Shown here: positions 1 to 64,000 of the stretch, piece by piece | How the letters are laid out: each line of letters opens with the position of its first letter | How positions within the stretch are numbered: the stretch's first letter is position 1 | Assembly (NCBI GenBank): GCA_030268105.1 | Contig: BSDZ01000024.1 | Coordinates: 496,001-560,000 of the forward strand | DNA: 64,000 nucleotides | Source: Volvox africanus | Taxonomy: Eukaryota > Chlorophyta > Chlorophyceae > Chlamydomonadales > Volvocaceae | Direction of reading: 5' to 3' | The notes under the pieces: model-generated | What the model was told of the DNA's origin: nothing | What the model saw: only the letters and a program-made list of their open reading frames with translations | Database searches by the model: none | Program-made: the position numbers and the translations under genes

Positions 1-2
1 AT

Positions 3-2533
3 TCGGGCATGGTTGCGACTTTGCAGAGCCTGAAGCGGGAACGGACTTTGCTTTTCTACTCGTCGATGGTGGCGGCACGAGTCCCAGGTGAGGGGTAAGG
101 CGGGCTTGCGGACCGAGGGAAAAACATTTCTCGTTTAGGGATGGAACCTGGTTGGCAAGAGCTGAAGACTGTTAACAATCCTCAGACAGCACAGAGATGG
201 CTGCCCAGAGATGGGACCGGTGCATGTCGCGAGGCTTGATACATTGGGAAAACAATGACAAAGGCGCTCGCTGAAATGAACTGTCGAGTGTTATTTATGC
301 GACAGAAAACATATCAGCATCTCCTACGGCTGCCAGATGTGCAACTCAAGAGTGCACCAATGAAGGTGGGACGGCTGCAAGGTGGAAGGTGGGGCGGGAC
401 GTGGGATGGTCGGGTATCTGAGATGGCGCCCTTCCTTACAAGGAAAGAATTCCCAACCCGGCAGGCTTGCGGCCCTTGCGGCAGTGGGACAACGAGGAGG
501 CGATCCTTCAACAGCTCGTGCTGCTGGGCCGCTACGATGGCGCGCAGGCGCTAGTCGAGGGCTGCTGCGGCGGCCAGGGCTATGGCGGTTCTCAGTGGCT
601 GAAGTATATGCAGCTGGTGGTTGAGAATCTGGCGGAACATTGTACGATACTGCAGTTGAAGGACGGCGGTAAGCTTCCAGCCAGGATTTTGTGGGGACAT
701 GTCGCAAATGGCGGAGGCTCATGGTATTCGTGTCTAGGTACTGTATTGCATGTGGTGCTTTACTGGGTTGGCAACCTGGCCTGTCGCAAGTCAGGTCACG
801 TTGTCGCGCGGAAGGTTGCTACCCTTCTGGGAATGATTGGCGTACGTCCCGTCATATGCACTACGAAATGCCACAACTTTCGCTCCGCCCCTTCCAATCT
901 TGTGGAATTTTCGTCCTCTTACCCTCCATCTCGTGCGTCTTTCTTTTTTTAACAGATATCGATGCCTGAAAGATGCAACCTTAATGCTTCCGCGTGCCAT
1001 CACCTCACAATGCACACTGGAAAGCAATTCGACATCTCAAGCGGGAAATTGTGAGTTGATGCTCGAGATGCAACCCCTTACCGCGTCCGCCTTCGCACAG
1101 GCTTGACGCCCAATGGCGAAAGGCCACCACGCCGTCGGCTGGACCCCGTACATGACGAGTTCGAGGGCGGGGGCCTGGGGGCTGCCAGTGCTGCCGCCGT
1201 GGCAGCCACCCTAGGCGGCCGCGCTGCGCCGTTATGGGGAAAGCTCCGAAACCTATTACTTGAAATAGTCAACCGGGATAGGGACGTGGAGCTGAATAGT
1301 GGAGGACTACCGGTGGCCTGGCTGCTCCGCGACACCGCGGCAAGAGCGGTGCTGTCCACAGATAAGAGGATCAACATACCGCAGTGGTTGCAAGACATGT
1401 TCCTGGTGAGCTAGGTCTGGGTCGACCAAGTGGTCCCGTGCTGTCCCATCTACGTAGTCCAGTTTGGTTGGGAAATGGATGCACCGATACAGAGCGGCAG
1501 GTCGAGAACAAGATGGGGGGTGCTCAACTGATGAGGTGCACCTCGTGTAGACGTGTGATGTAGAAGGAGAACCTCCGCCATACAGGAGTTGATTGGATTC
1601 ACACGGGTGTTGAATCCAGTCAACACCCGTCAAGCAGACATAAGTTCTTGGAACCTCACGAGCGCGAAGCCCCGCATGTATTTATGGTCGTCACACTGTA
1701 GGATGTTCGCACGCCGCTCGATGCTTGATGGTTTGCGTGATGCCTTCTCTGCCCCGTGTTGGCGCGGCTTTGCAGGCTCCGCCCGGTGACAGCGTGGCTG
1801 CTGCCCCAGCCTCAATGGGATCGTGGTCATGCGGTCCTGCTTCCCTGTTGGCGCTCTACGTTCAGCACAATCGGCTCCCGGCGGCAGTGGAGCTGGTGTG
1901 TTCGCAGGTGGATCTGTGGAGCAACGAGGACGTTCTGCGCCGCCGGCAGCATTGTGCAGCGTGGATGCCATACCCGCAGGTGCGCCAGCGCGTCATTATC
2001 CACAGTGCACGGCGGTGTGTGGAGCTCTTCTGTTTCCGCTCCTAGCCACGATTTTTTTCCGCCTCACCGGTTGCCGCTCGCGAGCCTTGGTTCTCTTAAC
2101 TCTAGCAACTTGCTCTATTAAGCTGCATTGCATATACCCTTGTACGCCAGAGCATTACCACAGCGTCGCATGAAGATTGCTCCTAGATTGCTCCTTTGCT
2201 TTTCTCCCGCTAAACCAATAGGTGGAACTTTTGCGCGCAAAACTCGTCGTTAGCAAGCAGCTAAACGAGCAGCGCTTCGGTTCATTGCTGGAACAGCTCG
2301 ATGCGTCAATGGCGGCCCATGTGGAGCTTGTGCGTATGGACACGGAGGGGGTGAAGGCGTACCAGATTGAAGGTGTTGATGTGAGCGGCGGCGGCGGCGG
2401 CATCTCGCAAGCTGCCGGGAGTCCGGCACTGTTGATGCTGCAAGCGCCCGAAGCGGCATCGCCGCCTGCCGGTCGTGTGCCATCGCCAATGTTTGGAACG
2501 GAGATGCGCGGCGGCTTGCGGTTGTTTGGGTAG
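3..2533 (+). CDS. NUP160: NUP160/Nup120-like nucleoporin, 3' part (5' end outside window)
   Basis: This is the C-terminal part of a probable scaffold nucleoporin of the Nup107-160 (Y) complex, which acts at the nuclear pore. Exons read are 3-87, 465-668, 1101-1405, 1776-1979 and 2222-2533. Every junction is GT-AG and the phases match (1, 1, 0, 0). Recognition rests on helical-repeat motifs seen near the C-terminus of NUP160: IPQWLQDMFL, then SLLALYVQHNRLPAAVELV, then AAWMPYPQ running across the splice into VELLRAKL. The last exon ends in a Gly/Ala/Pro-rich tail and stop TAG. The tail before the stop (RGGLRLFG) is not part of the motif I know. The gene is cut by the left edge, so the N-terminal beta-propeller is not visible. 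The family call is from memory of motifs, and a degenerate alpha-solenoid protein of another kind remains possible. Confidence 0.72.
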
Positions 2534-2788
2534 CTTCCGAGTCAAACAGCCCAGCAGCCACGTGTGCATAATCAAGGCTAGCGTGTCGGTTGACCTTCCC
2601 GGTTATTGTCGATAACTACACAGCGGTCCGCGGCGCTACTGATTTTGGGGTCGGACCAAGATTTTGGGGCAGCGGCAAGCATCACGTGTGCAGCGGGAAG
2701 GTAATGGTGCGCCGCCAACGCGCGCATAACCACTTCGCTAGGCGATCATATGTAATGCCGGGCTTACAGCTACCGGGGCCGAACATAC

Positions 2789-2867
2789 CTGCCACGGACG
2801 AAGCACCCATCCCCAGGATCAGGGCCACGGCGAAGAGCCCGGCTAGGGACGTGCGGCGTAGGTCCAT
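2789..2867 (-). pseudogene. orphan copy of gene B exon 1 (signal peptide)
   Basis: This is the mirror copy of 9143-9221 and encodes the same signal peptide, beginning MDLRRTSLAGLF, followed by the same GTATGT splice donor. Homology to gene B ends at 2668, inside the first intron. Beyond that point lies the 3' flank of the NUP160-like gene, with no exon 2. A transcript from here could therefore not make the family protein. Confidence 0.85.
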
Positions 2868-3548
2868 TGGGTCGAGTTCAGAAACCTCCGCCGATACACA
2901 AATGAAGCTTCTTTAAGTACGCTGAAACACAGTGCTCCGTCGCTGTAAGTGCTCCGTCCAGTGCTCCGAAAGTCATGTGGTGCTTGCTGAGGGAGCTGAC
3001 ACAGAGCCGGACTTTATGCCTGTGCTGATCTCCATGTAACGCACGTCAACTGCCCCAGTGTGCATTTATCCGTTATTTCGGTTTCTTGACCGAGGGGGGC
3101 ATCCTAGAAGTCTGAAGTAATCGATTTTCCACCATGGGAGCCCGTTGGACTCACTCGTGGACAGCTAGAACCTTGGACAGGTAGGGAGGTCGTGATTGAG
3201 GTGGCTTCGCATCTGCATCTGCGTCCCCGCCCGCCCCGGGTGTGCATTCCTAGGTGCAGCTTCACCCTTCACATCCCACGTCGCGACCATGACGTGACGA
3301 AGAACCTGCGCCCACCCTTCAGTACCACCCAGATTATCGGGACCCTGCAGGAACTGTTACTTGACCATGATCCGTCGTTGACGGCACACCTTCACCCGCT
3401 TCACCAAACCTGATGTTGTTAAGGAGGGACCCCATCGTTCAGCAGCAGCAGCAGCACGGTAATCTGCACTCGCAACAATCGAGAATCGAGGATCGGCTGG
3501 ATAAAAACAAGTTGGATAGAAACGCGGATAGAAACAAGACGAGTTGGG

Positions 3549-3573
3549 TGATGATGATGATGATGATGATGAT
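3549..3573 (+). repeat. (ATG)n microsatellite in left arm, mirrored at 8437-8461
   Basis: An uninterrupted GAT/ATG trinucleotide run. The mirror run in the right arm has the same length. Long microsatellites change length quickly, so equal lengths argue that the two arms are very young, recently homogenised, or one sequence counted twice by the assembler. Confidence 0.85.
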
Positions 3574-4986
3574 GACCTATTATGTAGTAATGGTATAGCG
3601 GTGTGTTGAACAACTGATAGATCTGAGCCAGACCTTCTTAACGGACAACGTTGTGCACCACTGGGTTTGGATTTGCAGTACGCAAGTACCTGAAGTACCA
3701 CATATGACACGGTCCTGCCCCCTCACATGGCCGTGTGCGTATGAACGAGAGGGAGGGAGAGAGGGAGAGTTGTTGCACTGAAACTACCTGCACCGTGCGT
3801 TCTCAAAGTATTGTTAAGAGCGCCGGGTACTGCTTTCCAAACGAGCTATCGTTTTATGTACTGGATCAGGTGCACCAACGGCCGTTTCGGGGTCTGCTGA
3901 AGTCCCTCACGCAATCACTGCAGACTCTTCCGAGGATCAAGAATCGCTCACGTAATTACTCAACTTCCGCCTTCCAACTGTTATGACTGTTCAGCGGCTA
4001 CTTCTCTGATATGACGTGTGCTGTGTGGTAGCTATATCGTCCAATCTGCTTTGCTGCGGGTAGATTGATATCATCCGCGCAGTCCTCCCGTTCGACACGT
4101 ACGACACATTGATTGTGATCGGGTCATATCGGCGCAAAGTTACAAGAAAACATGAAAGCTCGTGTGAACGACAACGGGAAGACTCCGGCAACGCATGTCG
4201 GCAACCCCACATTCCTAAATGCATCGCCAACGGTCCTAAGCCTCGTCAACGGACAAGGGGCAACCAGTACGGCCTTTCCCTCGCACCCTCTCGGCACATC
4301 TCTAATCAACATTCTATTGCCCAACGCCCAACTTCCCATTTTCAACATCCTCCAGACACTATTACTGCGTATATACGATAGATACCCAGTGCAGCCACTC
4401 CGCTCCGCCCCAAAGTTGCTTACACCCTTTGGTGGCTACGCCCTTCCTGTGCAGTTTGGGGGAAAGGGCGGGACGAGGTCCGGTCCATCACCGCGACATC
4501 AACTTTCTTGCAATACAGCAGAGTTGTCGTAGGCAAGATGGTTCCTCCTCCTCTGCCTTCTCATATGCAGGGACCGAACAAAGCAAAGGCTACTGCTAAT
4601 GCTGCTATTACCTCGTGCAGTCCGATACGGACCTTCAGCAGCCCACGAACCCCACCAGTGTAACGGCGAGGGATGCCCTCCCAGATCGTCTTCAACATGG
4701 CCCGTTTCTCTCCCCACCCCGCCTCATAGCCTTCCAACCCGCGGCATCCGACACGCCAGAACGCCGTGTTCTGGGTCCAGGCATCCGATACTTTACTCTT
4801 TACACACAAAGTCGCACCCCAGCCTGTGTCAGTTGACGATACGTCGAACTAAAGTATCGTTGCGAAATCCCAACCTCCAACCGGCAGAGGCTGCGGTGCA
4901 CAGAGTGCTCCACAATCGCCTGGCCCTTGCCGTTGGTCCTTACCATGGTCAAGGCGTGCCGACCCCCACGTCAGCCAGGTCGTCCT

Positions 4987-5109
4987 TTAGCCACCACACT
5001 CGTCCATAATGTTGTCGATGGTCTTCTTCGTGTCCTTCAGGAAGTTATTTACCTGGTCTCGGTACGTGGGGACCTCCAGGCAGTCGTAATACTTTGCGAA
5101 TGGCAGTAG
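4987..5109 (-). pseudogene. orphan copy of gene A exon 3
   Basis: This is the mirror copy of 6901-7023, with the KYYDCLEVP motif, terminal Cys-Gly-Gly and stop. It is preceded on the minus strand by the same splice acceptor. In the present orientation no exon 1 or exon 2 lies upstream on the minus strand, because the spacer carries those on the plus strand. It would become the working exon 3 of gene A if the spacer inverted. Confidence 0.85.
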
Positions 5110-5687
5110 CTGCGTTCGCGATCCGCGGGAGTGGGAACAGGTTGGGTTTGCAAGGAAAGACAAAAGTGCAAATGCATGGAAAGATAATTGCTTATTTGCA
5201 CTATGCGTCATTGAGGGCCGTCGTTGGACAGTCCATGGTCCCGGACCCTGAGCCACAACGAGTGCATTCTTCTTTACCATTACAGCATGAGGACACCCGA
5301 CAGGCCTTATGCGGCAGTCCCCGCAGCGACTTACCGTGTGTCAGGTGCGGTACAAGCTTCCGGGATCATCATGACTCCCGCTTCGCGACATGGTACGCAA
5401 AAACGTTTCATTTAATTTTGACAGGGAGCCGAGGAAGGCTGACCAAACTGTGACAAGGATGACGGATTCTCGGGCCCTCGAAGCATGTCGAATTGTACGA
5501 CGGATTCCATCCTGTTTTTGTCAAGCGTTTGCAACCTTAGGCACTCTGTACGGGTGCAGCAAACGGGCACTTCAAAGCATTTTAAGCCGGCGGACGTGAA
5601 TCTCTTCATTCGGCTGTCAGTATATTTGTTATCATCGCAGACGGACGTTCACATTCCGCAGACAGGTAACGGTCCACAAATCCAGCA

Positions 5688-7023
5688 ATGAATCCTCGGC
5701 GCGCCTTCATCATCGGCCTTGCCGCAGCGGCGCTCATCCTCATGCTGGGCGCCTCTACGGTGTCTGGTGAGTGCTTCCGGACACAAGGTTTACATCCAAG
5801 AGTACCTTCCCGAGAGGGTTCTGATCCGAAAACTTCTTCACTGGCGCATCATTGCTGCACGCGCAGAAGTGAAATGCCAGCCGTGATAGGCTTCGGGAAC
5901 TTCGGACTAGAATTAATCAACGCTATCATCTTCAAAATTATGCTTTTCAAAATGTGCCCCGTTGTGAGGTTACTTTCGGATTCACCAATTCTTGATCCCT
6001 AAATCTTTCGTTCCAATACATGATGTGACCAAACCCTGGGCTATCGGAAACTGACGCGTGGCTTCTGGCCGTTTCTGTTAGTTCCTCGACTCTTCCCGAC
6101 AGCCCCATATTTGAGGTGCCCGGATGCGAGCCCTCGACATGCCCGACCGACACACGGGCCAAGACTGAAAACGTGTAGCTCAGCCCCAAAATGGCCAATC
6201 ACAGCATTCTGACGCACTTCGCGCCCGACTTCCGCCGCGTGCTTCCCCATCCCTATAGAAGTTTATCAGCCCGTGGTTGCCCTGCCCCGTCGCATGTTCG
6301 CTGCCATGCCATTCACAACGTGAACCCGGCTTGGACCCTTGCAGCTGTGGACACTGCCATGTGCGATCAGGCCGGTCGGGATCTGCCGAATAACCCGGAC
6401 ATCAAGGCTTTCAAGGACTGCGCCTACTCGACCCTGACTCCGCGTTGCTGCCGCAAGGTGGGTGATTGAATGTTTGGCCGTTTCGGCTGCTTGCGTTCCT
6501 GGGCGTTGTCTCCGCAGTTTGGGTCTGGGACAAAAACATATAACAAAATAATTTATTGATTCAATTACTGTTTTCATATTTTCCACATCTCCATAACACA
6601 AGCTCGGTCGGCATGACGTGGACTTGTGATTCAGAGATCACGTCCGCAGGGTCCGCTATCCCCGCAAGTGGCAAAACGGAAGAAAGGGGGACCTTGCAGG
6701 CGGCGGCGCACAGCTCTCCACAATCCCGGATCGGATTTCCAGCACAGGCCTCCAGCGGGCCCTGCCGGGTCCACTCTTTTGCCGTATGCGTCAGGAGGCT
6801 TCGAAGATAAATAGCCGTAAACCCGTCTTTCCATGCATTTGCACTTTTGTCTTTCCTTGCAAACCCAACCTGTTCCCACTCCCGCGGATCGCGAACGCAG
6901 CTACTGCCATTCGCAAAGTATTACGACTGCCTGGAGGTCCCCACGTACCGAGACCAGGTAAATAACTTCCTGAAGGACACGAAGAAGACCATCGACAACA
7001 TTATGGACGAGTGTGGTGGCTAA
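5688..7023 (+). CDS. six-cysteine small secreted protein, paralogue A
   Basis: A 104-residue predicted secreted protein in three exons: 5688-5766, 6345-6457 and 6901-7023 (phases 1 and 0). Exon 1 is a signal peptide starting MNPRRAFII, with a hydrophobic Ala/Leu core and ending in Ser-Gly. Exon 2 has Cys, then LPNNPDIKAFKDC, then a CC pair. Exon 3 has KYYDCLEVP and a final Cys near the stop. Spacing is C-x18-C-x8-CC-x11-C-x27-C. Exons 1 and 2 lie in the spacer of the inverted repeat and exon 3 lies in its right arm, so intron 2 crosses the repeat boundary. Paralogues B, C and D follow on the same strand. I do not recognise the family. The spacing is loosely like plant eight-cysteine (LTP/2S albumin) proteins lacking two cysteines, which is only a hypothesis. 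Confidence 0.82.
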
Positions 7024-9342
7024 AGGACGACCTGGCTGACGTGGGGGTCGGCACGCCTTGACCATGGTAAGGACCAACGGCAAGGGCCAGGCGATTGTGG
7101 AGCACTCTGTGCACCGCAGCCTCTGCCGGTTGGAGGTTGGGATTTCGCAACGATACTTTAGTTCGACGTATCGTCAACTGACACAGGCTGGGGTGCGACT
7201 TTGTGTGTAAAGAGTAAAGTATCGGATGCCTGGACCCAGAACACGGCGTTCTGGCGTGTCGGATGCCGCGGGTTGGAAGGCTATGAGGCGGGGTGGGGAG
7301 AGAAACGGGCCATGTTGAAGACGATCTGGGAGGGCATCCCTCGCCGTTACACTGGTGGGGTTCGTGGGCTGCTGAAGGTCCGTATCGGACTGCACGAGGT
7401 AATAGCAGCATTAGCAGTAGCCTTTGCTTTGTTCGGTCCCTGCATATGAGAAGGCAGAGGAGGAGGAACCATCTTGCCTACGACAACTCTGCTGTATTGC
7501 AAGAAAGTTGATGTCGCGGTGATGGACCGGACCTCGTCCCGCCCTTTCCCCCAAACTGCACAGGAAGGGCGTAGCCACCAAAGGGTGTAAGCAACTTTGG
7601 GGCGGAGCGGAGTGGCTGCACTGGGTATCTATCGTATATACGCAGTAATAGTGTCTGGAGGATGTTGAAAATGGGAAGTTGGGCGTTGGGCAATAGAATG
7701 TTGATTAGAGATGTGCCGAGAGGGTGCGAGGGAAAGGCCGTACTGGTTGCCCCTTGTCCGTTGACGAGGCTTAGGACCGTTGGCGATGCATTTAGGAATG
7801 TGGGGTTGCCGACATGCGTTGCCGGAGTCTTCCCGTTGTCGTTCACACGAGCTTTCATGTTTTCTTGTAACTTTGCGCCGATATGACCCGATCACAATCA
7901 ATGTGTCGTACGTGTCGAACGGGAGGACTGCGCGGATGATATCAATCTACCCGCAGCAAAGCAGATTGGACGATATAGCTACCACACAGCACACGTCATA
8001 TCAGAGAAGTAGCCGCTGAACAGTCATAACAGTTGGAAGGCGGAAGTTGAGTAATTACGTGAGCGATTCTTGATCCTCGGAAGAGTCTGCAGTGATTGCG
8101 TGAGGGACTTCAGCAGACCCCGAAACGGCCGTTGGTGCACCTGATCCAGTACATAAAACGATAGCTCGTTTGGAAAGCAGTACCCGGCGCTCTTAACAAT
8201 ACTTTGAGAACGCACGGTGCAGGTAGTTTCAGTGCAACAACTCTCCCTCTCTCCCTCCCTCTCGTTCATACGCACACGGCCATGTGAGGGGGCAGGACCG
8301 TGTCATATGTGGTACTTCAGGTACTTGCGTACTGCAAATCCAAACCCAGTGGTGCACAACGTTGTCCGTTAAGAAGGTCTGGCTCAGATCTATCAGTTGT
8401 TCAACACACCGCTATACCATTACTACATAATAGGTCATCATCATCATCATCATCATCATCACCCAACTCGTCTTGTTTCTATCCGCGTTTCTATCCAACT
8501 TGTTTTTATCCAGCCGATCCTCGATTCTCGATTGTTGCGAGTGCAGATTACCGTGCTGCTGCTGCTGCTGAACGATGGGGTCCCTCCTTAACAACATCAG
8601 GTTTGGTGAAGCGGGTGAAGGTGTGCCGTCAACGACGGATCATGGTCAAGTAACAGTTCCTGCAGGGTCCCGATAATCTGGGTGGTACTGAAGGGTGGGC
8701 GCAGGTTCTTCGTCACGTCATGGTCGCGACGTGGGATGTGAAGGGTGAAGCTGCACCTAGGAATGCACACCCGGGGCGGGCGGGGACGCAGATGCAGATG
8801 CGAAGCCACCTCAATCACGACCTCCCTACCTGTCCAAGGTTCTAGCTGTCCACGAGTGAGTCCAACGGGCTCCCATGGTGGAAAATCGATTACTTCAGAC
8901 TTCTAGGATGCCCCCCTCGGTCAAGAAACCGAAATAACGGATAAATGCACACTGGGGCAGTTGACGTGCGTTACATGGAGATCAGCACAGGCATAAAGTC
9001 CGGCTCTGTGTCAGCTCCCTCAGCAAGCACCACATGACTTTCGGAGCACTGGACGGAGCACTTACAGCGACGGAGCACTGTGTTTCAGCGTACTTAAAGA
9101 AGCTTCATTTGTGTATCGGCGGAGGTTTCTGAACTCGACCCAATGGACCTACGCCGCACGTCCCTAGCCGGGCTCTTCGCCGTGGCCCTGATCCTGGGGA
9201 TGGGTGCTTCGTCCGTGGCAGGTATGTTCGGCCCCGGTAGCTGTAAGCCCGGCATTACATATGATCGCCTAGCGAAGTGGTTATGCGCGCGTTGGCGGCG
9301 CACCATTACCTTCCCGCTGCACACGTGATGCTTGCCGCTGCC
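6826..9342. repeat. right arm of 2,517-bp inverted repeat
   Basis: Mirror of 2668-5184. It contains the functional exon 3 of gene A (6901-7023), the whole A-B intergenic region, exon 1 of gene B (9143-9221) and 121 bp of gene B intron 1. Because both exons sit in proper gene context here, this arm is the likely original and the left arm the inserted inverted copy. The spacer between arms is 5185-6825. Confidence 0.95.
7024..9142. other. A-B intergenic region inside right arm
   Basis: About 2.1 kb with no open frame I can support. The reading frames present have no recognisable motif and are duplicated in mirror image in the left arm. A TGTAA, the common volvocine poly(A) signal, occurs near 7205, after the gene A stop. 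Simple repeats include the (ATG)n run and a short (CTG)n run near 8558. Confidence 0.6.
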
Positions 9343-10642
9343 TTCCCAGCCCTTCAGGGCCCCTGGGCCCCCTCATGGGCATGGGCTGCCTGGCGCAGGT
9401 CCGGGGGCGTGTGCAATGCACACCGGCCATCCCCAAGAACGTAATGCACGCACAAGTACAGACACATACAGACATATACACTCTCTTTCTGTCAGCTAGT
9501 TATGACCCTTTTCTGATGATTCTTCGGTCCCCTATCATGATGTTTTCCACAACTCGGGCTTCCCCAAACTAATAATCGTGGTTTTAACCTTCCAAAACTC
9601 AAAAAAATGGTTGAACATATTGAGCATACGCATGGGGTTGAGATGTGACGGGCACTGCACCATAAGCCGCACCTCACCCGTGTATATATATATATATATA
9701 TATATAAGGGTTTTAGGGTTTAAAACTAAGAAACCCTAAAACCCTAAAACCCTATATAAACCCTAGTATATATATATATATATTATACTAGGGGACCCTA
9801 CAGGGACCCTCACTAGCTTTGTAAACATCCCAATCCGTTATTGCTGGCGACCGCATTTCCTGCCCACAACTCGCAGCTGTAGACAAAGCCCTCTGCGAGC
9901 AAGGCAGGCGAGTTCTCCCTAACGACCCCGGCGTCCAAGCCTTCAAGAAGTGCGCCTCTCCGGGGGATATCTCCACCAACTGCTGTGCAAAGGTGTGTTG
10001 GTGGTGTTACCGAGAAAGGGGAAGGACAGACTGAGAAGCAGGGGTGTGCGTGTACGTGTGCGCGTATATGCGCGTGTATATGCGTGCGCGTGTGTACACC
10101 CAGGAGGAGGGGCGGTGGCCATAGTGCTGCCATACAGTGCAAGGAGCGCTGTGTAGTCAATGCGCTGCCGCTTGCCCATAGGAACGTAAAGGACGGGCCT
10201 GATGTAAGTGTTCGTTCCAATACACAGGCCGCCAGCCACTGGGGAGCACTGCTTGCTTGTAGTTCCCCAGTACGTCCCCGTGTCTAACCAGGCTTATCCT
10301 GCCCGCCCGCCTGCCACTTGTAAGGTTTAGACTTATCCCAGCGTCGCCTGCTCATCACGTCTTTGTGCAGATGATGGAAGTAGCTGTGTATGTCCTCGTC
10401 TGTGCGAAAACGCCAATTGTATCCCAGCTTGCATGTCATCCTCCACCTGCCCTCCACTTTCCACTCTGCACTTTGTCGTTTGTTCACCCGCGACCCCATC
10501 TGGTGACTCCGCGCAGCTTGTCGCGATTGGGAAGTATTATGATTGCCTGAGCGACCCAACCTATAAGGCCCAAGTGAACACCTTCCTCGGCGGCGTCACC
10601 ACTGTGGACAAGGCCAAGAAGGCGTGTGGGATCAGCAAGTGA
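9143..10642 (+). CDS. six-cysteine small secreted protein, paralogue B
   Basis: A 106-residue predicted secreted protein with exons 9143-9221, 9877-9992 and 10517-10642 (phases 1 and 0, as in paralogue A). The signal peptide starts MDLRRTSLAGLF and ends SSVAG. Exon 2 carries CEQGRRVLPNDPGVQAFKKC and then CC. Exon 3 carries GKYYDCLSDP, AQVNTFL and a Cys five residues before the stop. Cysteine spacing is C-x18-C-x9-CC-x11-C-x26-C. Exon 1 and the first 121 bp of intron 1 lie in the right arm of the inverted repeat; the rest is unique. Intron 1 holds a TA/telomere-type palindrome and intron 2 a long alternating purine-pyrimidine tract. A TGTAA lies 35 bp past the stop. Function is unknown; secretion to the matrix or vacuole is inferred from the signal peptide. 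Confidence 0.82.
9683..9782. repeat. (TA)n flanking head-to-head telomere-type repeats
   Basis: Inside intron 1 of paralogue B: twelve TA units (9683-9706), G-rich TTTTAGGG-type repeats (9707-9721), a short centre, then C-rich CCCTAAAA repeats (9731-9765), then eight more TA units (9767-9782). The two telomeric tracts point towards each other, as at a telomere fusion or after capture of telomeric DNA at a break. The whole block is self-complementary. Confidence 0.9.
10044..10099. repeat. 56-bp strictly alternating purine-pyrimidine tract
   Basis: Lies in intron 2 of paralogue B. Every base from 10044 to 10099 alternates purine and pyrimidine, as a mixture of GT, GC and AT steps. Such tracts can adopt left-handed Z-DNA under supercoiling. 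No other role is visible. Confidence 0.85.
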
Positions 10643-11824
10643 GGGTGATGGCAGCGAGCCCCATACGACCTCTGGGTGTAAGTGTGAGATGCGGGAGGAC
10701 AGCTGGGGGCATGTGCTGCCTCGGGTCCATGAGCCCACGTTTTTCGGAAACGAGAGCTGTTGAATTGTCAAACCCCACAATGGACTGGTCTACAGCGAGT
10801 TTTGATGTTAACGGTGTCAGTGAATGGTGGGGGGTAGGGGACTTTACACGAACCGTCCCTTGGCTGCACCTTCCGTCGCCCGATCACCTTGCATCGAAGC
10901 AGAGTGGAAATTGTACGAGCGAAATGAAAATGTACTTTTGCCTTTTGATTTACTCGCCATGCTAGTCAATAGCTGCTATATAGCTTGTTATTTATGCCCT
11001 GTTGCAACAATATTAAATTATACATTCATTCCTCGGACGAGACTTCTGTCCTGAGTGTCTCCCTTGGTTGCGTGGCTATCCTCGCAGGTAGATGCGTCAA
11101 CAGGGATTCCAGTCGCCGCGTAAACCGCCGCTGCCCCCCCGCGCAACCTACCCGGGACACAATCGCTTCGTAGATGCACTCATCAAATGGACGTGTGTGT
11201 GACACAGCGAAGATCTTTCCCAAATTGCCGTTTTGAGTCGTTTGGTTGAGTTGATTGGTTTGTTGCTTGGTTGGTCCAACTGGCATGGCTGGAATTTGGA
11301 TGTTGCTTTCTGTTGGTGTGAAGTATTTATGAGAGGGAATCGAAGACATCCTGGTGCGGGGCCATAACCCCTACGAAAATGGACAGGAGAGCGAGGCCCT
11401 TGCTTGTCGAAACAGTGTAACGCATGTACGACCTGCGTAAGCGATCTTGCAGTCCCTCAAAAATTTACGACATAAAATGCAGCTCTGTGGTCCCTGAGAT
11501 TTTATTCAAAAAGTTCCAAACCTAGAAGAGCTGTCCTAGCCCTCTCATGTTTATGTGCATGAGGTAATGAGGTTGTAAGTTCGGTGGATCAGTATGCCCA
11601 GCTCAAGATAATGTATTTTTGAATGGCTAAGGTTGACTTGTTTGACTTGTCCGAAGAGGACGCCAACCACCTGCGAGGAGCTGACCTCAGAGCAATGTAG
11701 TACAACAGCAGTACAGCGCTGAGCAAGGAAGGAAGAAACAAGATGCTGTGGTGGTTCGATAAGTTGACTAAGAGGATCAGCAATTTCCATACTATTCTTG
11801 AAAATCGCTTCAGTCATTAAGGCC
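10643..11824. other. B-C intergenic region
   Basis: It contains TGTAA at 10677-10681, a plausible poly(A) signal for paralogue B. No coding segment, RNA gene or transposon is recognised in the rest. Confidence 0.5.
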
Positions 11825-13191
11825 ATGGCCCGTCGTCGCGCCTTCGCTTCCCGCCTAGCTGCCGCGGTGCTGATCCTGATATTTGGTGGTGCGGCAATCG
11901 TCAGGGGTAAGTGACTATAAAAACAATTGGGTAAGGATGAGAGAGTGTGTATGTGAAGCAGCAGAGAGCACTATGTGCTCGCAGCAAGGGCGGAGTTATC
12001 CGCCGTACATGCCGAATTTTTAATGACCCTTGGGACTTTGCAAGGACAGCTCGAGGTCTTTGGAAATTAGTCAGCACATGCACTTTTTTCTTTTGGTCGC
12101 TGTTGAATTCTTGTGACCCTTGGGTCGTTAAGTCAGCGGTGTGAGACGATAACTTCCTTTTGTGACATCAAACACAACGGATTTAGAGCGCACAAAGTGA
12201 AATAGTGCACTGTATGTGAAAACTTAATGTGTCATCAACCACTTAATTTGTATATTCTGCTTTGACTGCATGCTTTGCTACAGCCTGTCCCTATTTTACC
12301 TGTGACGATTGTTTGCAGGTTTGGACACCACCAATTGCGACCAAGCCGGCAAAACGCTCCCCGGCAATCCTCACTTTAAGGAGTTCCTGGCCTGCATCCA
12401 TCCACCTCGCCTCGATGCTTCATGCTGCATCCACGTGCGTTTACTACCATAACAGGTTCTTTTGGGTTTGTAAGGGTAGCTTCAGGAATGTACGGTACGT
12501 TACTTTTGGATGTATATGTGTGAGCTTTGGAGACTTCCTGGAGGAATGGAATAAGAGATTAGGACTGAGAGCCTGCGGCTTGCACCTTGTCACTGTCGCA
12601 TCGGCGAACGCGCCAACGAGCCAACGTGCGTCTAAGTGGCTTGATTGGACAATCCACGGCTTTTACGGTTATACTTCGTTCTTTTCTTACTTTTACTGAT
12701 CTGCTGTTGCAAGGAACGAAGTTCCAACGGATCCAAGACAGATAAGGATTAGTAAGGGTTAGTTACTCCCATGTTGACCCGAAAGTGCCGTAAGTTTGCC
12801 CCCCAAAGTTAAGGACACCTAAATGATTGAAAGTTTTGAGTAAACCGTTGTCGCCACTGTAGCCGCTCCACTGAAAGCAGGTGAACCCTGCAGTGAACCC
12901 TACAGAAGCCATAAAGCCCCACAACCCGTCGTGATGCGTGAGTCCACGGCACGAGCTTGGCTCAGCAGTGTGCTTGTCGTGCTGCCTAATCCCTATCGTT
13001 CTCCTGCTGCGCGTTGGGATCTCCACTCGGTTCGTTTTCTCAACAACCCTTCTCTCGCGCCGCTGCAGCTGCCGATGGCAACACCGAATCTCTACGACTG
13101 CCTGACGGTCCCATCATTCGTGGCGCAAGTTAACCAGGCCGTGAGAGGAAAGACCGATGCGACAGCGATTCAACGTGACTGCAAGAGCTGA
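11825..13191 (+). CDS. six-cysteine small secreted protein, paralogue C
   Basis: A 106-residue predicted secreted protein with exons 11825-11906, 12319-12434 and 13069-13191 (phases 1 and 0). The signal peptide starts MARRRAFASRL and its exon is nearly identical at DNA level to exon 1 of paralogue D. Exon 2 has CDQAGKTLPGNPHFKEFLAC and a CC pair. Exon 3 has NLYDCLTVPSFVAQVN and a final Cys-Lys-Ser. Spacing is C-x18-C-x9-CC-x12-C-x26-C. Exon 3 is more diverged here (Asn-Leu-Tyr-Asp where the others have Lys-Tyr-Tyr-Asp). A segment conserved with paralogue D lies about 360 bp past the stop. Function is unknown. Confidence 0.82.
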
Positions 13192-13949
13192 AGACGTCCG
13201 GAACCGGAGACCCAACGGGCCCTTTTTGAGGCGGTGCTGGTGAGCTTTGCTTCTGTTGATTTCGTTGCCGAGCGTCGGTTACTCGATTGGGACTTGAAAC
13301 TGTGCTCGTTGTTGGCGATAAGTGGCTTGTTAAGGGTGCTGAGACAGAATTCCAAAATCGACCGTGTTGAAGGGTTTTCCTATTTCGTGGGATTAGGATG
13401 GCGCACAGGATGCCGCGGCGTCCTGTCCATCCTGATGCTCTGATCCTTCCTTGACTCGTCACCTCCTCACATTCAACTTCACCCCAACCTTGGTGAGTAC
13501 ACCAAGCACACAGGTCGTCTGGTAGCCGCAAGATCTTAACCCGGGATCTCTACCTGGGCATCACCCTCGCGCTAACGCTTTCACTGCTGCGCAGGATGGA
13601 GGTCAGCCACGGTGCGTTTAAGCTGGAACACAGAATATAATATGCCAGTAAAGCGCAGCACAGCACAGCATAGCACAGGTCGAGAGCCATTCCTGTTCTT
13701 TAGCAGTGCGAAAGTCGATGAACGGTTGATTGCGTATGATTTGAAAGTTAGGAGACGTTTCTGCATCGTTGTAGGCTAGCTGTTGTCAGTTGGTTGTTGC
13801 TGACCTTGCACCGGGAAGGTGTTAGGGTGCTAGGAGTACGATTATGACATAACATGATTGGATCCTCGGTGGTCATGGTTTGCCACTTATATAAAGAGAG
13901 CCCTGATATACCTAGCCTCCCCGAGGAAGCTCAGTTAGGAACGGTCAAA
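13192..13949. other. 3' flank of paralogue C with segment conserved after paralogue D
   Basis: The stretch 13552-13631 matches 16819-16897 after paralogue D with only scattered changes. It starts with a CTGGGCATCACCCTC-like block, then a CTGCGCAG that looks like a splice acceptor, then a block ending TGCGTTTAAGCTGGA. It could be a spliced 3' UTR exon or a shared regulatory element. The rest of the interval shows nothing I can name. Confidence 0.6.
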
Positions 13950-14420
13950 GCTAGGAAAAGTTGAATTTATATCAAAAAAAGATCGTAAACTGGCGCATAC
14001 TTGTACGCCAAGGTTAACCACTTCTTTTATATCTTTTGATAGAGATTCTATTTCTGAAACTAATAACGAACTGGTATGATAAGGCAAAATTTTGAAAGGA
14101 ATAAACCGCACTGTAATATTGTAGCACGATATTAAAATATTAGATCAAGAAATTGATAGAGCAAATGCAGCTGTTTTAGGACTGGGTAATTTAGTAGCGG
14201 CAGCTTCCAAACGCAAGTTGTGGAGTTAAGTGGGAACATTAATAAACAAATAGGTGAATGAAAAACGTTTAGAAAGTGCCCAGACATGTGTTCATCCGAC
14301 AGGTATTGCTATCGAATTGCCGGCACGGTTTGAAATTTGGGGATTTGGCCCAATATAATAAAATTCACGAAACGATAGCGTGAATCTGTATCAATCAACG
14401 TTACGACCCGTACATCGTTT
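13950..14420 (+). pseudogene. AT-rich decayed coding-like segment
   Basis: Base composition turns sharply AT-rich compared with the genes on both sides. In one plus-strand frame there are protein-like stretches broken by stops, such as LDQEIDRANAAVLGLGNLV followed shortly by a stop. I do not recognise the source. The AT-rich codons suggest transfer from an organelle, a virus-like element or a transposon, but nothing decides between these. Confidence 0.3.
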
Positions 14421-15623
14421 TCCTTAGCGGCGTTATGCGCTTCACTCGTTTGTCCCATTACCTCGTCCCATGACCTGTTCTGCGGAGGATCAGTTTGTCG
14501 CTAGTGGAACGGCACTTCCCTTACGTGGCACATGTCCTGAGATTGCTACCCAAGAGATTGTGCCTTCACGTGAGAAGGCAAGAGGGTAAAGGACAACACG
14601 AAACAGTAATGTCCTTGGAAAGTCGGCGGCGGGAGCGCCGCAGGAGGGCGCAGGTGACATAACCGGGCCTTCATTACTCCTCTCTGAGTGCACCCTAAAA
14701 AAGGAGGGCTATACGGGCTGGGGAGCACTTGACGGTATTTCCGAGTCTATCGCACGCACACATGCAATCCAGTGCAATCTGAAACAGCCCAAAACCGTTC
14801 GTCTAGCTCTGGTCGCAGTTATGGCAGCGGGTTCACTATGCATCAACTATAGCTCGAGTTATAGTAAGGACCGAGGGGCCTGAAACCTTGAGGGCCGAAC
14901 GAAGAACAATCTGGACCTTACGTGGTCAGGCATAATAGCTCGCTAGCCTGGAGGTCTCAAGTAGGACGCATATGACGAGTACACATGACGTTAGACGTCT
15001 TGTTGAACCACGGGCCACGGCACAAACTTGTTACGACCACCAAACGTGAGGAAAGGATGATTAATTGGTATATTGTAGTTATGCGACAGCGGAGAAGGAC
15101 GGTAAGGAGCGGTAGTAAGGATTCAGAAGCCCATGCGGGGTAGATCGGAACCGACCTGTCACCCAGGCTCATGCAGGCTCGCGCGGCTGGCATAGCTGCA
15201 TGACGTGCAGGAGGGCATGCTGCAGTATTATTCATTTAATACATAAATTCGATCGACCAATCTTGCAGGGTGGGTCACCAAATTTACCATATCAGTGACA
15301 GCAAAGGAAACCTAGTACGTACGCCTACTTGGTGCCAATGATAACCTATCGACGGAAATTGCATGACAGATTGACCGACTACCGAACGCTAGGGGTAGCG
15401 CATTGGATGCCAGCGACGCTGTCCGATGGAGTTACACAACGAAGTCACAATTGACAAATCCAGTGGATTTGCCGGATTGGTAAGGTGGGATATAAGGCCC
15501 AGGTTGCTCTTCAAGCCATCGTAAGTGGCTACGTTGCAATTATGCATGTTTACAAACTTCCATCTTCATTTTATCGTTCCCAGAGACCGAGACTAGGTTC
15601 TAACGTTTGAATTTATCCCAATA
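14421..15623. other. intergenic region upstream of paralogue D
   Basis: No supported coding frame, RNA gene or repeat seen. The promoter of paralogue D should lie at its right end, but no motif stands out. Confidence 0.4.
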
Positions 15624-16732
15624 ATGACAGCCCGTCGTCGCGCCCTCGCTTCCCGCCTAGCTGCCGCGGTGCTGATCCTGATCTTTGGTGGTGCGGCAAT
15701 CGTCAGGGGTAAGTTATTTTAGGAGTACCCGTGGATGTGGCGAAGTGCTCTTGACAAGGACGGGTATGTATATCCACCTGGTGATTCGTATGTATCAAAT
15801 TTCCAGCATCCCTGCGCGACGCCTTAACTAAGGCAACGGTGCGGCTGCAGAAGGTGTAAATGTGCATCAAAACGCTTCTGTGGATTTCGCACCTCTCATC
15901 GTACTATAGGCGACACGCTATCGTTGATCGCAATCCCCCGTTGAATTCTGACCCAGGTGACCCATGGGTCGCTGTACCACGCATATTTGACGTCATCCGC
16001 CACTCACCCGGGAAAGGCGTCAGAAATCCATGGCCCGCGGCAGCGATTGCTCCCCGCTGCAATGGAAAGACAAGCACCAGGGGCATGTTTTGGCGCGAAT
16101 CTCACACTTCAATTCCGCGCCCCTCGATTCACCTGACTGCGTTAATTGCCACCAAAACCCAAGCCCAACGCCCACCTTGTGTATGTGTGTCAACTACTTG
16201 CAGCTGTCAATACCACCCTCTGTGTGGAGGTCGGCATGACGCTGCCCGACAATCCCGAGGTCAAGGAGTTTCTCAAGTGCGCCAATCCAGTCCACATCCT
16301 GCCCTCGTGCTGCCGTCATGTGAGTTGACCCAATTAACGCTCCGAACCCCTAACTAACTAACCAGGGCTTGCCCTTCATAGTCCTATGGGGGCTCAGGTT
16401 CTCCCTGGGGAGGGTGAGACGGCTGCTGACCAGCCGGGCTGAGACTGCCGCATAGGGCCCTGGGCAAAGCAAAGAACGCCTGGGCCTGACTGCCGCCGCC
16501 GTGAAGTTGACGTAAATGCCGCTGTCACCGCGCAGTTCTGCCATGGATCCCATGACCTTGCCCAATCCCTCCCCCTGCGTGCCTCTCCCTCTCTCCGTCC
16601 GCTATATGACAGCTGTTAACGCTAACGAAGTATTACGACTGCCTGACTGTTCCCGCCTTCGTCGATCGGATCAACCGGTTCCTGAACGGCAAGACAACCG
16701 TCAACGGCGTGCAGCAGGACTGCGTGAGCTGA
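15624..16732 (+). CDS. six-cysteine small secreted protein, paralogue D
   Basis: A 106-residue predicted secreted protein with exons 15624-15708, 16204-16319 and 16613-16732 (phases 1 and 0). The signal peptide starts MTARRRALASRL. Exon 2 carries CVEVGMTLPDNPEVKEFLKC and a CC pair. Exon 3 carries TKYYDCLTVPAFVDRIN and ends Cys-Val-Ser. Spacing is C-x18-C-x9-CC-x11-C-x26-C. It is the last recognised member of the array. TGTAA at 17189-17193 is a candidate poly(A) signal, which would give a 3' UTR of about 460 bp containing the segment shared with paralogue C. Function is unknown. Confidence 0.82.
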
Positions 16733-17802
16733 AGGTGTGGCCGACACAAATGGGCTGCAGAGGCTGCCCCTGGGGATGTACCTCTGGGTTGTGCCTCGTG
16801 TCGGTTGGTTTGCTCTCAACCTGGGCATCACCCTCACGCGACCCTTTCACTTCTGCGCAGGATGGAGCTCAGCCACGATGCGTTTAAGCTGGACCACAAA
16901 GAGGGTCGAATTTCAGCGCTTATGGAGCAATTGCGCGGTTGTCCAGCAGTTAGATGTCAGCGCGTCATTTGACGAGTGCAACCCACATTGTTTTTCATTT
17001 GACATTGATGGCTTCTCTGCACTTCTGAGCGGGCAGTTGGGGGCTTTTTATAGAGGCCTGTTCGATCTAGGGGCATCTTCCGCTGATGTTCAGCTCCAGT
17101 TGATGATGACCAAAGTTCATTTGTTTAAGAATTTCCGTTGGCTGAAGAGCTTTTATTTGTCGACGCCGAAGACGCAGTTCGGAAAAGATGTAATCCAATG
17201 CCCCTGCAGTCTTGCAGGATATGTTAGTTGTTGGTTGTCCTTAACGAATGATGCAACAGAAATGCATACAACAATTTCGCAGTTCGCAAGTTGCTATAAT
17301 CATTACTGAAACGGAAGGTCAGCAGGGCGCCCGGTACCCAAATGGTGCTTTTCCAGCACTCATCCCGTATTCGCAACGGGAGATGTACGACGACCATGAT
17401 GATGAACGATGATTATGATGTAAGGCACTGAGACCAGACTGAGACCAGACATAAGGCCCCACCCGCACCTGCCTAGAGTATTTAAAGGAGCTTCCCTCGC
17501 GCATTCCCACAACACTAAGGAAACAACTGCCACGTCATCGGCACCTCCGGCCCTTTCGCAGCTCCGACCTACTTCACGGGACTGACCATAATATGAAAAA
17601 CCGGACTTTGTCTATCTGTCTGTTTGCCTGTCTCTCTGCTTGCCTGTCTGTCTGTTTGCCTATTGGTCCGTCTGTGCGTCTGTCTGACCGTTGCAGCTTC
17701 TTTCGGCGAGGATCACTGCTTGTACACTCTCTCACTGAAACGCACATAGCTACGCCCACCAATGATCATGCAAGCCGCTGTGCCTTCCAGCCTTCCGGGG
17801 GC
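16733..17802. other. 3' flank of paralogue D, shared segment and CTGT-rich repeat
   Basis: 16819-16897 is the segment shared with the flank of paralogue C. TGTAA lies at 17189-17193. A pyrimidine-rich CTGT/CTGC microsatellite-like tract runs about 17609-17690. No gene is supported. Confidence 0.5.
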
Positions 17803-19536
17803 TCACCACCCAGAGGGCTCATTTCTTCGCGGCAGGGACGTCTCCGGCGGAAAGTTCAAGGCGTTACGCGGCGTCTCAACCATCAACAGCAAAGGCCCTG
17901 AGCCTGGCGGCGGGGACGGAGATTCCGCAGACTGCTCAGGCCGCCGCTTCTCTAACGGCACGTATACACCGCGCAGCTTGGTAGCGCTGTACTGCCCCGC
18001 TGCTGACGGCGCTGGCGTCGCCGCATTCGCTTCTAACGCGTTCCAAATCGCTGAGGGGTCCTCTTGTCGCATCTCAGGAAGTTGTGGGAGCGAGTGACGA
18101 CCGCTGCTGTGTGAAGGATAGAACTGCAGGAGATCGGGGTCCTGCTGCTGCTGCTGCTGCGGGTGGGGCTGCATATAGCTGAGCGTGGATTGTTGCGTGG
18201 GTGATCGCGGCGGTGAGGGCGGTGGCAGGCGACGTGGTGGGTTGAGGCCGGACATCAAGAAGTCCCGACTGACACTGCAGCAAGGGATAAAGATGGGCGG
18301 CGGAGGAGCAAGTTTGAAGACGGAGAAGGAGAATGAGGAGGAGGGATCCCAGTGCATATCGGTGTTGTAAGGACGTTAGTCGCCGAGAATAATTGTCTTG
18401 TGAGTGGCCCCTATGGCTATTAAGATGCTGGGTGGTGAAGGGGCTTTTGGTGCAGGACAAGGTGTTCAGGGTTTCAGAGGGCACAGATCAGCAGAGCAGC
18501 CCACCAACCCCGATCGTCACAGGAGATCGTGTGGGCACTTAGTTGAGAGTTCTGGTCGTTTGCTGAGGAGGAGCAGAGGGTCCAAATAAGGAGGTTTAAA
18601 GGAGGTCGACGGCCGAGACACAACCGACATCCCTGCATCCAGGCCACTCCACTCCACGCATCCGATCTCCCTGGCGAGGCCTCAGGCTCCAGGCTCCTAG
18701 GGTTTTAAAGCCCCTGACTCCTAATCTTAGCGTCAGCCAGGCCAACCCAGCTACGACAAAGGCCCTGCCAGACCTTTACTTTACCTGTATCCGTTATCCA
18801 TTCGCAGCTGGTCCGGCACGTCCGGGACCTCGGCCAGAAACGTGGCCGCTGGCAACGCAAACCAGGCTGCCAGGTTGTGCGGCTCCGGAGGCGGCAATGG
18901 CACCAACGACCGATGCAAACTGCTACCCGGGCGACGATAGTATGACTGCTCATAGGTCCCGGGTCCAAGCACCGCAGGCACCGCACCGCCAACTCTGCCC
19001 ACTGCAAGTTTCCCAGCATCGCGTGCGTGGCCTAATTCCCCGTGTGACCCTGCGGGCCCCCGTCCCGGATGCGTGCGGCTGCGGGAATGGGTGTGCCCGT
19101 GGCCATGGCTCGGAGGGAAATTGCCACTGGTCTCCGGAGGTGTAAGTGTGAGCCGGATCCGCGTGGCGTCGCGGCCAGTGTGATGCCCAGGACCCGCCGC
19201 TGCTGCCGGTGCGCTGCCATGCAGAGGCCGATGCCGATGCTGTGGCGATGCTGCTCCGCTGCTGCCGCCGGCACCGAGGCGGCCTGTGCTGCCACTGCGT
19301 TGCTGCCGCAGCAACGGGGAGGCGTCGGACCGCGGTGGCGAGCTGTAAGGAGGGCTGTCGCCAAGTAGTGTCACAGCAATTGGGAGTGCTCGTGCCTGCC
19401 AGCTGCCTGGAGGCGGCGGCAGCCGCTCCCAAGTGGCGTTGCCGTCGCCCGCTCGGCAAGCTTGGAACCTGCCGTATGGTCGCGGCACGCCACCGCCGCC
19501 AACACTGTTGACGGCAATGCTGATAAAGTCCAGTGC
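17803..19536 (-). CDS. unrecognised Pro/Gln/Gly-rich protein, 3' two exons
   Basis: Two minus-strand exons fit together: 19536-18785 and 18274-17803, joined CAG/GTAAAG to CTGCAG with matching phase 2. The upstream exon begins after a TTGCAG acceptor (ALDFISIAVNS...), so the 5' end lies further right and is not defined. The first exon is rich in Gly, Ser, Pro and His and contains PNLAAWF-like hydrophobic patches (HNLAAWFALPAATFL). The second has a six-Gln run, Pro-rich stretches, and a more conserved-looking segment DPSAIWNALEANAA followed by LRGVYVPLEKRRPEQ. It ends Pro-Ser-Gly-Trp. The high GC and long open frame favour a real gene, probably a disordered regulatory or scaffolding protein. 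No family is recognised. Confidence 0.5.
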
Positions 19537-21752
19537 CTGCAACGTGGGCGTCACAGTCTTGACGTGCTTAGTGGTGGCACGATAGAGCGAGGCGTTGGGG
19601 GTCCCGGCGATAGCGGCAGCGGATCCCTGGCCGCCACCAGCAGCGGTGCCGCTGCTAAGGATTTGGTGTGCTTGATCGATTGCGAGTGGTTGCAGTTTGA
19701 CTTGGGGCGCCTGCGAGATTTCCCTCGGTGGGCCAGGGTGTGCGGACAGGCGGGAGAGGGAAATATATGATTAGGAAAGTGCAGACGTAGGACAGCGACG
19801 GTGTGAGGACTAGGGGAGGAATACGGGAGCATGTAAACTTGGCACGTTCACCGTAAATATATGAAATCATGAGGTTATATCGCTATATCCAGGTTTAGTC
19901 CGTTGCCTCACGGGAAAAGAGATTCGTAACCATCATGAGTATCATTATGGTTCCAACCGTATGAAAGCAACGGATGTGAATCCTCGACAGTGGGGTAGGG
20001 TAAGGCATGCAACATTGTTGCGACGGGTTGGAGACAAGCTCAGATACCAGCAGCACAAAAGCCGAAAATGGAGTGTAAAATTTCAGCTTTAATGTTAGTT
20101 TAATACTCAAAGCGCTGCATCGTGAAGCATGCGTATGGGTATTCGATAGGCCTGCCCCTTTGGTTTCCTAAACCCCAAGGAATCATGTCTATTGGTGCAT
20201 CGTTTAATAATAATAGTAATAATTGCTCTAGATGCTATAAGATTTTAATTTAAGAGCCTGCCCCATACCTGGCGTGGCGACGATGCTTGGGCCAATGCTC
20301 GGCCCCCACATGATGAAGGACCCGATGGATTGCTGCTTGGTGCTAAACAACTTGTATCAGGATAGCCTGCTGCAATGGAATTCCTGACTGATGCTAAGCG
20401 GTCAGAGTAACTGGGCTTAGAATAACCGCGAACCATGTTCATTGCGTCTGAGCTGACACCAAAACAGCTCATATGTACAGGAAGTGGGGTCATACTCATT
20501 TTTATCGCGTTAAACTCACTCGGATATAATATAGTTGCGGTAATATTAACACTTTGAAGCAACGCTAAAGTAGTATGATAATATATCACAACTTAATGCC
20601 TAAATCTAAGTGGGTAGAGCTGCATATACGCAACTTTACATGATCGATATGACTGTACGGCAATACTGATATCCCGAAAACCAAAAAACGAGCTCTGTAC
20701 GGCACGTAGGCAGTATCAGGCTATCAGCATAGAAGTGCAACATGCAAGGCTTCAATATTCATGACGAACAGAGTGATCACGGAAACCCTTACTCACCATG
20801 AGATTCGCGGCTTGTAGCGCCCATTCCGCCACTTACATCTCACCATACCTCGACGGACCTCTTAAGCAACCCGTATTTTATCGTGCTTCGTCCAGTAAGT
20901 ACAGTGCAGCATCCATGCACATCCCGTTCATGCGTGTGCGTACAACGACCTCTTCGACAACCTCTTCATTCATCATTCTTTGCGTGACATTCGAGACCGT
21001 CCTCCGTGTTCCCAAAGCTTCATCGCTGCAAATACCCATCCACAAGGCCAACTGCAATCTCCCATACGCCGGAAGTCAACTAATCGCATACGGCGACATA
21101 CATTAAAGAAGTTCATGCCGCCTACTGTATGACGCAAAGATTTCCTCGCGACTTTCTGCGAACAGCCTTGATGCTCTACTCGTTAGCAGATGGCCCCTCA
21201 TCACCCTAATCCTCAGTGCTTGCGTCGATTCCAAGCACACGCGCAGATATGTATGTACAACCAAACTCGCCTTAGTTCCATTCGGCGAAGCGCAGGAGAG
21301 AACTCCCTTGGCGGGGCGACTGTCAGACTACGTGCGATTCCAAGCCAAGTGTTACAGTTTTGTATCCCCCCCCGCGTGCTTCTCCGATCCCAGAGGCATT
21401 CCAAGGCAGTACGTTCGAAGTACCTGCTTGGGTCTCAAAACACGATCATGACTGACTTACACGACCTGGCAGTGTACTTGAAAGCGCAGGTATGCCGCTT
21501 TGTGTTTCCTACCTAGCCCATAAATTTTAGAGCCGTGAATTCCGTTAGCCCGTGGATTCCTGTGCCCCATGGTCCTTTGTTTACCCCAGGAAACGGCCCC
21601 TCCCTAACCGTTGACCCAGATATTAAGGGTCATCGCAAACCCCAGTCCCAGGCGCGGGCGCCTCTTTGAAATCGGTATCACAAGTAAAACAGGAAGAGGG
21701 GGATGTGGACCGAACCCTGGCTGAGTGCTGGGCGGAGCGACGACTGGATCCC
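19537..21752. other. intergenic, mostly AT-rich
   Basis: The left 300 bp may hold earlier exons of the minus-strand gene next to it. Around 20.2-20.8 kb the DNA is AT-rich with no supported gene. A short exon-like segment at 21448-21489 (MTDLHDLAVYLKAQ followed by GTATGC) could start a plus-strand gene, but no continuation was found. Confidence 0.4.
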
Positions 21753-23753
21753 TTACGCCTTCACCGCATCCAGCCGGGCACGCAGCTGCTCCAAATCGCC
21801 CGCTTCGTCCTCCTCGACAGCCTGCTGCCGCTGCCGCTCCCTTGCACTCTGCTGCTTGTGTACACGCGGCACAGGGGGGGGAGATGAGGGCAAACAGACC
21901 CCGTCGTTTCGTTACGTAGGTAGATAGGCGTCATCCAGGACAAACACAGTGGCCAAGGCGATCACCAGGCAGGAGTCCAAAACAACCACCAGGAGGACAC
22001 GATCGTTCTTGACAGTATTCCGTACTAAACAAACAGGAAATCTATTTTAATATGTAATTAAAGAGAGATGTAACAGCAGCCGCATGAGATTTTCCGGTGG
22101 GCGATTCCTGAGACACCAACCTACCTTCGCCGCCGGCAGGGCCGTCCGTGTCTCCATCGCTATTTCATCCAGTACCCGCTGCACCTCCTCCTCCGTCTCC
22201 TCCTCCTCGTCCTCGGCTCCCAAGGCACCGTCGATGGCATCACTGATCATCTCGTCAATCAGTCCCGCCTTCATCATCTCTGCAATGTATTTGTGGCAAC
22301 ATGACATCAGCATGACACCACATGTAACGCAGCGCAACTCGACCCAGACTCAGTGAAACGGTACTGCCATCAGCGCTGGAGCGGTCCAGGCCCCGAACTA
22401 AACGCCCAAGCAACATCATGCGTCAGACCTATCCAGCCATCAACGAGGCTCCTCCCCTGTGCTTTTCGCGGTTCACTCACCAGGGCCCGCCTCTCCCATA
22501 ACCTACTCCTACCCTTTGACATTTCCATCATGGTCTTCTGCAGCTCGGGGGCCTTGATTATGGTGTTAACCGCCTTCATCACTTCCGTGCTCTTGCTCAA
22601 TGTGCCAGCCACCCGCATCATGGCTGAGAACGGGAAAGAGCAAAAGTGCGTCACTTGTTTTATAGGTTTTTAAAACGGTCACTCAAGATTTTGTGCCCAG
22701 GACTCACGTTCTGAGGTCAAGAGTCTACACCGTTACGTTAAACCCTTAGTAATGGTGCCTAGGTAGTGGTGCAATGCCCATGCAACTAACCGGACTACTT
22801 CGAAAGGCGACATCATTGTTGATTATCTAGACCGCCAGGACACAGCTTATACCCACACCAATAAACTTCACATGAGGAGAGGGTGAAAAGCTGTGTCAAT
22901 GCGTACATCACACCTTTTCATGCGCCGGTTGTCCCTCCTCCCCTGCCCTTCCCCCTCCCCTGCCCTCATTGACTCCCGGCCTCGAACCCACACCCGTCCC
23001 GAGCTCAATACCCGCCCAGGCCCACCTAGCTGCTCCATGAGAGCGGTGTTCAGACTCTGCATATGCGCCTTGTTAATATACAACCGCGACACCGCCTTGC
23101 GGCTCTGCAAGACCTCCTTGGCCAAGTGCTTCACGTGTGGGAAGGGCCAAGAGGGCGCTAGGACAGTGGGTCAGGCTTTACATGCGCTCCGTGCGCGGAC
23201 ATGGACGTTCATAAAACCCCAAGAGGTCCTTTCATCGTCCCCGATAAAAATGCTTGCAGTCAGGGAGAACTCAGCCTGGCAGAGTAGCCGACATATACGA
23301 ATTCATGTTACTGTGGAGTTAGAACTAGGCCATTACAACGGGCCATTCGCATCTGAGGCGCTGGGGGCGTGCTATAGGTCGTGTTGTCGTGAGTCCCCCT
23401 TAATCCCCCTTCCCTCTTCGTCCCTTTTTGGCCAATCGCCTTACGAGTCTGGGGCCTTTGCGCCCACCCAGGCCATCTAAGGTGTGAGCTCTGTTGCTTA
23501 CCTTGGCCGATCCCATATCACCACGCTTGGCAGCCTCCTTGATGGCCTTTTTCACTTTCTTTTCCTCAAATTGAATATCTGTGAGGGGGGTTAGCTTAGG
23601 GTTTCGAGACTCTCCTGAAATGGGTCGACACGTGATAGGTGACAACGACGTACCCCGGACTTGCCGGTCTAGGCCACGCTGCTCTGCTCGCAACGTTGCC
23701 TGCCATTTTCGCACGAGCTCCTTTGGATCTTCCTTGACGAAGAATTTAAGCAT
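21753..23753 (-). CDS. VPS24: VPS24/CHMP3, ESCRT-III subunit
   Basis: Encodes a charged multivesicular body protein of about 215 residues. It polymerises on endosomal membranes with other ESCRT-III subunits for vesicle budding and scission. Minus-strand exons are 23753-23654, 23578-23502, 23128-23026, 22623-22513, 22279-22125 and 21854-21753; all junction phases agree. Diagnostic motifs in order: MLKFFVKEDPKELVRKWQ, then KKAIKEAAKRGD, LAKEVLQSRKAVSRLY, RVAGTLSKSTEVMKAVN, MMKAGLIDEMISDAIDGAL, an acidic EDEEEETEEE linker, and a C-terminal LEQLRARLDAVKA helix of the MIT-interacting type. Length matches the family (about 220). Divergent from the RS-protein gene with 318 bp between start codons. 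Confidence 0.95.
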
Positions 23754-24071
23754 GGTGGTAAGCCGTCCTAGGCACGCCCAAGGGCGCACTCAGCGCCCCT
23801 ATTTTGACGAAAACACTATATTGATACTATTGCAACTAGCAAATCCAGCGTTGTAGCGCGGATTGGCGACTAAAGGTTTCGGGTGCACGGCACACGATGG
23901 AACTCTTCACAATCAGCAAGGTGTAGCCTATTTTAAATATTATGATATCCTCTTATGCCTCTTTGATAAACCTTTGGTAATGGGTCGTATGTTCTGCACG
24001 AGTGGAAATCCAACTAACAAATACAGACACACATCCTGATATTGACTTCCTAATATAATTGGCCTGTGATC
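23754..24071. promoter_or_regulatory. putative bidirectional promoter, VPS24 / RS-protein
   Basis: The two start codons (23753 minus, 24072 plus) are 318 bp apart and face away from each other, so both promoters must overlap here. The interval is AT-rich compared with the flanking exons. No specific motif is recognised. Confidence 0.6.
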
Positions 24072-26724
24072 ATGGAAGAAAACCAGGCTCACAACCTTTA
24101 TACATTGTTTGCATCGGTAAACGAAGGCGCAAAACATAAACACGGACTTGGCTTCGGAGGCCGCACGTCGTCTCCCGACCGGAACGGGCCCGCAGCTGCT
24201 CCTCGGGGCTTCTTGTCAACTTTCGTACGGTCATCCACAACCTTTGGTGCGGAAACCAGCAGAAGACCCGTTTCCGCATACGAGCCCCTTAATGACGACA
24301 GCGATGATGACATTCCGGCAAAGCGTCAGCGCCAGCACCGGTAGGGCTCCTTTTAACGCGGATATAATAATTTACTCTCCCCCAGGATTCATGCGCCTGA
24401 TCAATGCTTTGTTAACACTTGCACCTTCCGAAAGTGCAAAACCCAGTCTCCTTGTAGCCCACAAGTTGCCTCCAGGGGCATGCTTTGAAGTCCTTTCCCA
24501 TCGCAGTCTTATCTGGTTCTTCCATTCGACTGACTTGCAACCTATGGTCCGGCCTGGGGGGGACCATTCCGAGCAGCAGCGGCGAAGAGGATGAGGATGG
24601 CCTCAGCATTAGGGATGCTGGGCGCCCGCGCCGGACACCGTCAGATCGTGGAGAGTCCTTCGGTCATCATGGGGTCCGCTTGCAGCAGCGTGAAGTTGAG
24701 GAGGGTCGCAGCCGGTTCGCAAGAGAGGGTTTTGCGCCGGACACAAGCTTCTCCGAGAGATCAAATGACCGGAATGGTGGAGGTCGAGCCTCCGCTTCCA
24801 CTGCCGCCAGGGGAGCCAAATGCACCGACAAGATCGTTTATTCGGAGCTTATTCCTGGTGAGGGCTGCGGAAAATGAGGTATGCTTGCGGTACACCATAC
24901 GTGGTGGCGAGAGTGGCGGTCACAGCGACATTATGCACACGGGGCCCCCATCGTTGACTATGGTTTCCATGTCCCCACGTTTACTTTCTTTTGGCCACAG
25001 GTTACAATTGTATGAGCCCCGCGGAGCGGCTCCGAGCACGGACACGACTTGCACTGATGCAGGCAGATGCACGAACTCGCAGCGACGGCGACGATGCTGC
25101 CAATGGCGCCGGTGGTAGTGGCGGCAGCGGCGGTGTGCCCTGGACCCGCTTCGTTCTCAATAAATACGCGCCGCTGGATGAGGACGGTGCAAGGCCGGGC
25201 TTACCGGTGTGGGATCCAAGCGGCGCAGACGCAGCAGAGGAGAAGCGATACAACTCCCACGGTTTTCAGGAGGATCAGGAGAGCCTGAAAGGCGGAGGCC
25301 TGAATGCGCTGAGCTTCCGCCGGACAATTGACGTTGAGCGGCGGCAGCAGGCATTGAGGCAGGCGGAAGCACAGCACGAGGCGGCGATCTTCGGGGCGGT
25401 TGTATCGGAAGCAACAGCAGTGGCAGGAGTGCAGGGGTTGACACAGCAGCTTCGAAGCGAACCGGTGCAAAATGCAGGAGAAGAAGGCCGTGGTGACCAA
25501 GTCTCGGGTAAACATGAAGACCGGCGGCAACAGGGAGGAAGCCGCGAGAGGTATCGGGAGAGGCATCGGGAGGAGAGCAAACGGGAGAGGGAGAGGTATC
25601 GGGAGGAGGGTAAACGGGGGAGGGAGAGGGAATCGTACAGAGATCGAGGCCAAGATCAGTTTCGTGAACGAGAACGAGACAGAGGGCGAGAGCAGGAAAG
25701 GAGCCGAGACAGAGACCGTGGCCGGGAACGAGAACTAGGCCGAGAACATGATAAACGCCGAGAACGCAAACACGAACTGCAGCGAGAATACGGACGAGAA
25801 CGGGAGCGGGGAAGCAGCCAGGAGCGATATCAAGATCGAGATCAGGAACGGAATCGTGAACGATGGAAAGACGAAGAGCTGGACCGGGAGCGTGGTAGTA
25901 ATCGGGAAAGAGTACGAGAACGGGAACGGGAACGGGAGCGGGAACGGGAACGGGGCTCTAAACAAGACCTGTTAAGGGATAAGGATTCAGATAAGGACAG
26001 CCGCGCTGTGGACCGGGCACCTGGACGAAGCCCCTCAGTATGCAACCGCGGTCACGATATTGAAGGCCGTCGCCACCAGCAATGCGGTCCGCCAATGGCC
26101 GCAAAACGGGTGGATTCCCAGGTGGGGCTGAAGGTGGGGCGCCAAGGTGGTGACGGGACCTTGCGACAGCCACCGGCAGGGTCGTCCAACCAATCTGCCT
26201 CCCTGGAGAACCACGTCGTTGCTCCGTCCTCACCCGGTGCTGCTGCCGCCACTGGTGCTAGGGTCGCAGCTCCTGCAGGGCTGGCCGTTGCATCCACCGC
26301 AAGCCCGCAAGACAATGGGGATGTTATCGCCTGTGCTTCCACCGTTGGAGCTACTGCCAGTGGCGGCGGTGCTGCTATTGTGGCTGCAGCTGATCTCCGA
26401 ATGCCAGCCGGCAACATACATTTACAGGGCCTGATAGAGATTGGTGTGGCCGACGAGGACGGTCCTGTGGTTGTGGAGCTAGATGAGCGCGAGGTGATGG
26501 CTGCGGCACAGGCGGCAGCGGGGAATGGAGAAGGCGGTGACTGGACTGTGCGCAGTGGCTGGATGGCCGCAGGGGGAGGAGCTCACCCAGCGCAAGTGGC
26601 TGCGGCTGTAGTGGGGCAAGGCGGCGACGGATTGGACGAAACGCTGAGCTCCACAGTGCTGAAGCAGCAGGGCCTGTCGTGGCGTGAGCGGGCATTGCAG
26701 GCGCGCGGCAGGGCGGTGAAATGA
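24072..26724 (+). CDS. RS/RE-repeat, splicing-type nuclear protein
   Basis: A predicted protein of about 757 residues with exons 24072-24340, about 24577-24857 and 25001-26724; phases 2 and 1 match. Exon 1 encodes MEENQAHNLYTLFASV and ends in an acidic DDSDDDIP segment. Across the second junction runs SELIPGYNCMSPAERLRAR, then PWTRFVLNKYAPLDEDG, then LSFRRTIDVERRQQAL...EAAIFG. This order resembles, from memory, a conserved module in plant arginine/serine-rich proteins, but I cannot name the family. Next come long Arg-Glu/Arg-Asp repeats (about 25,540-25,965), typical of splicing-associated proteins, then Ala/Gly-rich sequence and a terminal SWRERALQAR. The exon 2 acceptor is the least certain point, since GAGCAG and CAGCAG are both in phase. 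A nuclear role in RNA processing is inferred. Confidence 0.7.
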
Positions 26725-27695
26725 ACAGACATGGAAGCACTTGCAGTCACGGCCCTCACGGTTGTGGTTGCAGGTGAGCTGGTGGCAATTGAATTCGGAA
26801 AGCGTGTCATTTGGGGATATGTTGGCCATGCAAGTGCACGAGATATTCTTGGATGAGAGATATTTGGAGGCAATGGAGCTCCTCACAGGAAGGCATGAGC
26901 TTATGGGTGTGTCAGTGTTCAGTAAATGTTCTGTTGGGGTCGATGCTTGCCGTGAAAGGACCGAGTCGGTCCCGTCCGTGCTGCTGCAATAGGTTCAATG
27001 GGACTGGTGGTACTCCCTTGGTGGTTATTGGTTATTGGTTCCGAAGGGATAGGGATTAGACAACCTAGCGCCGCCATGGGAAACGCATTCCACAACAACA
27101 TCCTAACATCAGGTGCGTAAAAAGGACAGGGCAGAGCAGGGCAGGATGTAGCTGCGAATCAGGGATGTCATCAGGCGTAGACCAGAGCTGCTAAACCTTG
27201 CACTGCCTCAGAATAAATACTCTCAGTCCGCCACGTTATTGACACCATGCTAGTTCGGACAATGAAGTTCTTTGGTACCACAGCAAGGTCTCACACTTTT
27301 CCTATGTGCGCTCAAGGGTTCCTGGTGCATACTAGGAGTTTTCTGACCTGCTTCTCTGAGCTATAACCGATGTTGCCTCACGTAGGAAACAACGGTTGGA
27401 TTCGTCGGATTAGTGCTGGTCAGGGAAGTAGCCCGTTAGGACATCCGCCGTAAATGCTGCGAAGGGCTCATTGTGTAGTTATTATAACAGATTGGTGAAA
27501 TTGGATTCCTTACCAGAGCCTTTTAGTCATGAACGCGACAGTCCCAGCGGGCATAAAGCTGTTACCTGGTCACTGGAGAGCGACCCACTCTCCCTTTTCC
27601 ATTACCACCGAAACAAACTGAAACGCCCAGACCGGATCTTAATGTTATTATGTTATCAATGGAAAATGTTGTGAAAAAATGTTCTGCGGAGATCG

Positions 27696-27968
27696 GCTGA
27701 AGTCGCCGTTAAGTAAACCGCACCCGCATCGGACGATGCCGGACAAGTCTTACGTGCTCAGTTGCCAAAGATTGAATACGAACAAATTCAACTTATTGAA
27801 GAAATACCCCAATTTGTAACTACAGAAATGGAGCTATTGGTGAAATATGCAAAATGTGACACTTCTCCGGCAAAATGCGATGCGGATGTGGTTAACCTGG
27901 CAACGACTGCAGCCGATCGCTCTAATTTGGTACGACGGCAAACCTCGCACAAATCCTTAGGAATATAA
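27696..27968 (+). pseudogene. AT-rich protein-like fragment
   Basis: One plus-strand frame reads through DDAGQVLRAQLPKIEYEQI, then EEIPQFVTTEMELLVKYAK and on to a stop at 27968. AT-rich codons resemble the broken segment at 13.95-14.42 kb and differ from the GC-richer native genes. It has no start codon in good context and no recognisable domain. It is probably a relic of a mobile or transferred element. Confidence 0.3.
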
Positions 27969-29013
27969 TAAACACATCTCGAAATTTTCTATTAAGGATG
28001 CAACCCCATAATAACGAACTGTCGAGGGAAAAGAGGTAGAGGCGAACGGAGGCTTGCACATTGATGTAAACATATAAGATTCAATGAATGTTGATTTACT
28101 ACATATATACCTGATGCACAATTAGTTCTTGCTTAGAACTGCTGTTGGCCGTCGCCCGCCTCCATACGGCAAAACTCAAAGTGGCCGTACGGATATGAAT
28201 TTGGTATAACAACATGTAGCCCCAAGAACAATTTAACTAGCAAAGACCTTAATGTTTGTCGGAAGAATTCAATAAACTTTTGACGCCCACCAATAGGTAG
28301 TCCTTCGACCCTGTCTTCATAGTATTATACAGTCTTTATAGTAGTATATTGTAGTCCGGAATTCGCATGCAGAAAACCCACGAAGTAACATCAACATCAA
28401 ACCTAAAATATAGAATAAAATTCACACTCACATTTACATACATTTGATCGCTTTTCTGTCAACTTACACCACCGTCATGTGCCTATGATTTTGAGTCGCA
28501 CTGTGTGCACAAGCCTCGCCCCGAATACGCAAACTTAAGTGATATTTAAGTAAGTAATTCTTGTCATAGGCATGACTATGGGAGGGCTGGGCCTAAAAGA
28601 CATGGGAACGGAGGTTATCATTTTACTGGCCAAGCTCTCAGGCCAAGGATCGATAGTTGCAAGCCTTGATCAATTGAATAATACCACAAAAAGAAGCTAC
28701 GAGCTTGCAGATGCTGACTAATTCAGCCAAAAGTATGTCATGTCAAACAACGCATCACCATCTGATGACAGCAGTCCCTCTTCCTTAGAGGCTGACCACA
28801 AAGGACTCACGCCTAATTATATAAAAGAGTGAAAGAGTGTAATGTCAAGTTAGTACAAGTATAAAACGGACTTACACATGTTCGTCGGCAACCACACAGT
28901 GTACGGCACAGCGCTTCTTTTGGTAAGCGCCTGAAGACGATCTTTGGCGATGGGAGGATCTATGGGATATAGAGAAGGTAATATTATTGAATGCTAGTGT
29001 GAGATCTACGCAG

Positions 29014-29046
29014 CTACAAATGCAGCAATGCTTGCTGCATTTGTAG
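29014..29046. repeat. perfect 14-bp stem hairpin, 5-nt loop
   Basis: The arms at 29014-29027 and 29033-29046 are exact reverse complements. The stem is CTACAAATGCAGCA with loop ATGCT. It lies in non-coding DNA. It could be a small-RNA precursor core or a transposon end, but nothing else supports either. Confidence 0.8.
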
Positions 29047-32000
29047 TAACGCTCCGACCTCGTTAGCTGTCCATGAAAGTAACCTGGTTTGGATCTCTTT
29101 GAGGTGGACTTGAGTATCACTGGACTCTAGGAAATCTGGATTCGTTCCTTTAATTCTTTCAAACTGACAAGCGATCAGTCTGCAACCTTCTCAAACAGGA
29201 CAAAGGTCACACTTTTTCGCACTGGATAAGCCTGGACGATCTGGACTAGTAGCCTGTAGGCTACGAGTTCGATAAACCGACACCAGAGTCCCTGAGGGTC
29301 TGGCAGATTGGGAGACCTGGATGGGCCTCACGCAATGCCAGAAGCGACCAGCATCCCGAAAAGCGCCAGCTAACACTAAGGGCTCCGATGGGCTCCCGCG
29401 AGCTGGGCCACGAGTACAGGCGGGTGGGATGACAGTAGCAAAGCCGGACCTTGTTGGTTATTCGCTGCCATAATCCTAGGAAAACGCATTCACTGGTCAC
29501 AGCGATGAATACACCCTGGGTTAGTGTCCTGGACAAGAAAAAGGGGCGGGGCAGGTATATGCTTATTGGTGGTTGGTGATGATTGCGGACCGTAGAAGTG
29601 CTTTATACACGTTGAAAGCACCGTATACGGCCCGAGACAGGTCTTCGTCGCGGAAGTGGCCATCGCTGCTGTACATGCTTCACCGCTGAGAACTCAGCGA
29701 TAAGCCTCTGAATCTGTACGCCATGTTCTAAACACTCATGTCACCCTTCGGCGTTCTTTCCTTACTGCAGCGCGTCCTTGTCCGGACTTGTCAGTGACTA
29801 TGGCTGAGATAAACACAGGTCGCTCGTACACTGCATGCACAGTTCGAAAATGCGCAACTGTGTACGACAACCATGAGCTCAGCCCTTCTGAGGGCATGGC
29901 CCTACTGAGGGGGCAACGAATGATGTTTCGCGTCTTGCATGCAGGATGCACCAATCCCTTAACGAGCTTCACTCTGGTAACAGTTTCGGTTTGGCTCCGT
30001 GGGAATGGCCGGCGGCTGCACGGCGCTTTGACCAGAATTTTCACGATACGTTGCTAATTTCTTGGGAATCATCGTTTGGCATAAATTCGAGTGTAACACC
30101 GAATCTAACGTATTGTAATGTCAGTGTTGTGCCATTACCAAGTACGTGCGTGTGGTACTGTGGAAGGATGTGACGTGCGTGACGGATGCTTTCTATATCG
30201 ACGAACCTTCCTCATACCCATATATGGTATGATACGCTCTGCCGAGTCCCCCTATTTTTGTTTATTGTTAACTGAAGGTTACGCGTCAGGGTGTACTGTA
30301 CGTCGGAATGGTAGATGTGTCGATTGTCTTCAAGACAACGATACGGTCACCGACCCAAGCTACTGAAAAACAAATGACATGATCGCGTCGCAGGAAAATG
30401 TTATAATAATAATCAGTGAGGCAATCTGTATGTCTTGGCGGCAGAAGGCAGAAGTTGGCGCATGGTACCGACAATCCTTGTACATTTGTCGTGGCTATAG
30501 GCAACGGCGGGCAACACGAAAGCAATCCGCGAGTTGACCACAAGTAATATTCATAGCTAAATTAGAGACAGTAAAGGAGGCTAGGCAATTACTCGGCAGT
30601 GCGTAAGTACGTCACGACTTGTTGCGGTATCCTTGCTCTTAACTGTTGGGGGCTACCTGCCTTTACCCTTTTGCTTACCTCCGGGGCACTAACCTCTTCC
30701 TTTCATAACTTATTATATTTATTTTTGAATTAAGTGTTGAATTATTCTGAAATGGTTGCTTCGTACGCACGGGGGCGGTGGGAGGACGGTGGGCGATTCC
30801 AAGGCGACGGTTTACGCCGTCCTACGCCATGCACGCACACAGTTACGGCAACTCTAGCAAGCATGCCGCGAACCATGAAATGATCAAATTATTAAATAAT
30901 TTAAATTTAATATAATGATTCGTGTTGTGATGACGAGGATATGCCAATTGTGTTTAAAAACGCAACTGATCCACAGGCACACCAGAGTGAAAACCACTCG
31001 ACTACCATTATTCATTGAGCCTCCCTAGACCCTGGAAATGTGCACGGAGTCGTGCTATACATTTACAACAAACAAAGTGGGAGGAAAGGGTTATTCTTAA
31101 AGGGGAAACGAGGGCGGGGGAACCATTGCGTTGACATGTGCTGACTCACGCACAAGAATTCTCAGGCAGAACTCTGAAACGCTTGGGGAACTACACCACA
31201 GGCGTACAACTGGCATAACGACTCGCGTAAAAAACGTGTCAGTCCTCGCGAAGGCGTGACACGTTGGGTTTTGAATTAGAAATGTATTTTTATCTTTCTT
31301 CATGACCGCAAAATGAAGATGCCGCACGTGTCCTGTGCTGCCATACAAGTGCTTTTACACATTGGCATGCACCTGCCTAGGTACGCAGGGTACAATCCTG
31401 CCAACCGGCGGCGGCTTATCCCGGGCTGGTCAGCGGGCCACCATCATGCTCACGGAATCCCCGTCAGCAGCCCCTGTATTATTATAATCCCCGGGAGATA
31501 CTTTTGGGAATCAGGGGAAGGGCGGCCCATCTCGAGCCGCACAACTGTCGAAGCCCAGCTAAGACGATAAGCAACGGCGACTGCTTGAAACGTGTACTGA
31601 CCCAAAGGCAAGACAGGATGACCGGCATGTGACGAAACACAGGATGCAACACCCTAAGAAAACCATTTATTTAGCCAACTAGTCGTTAGGGTTGCCGCCA
31701 GGCGCATGTTCAAAAACATCTAGTAGTTTTGAGCCAGGTTCGTCACAGTATAAATTCATCGTGTTTCCTCCAATGTACGGCAGCACGTAAATTGTCGAAA
31801 TCACCAGGATATTAAACTTGGTTTAAACTGAGCTAAGATATTTTCGTATATATGTAAAGTTGTCGCTTCCCATTGGGCCGGAAGCCAAGCCGTGGATTTA
31901 GGGTGGGCGAGAGCCAACCAAACTAATAAAAAATTACAACTTGTCGTTTAATATTAAAGGAAATATGCCTAATCCTTTAATTGGTGTGCAAAAGGAAACG

Positions 32001-32824
32001 CACTTTATGGAGCATCGTACTGACACTAAGTAAGATCCGCAACGCATATACAAGATCGTAATTTTTAAAAGGATAGTTTAATTTGTGCATGTGTTTTAAA
32101 AATGAAGCTGCGTAATCAAGGCACTGCTCGACTAGTTATAACACGGTGAGTCCTGCTGTCGTATGATGATTAAAGGCAAATAACTTGGATTATATCATTA
32201 TGATATATAGGATTAACATGCGTTTTCAGTCGTGAAACGCAAAGGCACTACTATAATGTCGACTCGCTCGTCCAGAACCCGGATCCACGCCCACATCCGC
32301 ATAAGGGACCAAGACGTACGCACATATACTTCAACGGTTAATTTATATTTACCTTATGTCTTAAGTAATTTCAGATTTCCATGTTTCGTCTTGTCTACAA
32401 GTTTCGTTGAGGTCACTGACATTTTACAAGATGACAGCAGCGTTTAATGGCGCACTCAATCGTGATGGCAGATAACTCGTTAGGGTGATGGTTTTCCATA
32501 TTCATCACTGGCACTGCGTGGGTTTGTGCCGTCTGATGGTCTGATGCAAGCACAGGTACTTCACGCTTTCTGGATAGGATAATGTTAATGCATGAGCTTA
32601 TTTTGTATTTTTTATCATAATATCTGTAGCTCAGTTTCCTTGGTTGATTACCTTGAATAGCTTTAGGTTGCGCCAGGTATAGATGCCGCCGTCCCAGCTC
32701 AGCACCTTTCCTTGACTTCGGCAGGTGTTTTCAGAGTGGCAGTAACACTATTTCTTAAACGTCGGAAGTTGTTACAATATATTCACGAAGATACAGTGGC
32801 TTTGGTTGGCGGGCGAGGGCTGAA

Positions 32825-35800
32825 ATGGCTTCCCGTTATCGTTCGTCATGGTTCCTGAGCTGCATTCTTATATTGATGTATATGTTGATAAACTTACAAG
32901 CGCAGCCTTCTCATGCAAACGGCGAAGGCACGATTGCCGGTAAGGTCGTTCTCGTTTTGGTTCATGCGTGCTGGTGATTTAGGGCACCCTCGGGATTCAG
33001 TCACTTGCAACGCTTGCTTTTATCAGGAACGATTTTGATTCTTATGGCATCGCTAATGAATGGAGAAGACACAACTCAGTTTTATTTGCAAGCCGATGGA
33101 GCTCAGTTGTATCGACTCAGCTTCTGCGATGATGTGCCGCTTGGCGAAATCCTCCCAAATTCCCATGTGGTTATCAGCTACACGAAATCTGAGGGTGGCG
33201 TCCTGTACTCATGCAAGACGCCCCAGCCGGACCAGGACCGTCGGGTCTTGTTTGGCAACACAATGACAACGCCAGCAGCGCCAAGTTTCTTGGTTTATGT
33301 CCCAAAGTTTTGTGGATACGAAAATTCAGTTATGCCTACGTACAATGTAAGGAGCGAGTTCGCCATTTTGCACGATGTTCGACCCAAGTTGCTATTTACA
33401 ACCTTCGGGTTGTTTTATACTATATATAGTTTGGCACAATCAGGTTTTGCTTTGGAGCACACCGATTATCTGATGAACGATTATTTTGGTTTGGACCGTT
33501 TTATGGGTGGCTAAGCCTCCCCTGCCTACCGCCCCTGCTCCCTTTCTTCCCAGGACATCATGAACTTTTTTAGCGGTAGCACCCCTCAAGGAAGGAACTT
33601 GCTTGGATACTTCAAGCAGTGCTCTTATGGCAAGGTTTCCCTCGGGCGCATCACGGTCATCAACAACTTCACCATTCCCTGCTCCGGATCCGTGGAACTC
33701 AGCTTTACGTTTCCCACGGGAAACAACTTTGATACGAAGTCCTGCAACAACGACAACATGCTGAAATGGCATTTCTACCTGGACTCTCAGATGGACGGGG
33801 ATGACCTTCCGACAGACTTCCACCACAAAGTCCTCCTCCTGCCCAAAACCTTCACCAGGTTACCAGGTGGGTGGAAAGTCCAGTTGGGATGACTTCAATG
33901 CCTGACTCCATCGTAGCGCCTGCGACGGCAGCACAACGAGGTCTGCCCTGTCCCTTGGAGGCGCATATGCTGCAGCACCAGCATGTACTGCAGCATTCTC
34001 ATGAATATCCGCAACATCGACGACAAGGCCTTCGGGTTGCCCACTGCCTCTTTTACAAAGTCAAATGATGTCGGATGAAGAGGCGGAGCACCGTGCAGAT
34101 AATAGCCCGTGAAGGCGCTGAGTCGAGGCTAAGGGGGCCCTTCAAGCCGCGATTTACCCGGACTGGCAACCTTCGCTCACTTACGCTCATCCTTCCACCT
34201 CCAAAATTCCCACCCATACTTCACCCTGCTGATGCTGCTCTACTATCTTGTGCTGTATTGCTCACTGCTCGCTGCTCACTGCGCCATTCGTCGCTATTTC
34301 ATCCCCTGAACCCCGCAGGCTGCAACGGGATTGCCGGGTCAGCCTCCGTTGGACCCTGGCTTCGCCAATACAGCCCGGTGAATAACTGGGGCACCGGCCT
34401 GATCTGGTGGTCAGGTGACTCGTTCGGAGATGTGGAGCTCCTCTTTCACGAAGTCGGTCACAACATGAACATGGCCCATGCCAACATTCCTGGAGGCTGC
34501 GACCTGCAAGACCAATGCGATGACACGTGTCCCATGGGCGGAGCTGGCGGCCAAGGCGTTCGTTGCCTCAACGCCCCTCATAACTGGCAGGTGTGTCAGG
34601 CAAGAGGAGGCAAAAGGATCACTGCAGAGCATAATCCCCCTGATGCGGGGATGAAGACACATAGTCGAAATCCCACATCCGGTCATAGTGAGGCTTCATC
34701 GTCCAAAGCTTTCCTTGATGGCGGCGCACAACCCAAGCTGCGACATCATTGTAATGTCTGCTTCGATTGCCTGTTACGTTTCTTTCCAAGCACACCTGAT
34801 GATTAGGATTCCGGCTAGGGATTAGGCCGCTTATCGAGAAGGAAGAATTGTGCCGGATTATGAGATGGCGGCTGCTGAACCGGCAACTTCGGAGTCAGCA
34901 ACCCAACCCTCGTAGCCTGTATCGTGTCATATCACCCTTTGATCTCTTTGACACCTTGCTTGATCTGTCGAAACCACAGCCGCCTCTCCTTCGCTTGCGC
35001 CCACTCTCCCGCCGTACTGATGTGCGCCGCCTCATTCATTCCGTTCTCCGCCCTGTTGCCCCGTCACCTTCAGGTGGGCTGGGGCCGGCCCTTCCTAGAT
35101 CTCAGTGACAACAGCGACACCAGCCTACGGCCTGGTCTCGCACAAAACGTCACAATCCCTAGCCAAATGAGTGTGCCGAATAGCTCACTCACCGTACGTT
35201 TCAATAATATGCTGGTAAACCAAAGGCTGTACATCTCAGTACGGATCAACACACCACCATACGACTTGCCATTCTCGAAAGACAAGAACAACGTCCCATT
35301 CGTACTCATTCATAGTTACTCTGGTACGGCGACAGCGCAGTACGTACGGACAGTGAAGTTGGGCATGATTGAAAGAGGTAGTAAGTTCATAGACTCCAGT
35401 GGGCTGGTGGTCAGATTCAAGGATTGGGATGGCGATTCTGCAACCGTGGAGTTGTGCAGACGAATTGGTGCAACAGAAACGACGTGCGGTGACGGTCTGG
35501 ATGATGACTGCGATGGACTGCCAGATTCAAAGGACGGAGATTGTGACGGTGCCGGATCAGATATAACAATGGTAGATACAGGCGGTAACCCTTCACTAGG
35601 TGGCACCGCCACCGGCGCTCTTGCTCCGCCTCCAGGTGCTATCAGGACCCCTGTCCGTTCCCCTTTCCTGCGCCGGCCTCCACCGCCAGCACGGAAGGCG
35701 CCTGTGGTGCGGCCCCCCCCCCCACCGCCCCCCCCCCCACCGCCCCCACCGCCGCCACCGTTTCTGCCGATGTTCCCGTCACCTAAGCGACGACGGCCGC

Positions 35801-38025
35801 CACCTCCAGTGAAGCGACCGCCCCCGAAGCCATCTCCCCGCAAGCCACCGCCCCCTAGGCCACCGCCCCCTAGGCCACCGCCCCGCTTCCCACCGTCACC
35901 ACCGCCATCCTCACCTATTGCGCCGTCCTTCCCGCCACCTCAGCTTCCAGAAGTGCCATCTGCACCACCACCCAGCCCATCCCCATTAAACCCTAATGTA
36001 CCCAGTTCTCCTAATCCTCCACCACCACCACCACCACCACCCAGCCCATCACCACCACCTCCACCACCCAGCCCATCACCACCACCACCACCACCCAGCC
36101 CATCACCACCACCTCCACCACCCAGCCCATCACCACCACCACCACCACCCAGCCCATCACCACCACCTCCAATACCCAGCCCATCACCACCACCACCACC
36201 ACCACCACCACCACCACCCAGCCCATCACCACCACCTCCACCACCCAGCCCATCACCACCACCACCACCACCCAGCCCATCACCACCACCACCACCACCC
36301 AGCCCATCACCACCACCTCCACCACCCAGCCCATCACCACCGCCACCACCACCCAGCCCACCACCGCCACCACCACCACCCAGCCCATCACCACCACCAC
36401 CACCACCCAGCCCATCACCACCACCACCACCACCCAGCCCATCACCACCGCCACCACCACCACCAAGCCCATCACCACCACCACCACCACCCAGCCCATC
36501 ACCACCACCTCCACCACCACCACCCAGCCCATCACCACCACCGCCACCAAGCCCATCACCGCCACCACCACCAAGCTCACCACCAAGCCCATCACCAGCT
36601 CCACCATCATCACCACCGCCACCACCAAGCCCTCCACCACCGCCACCACCAAGCCCATCACCACCACCACCACCAAGCCCATCACCGCCACCACCACCAA
36701 GCCCACCACCAAGCCTATCACCGCCATCACCACCACCGCCATCGTCACCACCACCACCACCCAGCCCATCACCACCGCCACCTCCAAGCCCATCACCACC
36801 ACCTCCACCAACTCCCCCACCGACAAGCCCACCACCATTTCCACCACTAACCCCACCACCACCTCCACCACAAACCCCACCACCACCACCACCACAAACC
36901 CCACCACCACCACCGCCGCCGAGCCCACCACCACCACCAGCACCCGGCCCTCCACCACCACCACCACCACCCAGCCCATCACCACCACCATCACCAAGCC
37001 CACCATCATCACCACCACCACCAAGCCCTCCACCATCACCACCACCACCCAGCCCATCACCACCACCTCCACCACCCAGCCCATCACCACCGCCACCACC
37101 ACCACCAAGCCCATCACCACCACCACCACCAAGCCCACCATCACCACCACCACCGCCACCACCACCACCCAGCCCATCACCACCACCATCACCAAGCCCT
37201 CCATCACCACCACCATCACCAAGCCCACCATCACCACCACCACCACCAAGCCCACCACCACCACCACCACCAAGCCTACCACCACCACCACCCCCAAGCC
37301 TGCCACCACCACCACCACCAAGCCCACTCTCATCATCACCAGTGTCATCGCCACCCTTTCCGTCGCCACTCTCGCCCCCACCGCCCTCTCCGTTGCCGCC
37401 GTCACCTCCCCCCCCTTCGCCATCACCTCCCTCACCACCACCACCCTCACCGCCGCCACCCTCACCACCACCACCCTCGCCTCCGCCACCCTCACCACCA
37501 CCACCCTTGCCGTTCCCGTCTGTGCAACCTTCTCCATCGCCGCCTCTCTTCTTAAGGCTTCCAGATCCCTCCCTTCCCCCGCCTCCGCCTCCGCCGCCTC
37601 CGCCGCCTCCGGAACCGTCAACTCCTCTCATTGCAGCGGGCAGCATTACGAAGGTGCAGCCGCAGCAGCAGCACCAGAACACGTCACCATCATCCCAGCA
37701 CTCCTCACGTCCCCCGCCACCGAAGGCCAAAAGAACAAAAAGGAAGCCAGATCTGGACAATTTGCCCGTCGAGCTTCCAACAAGCCCTCCTAAGGCCCCG
37801 CCTCCATTTAAGCCATTGCCGTCCCCGCTGATACCGTCCCCGCTGCCACCGCCGCCGCTGATGCCCGCGCCGCCTCGGAAGTCCCCGCCGCCACCAAAGC
37901 CAATCCCACAGCCAAAGCAACCCAAAAGCCCTTCCAAGCCGAAGGCTCCTCGGAAACCTCCGAAGCGACCACGGCTTTCCTGGGAAGACTTCGGAGATAT
38001 CGGCGCCGTCAACATTGGGAGGTAA
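32825..38025 (+). CDS. VMP/gametolysin-like secreted metalloproteinase with Ser-Pro tail
   Basis: A predicted protein of 1,323 residues in five exons: 32825-32939, 33027-33346, 33554-33866, 34319-34590 and 35074-38025; phases 1, 0, 1, 0 all match. Residues 1 to about 33 form a signal peptide (MASRYRSSWFL...). Next is a peptidase M11 (gametolysin)-type domain with RLSFCDDVPLGEILPNSHV, HHKVLLLP, the zinc site HEVGHNMNMAH at about residues 293-303, a CPMGG Met-turn-like segment and NAPHNWQVGWGRP. Around residue 478, CGDGLDDDCDG followed by KDGDCDG resembles a MopE-type metal-binding repeat. Residues of about 530-1190 are almost pure Ser-Pro and poly-Pro, as in volvocine cell-wall and matrix proteins. 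A basic Pro/Lys tail follows. The known Volvox VMP proteins combine these same parts. TGTAA lies 228 bp after the stop. The likely role is extracellular-matrix remodelling. Confidence 0.9.
36014..37520 (+). repeat. CCA-rich minisatellite coding (Ser-Pro/poly-Pro) repeats
   Basis: Within exon 5 of the metalloproteinase gene. An approximate 27-bp unit encodes poly-Pro followed by Ser-Pro-Ser, repeated dozens of times with drift towards PPS and SPPSPP variants. Proline is encoded almost only by CCA here, while the flanking Pro-rich parts use CCC and CCG more. This suggests expansion from one repeat unit by slippage or unequal exchange. Long minus-strand Gly-rich and plus-strand His-rich frames are shadows of it. 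Confidence 0.9.
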
Positions 38026-38252
38026 CCTTCGTCTCCACAACGTGCAGCAACAGAACTACATCTGCTGTCAAACTGCAGCCGAAGCGGAGCACACTGGAGC
38101 AACGGGGTGACCTGGCTGGGACATTCCGCCACCGCATTAAGGTGTGCAACATGTCTTAGTAATTTACTACCCTGACCGCTATCCGCACCCTTTCCAAGGT
38201 CTGCTTCATGACATTGGCCGAGGGCTGCAGGGTTTCGTGAATCATCCCGGTT

Positions 38253-38257
38253 TGTAA
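38253..38257 (+). terminator. TGTAA poly(A) signal of metalloproteinase gene
   Basis: TGTAA is the common polyadenylation signal in volvocine algae. This copy lies 228 bp downstream of the stop codon at 38023-38025 and is a plausible 3' end for the transcript. Confidence 0.5.
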
Positions 38258-41200
38258 TGCGCATCGGGCTTTAACGGACGGCGTCTCTCCTTACAACGGG
38301 CCTCAAGCAGGCCATCGCGACTCGGGGGGGAGGGAAGGAGGCGGGACGGAAGCAAGTAGTGTGCCGCACGGCAAGGCGTGGTAGAACTCGGCTGGGGTAT
38401 GACGCTGGGTCTGGCGTGGCAGGGGGTTGCCTGCATTATCTTACATCGCATGCAGAGGGACATGCAACGGGAGTATCTGCGCGCGTTCAAAGAAGCAAAG
38501 AACGACTAGCTGTACGAGATGAGACGAATCAGGTTGATTGCGAGACGAGGAAAGTGGCGGCGAAAGGCGGATAATCTGTGGGAACGGACATGCGCTCTGC
38601 TGCTTTAGGAATTTCGTGCATCAGGGGTCGGCCGACGGAAACAGCTGTGGCTGTTGATGGATTCACACCTGGACGTGGATACGGATGGATAACCTTTTGC
38701 GTGTAAAATAATCTTAATGACGAGCGCATGTACGAGTGTGATGGCATGTGCAGCCGCTTTGGAGGTACAGTGTTTTAGAGCGCGGGTTGTGTTTGTGGCT
38801 AGTTCCGCTAAGTTGGTGCTAACTGTTGTCACACCCAGCTGCTGTCCAGAGAAGAGACCAAAAGGTTTCGGAGCTTTGGATTGTGCGCTTACTGGCGCAC
38901 TGTGCTTCTACTAATAGCGCAGGATAATCCGGGAATATATCAGAGCTCCAGAGGTGGAGTCCTTATGTTTGTCCATAGGAGGCGTTTGGTTGTACATTGA
39001 ACTGCAGTGGGGTGGGGATTCATCTCTCAACGTCACTAAAACATCCTAAATCAATAAAACGGTGTTTGTATAACGCGACTCTGCGCAGTACCCAGTTGGG
39101 AGCAATCCGCATGCATGTGGACTGTGCGCGTGCGTGCTGTACATGTACCGGAACGCGTACTGAAAGGGCACACGAAAAGAGTGTGTAGAACCGCGTGTGT
39201 ATATGGTATATGTGGTTGTACGTGGTTGTGCGGGGTTCTGGGGGTCGAAAGTTCCACTCAGCACAGAGGACACGTGCCGAGGTCAAAAGTACGCACATGT
39301 GCGCGCACACGCGCTGGGGCCGAATGGATATTATCAATCCCCCTAGGAGACTGGACGTCCGAGGCTAAGGGGAGGGCATGTAAGTCAATAGTTGGCACCC
39401 CTTTGGTTGGGTTCTATGAAGCCGGGCGTCACCGACCGCTGCCACAGAAGCCTGTAGCTGCGGTCGCAGCTGTGGATGCGAGTTGAAACGCAGACGTTGA
39501 CTCCGGATGCGAGTTGCGCATTTTTACGCCATGTTTTTGGCTACCGACGCGCAGGACTGTCTTCCTTTTGTGGTTTCCAGAGGGAGACCTCATCCTGCAC
39601 TGATGGTAATTGTCGCCCTTGGGAGGAGGAAAGGGGCTGCCTCTCTTAAGTGTCCAAAGTCCAGGGTAGCGGAGTTATGCCTCACATCATGCCGCCAAGA
39701 GTCTCTGTCGTTGTTGTCGTGTCACTAAATCAGACCCGTGTCCTGCAATGGCACAAAAGGGACGTGTCCGTCACGCAACAAGAGCATATCCAGCCTCGTG
39801 GTAGTTTCATATGTACTTGGGGATTTTGGTTGCGCTATCCTCCAATTCTGTGTATGCGTTGATGTCCTATGAATTTTCAACGAATGTGTTGTCGTCTGGA
39901 TCTAATGGGCGAATATTGCACCAGACTTCACATCAGATGACGATGGAAATGAAAGACTGCACTTAGACGAGCGGGAGCTAGTCGTAGCGATTGGAAGTTT
40001 CTGCAGTGCTGTCCCTGGCTTTCTCCGCATCAAGATGCTGAAGAGCGCTAAGGAAATGGTCACTTATCCTTTATTCATATTCTACATGTCACGTGAATGT
40101 TCAGAGTCCATAACAGCTAACAGTGGTGCTGACAGAACTTGATGGAGGGTTATTGCGCTACGTGTATGTATGTGTGTGCGCGCGCGTTTACGTCTGATGA
40201 TAATTTCGCAGCGCTGATGATGAGTCGATCAATCCACGTTGTGCTCGTAGTGCATCATAATACGTTGTAGTAAATGTGCATGTTGTATTTGACCCCGAGG
40301 TAAGTGACGGTGGAATGCATCAAGCGAACTTGCGTAAGTGGTTTGAGTGTGATAGTGGGCCACGGAGCATGCTTTGCCTTGTGCATTCGTACGTCCTTCG
40401 AACAGGACGGCAGCGGACACGGCTATTAGCTATCAGCTTCAGAAGCTCTAGCTGCATGAAAAATACGGTGGACTGGCTGGGATGCCGTTCAGGTGATTCC
40501 ATGGACGACGAGAGCTGGTGTGGGATGTTCGGAAGGAAGTTGTGTGTGGGGTGTAAGCTAAGCGTTAAGCTAGACTGTATGTGATTCCTATCACCAAGGC
40601 GTTGACTTTGACTTTGAAAGTGGTTTGACATTCACAATCGTTACGATGACAGAGATGTAGTATCCGCAGGATGAACCGAAATATGGAGGCGCCTTGGTTA
40701 CCAATCAAGCCGTATCGTTCATAACCGTTCTACAGGTCATGGGTAAAAAGCTTCGTAAGGAGGATGAGGTTTGTTTGTGTATGGGAATTTCATCATAACA
40801 TATAGATCAGGCCTTCAGGGCGAAATCTTTTCCTTCGTAGCGTTCTTATGCGACATCCGGTGATGTGATGACGTCAACAATCCCTACGTGTGCATTTTTT
40901 ACCAATATCACTTCATGTGGGTCGTTTCCTTCATGCGAGCATGAGGCTCTTACGTAATAATACGAGCTGACTCTTCTCAAGTGAGGTGTTGAAGGTGTTT
41001 GTTGACCAGATTCTTTTGGTTGTAAGCTCGTGAAGAAGTATGCCTTCAACTCAGACTTCTTTGGGAAAAAATAAGTGTGCGCGGAAATGTCTAAAACAAG
41101 GAAATCGTCCGTTGGCTACCCGCCTATCAGTCGTGTAATTATTGCACGCGTGAGGATCAATGAAATGTGCATTTGACGACGCACAGGCATTACCCTCGCT

Positions 41201-41943
41201 GTAATGGAAAAACATATGCGGCCACGGCCTTGGAACGTAACCAGGAGTTCAATTTTGCTTGCCGCGTCGCCATAATTTACACCCGGGAATCCCATGCATC
41301 CCGTGGGCTCGGAGCTAGTCCCTCCTCTCTTGCGCCTTTTGGAGGAGGCGCGCTTATTATCTCGCATCCTTTCACCCACACATCTGACTGTTGTTGTCAC
41401 TAATATGCTACCGACGGTAGCACTTAGTAACGCTGCCGTAACGCCATGCTCTAGAAGCTAATCTGCGCTTGCAACGCCCTTACAGAAATTGCGATTTAGG
41501 GTTCCTCTCTCTTACCAATGTTTATACACCACGACGAAGTATTGTATGATGTTTGTAACCCCGTTTAACCTGGGGTAAGGGAAACAGCGTTTACGAGCTA
41601 TCGAGCTACCAAACTGCCCTTACTTGCCTGCTTGTATAAAAGCAGCATAAATGAATAACACAAAATATATGTAAAAAGTGTCTAGGAAGTGGGCAAAAGG
41701 TGCAAGCTGCCGCCAATTCGCTGGTGATTTACGTAAGGACAGCTGGACTGCACTTTCCAAGTATCTTAGCCATTAGCAAGGATTACAATTCGAGCATACA
41801 AATCACTGTGAAGCAACTTATAATATAGGATCGTTATGAAGGTACCAGGCCAACCACGTTAGAGACGTTTAAGTGCCAGCTCCCTTAACGTACAGGGCAT
41901 ATACTGCGGAAACTTACAGGAAGTATCAATTTCAATACTTCAA
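38258..41943. other. gene-poor region
   Basis: Several open frames of 60-120 codons are present on both strands, but none has a recognisable motif, signal peptide or consistent splice sites. A short alternating GT/GC run occurs near 40.17 kb. I see no supported gene. Confidence 0.45.
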
Positions 41944-42255
41944 TTAGTTGTTTTGCTTACGACAGCCCACCTTGCCATCATGCCATGTCGCAATAACGTC
42001 GCACATGGCGTGCGGCAGGTCTTCGACATTGTTGTAGTTGACGGCATGCTCCTCCCGTAACCTGCATGCATCAAACATTAATGTGCGGTTGGTAGAAAGT
42101 ATCAGCAATGTAAAAGGTTCTCTCGGAAACTTAAGACGCCAAGTGGCATTCGTACGCGCCAATCGACTCAGGGTAGTCGATACGAATATGCTGGCGGGTA
42201 GACGAATGCGAAATTCCACATGCGTGCAGTTCTGAAGTGGTACGTTAAATAACAT
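41944..42255 (-). CDS. possible exon of unrecognised protein
   Basis: An open minus-strand frame of 103 codons reads like protein rather than noise: CTHVEFRIRLPASIFVSTTL, ATWRLKFPREPFTLLIL, and LPHAMCDVIATWHDGKVGC near the end. A CAG splice acceptor lies just before the Asn-Cys-Thr, so this may be the last exon of a gene starting further right rather than a gene starting at the Met at 42255. No family is recognised and no upstream exon was found. It could also be a chance open frame. Confidence 0.28.
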   Translation of the reverse strand: MLFNVPLQNCTHVEFRIRLPASIFVSTTLSRLARTNATWRLKFPREPFTLLILSTNRTLMFDACRLREEHAVNYNNVEDLPHAMCDVIATWHDGKVGCRKQNN

Positions 42256-43929
42256 CGATCATAAATTAGGAGTAGCGCTGGAAACGCTCATGAACCCTGC
42301 CGGTCAAAGTCCTCGTACCATTCCAAGATAATGAATAACATGCTCGGACACCTAAACATAGATAGTGACTAGTTGTACTGACTAGTTGTGCTTTGTCAAA
42401 CTATGCATAAGTGTTACCTCGCCATGCGCGTTGTCGTTTTGTTAATTAGATACTGCACATACGCTTCTACGGTCGTTCTGTTCGAATTCCAAGCCCTCTT
42501 CACCTAAACCCTAATAGACAAAACTTGAACGGATAAAACAAGTGCATGCGGTAAAGTGAAAAGTACAATGAAGGGCGCTCGAAGTTTGGAGGAGGCCGCA
42601 CCACTGAACGCGCAGTTTGGTACTTCCGAAGCCCATTAGCACATAAAATACTCATCCTACTGGACTCGCCAGAGGGAAGCCCAGGAAGGTGCGTAATTGT
42701 GCCGAGTGCGTTACCGCGTCCGGTGGGAGAAATAGTCCGCGTTGTCCCCAGCCGTCATCCATTGCATTTCGAGCTACGAAAAGGCGGCAGAACCGCAATG
42801 CGAGCGGAACTGCGCAGATTCGGTGCATCTTCTTCGCGTCTCCATAAATAACCCGACACGTCCCGCGAAACGTGGTTTTCTGTGAATCCGAAATCCCAAC
42901 TAACATCACCTAATCCAACGAGGGAGAAACGTTGGATCTGAAGCGCGATGACCGCCAAATCAATTTCAAAAAAGTTGTGTCATATATACAGCACGGGAGG
43001 CTTGGAGCGCCAGAAAAATCTCATTCTCTACCCACCCACACCCCACCCACGCCCTCATCCTCCGTGGTAACTGAGTTTTCCGTACGTGGTAACTCGCCTT
43101 AGCGCTACGAATAAAACAAATATGCAAGAACATAGCCGTCACAAAACTTCGTGCCGCTAGCAGCGCGCATCCACATATTTGTCATGCACAGTGAGAACAT
43201 AGAATATAATGCTGTGGATGGATAGTTCGTTTCGCAACAAATTATTTTACGAGTTTGACAGTACGCAATTTTCGTAATCAAGCCATTATAAATGCAGGCC
43301 AATTAAGGCAATGAATATTGAAACACATGTGGTAATAACTCCCAGCCCGCACAGCACAGCTTCCGAGAAGCCTCTCAACATTTTTTGCCGCCCCTATATT
43401 AGTTTCTCTGTGCTAAGATTGTGCTTGCGCATGGAAGTACACATTTTTACCGAGAGTCATCCCCATCCGCCGTCACTTAAGTTTGGAGCGCGGCTTTGGT
43501 TGGGACCGGGACCAAGCGCACCCATTTGCCCTCCTCCTCACATAGCTGCCTGTCCCCCAATCTGGAAACGTAAATATAATTTTCCAGAATCTTCAAGGGT
43601 TGTTGAGCCATTAGCGGCTCATTATTCTATACGCTATACAGGACGAAAATGGACGGGAAAATACGAGCATAAACAAAAAATACTTAAGTTTTTGCTCATT
43701 TTGGCCTCACCGGCGTGCGTTTCCGGTGCGTATCCACGTCGTTCGCCGTTCCACCACACCCAGCTGTCATTTCGAATCGGCATTAGCCAGGCAGGTCGGT
43801 GAAGTCGAACAAACCAGTCGACAACTGTGCAAAGTCGTTGTTGCCGGGCTCGCAGCCCCTCTCAAGACGGATGTCCCCAGCGGGGGGGGGTCTTCACCTC
43901 GTTGCCTAGCGGTTCGCCCAGCACGAAGT
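42256..43929. other. gene-poor region
   Basis: No supported gene or repeat. The plus-strand open frame at 43311-43802 has no recognisable motif and no typical algal codon bias. Confidence 0.4.
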
Positions 43930-46520
43930 CACAGCGACGTTGACGCCGGTGGTGGTAGAGATGTTAAGAAGGGAATCCTGCGTAAGGAACGCTGAGTGAG
44001 GCGTTGCGTTAACCAATAATACCTGCGGGTAGCTCAGGAGTGTCTGCCGCGGGAGAGGCAGGGACGGGGACGGCGAAGGGAAAGAGGGAGGGACCACGGA
44101 AGCCGTTTAATGGATCGGGAGGGCACTGCACTATCATACAGACGCCTCTCGCAAACGCAAGTGCAAGAGGGAGGTTAAGAGGAATGGATGAGAACGAGGG
44201 TGAGGGTGAGGACGAGAGAGTGCGCATGTTAACCCAAGTAGGCCAGATGATGGCAGATTGGATGACGATAACTGGCTCGATACGGACATCCAATTGCTAG
44301 CACCCGCTCACCTCGAACCTGCACGGGCCCCAAACGAGCACCCTGCCACCTAACTTACCTTGAACTTGCGATCCCAATTCTGCATGCGCATCTGCGTGTG
44401 GGACTACGGTGTGTAGTCCTGTCGCACAGTTGGCGAGGTGGGCATGGGTAGGGTTCGGTGCACCTTTGGGTTGGACGGGTATTTCGCCTTTCTGACTCTT
44501 GGAGGCGCAGAAAAACGAGAGGCGCTGAAAACGCTCCCAGCATAAGCTTACTGTGATTGCGGTAGAAGTACCCAAAAGTAGCCACTTTGAACTGACTGCA
44601 GAGCAAAAGCAGGATTTCCTGGGGTATGGTCGCCAATGCGCTACACTCATGGCACCTATACCTTGCACACTGGAGCTCTTATATGTCAATTCACTTTCCC
44701 TACCTTCCGTAACCGTCCCTTGCCTCTGCTCTACCCGCCTGCTCAACCCTTCCTCTGCCACCAACCTTCCGTTGCACAACCGGGCAGGACAGCAATGAAA
44801 AGATCTCGCTCCTTTCAGACCCCAGGCCAGCTCCCCCCGGCCCGGGCGACCGCAAATAAACCTCTTCCCTGCAACACGGACACAGTCATAGCATCACGCC
44901 GCCACCCACCACGAAGAACAGCCCGCCCTCATTCTCGTACGCGTCCAGTCCTAGCGACCCGATCTGTCCATTCCCCAGCGCTAAAGAAGCCCTAAAGAAG
45001 TCCGCCGCAACTAACGTTGATCAACATGACGCCCTTCTTCATGTGCGCAATGCTATATAAAGAACGTGAGCTCCTGGAGAGGATGTCAGAGGTTAGACGC
45101 AAAGTGAGAACGGGACGAAGCCAAAAATGGGTACGCTGTACAGTTGGTACAGATAGAAGTGGGTGCAGATAGTGGGTATAGATAGAACATAAAAGTGTCA
45201 AGTAAAAAGTAAGAAAAAAACACATCGCCAATGAGATTCCCCCCCTCTCGACTGACGATCCAGCCAGAGACGTTCTGAAGGCTGGGCTGCGGGATACCGA
45301 CAAGCCGTCTTCAACCCGACCAAAACAACCCCCCTTAGGCCACCCTTAATGCCGAGGCCTATGTAGGTAAGTGGGGTGGATATGTAGGCAAACTTCCTCC
45401 ATTTCATTCAGCGGACCCGCGAATGGAGCTAACGAATTTCGCAAATTGGCCCAAAAAATGCCCGTGCCTGTTTAACCAGATGCCCGGAGGAGGGTAGTAA
45501 CGGACCATAAAGCGAGATGATGTCACATTGGGGGAGCATCTCTTCAAAGGACAGGTGGGGAATGCCCATGCCTTACGTCATAGCGTTCCGGCACACATCA
45601 TACGCGAGCACCTTGCAACCAATGCCCTGGTGGCGTACAGAGTGACCAACAAGTGCAAATCGAAAAGTGTACACGTGGATATAGAAGGTTTTGAGGTTTG
45701 AACCTTTGGTTCTCTTTGTTGAACCTAATGGCAGAGGTCAAGAACACGGGGAACCGACAAGTGCTCAGACACGGCAACTGATACATCACGAGGCAGTCAG
45801 CTTATTCGCGCAATCCAGAGCCTTTGGCAGCCGCCCAGCCCCCATCGATTCTTGTGGACGGATCCACTCGTCTTCCTCGCAAGGCATGCAGCATCCACGC
45901 CGTATCTGGAGAATCCAGCACGCCTGATTGCCAATGACGCCCGTGCCAATGACACCGACCACCTTATGTATATGGAGTAGTTCAGCTCGCTCGTTCAGCA
46001 GCAGAGCGCCGTACCCTGTCGAACGATAAGCAGGATATTTAGTAGACGACGACTGAACCGTCAGATAGCGGGTTTATTCCAATGACAGGCGCCCGAGGTG
46101 CTCACCAGTGCAAGATTGCTGCACAGTAATGCAGATATACTGAAGTGCATCTCACTCTAACTCATTACACGTCTCACACCGTTTGATATGCGATATCCTT
46201 GCATCGAACACCCGGGTACTGAGGCGCCGCTAGCGGAGCAACTTCTTCATGTACGCCACTCACTACTAGATCCCGGAAGTGCCCTTGCTACCAAACACAA
46301 TAAAGACCACTTGCTTGTATGCATATGTATAGATATGATGCAAATCACGAAATGCAGCGCGCACGGTCTCCCTGAACGTTTCCTTTTCTAAGCGCCGTTT
46401 TCACGCACTGGAAAACCAACTCCGCAACCCTACACACGGCCCCACTCACCGTAGCCAGTGCAGCGCAATCAGCATGACGCCACCTTTACCCAGCACCTCC
46501 GCAACCTTGCATATGGGTGG
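43930..46520 (-). pseudogene. decayed D-lactate dehydrogenase-type gene (2-hydroxyacid dehydrogenase)
   Basis: Five blocks on the minus strand lie in the order expected for LdhA-type D-lactate dehydrogenase. From right to left they are ICKVAEVLGKGGVMLIAL (about 46.5 kb); VVGVIGTGVIG, the NAD-binding GxGxxG (45903-45965); GIGCKVLAYDV...SFEEMLPQCDIISLYGPLLPS (45.48-45.63 kb); MKKGVMLINVSCGGLL (about 45.0 kb); and ATPHSAFLTQDSLLNISTTT (about 43.95-44.03 kb). It is broken. An in-frame TAA lies inside the third block, the frame shifts after IAL where family members have RCAGFN, the catalytic-region SRGG reads SCGG and a stop follows soon after. Gaps between blocks lack consistent splice sites. A possible N-terminal remnant (AICL motif) lies near 47.27 kb. 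Confidence 0.75.
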
Positions 46521-46706
46521 ACGGCTGTGGATAACAAGGGCGCGCTCAACCCAGCCGAATATTTCCCGTGCAATCCCTGTACTATCCTGACCCCAGTCTA
46601 GGCCTAACAGATGGACGGATGATGCTGATGGACTCCCCATCCCCATTATTGGATTTCCCACGATGTTATTTCACGCCCATGGCCAATGCGACCCTATCCT
46701 GACTCA

Positions 46707-46730
46707 GGGTTTAGGGTTTTTAAACCCTAA
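46707..46730. repeat. short head-to-head telomere-type repeats
   Basis: GGGTTTAGGGTTT is followed at once by its inverse, TTAAACCCTAA. This is the same arrangement as the longer block in paralogue B intron 1, but only about two units per side. The unit is TTTAGGG rather than TTTTAGGG. Confidence 0.7.
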
Positions 46731-47763
46731 TCCAGGGATCCTAGACGGTGGCTGAGCCATCGAACTGACAGTGTATACGACATTCCGCGGGGCGCCGAAA
46801 GCTTACCTCGGCTGTAAGGAAGTCTTTAACAAATGAAACGACCGCATGAGCCTGTAGCTAAATTTGCGGCTGCAATGCCGGCTGGGGAATAACAGGTGAT
46901 TGCCATGCCGACAGGAGGTAAGGAAATACTGGTACGCGTATATGTTTGCATGGGCAAACAAAGATCACGTTATTGAGGATGGTATGAGCACTAGAAACGG
47001 AATCCTTGGGAATACATCCCCAATGGATTTACCAAAACCTGGGCAGCGCCGCCCTTTGTCAGCCTCGCGCCAACATAGATCGCCTATCCAACTCAGCTTG
47101 CAAACACGCATCGGTAATCTCTACAAACGCAGCACAGGGATAGTACTTACGTATCGGACGAGAAAGGAAGTCCTGCGAAAAGCACCAACCACCGCGATGA
47201 TGCCTTACCGGGAAAAAAGTCGCTTACAAGGAGATCAAACATTTACTTGCCTTCACGTACTGTGCTTCAAACAGATAGCTTTCGTGTCATCAACCTTGAG
47301 GGTCTCATCATCGTTGACATCAAGTAGGAACACGTTGGTCAGTGCACTGGAACCGTTGGTCGGGATTGTGTGACCCAGGGGCTCAAAATTCGTTGCCATT
47401 CGGATCACTCGGTGCTTTTTATTGTAGTGATGGACGGTACAGTGGACCGAGCAACTAAGCGCCTCGAGCGCTTGGAAACGCAGGCCTCGGACATGAATGG
47501 TCACATAATCACTGACGTTGTTATTTTAAATTTCCAAGCATGAGGGGGCGGAAATCGTATACAGCTCGACAAACACATACGCATGATGAATGCACGACAA
47601 TCGTGGTGGGTTGTTTTTCGACCAGGACACTACATCCTAATCAAAGTTGACGTGCGATCAGGAGTGAGGGATAGCTGGCCTGTGCTGCACAGATAGTAGA
47701 CACGGCAGGGTCAGGAATAGTGCGCAGCTAAACAATCTCTGAATTCCACTGGTTTTGACGACT
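46731..47763. other. intergenic, possible far remnant of D-LDH relic
   Basis: On the minus strand around 47.26-47.37 kb a frame reads VFLLDVNDDETL...DTKAICLKHS, faintly like the N-terminal part of D-lactate dehydrogenases. The match is too weak to annotate. Nothing else is recognised. Confidence 0.3.
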
Positions 47764-49062
47764 ATGATTCGTTTTATTCTTCTACAAAATAGGGCAGGGC
47801 GCACGCGTCTATCAAAATATTATGTTCCAATTGAGGAACGGGAGCGCCGGAAATTGGAATATGAAATTCACAGGCTGGTTGTGAATCGCGACCCTAAACA
47901 TACAAACTTCTTAGAGGTGCGTGGCTTCGCTTGAGGTTGTGCGCAGTAGTTTATAGGACCGCAAACTTGGGGTTGCTGAGACCCCACCTTTCTCCGCAGT
48001 TTCGCTCATACAAAGTGGTATATCGGCGGTATGCGGGACTGTTCTTTTCAATGTGCATTGATTCGTCGGACAACGAGCTCACTTGCCTTGAGGCGATTCA
48101 CCTGTTCGTCGAGATCCTGGACCACTACTTCAGTAATGTGTGCGAGCTGGATCTGGTCTTCAACTTTCATAAAGTAGGTGGCGATCATTGTGCTGACTGG
48201 GGTTGTCCCCAGGCTTCACGGGCCCTTTTAGCCCAAGTTCTCCGTAACCTTTTTTATCCCGGGGGTCGGGAGAGGCGCAGGCCCACGTTGCCGACGTGGG
48301 TTGCTTACCCGGTCCTGGTCTGTAAGTCCAGTGATGCGCGTCCCTGAGACCCCCCCCACGCGATGTCGTATCTCCCGCAGGTCTACCTCATCCTCGACGA
48401 GTTCATTTGTGGGGGCGAAATCCAGGAGAGTGCCAAGAAGGTACGAAAGAGGAATGCGTGCATCTGGCCATGCGCCGTAGAACATTCCACTGCTCTGGCG
48501 TCCAGTCTGACAATGAGTAACCTTAAAGTATGCATATGCGCACCTACCAAGTAGCCGTTTTGCGCACGGGACAGTGGGCTGGCTATCCTAGGGACTATGA
48601 AATATCTAAATTGCGTCAAGCTTTGTGCAACACCGACTGAACCCCCTGGCACAGCGGCCGGTGGGGCAACTAAAGCCGAACTCCAAATGCTGCAGTGGGG
48701 CACATGCAGATCTGTGAGCAATTGTGGATGCACCCAGGGTAGCAGTATAACGGTGGCCTGGCAAGATTGTGTACCTCGCATGTATGTCGTGCGTACGTTG
48801 TGAGACGCCCTGTACGTCTGTCGCCACCATGCCGAGCGCTATTCGCTTACGGACTACCAGGAGTGAAGCAGGAATTGATTACATCTTATGTTTGTTAGAT
48901 TAAAGTAGTATCCCATTGGATTAACGTTGTCGCATTGCCTGAGGGATACTTTAGTACTTTCAATGCGCATGGATCGGCAGCATGAGGCACATCAACCCCT
49001 GCTAACCCCTCGTCCAGGTTATCCTTGAGCGCCTGGCAGAGCTCGACAAAATCGACACGTAA
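47764..49062 (+). CDS. AP2S1: AP-2 complex sigma subunit (clathrin adaptor small chain)
   Basis: A predicted 143-residue small chain of the AP-2 adaptor, which links clathrin to cargo and membrane at the plasma membrane. Exons are 47764-47916, 48000-48173, 48381-48440 and 49018-49062, all phase 0. Motifs run in family order: [80 protein letters not shown], then [19 protein letters not shown], and a final [14 protein letters not shown]. Length equals the eukaryotic norm of about 142. [18 protein letters not shown] matches AP-2 sigma better than AP-1 sigma. The last exon is tiny and lies 577 bp downstream, but its acceptor, phase and sequence all fit. A TGTAA at about 49219 may be the poly(A) signal. 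Confidence 0.95.
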
Positions 49063-50661
49063 TCCTGGTGCTCCATCGTGGTGGAGATAGGGGGAAATTG
49101 CGATATCAACTTTACCGGTACCATAGCTCTCCAGCAAGTTGTACTGAAGGGGCATCAGGGTAGCCCGTTGCAGGCGGGCATACGCGGGCGGCAGCTGGCA
49201 GCAGCAGCAGCAGCGGGCACATGTAAATGGTATGTCCTGATGGCGATTAATCCTAAGTAATGGGCGGGTTACGCTTCGGGGGCAATGGGTTAAAAGGCGC
49301 CAGTTCGATAGGGTCTTCAATTTCACCGACCTGTTGGCCGACTGCATGGCGCCGTTCGTACGGTGATTTAGATTAGCCATTCTACCAGTGCGTCCTGCTG
49401 TGGAGATACATATCAACTCGCGACTTGCTGCGATGCACTGCAAATCCATTATTGTTTTGGTCTCACTGTTGGGTTGCAGCAGGGCGTGGGTGAGTCCATT
49501 CATTAGAATCTGCCGGTGACTGGATCTTCAGTTTGGCAGGTGGCGCTATTTTACATCCGACGGCTCTTGTCGTAATGTAAGAGAATGCGAGATGCATGCA
49601 GGGTATCAGTATGGAATCCTCGCAGCTGCTCTTGTATCTGTATTGTCGGATTAATACCTTGAAACTTGCGGATTGACCGTACGAGGGATGCTGACCCTCC
49701 CATATCAAGGTAACCGGGCGCCTATAAAACCAGCATCACACAAAATTGCTATATATTGAGATAAATATTGACGCACAACCCGCAGACGCGGGGAGTGACA
49801 AACAAACAGGCAATACCAAGGCTGATTTGTGGCCACAGGTGGTACAAGTGGCGCCTAAGCGTCGGTCCGGAATTCTGGCACAGCGGGGTCGTATGCCGCT
49901 GCGGAAAGCTATGCAGCCTCGCCGGTTACCGCTATGCTGCAGAGCCAGCTATCTGAATTAACGTTTACAGTTGTGTGTGAGGGACGCAGCAAAGCCATGT
50001 CTGGATCTACCCCACTACTCACAGGTCACGTGAAGTCTCCACAACTGCGGGAACTTCGGAAGTGGGCTGAGATGGCAACGTGACCTGTGGAGACCTCGAG
50101 ACGAAAACAACTCTCAACTCTCCCAACTTATCGCTTACGAAACACAGGTTTTCGCCGCCTCCTCAACGCACCCCTTCCTTCTGCAACAGCATATGCATAT
50201 CAGCTAGGTTTCCTGGTGGAGACCAGGTGAAGGGACGTTAACTGTTATATATTGACTGGCGTGCTGAACGGCGTACAGCCATCGGGCAAGGGCAAGTGCT
50301 TGCCACACAACAATCGTCGCTACGCCCCTTTCCAGGGCTTCCGTCATAGCGCCAACCCTAAGCTCTGGAATCATCGCCCCCACTTCCATCAATCCCCATC
50401 CCCCTCAAATTACCCCTCCCCCCTTCATGTGCTCAGTCGTTATCTTCGCCAAACTGAGGGCAAATAGCGGAAACGGGTACATACGGCAACGGACCCTTAG
50501 GACTGGCAAGGGTATATCAATACCTTAAGCTGTAGCCAGGTTAACGGGGTACCAATGAAAGCATCTCCCCAAGCAAACGCATGGAATGTCCGCAAGGCGC
50601 CTGTGCACCTGGCCAATAACTGTCCAGTTGCTACTTAGCCGGAGCTGGGTCCGAATCTCAC
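49063..50661. other. intergenic between two convergent genes
   Basis: It should contain the 3' ends of the AP-2 sigma gene (from the left) and of the minus-strand gene at 50.7 kb (from the right), whose last exon I could not locate. A short CAG repeat lies near 49.2 kb. No other gene is supported. Confidence 0.4.
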
Positions 50662-51144
50662 CTTCACTTCTGGAGGAGGGGGCGCGCGGTCGGGATCAGC
50701 GGAATGGCCACCGCGGGCGTGGCCGCCCTTGACACCTCCGACCTGCGATACAAAAATTCTATAACCCATCCTGTAAGACCTAATTTAGCATAGATACAAA
50801 CCCAACTGCCGATCAGAAGATGTCTGTCAGCAAAATAGATCGCAAAGACCCACGGGTCGGTTCAGTGCCGTGCTAACTGCACTGTATTCCAAATTAGGCG
50901 TCGCACCTGGATACGCTCATGTGCCTCCAGCTCCTCAAAGGGCTTCCCAAATTTGTCCTGATAAATATAGAAAGTGGTTTTCTGTCAGCTGGGTGCGTCA
51001 CAGCTTTGGCTCACTTGGCCTTCATACCGTGTGCCCTGCCTGATTTCCTTCCTGGTCTGCCCGATACCATAAGTGCCAAGAGTGTCTTACCTGAGCTATC
51101 TTGTTAAGCTCTTTAATGTGCTCCGAGTCGTCATTCCTCACCAT
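50662..51144 (-). CDS. small hydrophilic protein with Gly-Gly repeats, 3' end not found
   Basis: Three minus-strand exons join in phase 0: 51144-51091 (MVRNDDSEHIKELNKIAQ), 50957-50907 (DKFGKPFEELEAHERIQ) and 50742-50662 (VGGVKGGHARGGHSADPD and Pro-rich end), each with good GT-AG sites. The third exon ends in a GTGAGA donor and the following exon was not identified. The sequence is hydrophilic and rich in charged and Gly residues. GKPFEELEAHERIQVGGVKG recalls small stress/LEA-like plant proteins, but this is an impression, not an identification. Transcribed divergently from the plus-strand gene beginning near 51.9 kb. Confidence 0.55.
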
Positions 51145-51915
51145 GGCTATTGATTGTGAGCTCCGGGAGAAGGTAAGCTTTGCGGACGGAGACGCCTGAG
51201 GAGTAAGCACAGTCCTTGCGAAAAGACACAGGAGCAGTATCTGAAAGCAACATGTCCAAGGAACCTTTTGCAATGTCATACCGTATGAACGCCGTTGGAG
51301 GCCCGTCGGATGGTACGGACTCGATCTTTCAGGCAACAAAAATGATGATGATGTAGAGAACGAAGAATCAACCCTGCCAAACTTGCGAATACAGCAAGCA
51401 GCACCATATCCTAGCATCCATTCAGGCTCAAGGACGTTTCCAAACAACCAAGGAATCATGGAAAAGGAGGTCATCCGTGACACCCAGGCAAGGAACTCTT
51501 CCCAACCACTCTTCCCAGCTCACCTGCGCTTAGGCGCTGCTTGTAGTTTTCCGGGCTAAGGGCTATGACATTACGCGAATGGTTTATCCAAACCTTTTCG
51601 CTATGTGCGTGTGGTCAGAGATTTGTCCCCGGCGTTTCTGGCGGAGGGTGCTTTACCCTCCTTCCACTCGTCCAGGAAGGATTGTTGCTTCGGTTGCCAG
51701 CCAATAAAAGTTAGTATTTTGTTCGCCAAGCGTCATGGTTCTGTGCCTGCGACGTCATCCTGAATTTCCAAAAGGAACTCCAACCCTTCTAAAACTTTGT
51801 ATCTTACTAAATTGAACGACTCTCTGCCGTCCGCTGCCTCGGTTTTGTTTTCTGCCTGGTTTAACGTGCCCGCATGTCAAGCTGCGCCATTCCGGCTTTT
51901 CCCTTGGACTGACAG

Positions 51916-52900
51916 GTCGGCACCGAGGGCGACGACGTGCCGGACAGGCTGCAGCTACAGGGCGACCAGGGGCGACCGCCGGCACCCTACGAGGGCGCGG
52001 GAATACATCGGTAAGTAGTCGTCCGGTAGTCGCGCATTTCCCTGTCTCCTAAAACTAACAATCATTTATCTCCATGTTTCCCTGTTTCCGCTACTGTCAT
52101 TCTGCAATACCTTGGAACGAGAAACGCCATCCATGCAAGTTGCGGGATGACACAACTCTTCCAGGGCGCAGTCAGCACCGTGCATATCCGGCTGTCCTTC
52201 CGGCCGCGTCTATTTGTATTGCTCTTAACCCTGCCCTGTCCTGAGGCCTTGCATCAAATGGCAATCTGTTAAGATGCCCCTTCCCTGTCCTGGTACACTC
52301 CACGATATATGTGCGCAGTTTTGAGACACGCATGAGCGACGAGGAAATTGCGCACGGATTGGGCCGCGATGCCCGTCGCGCCTCTGAAGTGCTGCAACAA
52401 CAGGCTGCGCGGCAGAGTGAGGGTTACCGCGCTGACTTGGTGCCGGGTCCCGCAGAGGAGGAAGCCAAGGAGGTAGGATGTGGCTGATGGCGGAGCAGAT
52501 CTGGGGGGTAGAGGAGGGGAAAGGACAACGAGCGCACCCGGGGATCCGCCCTTCTGCCCGTCCTGTAACCCTGCCGCATCGATCAGACCGCTCTCTCAGA
52601 TCGCTCTCTCATACAGCGTGGAGTGTAGCAGGACGCGTATTGAGGTGGGAAGGCCAGGCAATAAGCGACACCTGGTACCTGGTACTGGTGTAGAGATAGT
52701 AGGCAAGGAAACACTGATTGGCGTGTCGTGAGCGATGGTATGGTATGATTAGCATTGTGTGTCTGCGGGGACGGGTTCCTAGGGGGTAAGGGGCATGAAA
52801 CAGCAGGAGTGGCGACGGATCCATTACGTACTGGCGCGCAATTATGGCCGCCCCGACGAGCGTTCCGGAACCGGGATGGATGGGGCGAGGTCGGCCGCAC
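51916..52900 (+). CDS. unrecognised charged protein, internal exons
   Basis: Three plus-strand exons fit by splice site and phase: 51916-52010 (phase 2 out), 52319-52472 (phase 0 out) and 52807-52900 (phase 1 out). They encode VGTEGDDVPDRLQLQGDQG..., then MSDEEIAHGLGRDARRASEV and LVPGPAEEEAKE, then EWRRIHYVLARNYGRPDERS. GC-rich third positions and three consecutive phase matches support a real gene. The first exon (between about 51.2 and 51.9 kb) and the last (probably about 53.34-53.5 kb) are uncertain. The protein is highly charged and likely helical in the middle. No family is recognised. Confidence 0.55.
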
Positions 52901-52954
52901 GTAAGTCCAGCGGCGTACGCACGCATACTTCGCCGTGGCGGCCCGAAGAGATTT

Positions 52955-52993
52955 AGGCAGCTAATTGAGGCAGCTCATTGAGGCAGCTCATTG
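52955..52993 (+). repeat. three tandem copies of a 13-bp unit
   Basis: The unit AGGCAGCTCATTG is repeated three times (the first copy has one change) inside an apparent intron after 52900. Confidence 0.85.
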
Positions 52994-53329
52994 AGGAACA
53001 ATCGAAAGGAAAAAGAGAGGTCCTTTAGGGGCCTTGAGGAGCATATACGATAATCCACTCTGCCTTGCGAATGGGGGGAGTTTGACCTCGGGGTAAGGAT
53101 GGAGCTTTAAGTGTGATGGAGCTTTGCAGGCTCGTTATGTGCGTATGCTTTGCACAACAAAATGCTCTGCGAATTGCATCAAGCAAGGTTTATTTTGGAT
53201 GTTTGCCGATCCCGGCTCAGTAGTATCTTCTTTGCATTCATGACCTTTGATTTGATTACAAGGACCTCCAACCATGTGTGTTTGTGTTGCTTCCCGCATG
53301 TCTCGAGTCGTGTACCTACAGAAGGCATT

Positions 53330-53515
53330 GGGATCCCCTCAACCCTCCCCGCAGTCATCTCAGCAGCTTTGAGCAGCTCATGCGCGGGGGACCGGAGGCA
53401 AGGGAAAGACCGGTGAAGGCGCGTCGGCGTCCACCCCCGGGGCACCTGCCACTCGTGTGTGAAGTCTGCGAATTTGAAGGCCGCATTTACAATAATTGGA
53501 ACAGAGCATGATAGT
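53330..53515 (+). CDS. possible last exon of the 51.9-kb gene
   Basis: GC-rich open sequence after several CAG acceptors. One frame gives SSFEQLMRGGPEARERPVK and ends VCEVCEFEGRIYNNWNRA, with a Cys-x2-Cys pair. The other frames also stay open for a time, and the incoming phase 1 from 52900 favours one of them (ending in QGKDR) over the Cys-containing one. The correct frame cannot be decided from sequence alone. Confidence 0.3.
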
Positions 53516-53674
53516 TGGACTCTTAGTCGGTCATGGAATTGCATGGAGAGGTGTCGTTCGTTGCCCGTAAGTGTTCAGAGCGCTGGAAGGATGTCTATGC
53601 GCTGTCTTTGAGGATTTGTGCTGGATGGGTTGACATCGTAATAGTCGTTTCAGCATGCACGTAACACTTTGTAT

Positions 53675-54070
53675 AATCTTCCAGATATTGTTGTAAGTGA
53701 TAATTAGTAACGCAGCCCCTAACCCGTAACATGGTTCTGCTCTGCGGCTCTGCGGCTCTGCGGCTCTGCGGCTCTGCGGCTCTGCGGCAACACCTGCAGC
53801 AGCAGGCTTTGCAAATCCGGCCCTACCCCGGCTCTAGTCGACCGGAGTTCGTCCGTTAGCGGAAGCTGAACAAATTAATGATCTTTAACGTCTATAGAGA
53901 GACATCAAGTAAGATAATTCTGTAATGGCCGAAATAAAGTGGTCCAGCCTCCCAATCCTGAGAATTGCTCTCCGAATAAGTCGTCTTGAGATAGAGCTCC
54001 TGCGAGGACCTCGCATACCCTGCTTTCATAATAACACAACTGAGCAATAATGCAAAGGATATCTTGGGTT
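53675..54070 (+). pseudogene. decayed copy of the start of the gene at 55.9 kb
   Basis: Direct-orientation similarity to 55725-56040 covers the promoter, 5' UTR and first part of exon 1. Shared landmarks in order are CCAGATATTGT, TAACGCAGCC, GTTCGTCCGTT, the ATGGCCGAAA start region, GCGAGGAC and TGCAAAG. Substitutions and small indels break the frame. An 8-bp tandem repeat has expanded inside it at 53740-53787. This is a duplicated fragment that has lost coding ability. Confidence 0.65.
53740..53787 (+). repeat. six tandem copies of CTCTGCGG
   Basis: A perfect 8-bp minisatellite, 48 bp long. It lies within the decayed gene copy, at a point where the intact copy has only a single related stretch. 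Confidence 0.9.
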
Positions 54071-55724
54071 TTATCAAGACAGCTTCAGAATGCTGGCAAT
54101 GGATGGGAACTTAACAATGTTCCCCCTCACGTACCCAGCGTGTTGGCGGGGATTAAAGCCGAGCGTAATAACGAGCATAGTGAGCATTTTAGCACGGAGG
54201 AGGTCTCTTGCGCTGTTCGTACTCTTGAATAACCAGGAGGCGTGTGACCCTGATCGCATACCTGCGGAGTGATAGAAAGGCTCGAAGAGGGAGATTGAGG
54301 GGGACTGAGGGCGAACTTGTCTCCCCGGCTGCTGCTCTTGATTGCTACACCATTCAGGACAGACAGGGATAGGAGTGGCCCCAGTTCCAGTCAGCGAGTC
54401 GGCCCTTATTAATAAATTATATAGGAGCGGGGCCTTTATCCCTCTTGCTTCGGCACACAAATACGTGCAATCATTATGGATGGTGCTCAGATGTGTGTGT
54501 TGGGGGGGGGAGAGGGGGGGGAGGGCGCGGGGGAAATGTATTCTCTTTCACAGTTGCTTGATAGACTCGTGCGTGACATCAGGTGACCTATGCCGCAAGC
54601 AAGGCGGAACTTCGATACTGCTACTTTGATACTTCGTGCAACGGAGGATTGCATGGTGGGAATTCAACGCACTTTTATGAGAATCCTCGCGTCTGTTTAT
54701 AGATGTCCGCCATCGTAGACTCCCTTCCAGGGATGGAGTTTAGCCAGGAGCCCCTGCGTCTGCACTGGCCTGTTCTTGTGTATTGATTTTGAAACAAGCT
54801 AGTGTGAAGCTGAATTAGCATCTTTCATAGCGTGTTGTGACGAAGTTCGTGGTGGCCTCCTGCTTGAATGTATGGGATCCGGCCACTTGGGGTTCTATGG
54901 TACTGCAAGGGCTGAGGTGCTTAGGGCACTTGTCAGATGTGCCTGGTGACTTACACCTTATACGCGAGGGTTGCTCGTGTGGATTCCCTTATTAGCTTCT
55001 AGGGATGGAGATTTGTTTAGGCTCCATCCCATGTTTACCATTGAGGGGTTCTTCAAGGAAGATTGCTTGAGACCGCGTCTTCTTACCCAACCGCGTGAGC
55101 TCGACGATGGTGGTAAGCCCTGCGTGAATCTACGATATGTAGGCACACTCATCGGAACGATATGGTGCAGCATTGTGTTAGCTATGCCAGAGATATATAT
55201 ACTGCCATCCCGATGGCAGTCCTACAAAAACTACGCATCCTTCCTTTGTTTCCGCCTTGGTGCTTGGGCACTAGAGGGAAACCGTCCCAACGGTCGTCCA
55301 AGATAAGAACGCAGTCAAAGCTGGTGCCGTGTTTGGAGTAAGTCTGGAAGATAAATGAGCGCCTATCAATACCTTTTTTCGTGGTGATGGAAGGTACCGA
55401 GCTCCCGACTATGTTTAAGTGCTTGCCAGTTTTGCCGTTGCTACCTTAGAGTTATTATGCTTCATATTATACTGATGAACGACCAAATAGGGCTTGCCCG
55501 AATCATCCACAGCATCCGTTTATGGTGTTCGTTGCATGCTGGTGGGACTTATCTTGCAGTTCGGTAGTTTTCCTTCGACGGTTTATTTTTCTGGAATGTT
55601 TTCTTCATCTGGTTTTGTGTTTTAAATATCTCAAAAATTAAGCTTGACCTCGCAGTCCTATGAGCTTCCTGGCTCGTCCGGGCCCTACGACGTCTTTTAA
55701 GTTTGTTACCATTCCAGGGCATAT
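54071..55724. other. intergenic with one longer open frame
   Basis: An open frame at 54971-55306 (111 codons, with FTIEGFFKEDCLRPRLL and DDGGKPCVNLRY) looks somewhat protein-like but has no recognised domain. A poly-G/GA tract lies at about 54503-54530. Nothing else is supported. Confidence 0.35.
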
Positions 55725-55924
55725 AACAACCTACATAACCTGCCAGATATTGTCAGTGGGGTTGAATAACGCAGCCGGATCCGTAATCAGTATGGGTCTG
55801 TCGCAACGCCAGCAGGCCTTGCCGACCGGGGTTCGTCCGTTCGTGGAGGTTGAAGACGCAAATTGAAGCTTGCAAAATTATTTCTTAGCGTCTGATAAGC
55901 ACAAATAATTAAGAGATTTCTGAT

Positions 55925-58609
55925 ATGGCCGAAAGTCCCACTCCTGAAACTGGCACTCCGGAATCTCAGAGTCCCGCGAGGACACCGCCTGCTCTTATAA
56001 CAACAGAGGAGTTGTTGCAAAGCATCGTCGCCAAAAGTCCAGAAGTCCCGACTCCGCCATTTGAACCATCACCAAGCGGAAGCGTTTCGCGACGAGCCCC
56101 AATGGATCGATATGAGTTTTTGAGAGCTGCCGATGCGGGGCACAGACTGCAGGGTTTGCGTTTACCCCCCGAGGAAGAGCTGCGAGCAGCTGCGTTAGGG
56201 GGCCGACTGGCCGTTGGCCCGCCACCCAGGCTGCCGCACCAGCTGAGTCCGGCGTTGCAGTCTGTGTTGCTCGGGTAAGGCATCCAGCTTGCTAATTCCA
56301 AATTCAGGCGTGTTAGGGCTCAACTCCTGGCGTTGGCATCATTTCCTGTCGTATATCTCTCGGGGCTCACTGCAAGCTAGCTATGGCGTTTGTTCGCCTG
56401 CGAAAGGGTTCGGGAAACGCATATTCGGGCAATGCTGCTGGAGTTAAGATTTAACCAGATTTATGACCGTCCCTTTGCCTGCAACACAAAAATACGGCTC
56501 AGGCAGCACAGATGATACGGCAGTGACCCTACTGGGCCCTGGACGCGGCCACTAACGTTCTTCAGGCGTTCCCCAGGCGGCGGCGCGACCCAAGCCAGGA
56601 TGGCGAATCTAAACCTTACTCACGTCACATTACTGAACTATAGCGGCCTCTGGTTGCCTGCCCCCTGGTCGTGCGTACCTCACCACATACCCCCCTCATA
56701 ACACAACCCCATCGGCATCACCGTCGCCTTAATAACTTCCGCGGCCACCACCTCCACCATCACCACCACTACCACTACCACCACTACCACCAACTCCGCC
56801 GCCTCCGCCGCCTTCTTACTCTAACAAAAACGCGCGCTCTGTCCCTCGCAGCTGGCGCTCTGTGTACGAATCCTGCAGCAAGGCGTCCGAGTTGCAGGCG
56901 CTAGTGGGTGAATGCTACGCCCGAGAGGCGGTCTTTGAGGACCCACTGGTGTCAGCCCGAGGCCAGGAGTCGGTGTACCGTCAATTCGCCATTCTAGGTG
57001 CTGCCCTTCGTTCGGTGCAGGTAAGATTGACCTCTGCTATTGCTTTCGGCAACAAAACTGAACTTTAGTCGGTTTGGTTGTTGCCACCAACTGTCATCAG
57101 CACGATCACCATCTTCAGCTTCATCGCTATCACCATCATCATCACTATCATCATCACTATCATCATCACCATCATCACAATGCCGGTCTTCGAAGCGGTC
57201 TGGTCGTTTTTACGAAATCTGTCATCGAAGTCTGATCGGATTCGTGTGGTCTTCGGGGCATCCTCTTCTGCGTGCGGCATACCTTACCCCGCAGGTCGCT
57301 GCATACTCGCTGTCCGTCGCCCCCCTGTGGCGACCCAAGGTCCGTCTGGAGCCACCGCGCGGAGCTGAATTCACACCTGAGGCTCAAGCGACGGCGCCGT
57401 CGCCGTCCAAGGTCCTTCCACCTCAGCACTTGGCCCAGCCTCAGCCTCAGCCTCAGCGCCCATCCATTGCCCAGCAGTGGCCTCAGCCTCAGACGCAATT
57501 GCAGAGAGTGGGACTGCAGGAGATCAGCATCCTTAGCCGCCAACAACAGCAGGAGCAAGAGTCCGAAGCGGCAGTCCAGCGGCAGCAAGTGCAGTTACAC
57601 CTGACGCGGGTTACAGTGGAGAACGTGCAGCGCTTCGAGCTGGGGCTGCCGCCGTTGCTGACTTGGCTGGTGGGGGGTAAGGCGCGGGGTCTCCAGGTGA
57701 GCCGGACGGCTAGGACGGAGAGGGTGACTGTGGCGGGGTGACTGTTTGACTGTGACTGCGCCGATTGGGTGCGACACTGGAAACCTGGTAGACGACAGAT
57801 GGGTAGGAAGAGGTACTGGACCTGCCCGCCTGAAACAAGCAAAAATTGAATTTTGTATTCCCCCAAAATGGCCCCCTCTGCAAATAAACCCACAAACCTG
57901 ATTGTCAGATCTTCAAGGCTGGTACAGACTGCAGTTTTCCAAAGTACTCTGGCTGAGGAGATAAGAAACTGGCAAGCAGCTAGCGCAAAGCTACTTGTTA
58001 GGTAGAGCTGCATCATGGCACATGGGATCCTCCTCCTGCCAAACTTACCTGTCGACTTTCGGTTTTGCGAGCTATCTTCCAATGCTTCCAATGATCCTGC
58101 GCGCTGATCTACGAAGGTCGCGCAGTCAATTTTCTGATCACTATTATCTGGTCACTTTTTTTGCGTCGTAACTGTCAACTGCAGCAAACTGCACACACCT
58201 ATGGTCACAGATCCATCTGTACGTCACGAGTATCTTGCTGGTGGCCTCGGACATGCCGTTGGCGGTGAGTGGCAGCGTCAGCGGCGGTGGCAGCTGGGAG
58301 GGCGGTGAGTGGCCGACCGACCTGACGGCGAGTCGCCTGGCGGGGGCAGCGGCGGCGCTGGGTCGGGATAGCGCCGCCGCAACCGCAACCGCCGCCGCCG
58401 AGGCCGCAGCTGGTGTACCTGGCGAGCTGTCGAGCACTCCTTACGGCGGTGCCGCGGGTCGCGGCCCCAGGGCCGACTCGAGTGCTCCTTGTTGGCGCAT
58501 CGTTCACCACGTCGATATCTGGCACAATGTACCCTTGGTCTGGTGGCGGCTCAGGAGGGCCCTATGCGTCGCTATGGATGCGCTCCTGGGGCCCCTGTTG
58601 CGAGTTTGA
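55925..58609 (+). CDS. SnoaL/NTF2-like domain protein with Gln/Pro-rich insert
   Basis: A predicted 439-residue protein with exons 55925-56274, 56852-57020, 57295-57696 and 58211-58609 (phases 2, 0, 0 agree). Exon 1 is Pro/Thr-rich and disordered. Exon 2 encodes CYAREAVFEDPLVSARGQES, typical of small NTF2-like/SnoaL (DUF2358-type) folds where an acidic segment follows 'VFEDP'. Exon 3 holds a Gln-Pro-rich linker and then LHLTRVTVENVQRFELGLPP. Exon 4 has an Ala/Gly-rich low-complexity stretch and ends with RIVHHVDIWHNVP, matching the closing strand of such domains, and a hydrophobic tail. The fold is thus interrupted by low-complexity inserts, common in volvocine genes. Ligand and role are unknown. 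The start is the first ATG (MAESPTPETG). A broken copy of its 5' end lies 2.1 kb upstream. Confidence 0.65.
57125..57180 (+). repeat. (CAT/CAC)n-rich intronic microsatellite
   Basis: An imperfect run of CAT, CAC and CTAT units inside intron 2 of the SnoaL-like gene. A similar CCA/CTA-rich run lies in intron 1 at about 56745-56810. Confidence 0.8.
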
Positions 58610-60021
58610 CGATAGCTTCCGCCACTAAAGCCGGCCCCCCACGGTACCTGCGTCATGCAGTCGCGACCTTTTCCAGGAAGATACCCTTTACCTCGCGCTA
58701 TATTTCTGGCGGTTGGAGGTTTCGGATGGTTTCGGGGCTTTCAGTTATATCCAATGGTATCCGATGGCAAGTTAAGTTTTAGTTTGGGCACGAGTAAATA
58801 AGCGGTAAGAGCGAATGGCTGCGCCTTATGGTAGGGAGCAGGTATGACTGTTAGCCCGTCGCGTGAGCTGATGAGTTTGTCGGACTTGCTGGTAGAACAG
58901 AGAAGAGATAGCACGCTTGTGTTACGCTTAAGGTTTGGAATTTTTTCGGTTTCTCGTCCAGCTGGCAGACTTCGTTGGTACCCCAGTATTTCGCCCTGCG
59001 TAAGGCCCACAGGAGCCCACGGGAAGACAGGTTGGCTGGTTGGCTAGCTGGTTGCAAACGGAAGGTCCTGGGAAGAAGGGTGTCCAACCGTTCGGATAGG
59101 CTAAATGTCTCATGGGTCTAACGAATGGACTACGTACATAGGTTGTCGTGCGTTGTTGTACGGCGCTCGTGTTCAATTGAAAAATCTTTAAAAGATTGTG
59201 TGAGCGTGATTGTGTTAATGTGAGCGTGTGTCTTTGCGGGTGTGGAGCGTTTTCTTTTAAAACGTGCGTCTGAGTGTTGCTGAGCCCGAGGAGTGGTGTG
59301 GCCTGAGAGCGCGTCGCCGTGTCGTTGTGTGCACTGGCCGATGGGGTGGGGTGGGGTGTCAAGACGTGAAGGTGGGAAGGGTACATCACCGCACGTCAGC
59401 ACCTGCGGCCGGCTCGCGCTTTTAATTCGTTTTGTTGTTGCAAGAAGTCTCTGTGGCTTCCGCGGAGAGAGCGTATCTTTTCATCATTGTCGGAGAAGTT
59501 GTTGGGCACTGCATTTGGTTCCGGAGAAATATCGAGGTTCGGGGAAATATCGATCCTAATTAGGCAATAAGGCTCTTGTTAAGCTCCAGTGTCTTAGTTA
59601 GGTACAAACTTAAATAGATAGGTCGGTTAAGTAGATAGGTAGGTAGAATTTATTTTTTAGTGGAGGAGCGACTTCGCGGGGAAGCCAGTGTTGTTATTGA
59701 GCGGCTGCGGTTTGGTGTCAGGCAGCAAGAGATCGATATTGCCATCTGGTTTCTTCATGCCGATATTCACCCAATCGTTATCTGCAGGAATTGCTGGACG
59801 GGCATGCAATGTCGCGGTGTGGCATTGGTGATGCTAGCCGAGGCGAAAACGGTGACTGTGGTGTTGGTGGCTGGAGTGCGCTCTCTCCCATCAATTATGC
59901 GTTGTGCGTTAAGTTTTCATTTAGAGGTGCCTGTGTGTTTTGGCTCCACAGCCAGCGCACAACGCCGCGAAGAATTTATGTCCCGATTGTGAAGTTTTGA
60001 TGCAGCCCTCGTCTGATTTAT
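58610..60021. other. 3' flank and intergenic region
   Basis: No supported gene. An open plus-strand frame at 59660-59992 (VIERLRFGVRQQEIDIAIWF) is slightly protein-like but lacks any recognised motif. A short TAGG/TAGA repeat lies near 59617-59645. Confidence 0.4.
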
Positions 60022-60340
60022 TCAGGCCCTTTTAAGGGTATGCGTATAGCTTTGTCCGGCGCAGTTGTCGTACTGGACGTGCGTTCCACCGACCAGTTGG
60101 CAGGTTCGCAGCAGCGCTTCGGGCAGCAGTTGAAGTTGCGTTTTGATCTTTGAGTAGTCAGTATTTCCTTTGGATTTGGAAGTTATTCGGCCCTGAATTT
60201 CCGCAGGGGGGGGATCGGGGTTCAACGCCAACGAGAGGTACGAAATGGGGTTCCAAGAGCTGCGCATCAAGTCATCTCGGTGGTTGTACGAATATATCTT
60301 TGTTTTCGGCTGGTCAGGCTGGTCAGCGGCCGCTGTAAAG
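60022..60340 (-). CDS. possible last exon of unrecognised minus-strand gene
   Basis: After a TTTACAG acceptor near 60336, a minus-strand frame stays open to a stop at 60022. It reads QPKTKIYSYNHRDDLMRSSW, then NPISYLSLALNP, then LLPEALLRTCQLVGGTHVQ. The balance of hydrophobic and charged residues looks like a folded protein. No family is recognised. It may belong with the minus-strand segment near 60.7 kb. Confidence 0.33.
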
Positions 60341-60649
60341 AACACAATGAAAAGAACGCAGTGAGAGCTCCGACACTGCCACAGACCGCAGATGCAAGCT
60401 GGTGGAAAGCTGACAGGTGAATCAGCTTTCGGATGCACCCAAGCCGTAGGCGAACGTTCTTTTTTCTTGCCATCTGCCCTCAGCTCCGCAACCTCTAACC
60501 CCCTACAACCTACTTCTGCCTCCCACGCTGCGACCTTAACCGCCTATTCGACGGTTTGATGCCCGATGCCATCGTCAATACGGTTCGTGACCTTCCCACA
60601 TGGGGCAACGCGGTTGCTTCCTGGAGGGATGGTGGGATCAGTGGTAGAG

Positions 60650-60815
60650 AGGAGGGAGCAGCTGTGAGGTCCTCTAGCAGCCCCTGCCCCGGATGAGCCA
60701 TCCTATAAGGCTTCTGTACCCCCATATTCACCCGATACTGTTGCACTACTGCCTCGCCCAACTGATCCAGCCCGCCATTCACATCGAGGTGGTCGTGAGA
60801 AGGGAACCCGCGCAC
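60650..60815 (-). CDS. possible exon of unrecognised minus-strand gene
   Basis: A minus-strand frame encodes HDHLDVNGGLDQLGEAVVQQ, then YRVNMGVQKPYRMAHPGQGL. The sequence looks conserved in character but I cannot name it. Splice sites on both sides are not resolved. Another coding-like stretch (KLALACETFAWATPATF) lies just upstream near 60.87-60.96 kb. Confidence 0.3.
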
Positions 60816-61080
60816 GTGCTGGGTAACTCTGCTAGCTGCGCAAGCCATATATGCGATGGGCACATTGGTGCATGGTGCCATCAAAGGTGGCTGGTGTTGC
60901 CCACGCAAACGTCTCGCACGCCAACGCCAACTTAATTTTGGTGTTGGCCTTCCTGCAGCTCCCCGCCTTGGATGGTCGGAAGGATCTTTTGTAATGACGG
61001 CCTTCACCGTCCGCGATCCATCGCATGAAGGTGCGAATTAGAAGGCTGACCCCTGACAGCAGCAGGGAGAACTCACTCAC

Positions 61081-62560
61081 TACCCCAACGCAAAACGTCC
61101 ATCACCTGATCGTTGATTTTTCCATGTGACTGTTTGAAAAGGATGGCAATTATGCTTCCAAATATGTTCATGGCCCTGCATGTGATTATAAAATTACGCA
61201 AAGCTCCTATTGGTTATGACTCCGAGTACCTCGTCCAAGACAGCCGACTTTCGGGACCACAACTTTTCCAAGCTAATCTTAATCTTCTTATATATGTAAC
61301 AGGCGACATAACATCCAATAATATCCAATTGCGGGGTCTGCTTCGTACATGCCTCCTACCCTACCCGGTAAATACGTGGAGCAAAGCAACGGGTATACAT
61401 CATGCTTATCACACGTAGATTCCTTTTTTTACATCCTATTCGCACTTGGGTGTATCTGTACTCAGCGTTAACGCACCAAGCGGAATACTGTCCATCACCA
61501 GGGGTTGAGCCCTGGTCAATCACAATCATGCTGGGAAAGAAACTCTAGCATCCGAACCGGAGATCACCGCCTTCAACGCTTGCCCAGAGCCCTGTAAAAC
61601 GTCCCCATGAAGGCCAGCTCCCAGGCCCCGGTACCTCTGCCCGGAGACTTTGAAAGACAGCAAAAGAGCAGCAAGAGGACACAAACAATTGGCGGACCCA
61701 AGGCCTAAATCTCCCAGAAGCGAGCTGGCTGCATATACAACCAAAGCGGTAACAGGAACAACAGCAGCTGTGAACCAGCTGTGGCCATATGAACGAAGTA
61801 GCTGTAGCCGTGCCTAACGACGAGCAGCTTAATTAAAACAATCGCAATAAGCATATTAATAATGGATCAAGAGAATCGACACACGCCATTGGACCCTAGA
61901 ATCTGTCCATTACTCAGACTACGGCATTGGCCGCCATGTGCGTGTTCGTTTTTCTGCCTCAACATTCCCCCTGCCATCCGTGCCCACGCGTTCATTCCGG
62001 CTCGCAGCATGTGAAACAATGTGCAAAAGAGCTAGGAAGGTATCCATCAAGTCCCACCAGCTAGAGGTGCAGGTACAGGTACAGCGGTCATCTCAAGTGA
62101 AAGCGCAGCCAGAAGCGCAAATGTTAAGTAGTTACACAGAGGAACACTGCCCTCCCTTCCTCCCTCCTGCCTCCTTCTCGCTTTGCCCCCCACCCAACCG
62201 TCCACCAGCTTCTAGCCTTGACCCAACACCGTCATTTGAAAGCCGAAGCCAAATAAGCCATCGCAAAATAGCCCAGTTTCAAACGGCTGATGGAAGTCCA
62301 ACTTTCCGAAGCCTCTCCCTTTGGAAGTACGAAATCGAAAGGGAGTTACAAATTGTCCATTGGAATCCTTATACATAACATTAGTGCAATGTTAAGAACA
62401 CTTATTTGGTTAGCTATAGCCAATAGAGGATATTTCTTAGTAGGGTGTAGGACTGTCTGCACTTGATACGACAAGCATCATCCACACCGTCTCGTCCTCT
62501 GTTGTTTCCTTCCTCCTTTCCCTCCCCCCTCCCGAACAACAGCGCGCCGGTCACTCACGG
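61081..62560. other. gene-poor region
   Basis: AT-richer DNA at 61.1-61.5 and 61.8-61.9 kb, otherwise no supported gene, RNA or repeat. Confidence 0.4.
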
Positions 62561-62565
62561 AATTG

Positions 62566-62878
62566 CGCCATCAAGGCGCCACACTGCCTTCCTAGCCCCT
62601 AAGGAGGTGTCTTCTGCGTAGGCATAGGGCGACAGACCTACCCAGACCCTCAGGTCTTCTGTCTGGTTCGGACCGCCGTAAGGGAATCCCAATATCCATA
62701 ATTTCGATCTCACGATGCGCAGCTCAACCGGCACAGCCCCGAAACGTCCTGCACCTGGCACGGTGCTTTTGGTAAAGCGGTTGCGACTGGCCCGTGCAAT
62801 CCCCAGCCAGGGAACCACCCGCCGAGCACGTTCCATATTTAGCTTAGATAACGTTTTGGACGGCCCCACCTTCTCCAA
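62566..62878 (-). CDS. possible exon of unrecognised minus-strand gene
   Basis: The minus-strand frame reads ELRIVRSKLWILGFPYGGPN, then TEDLRVWVGLSPYAYAEDTS, then ARKAVWRLDGAIP before a GTGAGT donor. The good donor and protein-like content support an exon, perhaps of the same gene as the segments at 60-61 kb. No family is recognised. Confidence 0.35.
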
Positions 62879-62899
62879 TCATGTATGCACGAGGGATTC

Positions 62900-64000
62900 G
62901 AGAAGGTCCTCATCATATATAGCCCTGCGGTACGTCGATTATGCCGGGTACTTGCGACCCCTCTCCCACCTAATCTGAGTCTACTTTCCAGAAAGCCAAA
63001 CCTCCAGATGCGCGCTGCATGCCCTGGGCCGTGGCTTAGAAGATGCACCGATTTGAGATGGGACACGAATGGATGCACAGAACCTTGGGTGGGGAAATCG
63101 CCCGTGGGTCATTTTCCAGTCAGCAGTCAGCAGTCAACCCCCCACATATAAACATACACACATACACACGGCGAGTCGAGCGCTGGGGAGCCACGCCCAC
63201 GCCATTATAAGACCGGTTTACGCCGCATTCCCTCCAGAATCCATCCTCTATTCCGACCAGGCTGGCAGCCGGCAACGAAAAGAACTACGAAGCCCATGGT
63301 CGTGTTGATGTCTCCTGCCCCCGAGCTATCCTCAGCCAGTTGAAAGGCTCCGCCAACCTCATGCCTCCTGAGCTTCCCGCCTTGGCCCTTTGGCAAGTGT
63401 ATCAGTAGTCACAAACGCCGGCTGCACCGCCGGTTACAATGCCTCACCCATTGGCGTCACACCGCATGTGCGTCCGGTATTACACTCCCAACACGCCAGA
63501 GCTAAATGCTGAAGTGCTAAATAAAGTAGACAGAATCAGATAAGAATCATCGTACGGACAAACCTACCCAACAGTAAACCCCCCTTCCTCCTATGAGCCA
63601 TGCACTATCCGTGCACCATGTAGCCAGATAGTCGTTTCCGTACAAATGATCGTCCTTGTATCACGGCCGCGCCCTCACGCTGTGGTGCGCTTCTACCAAA
63701 AACCCTAAAACCTTGCCTGCCCTTGGGAGCATTCCCCACTGGGCCGTTGCCCTTGGTAGCCAGTTATATACTGCAAGTACTTGAGACGGTTGCTATTCAA
63801 CGGCGCCTCCTGGGCCTCCCCCAATATCTGGCTGGCCGAATCCTCCTATCAGGTTTCTGCTGGTTCCCAACATAGCGCCATCCTGCTAATCTCTATGTAG
63901 CCCCGTCAGGAACGTGCCACAATGCACGACCGCCCACCCAACACGGACAGCCGACTTCGGCCTCCATGCGAAACAGGTTCAGTGCGGCACAACGAAATGC
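62900..64000. other. right edge, no supported gene
   Basis: Open frames are short and without motifs. A TTTTAGGG-like fragment (CCCTAAAACC) occurs near 63,703. The region may contain parts of a gene continuing past the window. Confidence 0.3.

What the first reader, a model, noticed from the sequence alone, without database searches (positions are those of the whole stretch)
5688..16732. Tandem family of six-cysteine secreted proteins with conserved three-exon structure
Four genes on one strand share exon phases (1 then 0), an Arg-Arg signal peptide, the pattern C-x18-C-x8/9-CC-x11/12-C-x26/27-C, and the motifs LP-x-(N/D)-P...F-x-x-C and (K)YYDCL-x-x-P. I know no named family with this pattern. 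The fold may be a reduced form of the plant eight-cysteine helical fold, or something new. Tandem expansion, sequence drift and secretion suggest a role in matrix, mating or defence.
Basis: partly seen in the sequence, partly recalled or inferred. Interest (0 to 1): 0.75.

Follow-up and report, generated by a model that had tools for sequence, protein, structure and literature searches.

The report
Volvox six-cysteine secreted helical proteins
Four neighbouring Volvox genes make small, apparently secreted proteins with six conserved cysteines; they belong to an unnamed protein family found in Volvox, Chlamydomonas and their relatives, possibly working like the lipid-carrying proteins of plant cell walls.

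Summary
Genes A-D lie at 5688-16732 on the + strand. Each has three exons (phases 1, 0), GT-AG introns, a signal-peptide exon and C-x18-C-x8/9-CC-x11/12-C-x26/27-C. The window is Volvox africanus 1101-NZ-11. C and D equal deposited gene models letter for letter; A's mature part matches one too.

Two further members, E and F, lie on the same contig. Relatives occur in V. carteri, V. reticuliferus, Pleodorina, Astrephomene, Edaphochlamys and Chlamydomonas; no named hit was outside this group in three capped searches. No Pfam or NCBIfam family fits. Two AlphaFold2 models agree on five helices. Foldseek found no convincing match.

Best reading: an undescribed family of about 8 kDa extracellular proteins working like a reduced plant eight-cysteine lipid-transfer protein. 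Only a weak profile resemblance to type-2 nsLTPs supports this (3 of 700 and 2 of 400 cysteine-preserving shuffles reach it), with two of the six cysteines out of register. It fails membership tests for nsLTP and EC1. Ligand, expression and role are untested. A perfect 2.5-kb inverted repeat brackets gene A.

The parts
5688..5766 (+). gene A exon 1 (signal peptide), phase 1 donor GTGAGT
   Evidence: counterpart in V. reticuliferus P0003
6345..6457 (+). gene A exon 2 (Cys1-Cys4)
6901..7023 (+). gene A exon 3 (Cys5, Cys6, stop)
   Evidence: equals the end of P0008
9143..9221 (+). gene B exon 1 (signal peptide)
9877..9992 (+). gene B exon 2 (Cys1-Cys4)
10517..10642 (+). gene B exon 3 (Cys5, Cys6, stop)
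   Evidence: relatives P0005, P0006, P0020 in one clade
11825..11906 (+). gene C exon 1 (signal peptide), nearly identical to that of D
   Evidence: P0002 identical
12319..12434 (+). gene C exon 2 (Cys1-Cys4)
   Evidence: P0002 identical
13069..13191 (+). gene C exon 3 (Cys5, Cys6, stop)
   Evidence: P0002 identical
15624..15708 (+). gene D exon 1 (signal peptide)
   Evidence: P0001 identical
16204..16319 (+). gene D exon 2 (Cys1-Cys4)
   Evidence: P0001 identical
16613..16732 (+). gene D exon 3 (Cys5, Cys6, stop)
   Evidence: P0001 identical
4987..5109 (-). second, identical copy of gene A exon 3 in the left arm of the inverted repeat
2789..2867 (-). second, identical copy of gene B exon 1 in the left arm of the inverted repeat
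2668..5184 (-). left arm of a 2517-bp perfect inverted repeat
6826..9342 (+). right arm of the same inverted repeat (A intron 2 to B intron 1)

Best explanation
Genes A-D are a tandem array from an undescribed family of secreted proteins of the Chlamydomonas-Volvox group (mature part about 76-78 aa, about 8 kDa). Exon 1 is the signal peptide and ends at the likely cleavage site; exons 2 and 3 encode a compact five-helix domain that three disulfides would staple. Most likely (inferred) it works outside the cell as a small carrier or scaffold for a hydrophobic ligand of the matrix or zygote wall, in the way of a type-2 plant nsLTP reduced to six cysteines. Likely pairing C1-C5, C2-C3, C4-C6: the type-II nsLTP pairing without its C6-C8 bond. 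Shown: gene structure, cysteine pattern, family, distribution as far as searched, predicted helices. Inferred: secretion, pairing, ligand binding, site of action.
For: Gene models and pattern. Members E and F on the same contig with six cysteines and a signal-peptide exon. 22 related proteins from three searches: 4 are this genome's own A, C, D and F; of the other 18, 17 have a named source, all from the Chlamydomonas-Volvox group. The six-Cys pattern (spacings 17-18, 8-10, 0, 11-12, 25-27) is in 21 of 25 sequences tested (22 found plus A, B, E, some duplicates); the four exceptions P0010, P0011, P0017, P0021 are partial or look like altered gene models. Two AF2 models give the same five helices; pLDDT by ten-residue block is 86-94 over the mature domain apart from one block of 74 that includes signal-peptide residues. 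Type-2 nsLTP profile score 18.8; 3 of 700 and 2 of 400 cysteine-preserving shuffles reach it. UniRef names 6 of the 22 'Bifunctional inhibitor/plant...' and one 'Prolamin-like', by automatic naming as far as I can tell. A Chlamydomonas eight-Cys nsLTP, CrLTP2, binds C20-C24 fatty acids, resists protease and is late-zygotic (PMC9832785).
Against: No CXC and no eight cysteines. C1-C2 spacing is 17-18 residues against 7 in 1l6h and 9 in 1afh. No nsLTP among Foldseek hits. Type-1 nsLTP comparison null: 30 of 150 cysteine-preserving shuffles reach it. In the type-2 alignment (probability only 7.9%) Cys1, Cys3, Cys4 and the last cysteine are in register but Cys2 and Cys5 are not. Type 2 was chosen after I had noticed a DP-x-Y resemblance, so the shuffle odds flatter it. 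No expression, ligand or localisation evidence.
Confidence: 0.37

Rival explanations
1. Structural or cross-linking component of the volvocine wall and matrix, with no ligand: a small disulfide-stapled module that binds hydroxyproline-rich glycoproteins.
For: Signal peptide and cysteine scaffold; present in the unicellular Chlamydomonas, so not tied to colony form; more copies found in Volvox species, whose matrix is larger (general knowledge); a long Pro-rich frame lies 18 kb downstream of D (34879-38025).
Against: No Pro-rich tails or repeats in the aligned members and no matrix-protein family match; mature proteins are only about 76-78 aa.
Confidence: 0.25
2. Extracellular signal: a family of secreted cell-cell signals (sexual inducer, gamete or wound signals) acting through a receptor, by analogy with EC1 and other reproductive cysteine-rich proteins.
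For: Same cysteine order as EC1 (order recalled; six cysteines from PMC8702097); lineages duplicated and kept distinct: B, E and F each group with a V. carteri sequence; C and D share a near-identical signal exon but differ in the mature part; C and D relatives diverge faster (55/71, 54/70).
Against: A and F are well conserved between V. africanus and V. reticuliferus (67/70, 66/69), unlike fast-evolving recognition proteins; no RWP-RK gene, the family of MID, on this contig, so no hint of sex linkage; no expression data.
Confidence: 0.2
3. Defence protein: antimicrobial or protease/amylase inhibitor of the prolamin superfamily type.
For: Small, cysteine-rich, with a signal peptide; tandem expansion is common in such families (general knowledge); automatic 'bifunctional inhibitor' names.
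Against: Calculated pI runs from 5.2 to 9.0, so not uniformly cationic; no inhibitor family match.
Confidence: 0.1

Closest known systems
Plant type-2 non-specific lipid transfer proteins (rice 1l6h, wheat 1n89, DIR1 2rkn)
   Same: All-helical (nsLTP fold recalled), about 67-77 aa, order C..C..CC..C..C; CC-x-x-(L/M) and DP-x-(Y/F) blocks align, with Cys1, Cys3, Cys4 and the last cysteine in register; weak profile score above shuffles.
   Different: Eight cysteines with CXC and a C-terminal C8 against six with none; Cys2 and Cys5 out of register; C1-C2 18 residues against 7 in 1l6h; two helices between C1 and CC in the models; no Foldseek link.
Algal nsLTPs AI/AII, including CrLTP1/2 (Huang et al. 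2023, PMC9832785: abstract, sections 5, 6, 9, 11 and part 1 of section 12 read)
   Same: Green-algal, secreted, cysteine-rich, introns inside the motif, tandem pair in Chlamydomonas.
   Different: They keep the eight-cysteine motif with CXC; CrLTPs are 173 and 212 aa on chromosome II, whereas P0016 is CHLRE_07g325200v5 (chromosome 7 by its tag). The paper lists 0 in Edaphochlamys and Astrephomene, where this family has members P0014 and P0018.
EC1 / ECA1 'Prolamin-like' proteins of flowering plants (PMC8702097, passages read)
   Same: Small secreted proteins with six cysteines.
   Different: [quoted passage not shown] here no Trp follows either cysteine in the members aligned and A-F have two introns. 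No PF05617 row.
Volvox VCRPs (Hallmann 2007, 2008; only reference-list entries seen)
   Same: Small cysteine-rich extracellular proteins of Volvox, by their titles.

Membership tests
nsLTP / eight-cysteine motif | C-Xn-C-Xn-CC-Xn-CXC-Xn-C-Xn-C (definition from PMC9832785) | tested here: not met
   Six cysteines in the mature part, no CXC, in A-D, E, F and the aligned relatives
nsLTP / eight-cysteine motif | match to an LTP or bifunctional-inhibitor Pfam model | tested here: not met
   No such row for 21 members at E up to 10, though HMMER's filters drop most matches above about 0.1
nsLTP / eight-cysteine motif | nsLTP fold | tested here: inconclusive
   AF2 all-helical; no nsLTP among Foldseek or VIA rows; hhalign with type 2 weak, with type 1 null
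nsLTP / eight-cysteine motif | N-terminal secretory signal peptide | tested here: met
   Basic n-region, hydrophobic core and small residue before the mature part in A-F, judged by eye; no predictor was available
nsLTP / eight-cysteine motif | binds lipid | not testable with these tools
   needs protein
EC1 / Prolamin-like (PF05617) | six cysteines | tested here: met
   six cysteines in the mature part of A-F
EC1 / Prolamin-like (PF05617) | conserved Trp after Cys1 and Cys5 (PMC8702097) | tested here: not met
   no Trp follows Cys1 or Cys5 in the aligned members
EC1 / Prolamin-like (PF05617) | Pfam profile match | tested here: not met
   no PF05617 row for 21 members, same filter caveat
VCRP | sequence similarity to Volvox VCRP | not testable with these tools
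   paper PMC2634000 not held; no sequence at hand

The most novel reading that the evidence does not exclude
A small disulfide-stapled five-helix fold not represented in the PDB, which arose in the Chlamydomonas-Volvox group before multicellularity (Chlamydomonas and Edaphochlamys have it), split into distinct lineages (B, E, F) before the V. carteri and V. africanus lines parted, and was expanded in Volvox for extracellular ligand carriage or signalling.
Probability: 0.3. Interest if true: 0.6.

Novelty: new variant of a known kind. Interest (0 to 1): 0.4.

Why it matters
The family is a genetically accessible case: one Chlamydomonas reinhardtii gene was found (P0016), several in each Volvox species. 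If it binds lipid, the plant eight-cysteine carrier scaffold would have a six-cysteine counterpart in chlorophytes that the motif-based search of PMC9832785 could not see, because that search required CXC. If it does not, it may be a new small extracellular fold. Either result bears on how the volvocine matrix was equipped during the move to multicellularity.

Tried and rejected
Sequence families: Pfam for A-D, NCBIfam for A-D and Pfam for 21 members gave no Cys-rich family; the seven Pfam rows match one member each (best OppC_N, E 0.004) and were set aside as chance. PDB sequence search with the A1 and A5 profiles gave only E 0.09 or worse; the ADP-ribosyl cyclase and USP38 rows were rejected as chance.

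Type-1 nsLTP profile: null. Sex linkage: no RWP-RK gene on this contig among 12 matches over the cut-off, so no support. Positive selection: dS is above dN, or saturated, in the mature part of all 10 pairs among A-E. F was mis-spliced by one base, so its rows there were dropped; one search repeats A-E without F, and one search gives the corrected F. Literature: gene identifiers gave 0 papers.
Full report
What is there. A: 5688-5766, 6345-6457, 6901-7023. B: 9143-9221, 9877-9992, 10517-10642. C: 11825-11906, 12319-12434, 13069-13191. D: 15624-15708, 16204-16319, 16613-16732. All eight introns are GT-AG, phase 1 then 0. Exon 1 carries the signal peptide and ends inside the codon of the likely -1 residue (judged by eye), so the mature protein is exons 2 and 3. 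The 'Arg-Arg' is an ordinary basic n-region. The cysteine pattern holds in 4 of 4; the KYYDCL motif in 3 of 4.

Identity of the window. It is G000 contig 24, 496001-560000, a contig of 2,253,411 bases. Proteins P0001 (VaNZ11_009064) and P0002 (009063) equal D and C, and P0008 (009061) holds the mature part of A with a different, probably wrong, start. I take these models to belong to the V. africanus strain 1101-NZ-11 assembly of 141.0 Mbp, whose gene prediction used transcriptome data (PMC10291315, passages read); G000 has 140,993,249 bases. No deposited NZ-11 model for B was found.

The family. Searching the own genome exon by exon with six single-protein queries found two further genes, both on contig 24. 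E lies at 306,373-307,433 on the + strand, with phases 1, 0 and C-x18-C-x9-CC-x11-C-x26-C. F lies at 662,845-661,842 on the - strand, with C-x17-C-x9-CC-x11-C-x26-C and a second intron placed elsewhere, in phase 1 inside the Cys5 codon; its protein contains the deposited VaNZ11_009090 (P0012) letter for letter. The only match off contig 24 was one on contig 75 at E 1.37 with two stops, taken as chance. Only the best candidates are scored by that tool, so six is a lower bound. Three protein searches returned 22 distinct proteins, four of them this genome's own: V. africanus, V. reticuliferus, V. carteri (five, all with the same longest contig length), Pleodorina starrii, Astrephomene gubernaculifera, Edaphochlamys debaryana, Chlamydomonas incerta and C. 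reinhardtii CHLRE_07g325200v5. One (P0021, 45 aa) has no named source. Volvox and Edaphochlamys are both Chlamydomonadales. No other lineage appeared, but candidates share exact words with the query and were few or capped (7,994, 200 and 7,998 scored), so restriction to this group is likely, not proven.

History. A tree of 22 mature sequences gives supported clades for A with P0003; B with V. carteri 95955, P0005 and P0006; E with V. carteri 118936; C with its V. reticuliferus partner P0007; C, D, P0004 and P0007 together; and F with Astrephomene, Pleodorina and V. carteri 95986. Deeper forks are open, and P0010 is a long branch of unsure place. So B, E and F lineages predate the split of V. 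carteri from V. africanus, and the C/D group was found only in V. africanus and V. reticuliferus. Locus numbers suggest that the array and the F type sit about 26-34 genes apart in V. africanus (9061-9064, 9090), V. reticuliferus (5565, 5567, 5533) and V. carteri (95954, 95955, 95986); this is inference from tags. C and D share a nearly identical exon 1 (97.6% over 85 nt; dS 0.04, 0.09) though their mature parts have dS 1.27 and dN 0.44 in both calls. Exon-1 gene conversion is the simplest reading. Conservation over the Cys1-Cys6 region varies: A against V. reticuliferus 67/70, F 66/69, B 61/70, C 55/71; D against P0004 of another V. africanus assembly 54/70. So A and F are held tightly and C/D drift faster.

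Relation to eight-cysteine proteins. I compared a 20-row mature alignment (of the 21 full-pattern sequences, P0008 was left out as a duplicate of A) with three type-2 and four type-1 nsLTPs by hhalign. Type 2 scored 18.8 (probability 7.9%), type 1 12.1. When the non-cysteine columns of the type-2 alignment were shuffled, 1 of 150 and 3 of 700 reached the real score; shuffling the family instead, 2 of 400; full column shuffles 1 of 150, with a maximum of 28.4. For type 1, 30 of 150 and 27 of 150 did. The aligned blocks are CC-x-x-(L/M) and DP-x-(Y/F). By my reading of the printed alignment Cys1, Cys3, Cys4 and the last cysteine meet nsLTP C1, C3, C4 and C7, while Cys2 and Cys5 do not meet a cysteine (Cys5 falls two columns beyond C6). 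I had noticed the type-2 likeness before testing, so this is suggestive only. If it is real, the retained cysteines would be those of type-II pairing (C1-C5, C2-C3, C4-C7; pairing from PMC9832785) without the C6-C8 bond; the full-pattern proteins end two to four residues after their last cysteine, where C8 would follow.

Mechanism. Step by step: secretion (inferred from the signal peptide), folding into a three-disulfide helical domain (inferred from prediction), extracellular role (inferred). The carrier reading draws on the biochemistry of CrLTP2 in Chlamydomonas, which binds C20-C24 fatty acids and appears late in the zygote (PMC9832785, abstract and section 11), but that protein is not a member of this family. 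I put the carrier reading at 0.37 (lowered from 0.4 when I recounted the alignment and found Cys2 out of register too), a structural wall part at 0.25, a signal at 0.2 and defence at 0.1.

Surroundings. A perfect 2517-bp inverted repeat (arms 2668-5184 and 6826-9342; the only two places found in the genome) flanks a 1641-bp spacer that holds exons 1 and 2 of A. Each arm holds an A exon 3 and a B exon 1, so an inversion of the spacer would leave A complete on the other strand. Whether this is real or an assembly artefact cannot be told without reads.

Novelty. No paper naming these genes was found in the held library by their identifiers; general searches listed none that I could tie to them. 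A survey of plant cysteine-rich peptides counted 77 in V. carteri without naming them in the passages I read (PMC5557327). The proteins are deposited as hypothetical, some with automatic 'bifunctional inhibitor' or 'prolamin-like' names. I rate it a new variant of a known kind: small secreted cysteine-rich helical proteins.

Noticed in passing
window 2668-5184 and 6826-9342: Perfect 2517-bp inverted repeat with a 1641-bp spacer; each arm carries A exon 3 and B exon 1, so the spacer with A exons 1-2 could invert and still leave gene A complete. Could also be an assembly artefact.
   Followed up: partly
window 11828-11912 and 15630-15714: Signal-peptide exons of C and D are 97.6% identical over 85 nt while the mature exons have diverged (dS 0.04 vs 1.27): probable exon-1 gene conversion.
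   Followed up: partly
window 13547-13632 and 16814-16898: About 86 nt, 90% identical, downstream of the stop codons of C and D, containing an acceptor-like TGCGCAG; perhaps a shared 3' UTR exon.
   Followed up: no
window about 9700-9790: Telomere-like CCCTAAAA/TTTTAGGG repeats between TA-dinucleotide runs inside intron 1 of gene B (seen).
   Followed up: no
window 34069-38025: Frame with HEVGHNMNMAH (recalled as a gametolysin-type zinc-protease motif) followed by a long Ser-Pro-rich frame (tandem repeats 36019-37513): perhaps a Volvox matrix metalloproteinase-like gene. Unspliced pieces gave no Pfam hit.
   Followed up: partly
G000 contig 24, 662845-661842 (-) (L010): Member F lacks the usual second intron position and has one inside the Cys5 codon instead, an intron change within the family.
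   Followed up: partly
V. africanus D (window 15624-16732) against P0004: D and its nearest relative in another V. africanus assembly are only 54/70 identical over the cysteine region, less than A between species (67/70); either fast divergence or non-orthologous copies.
   Followed up: no
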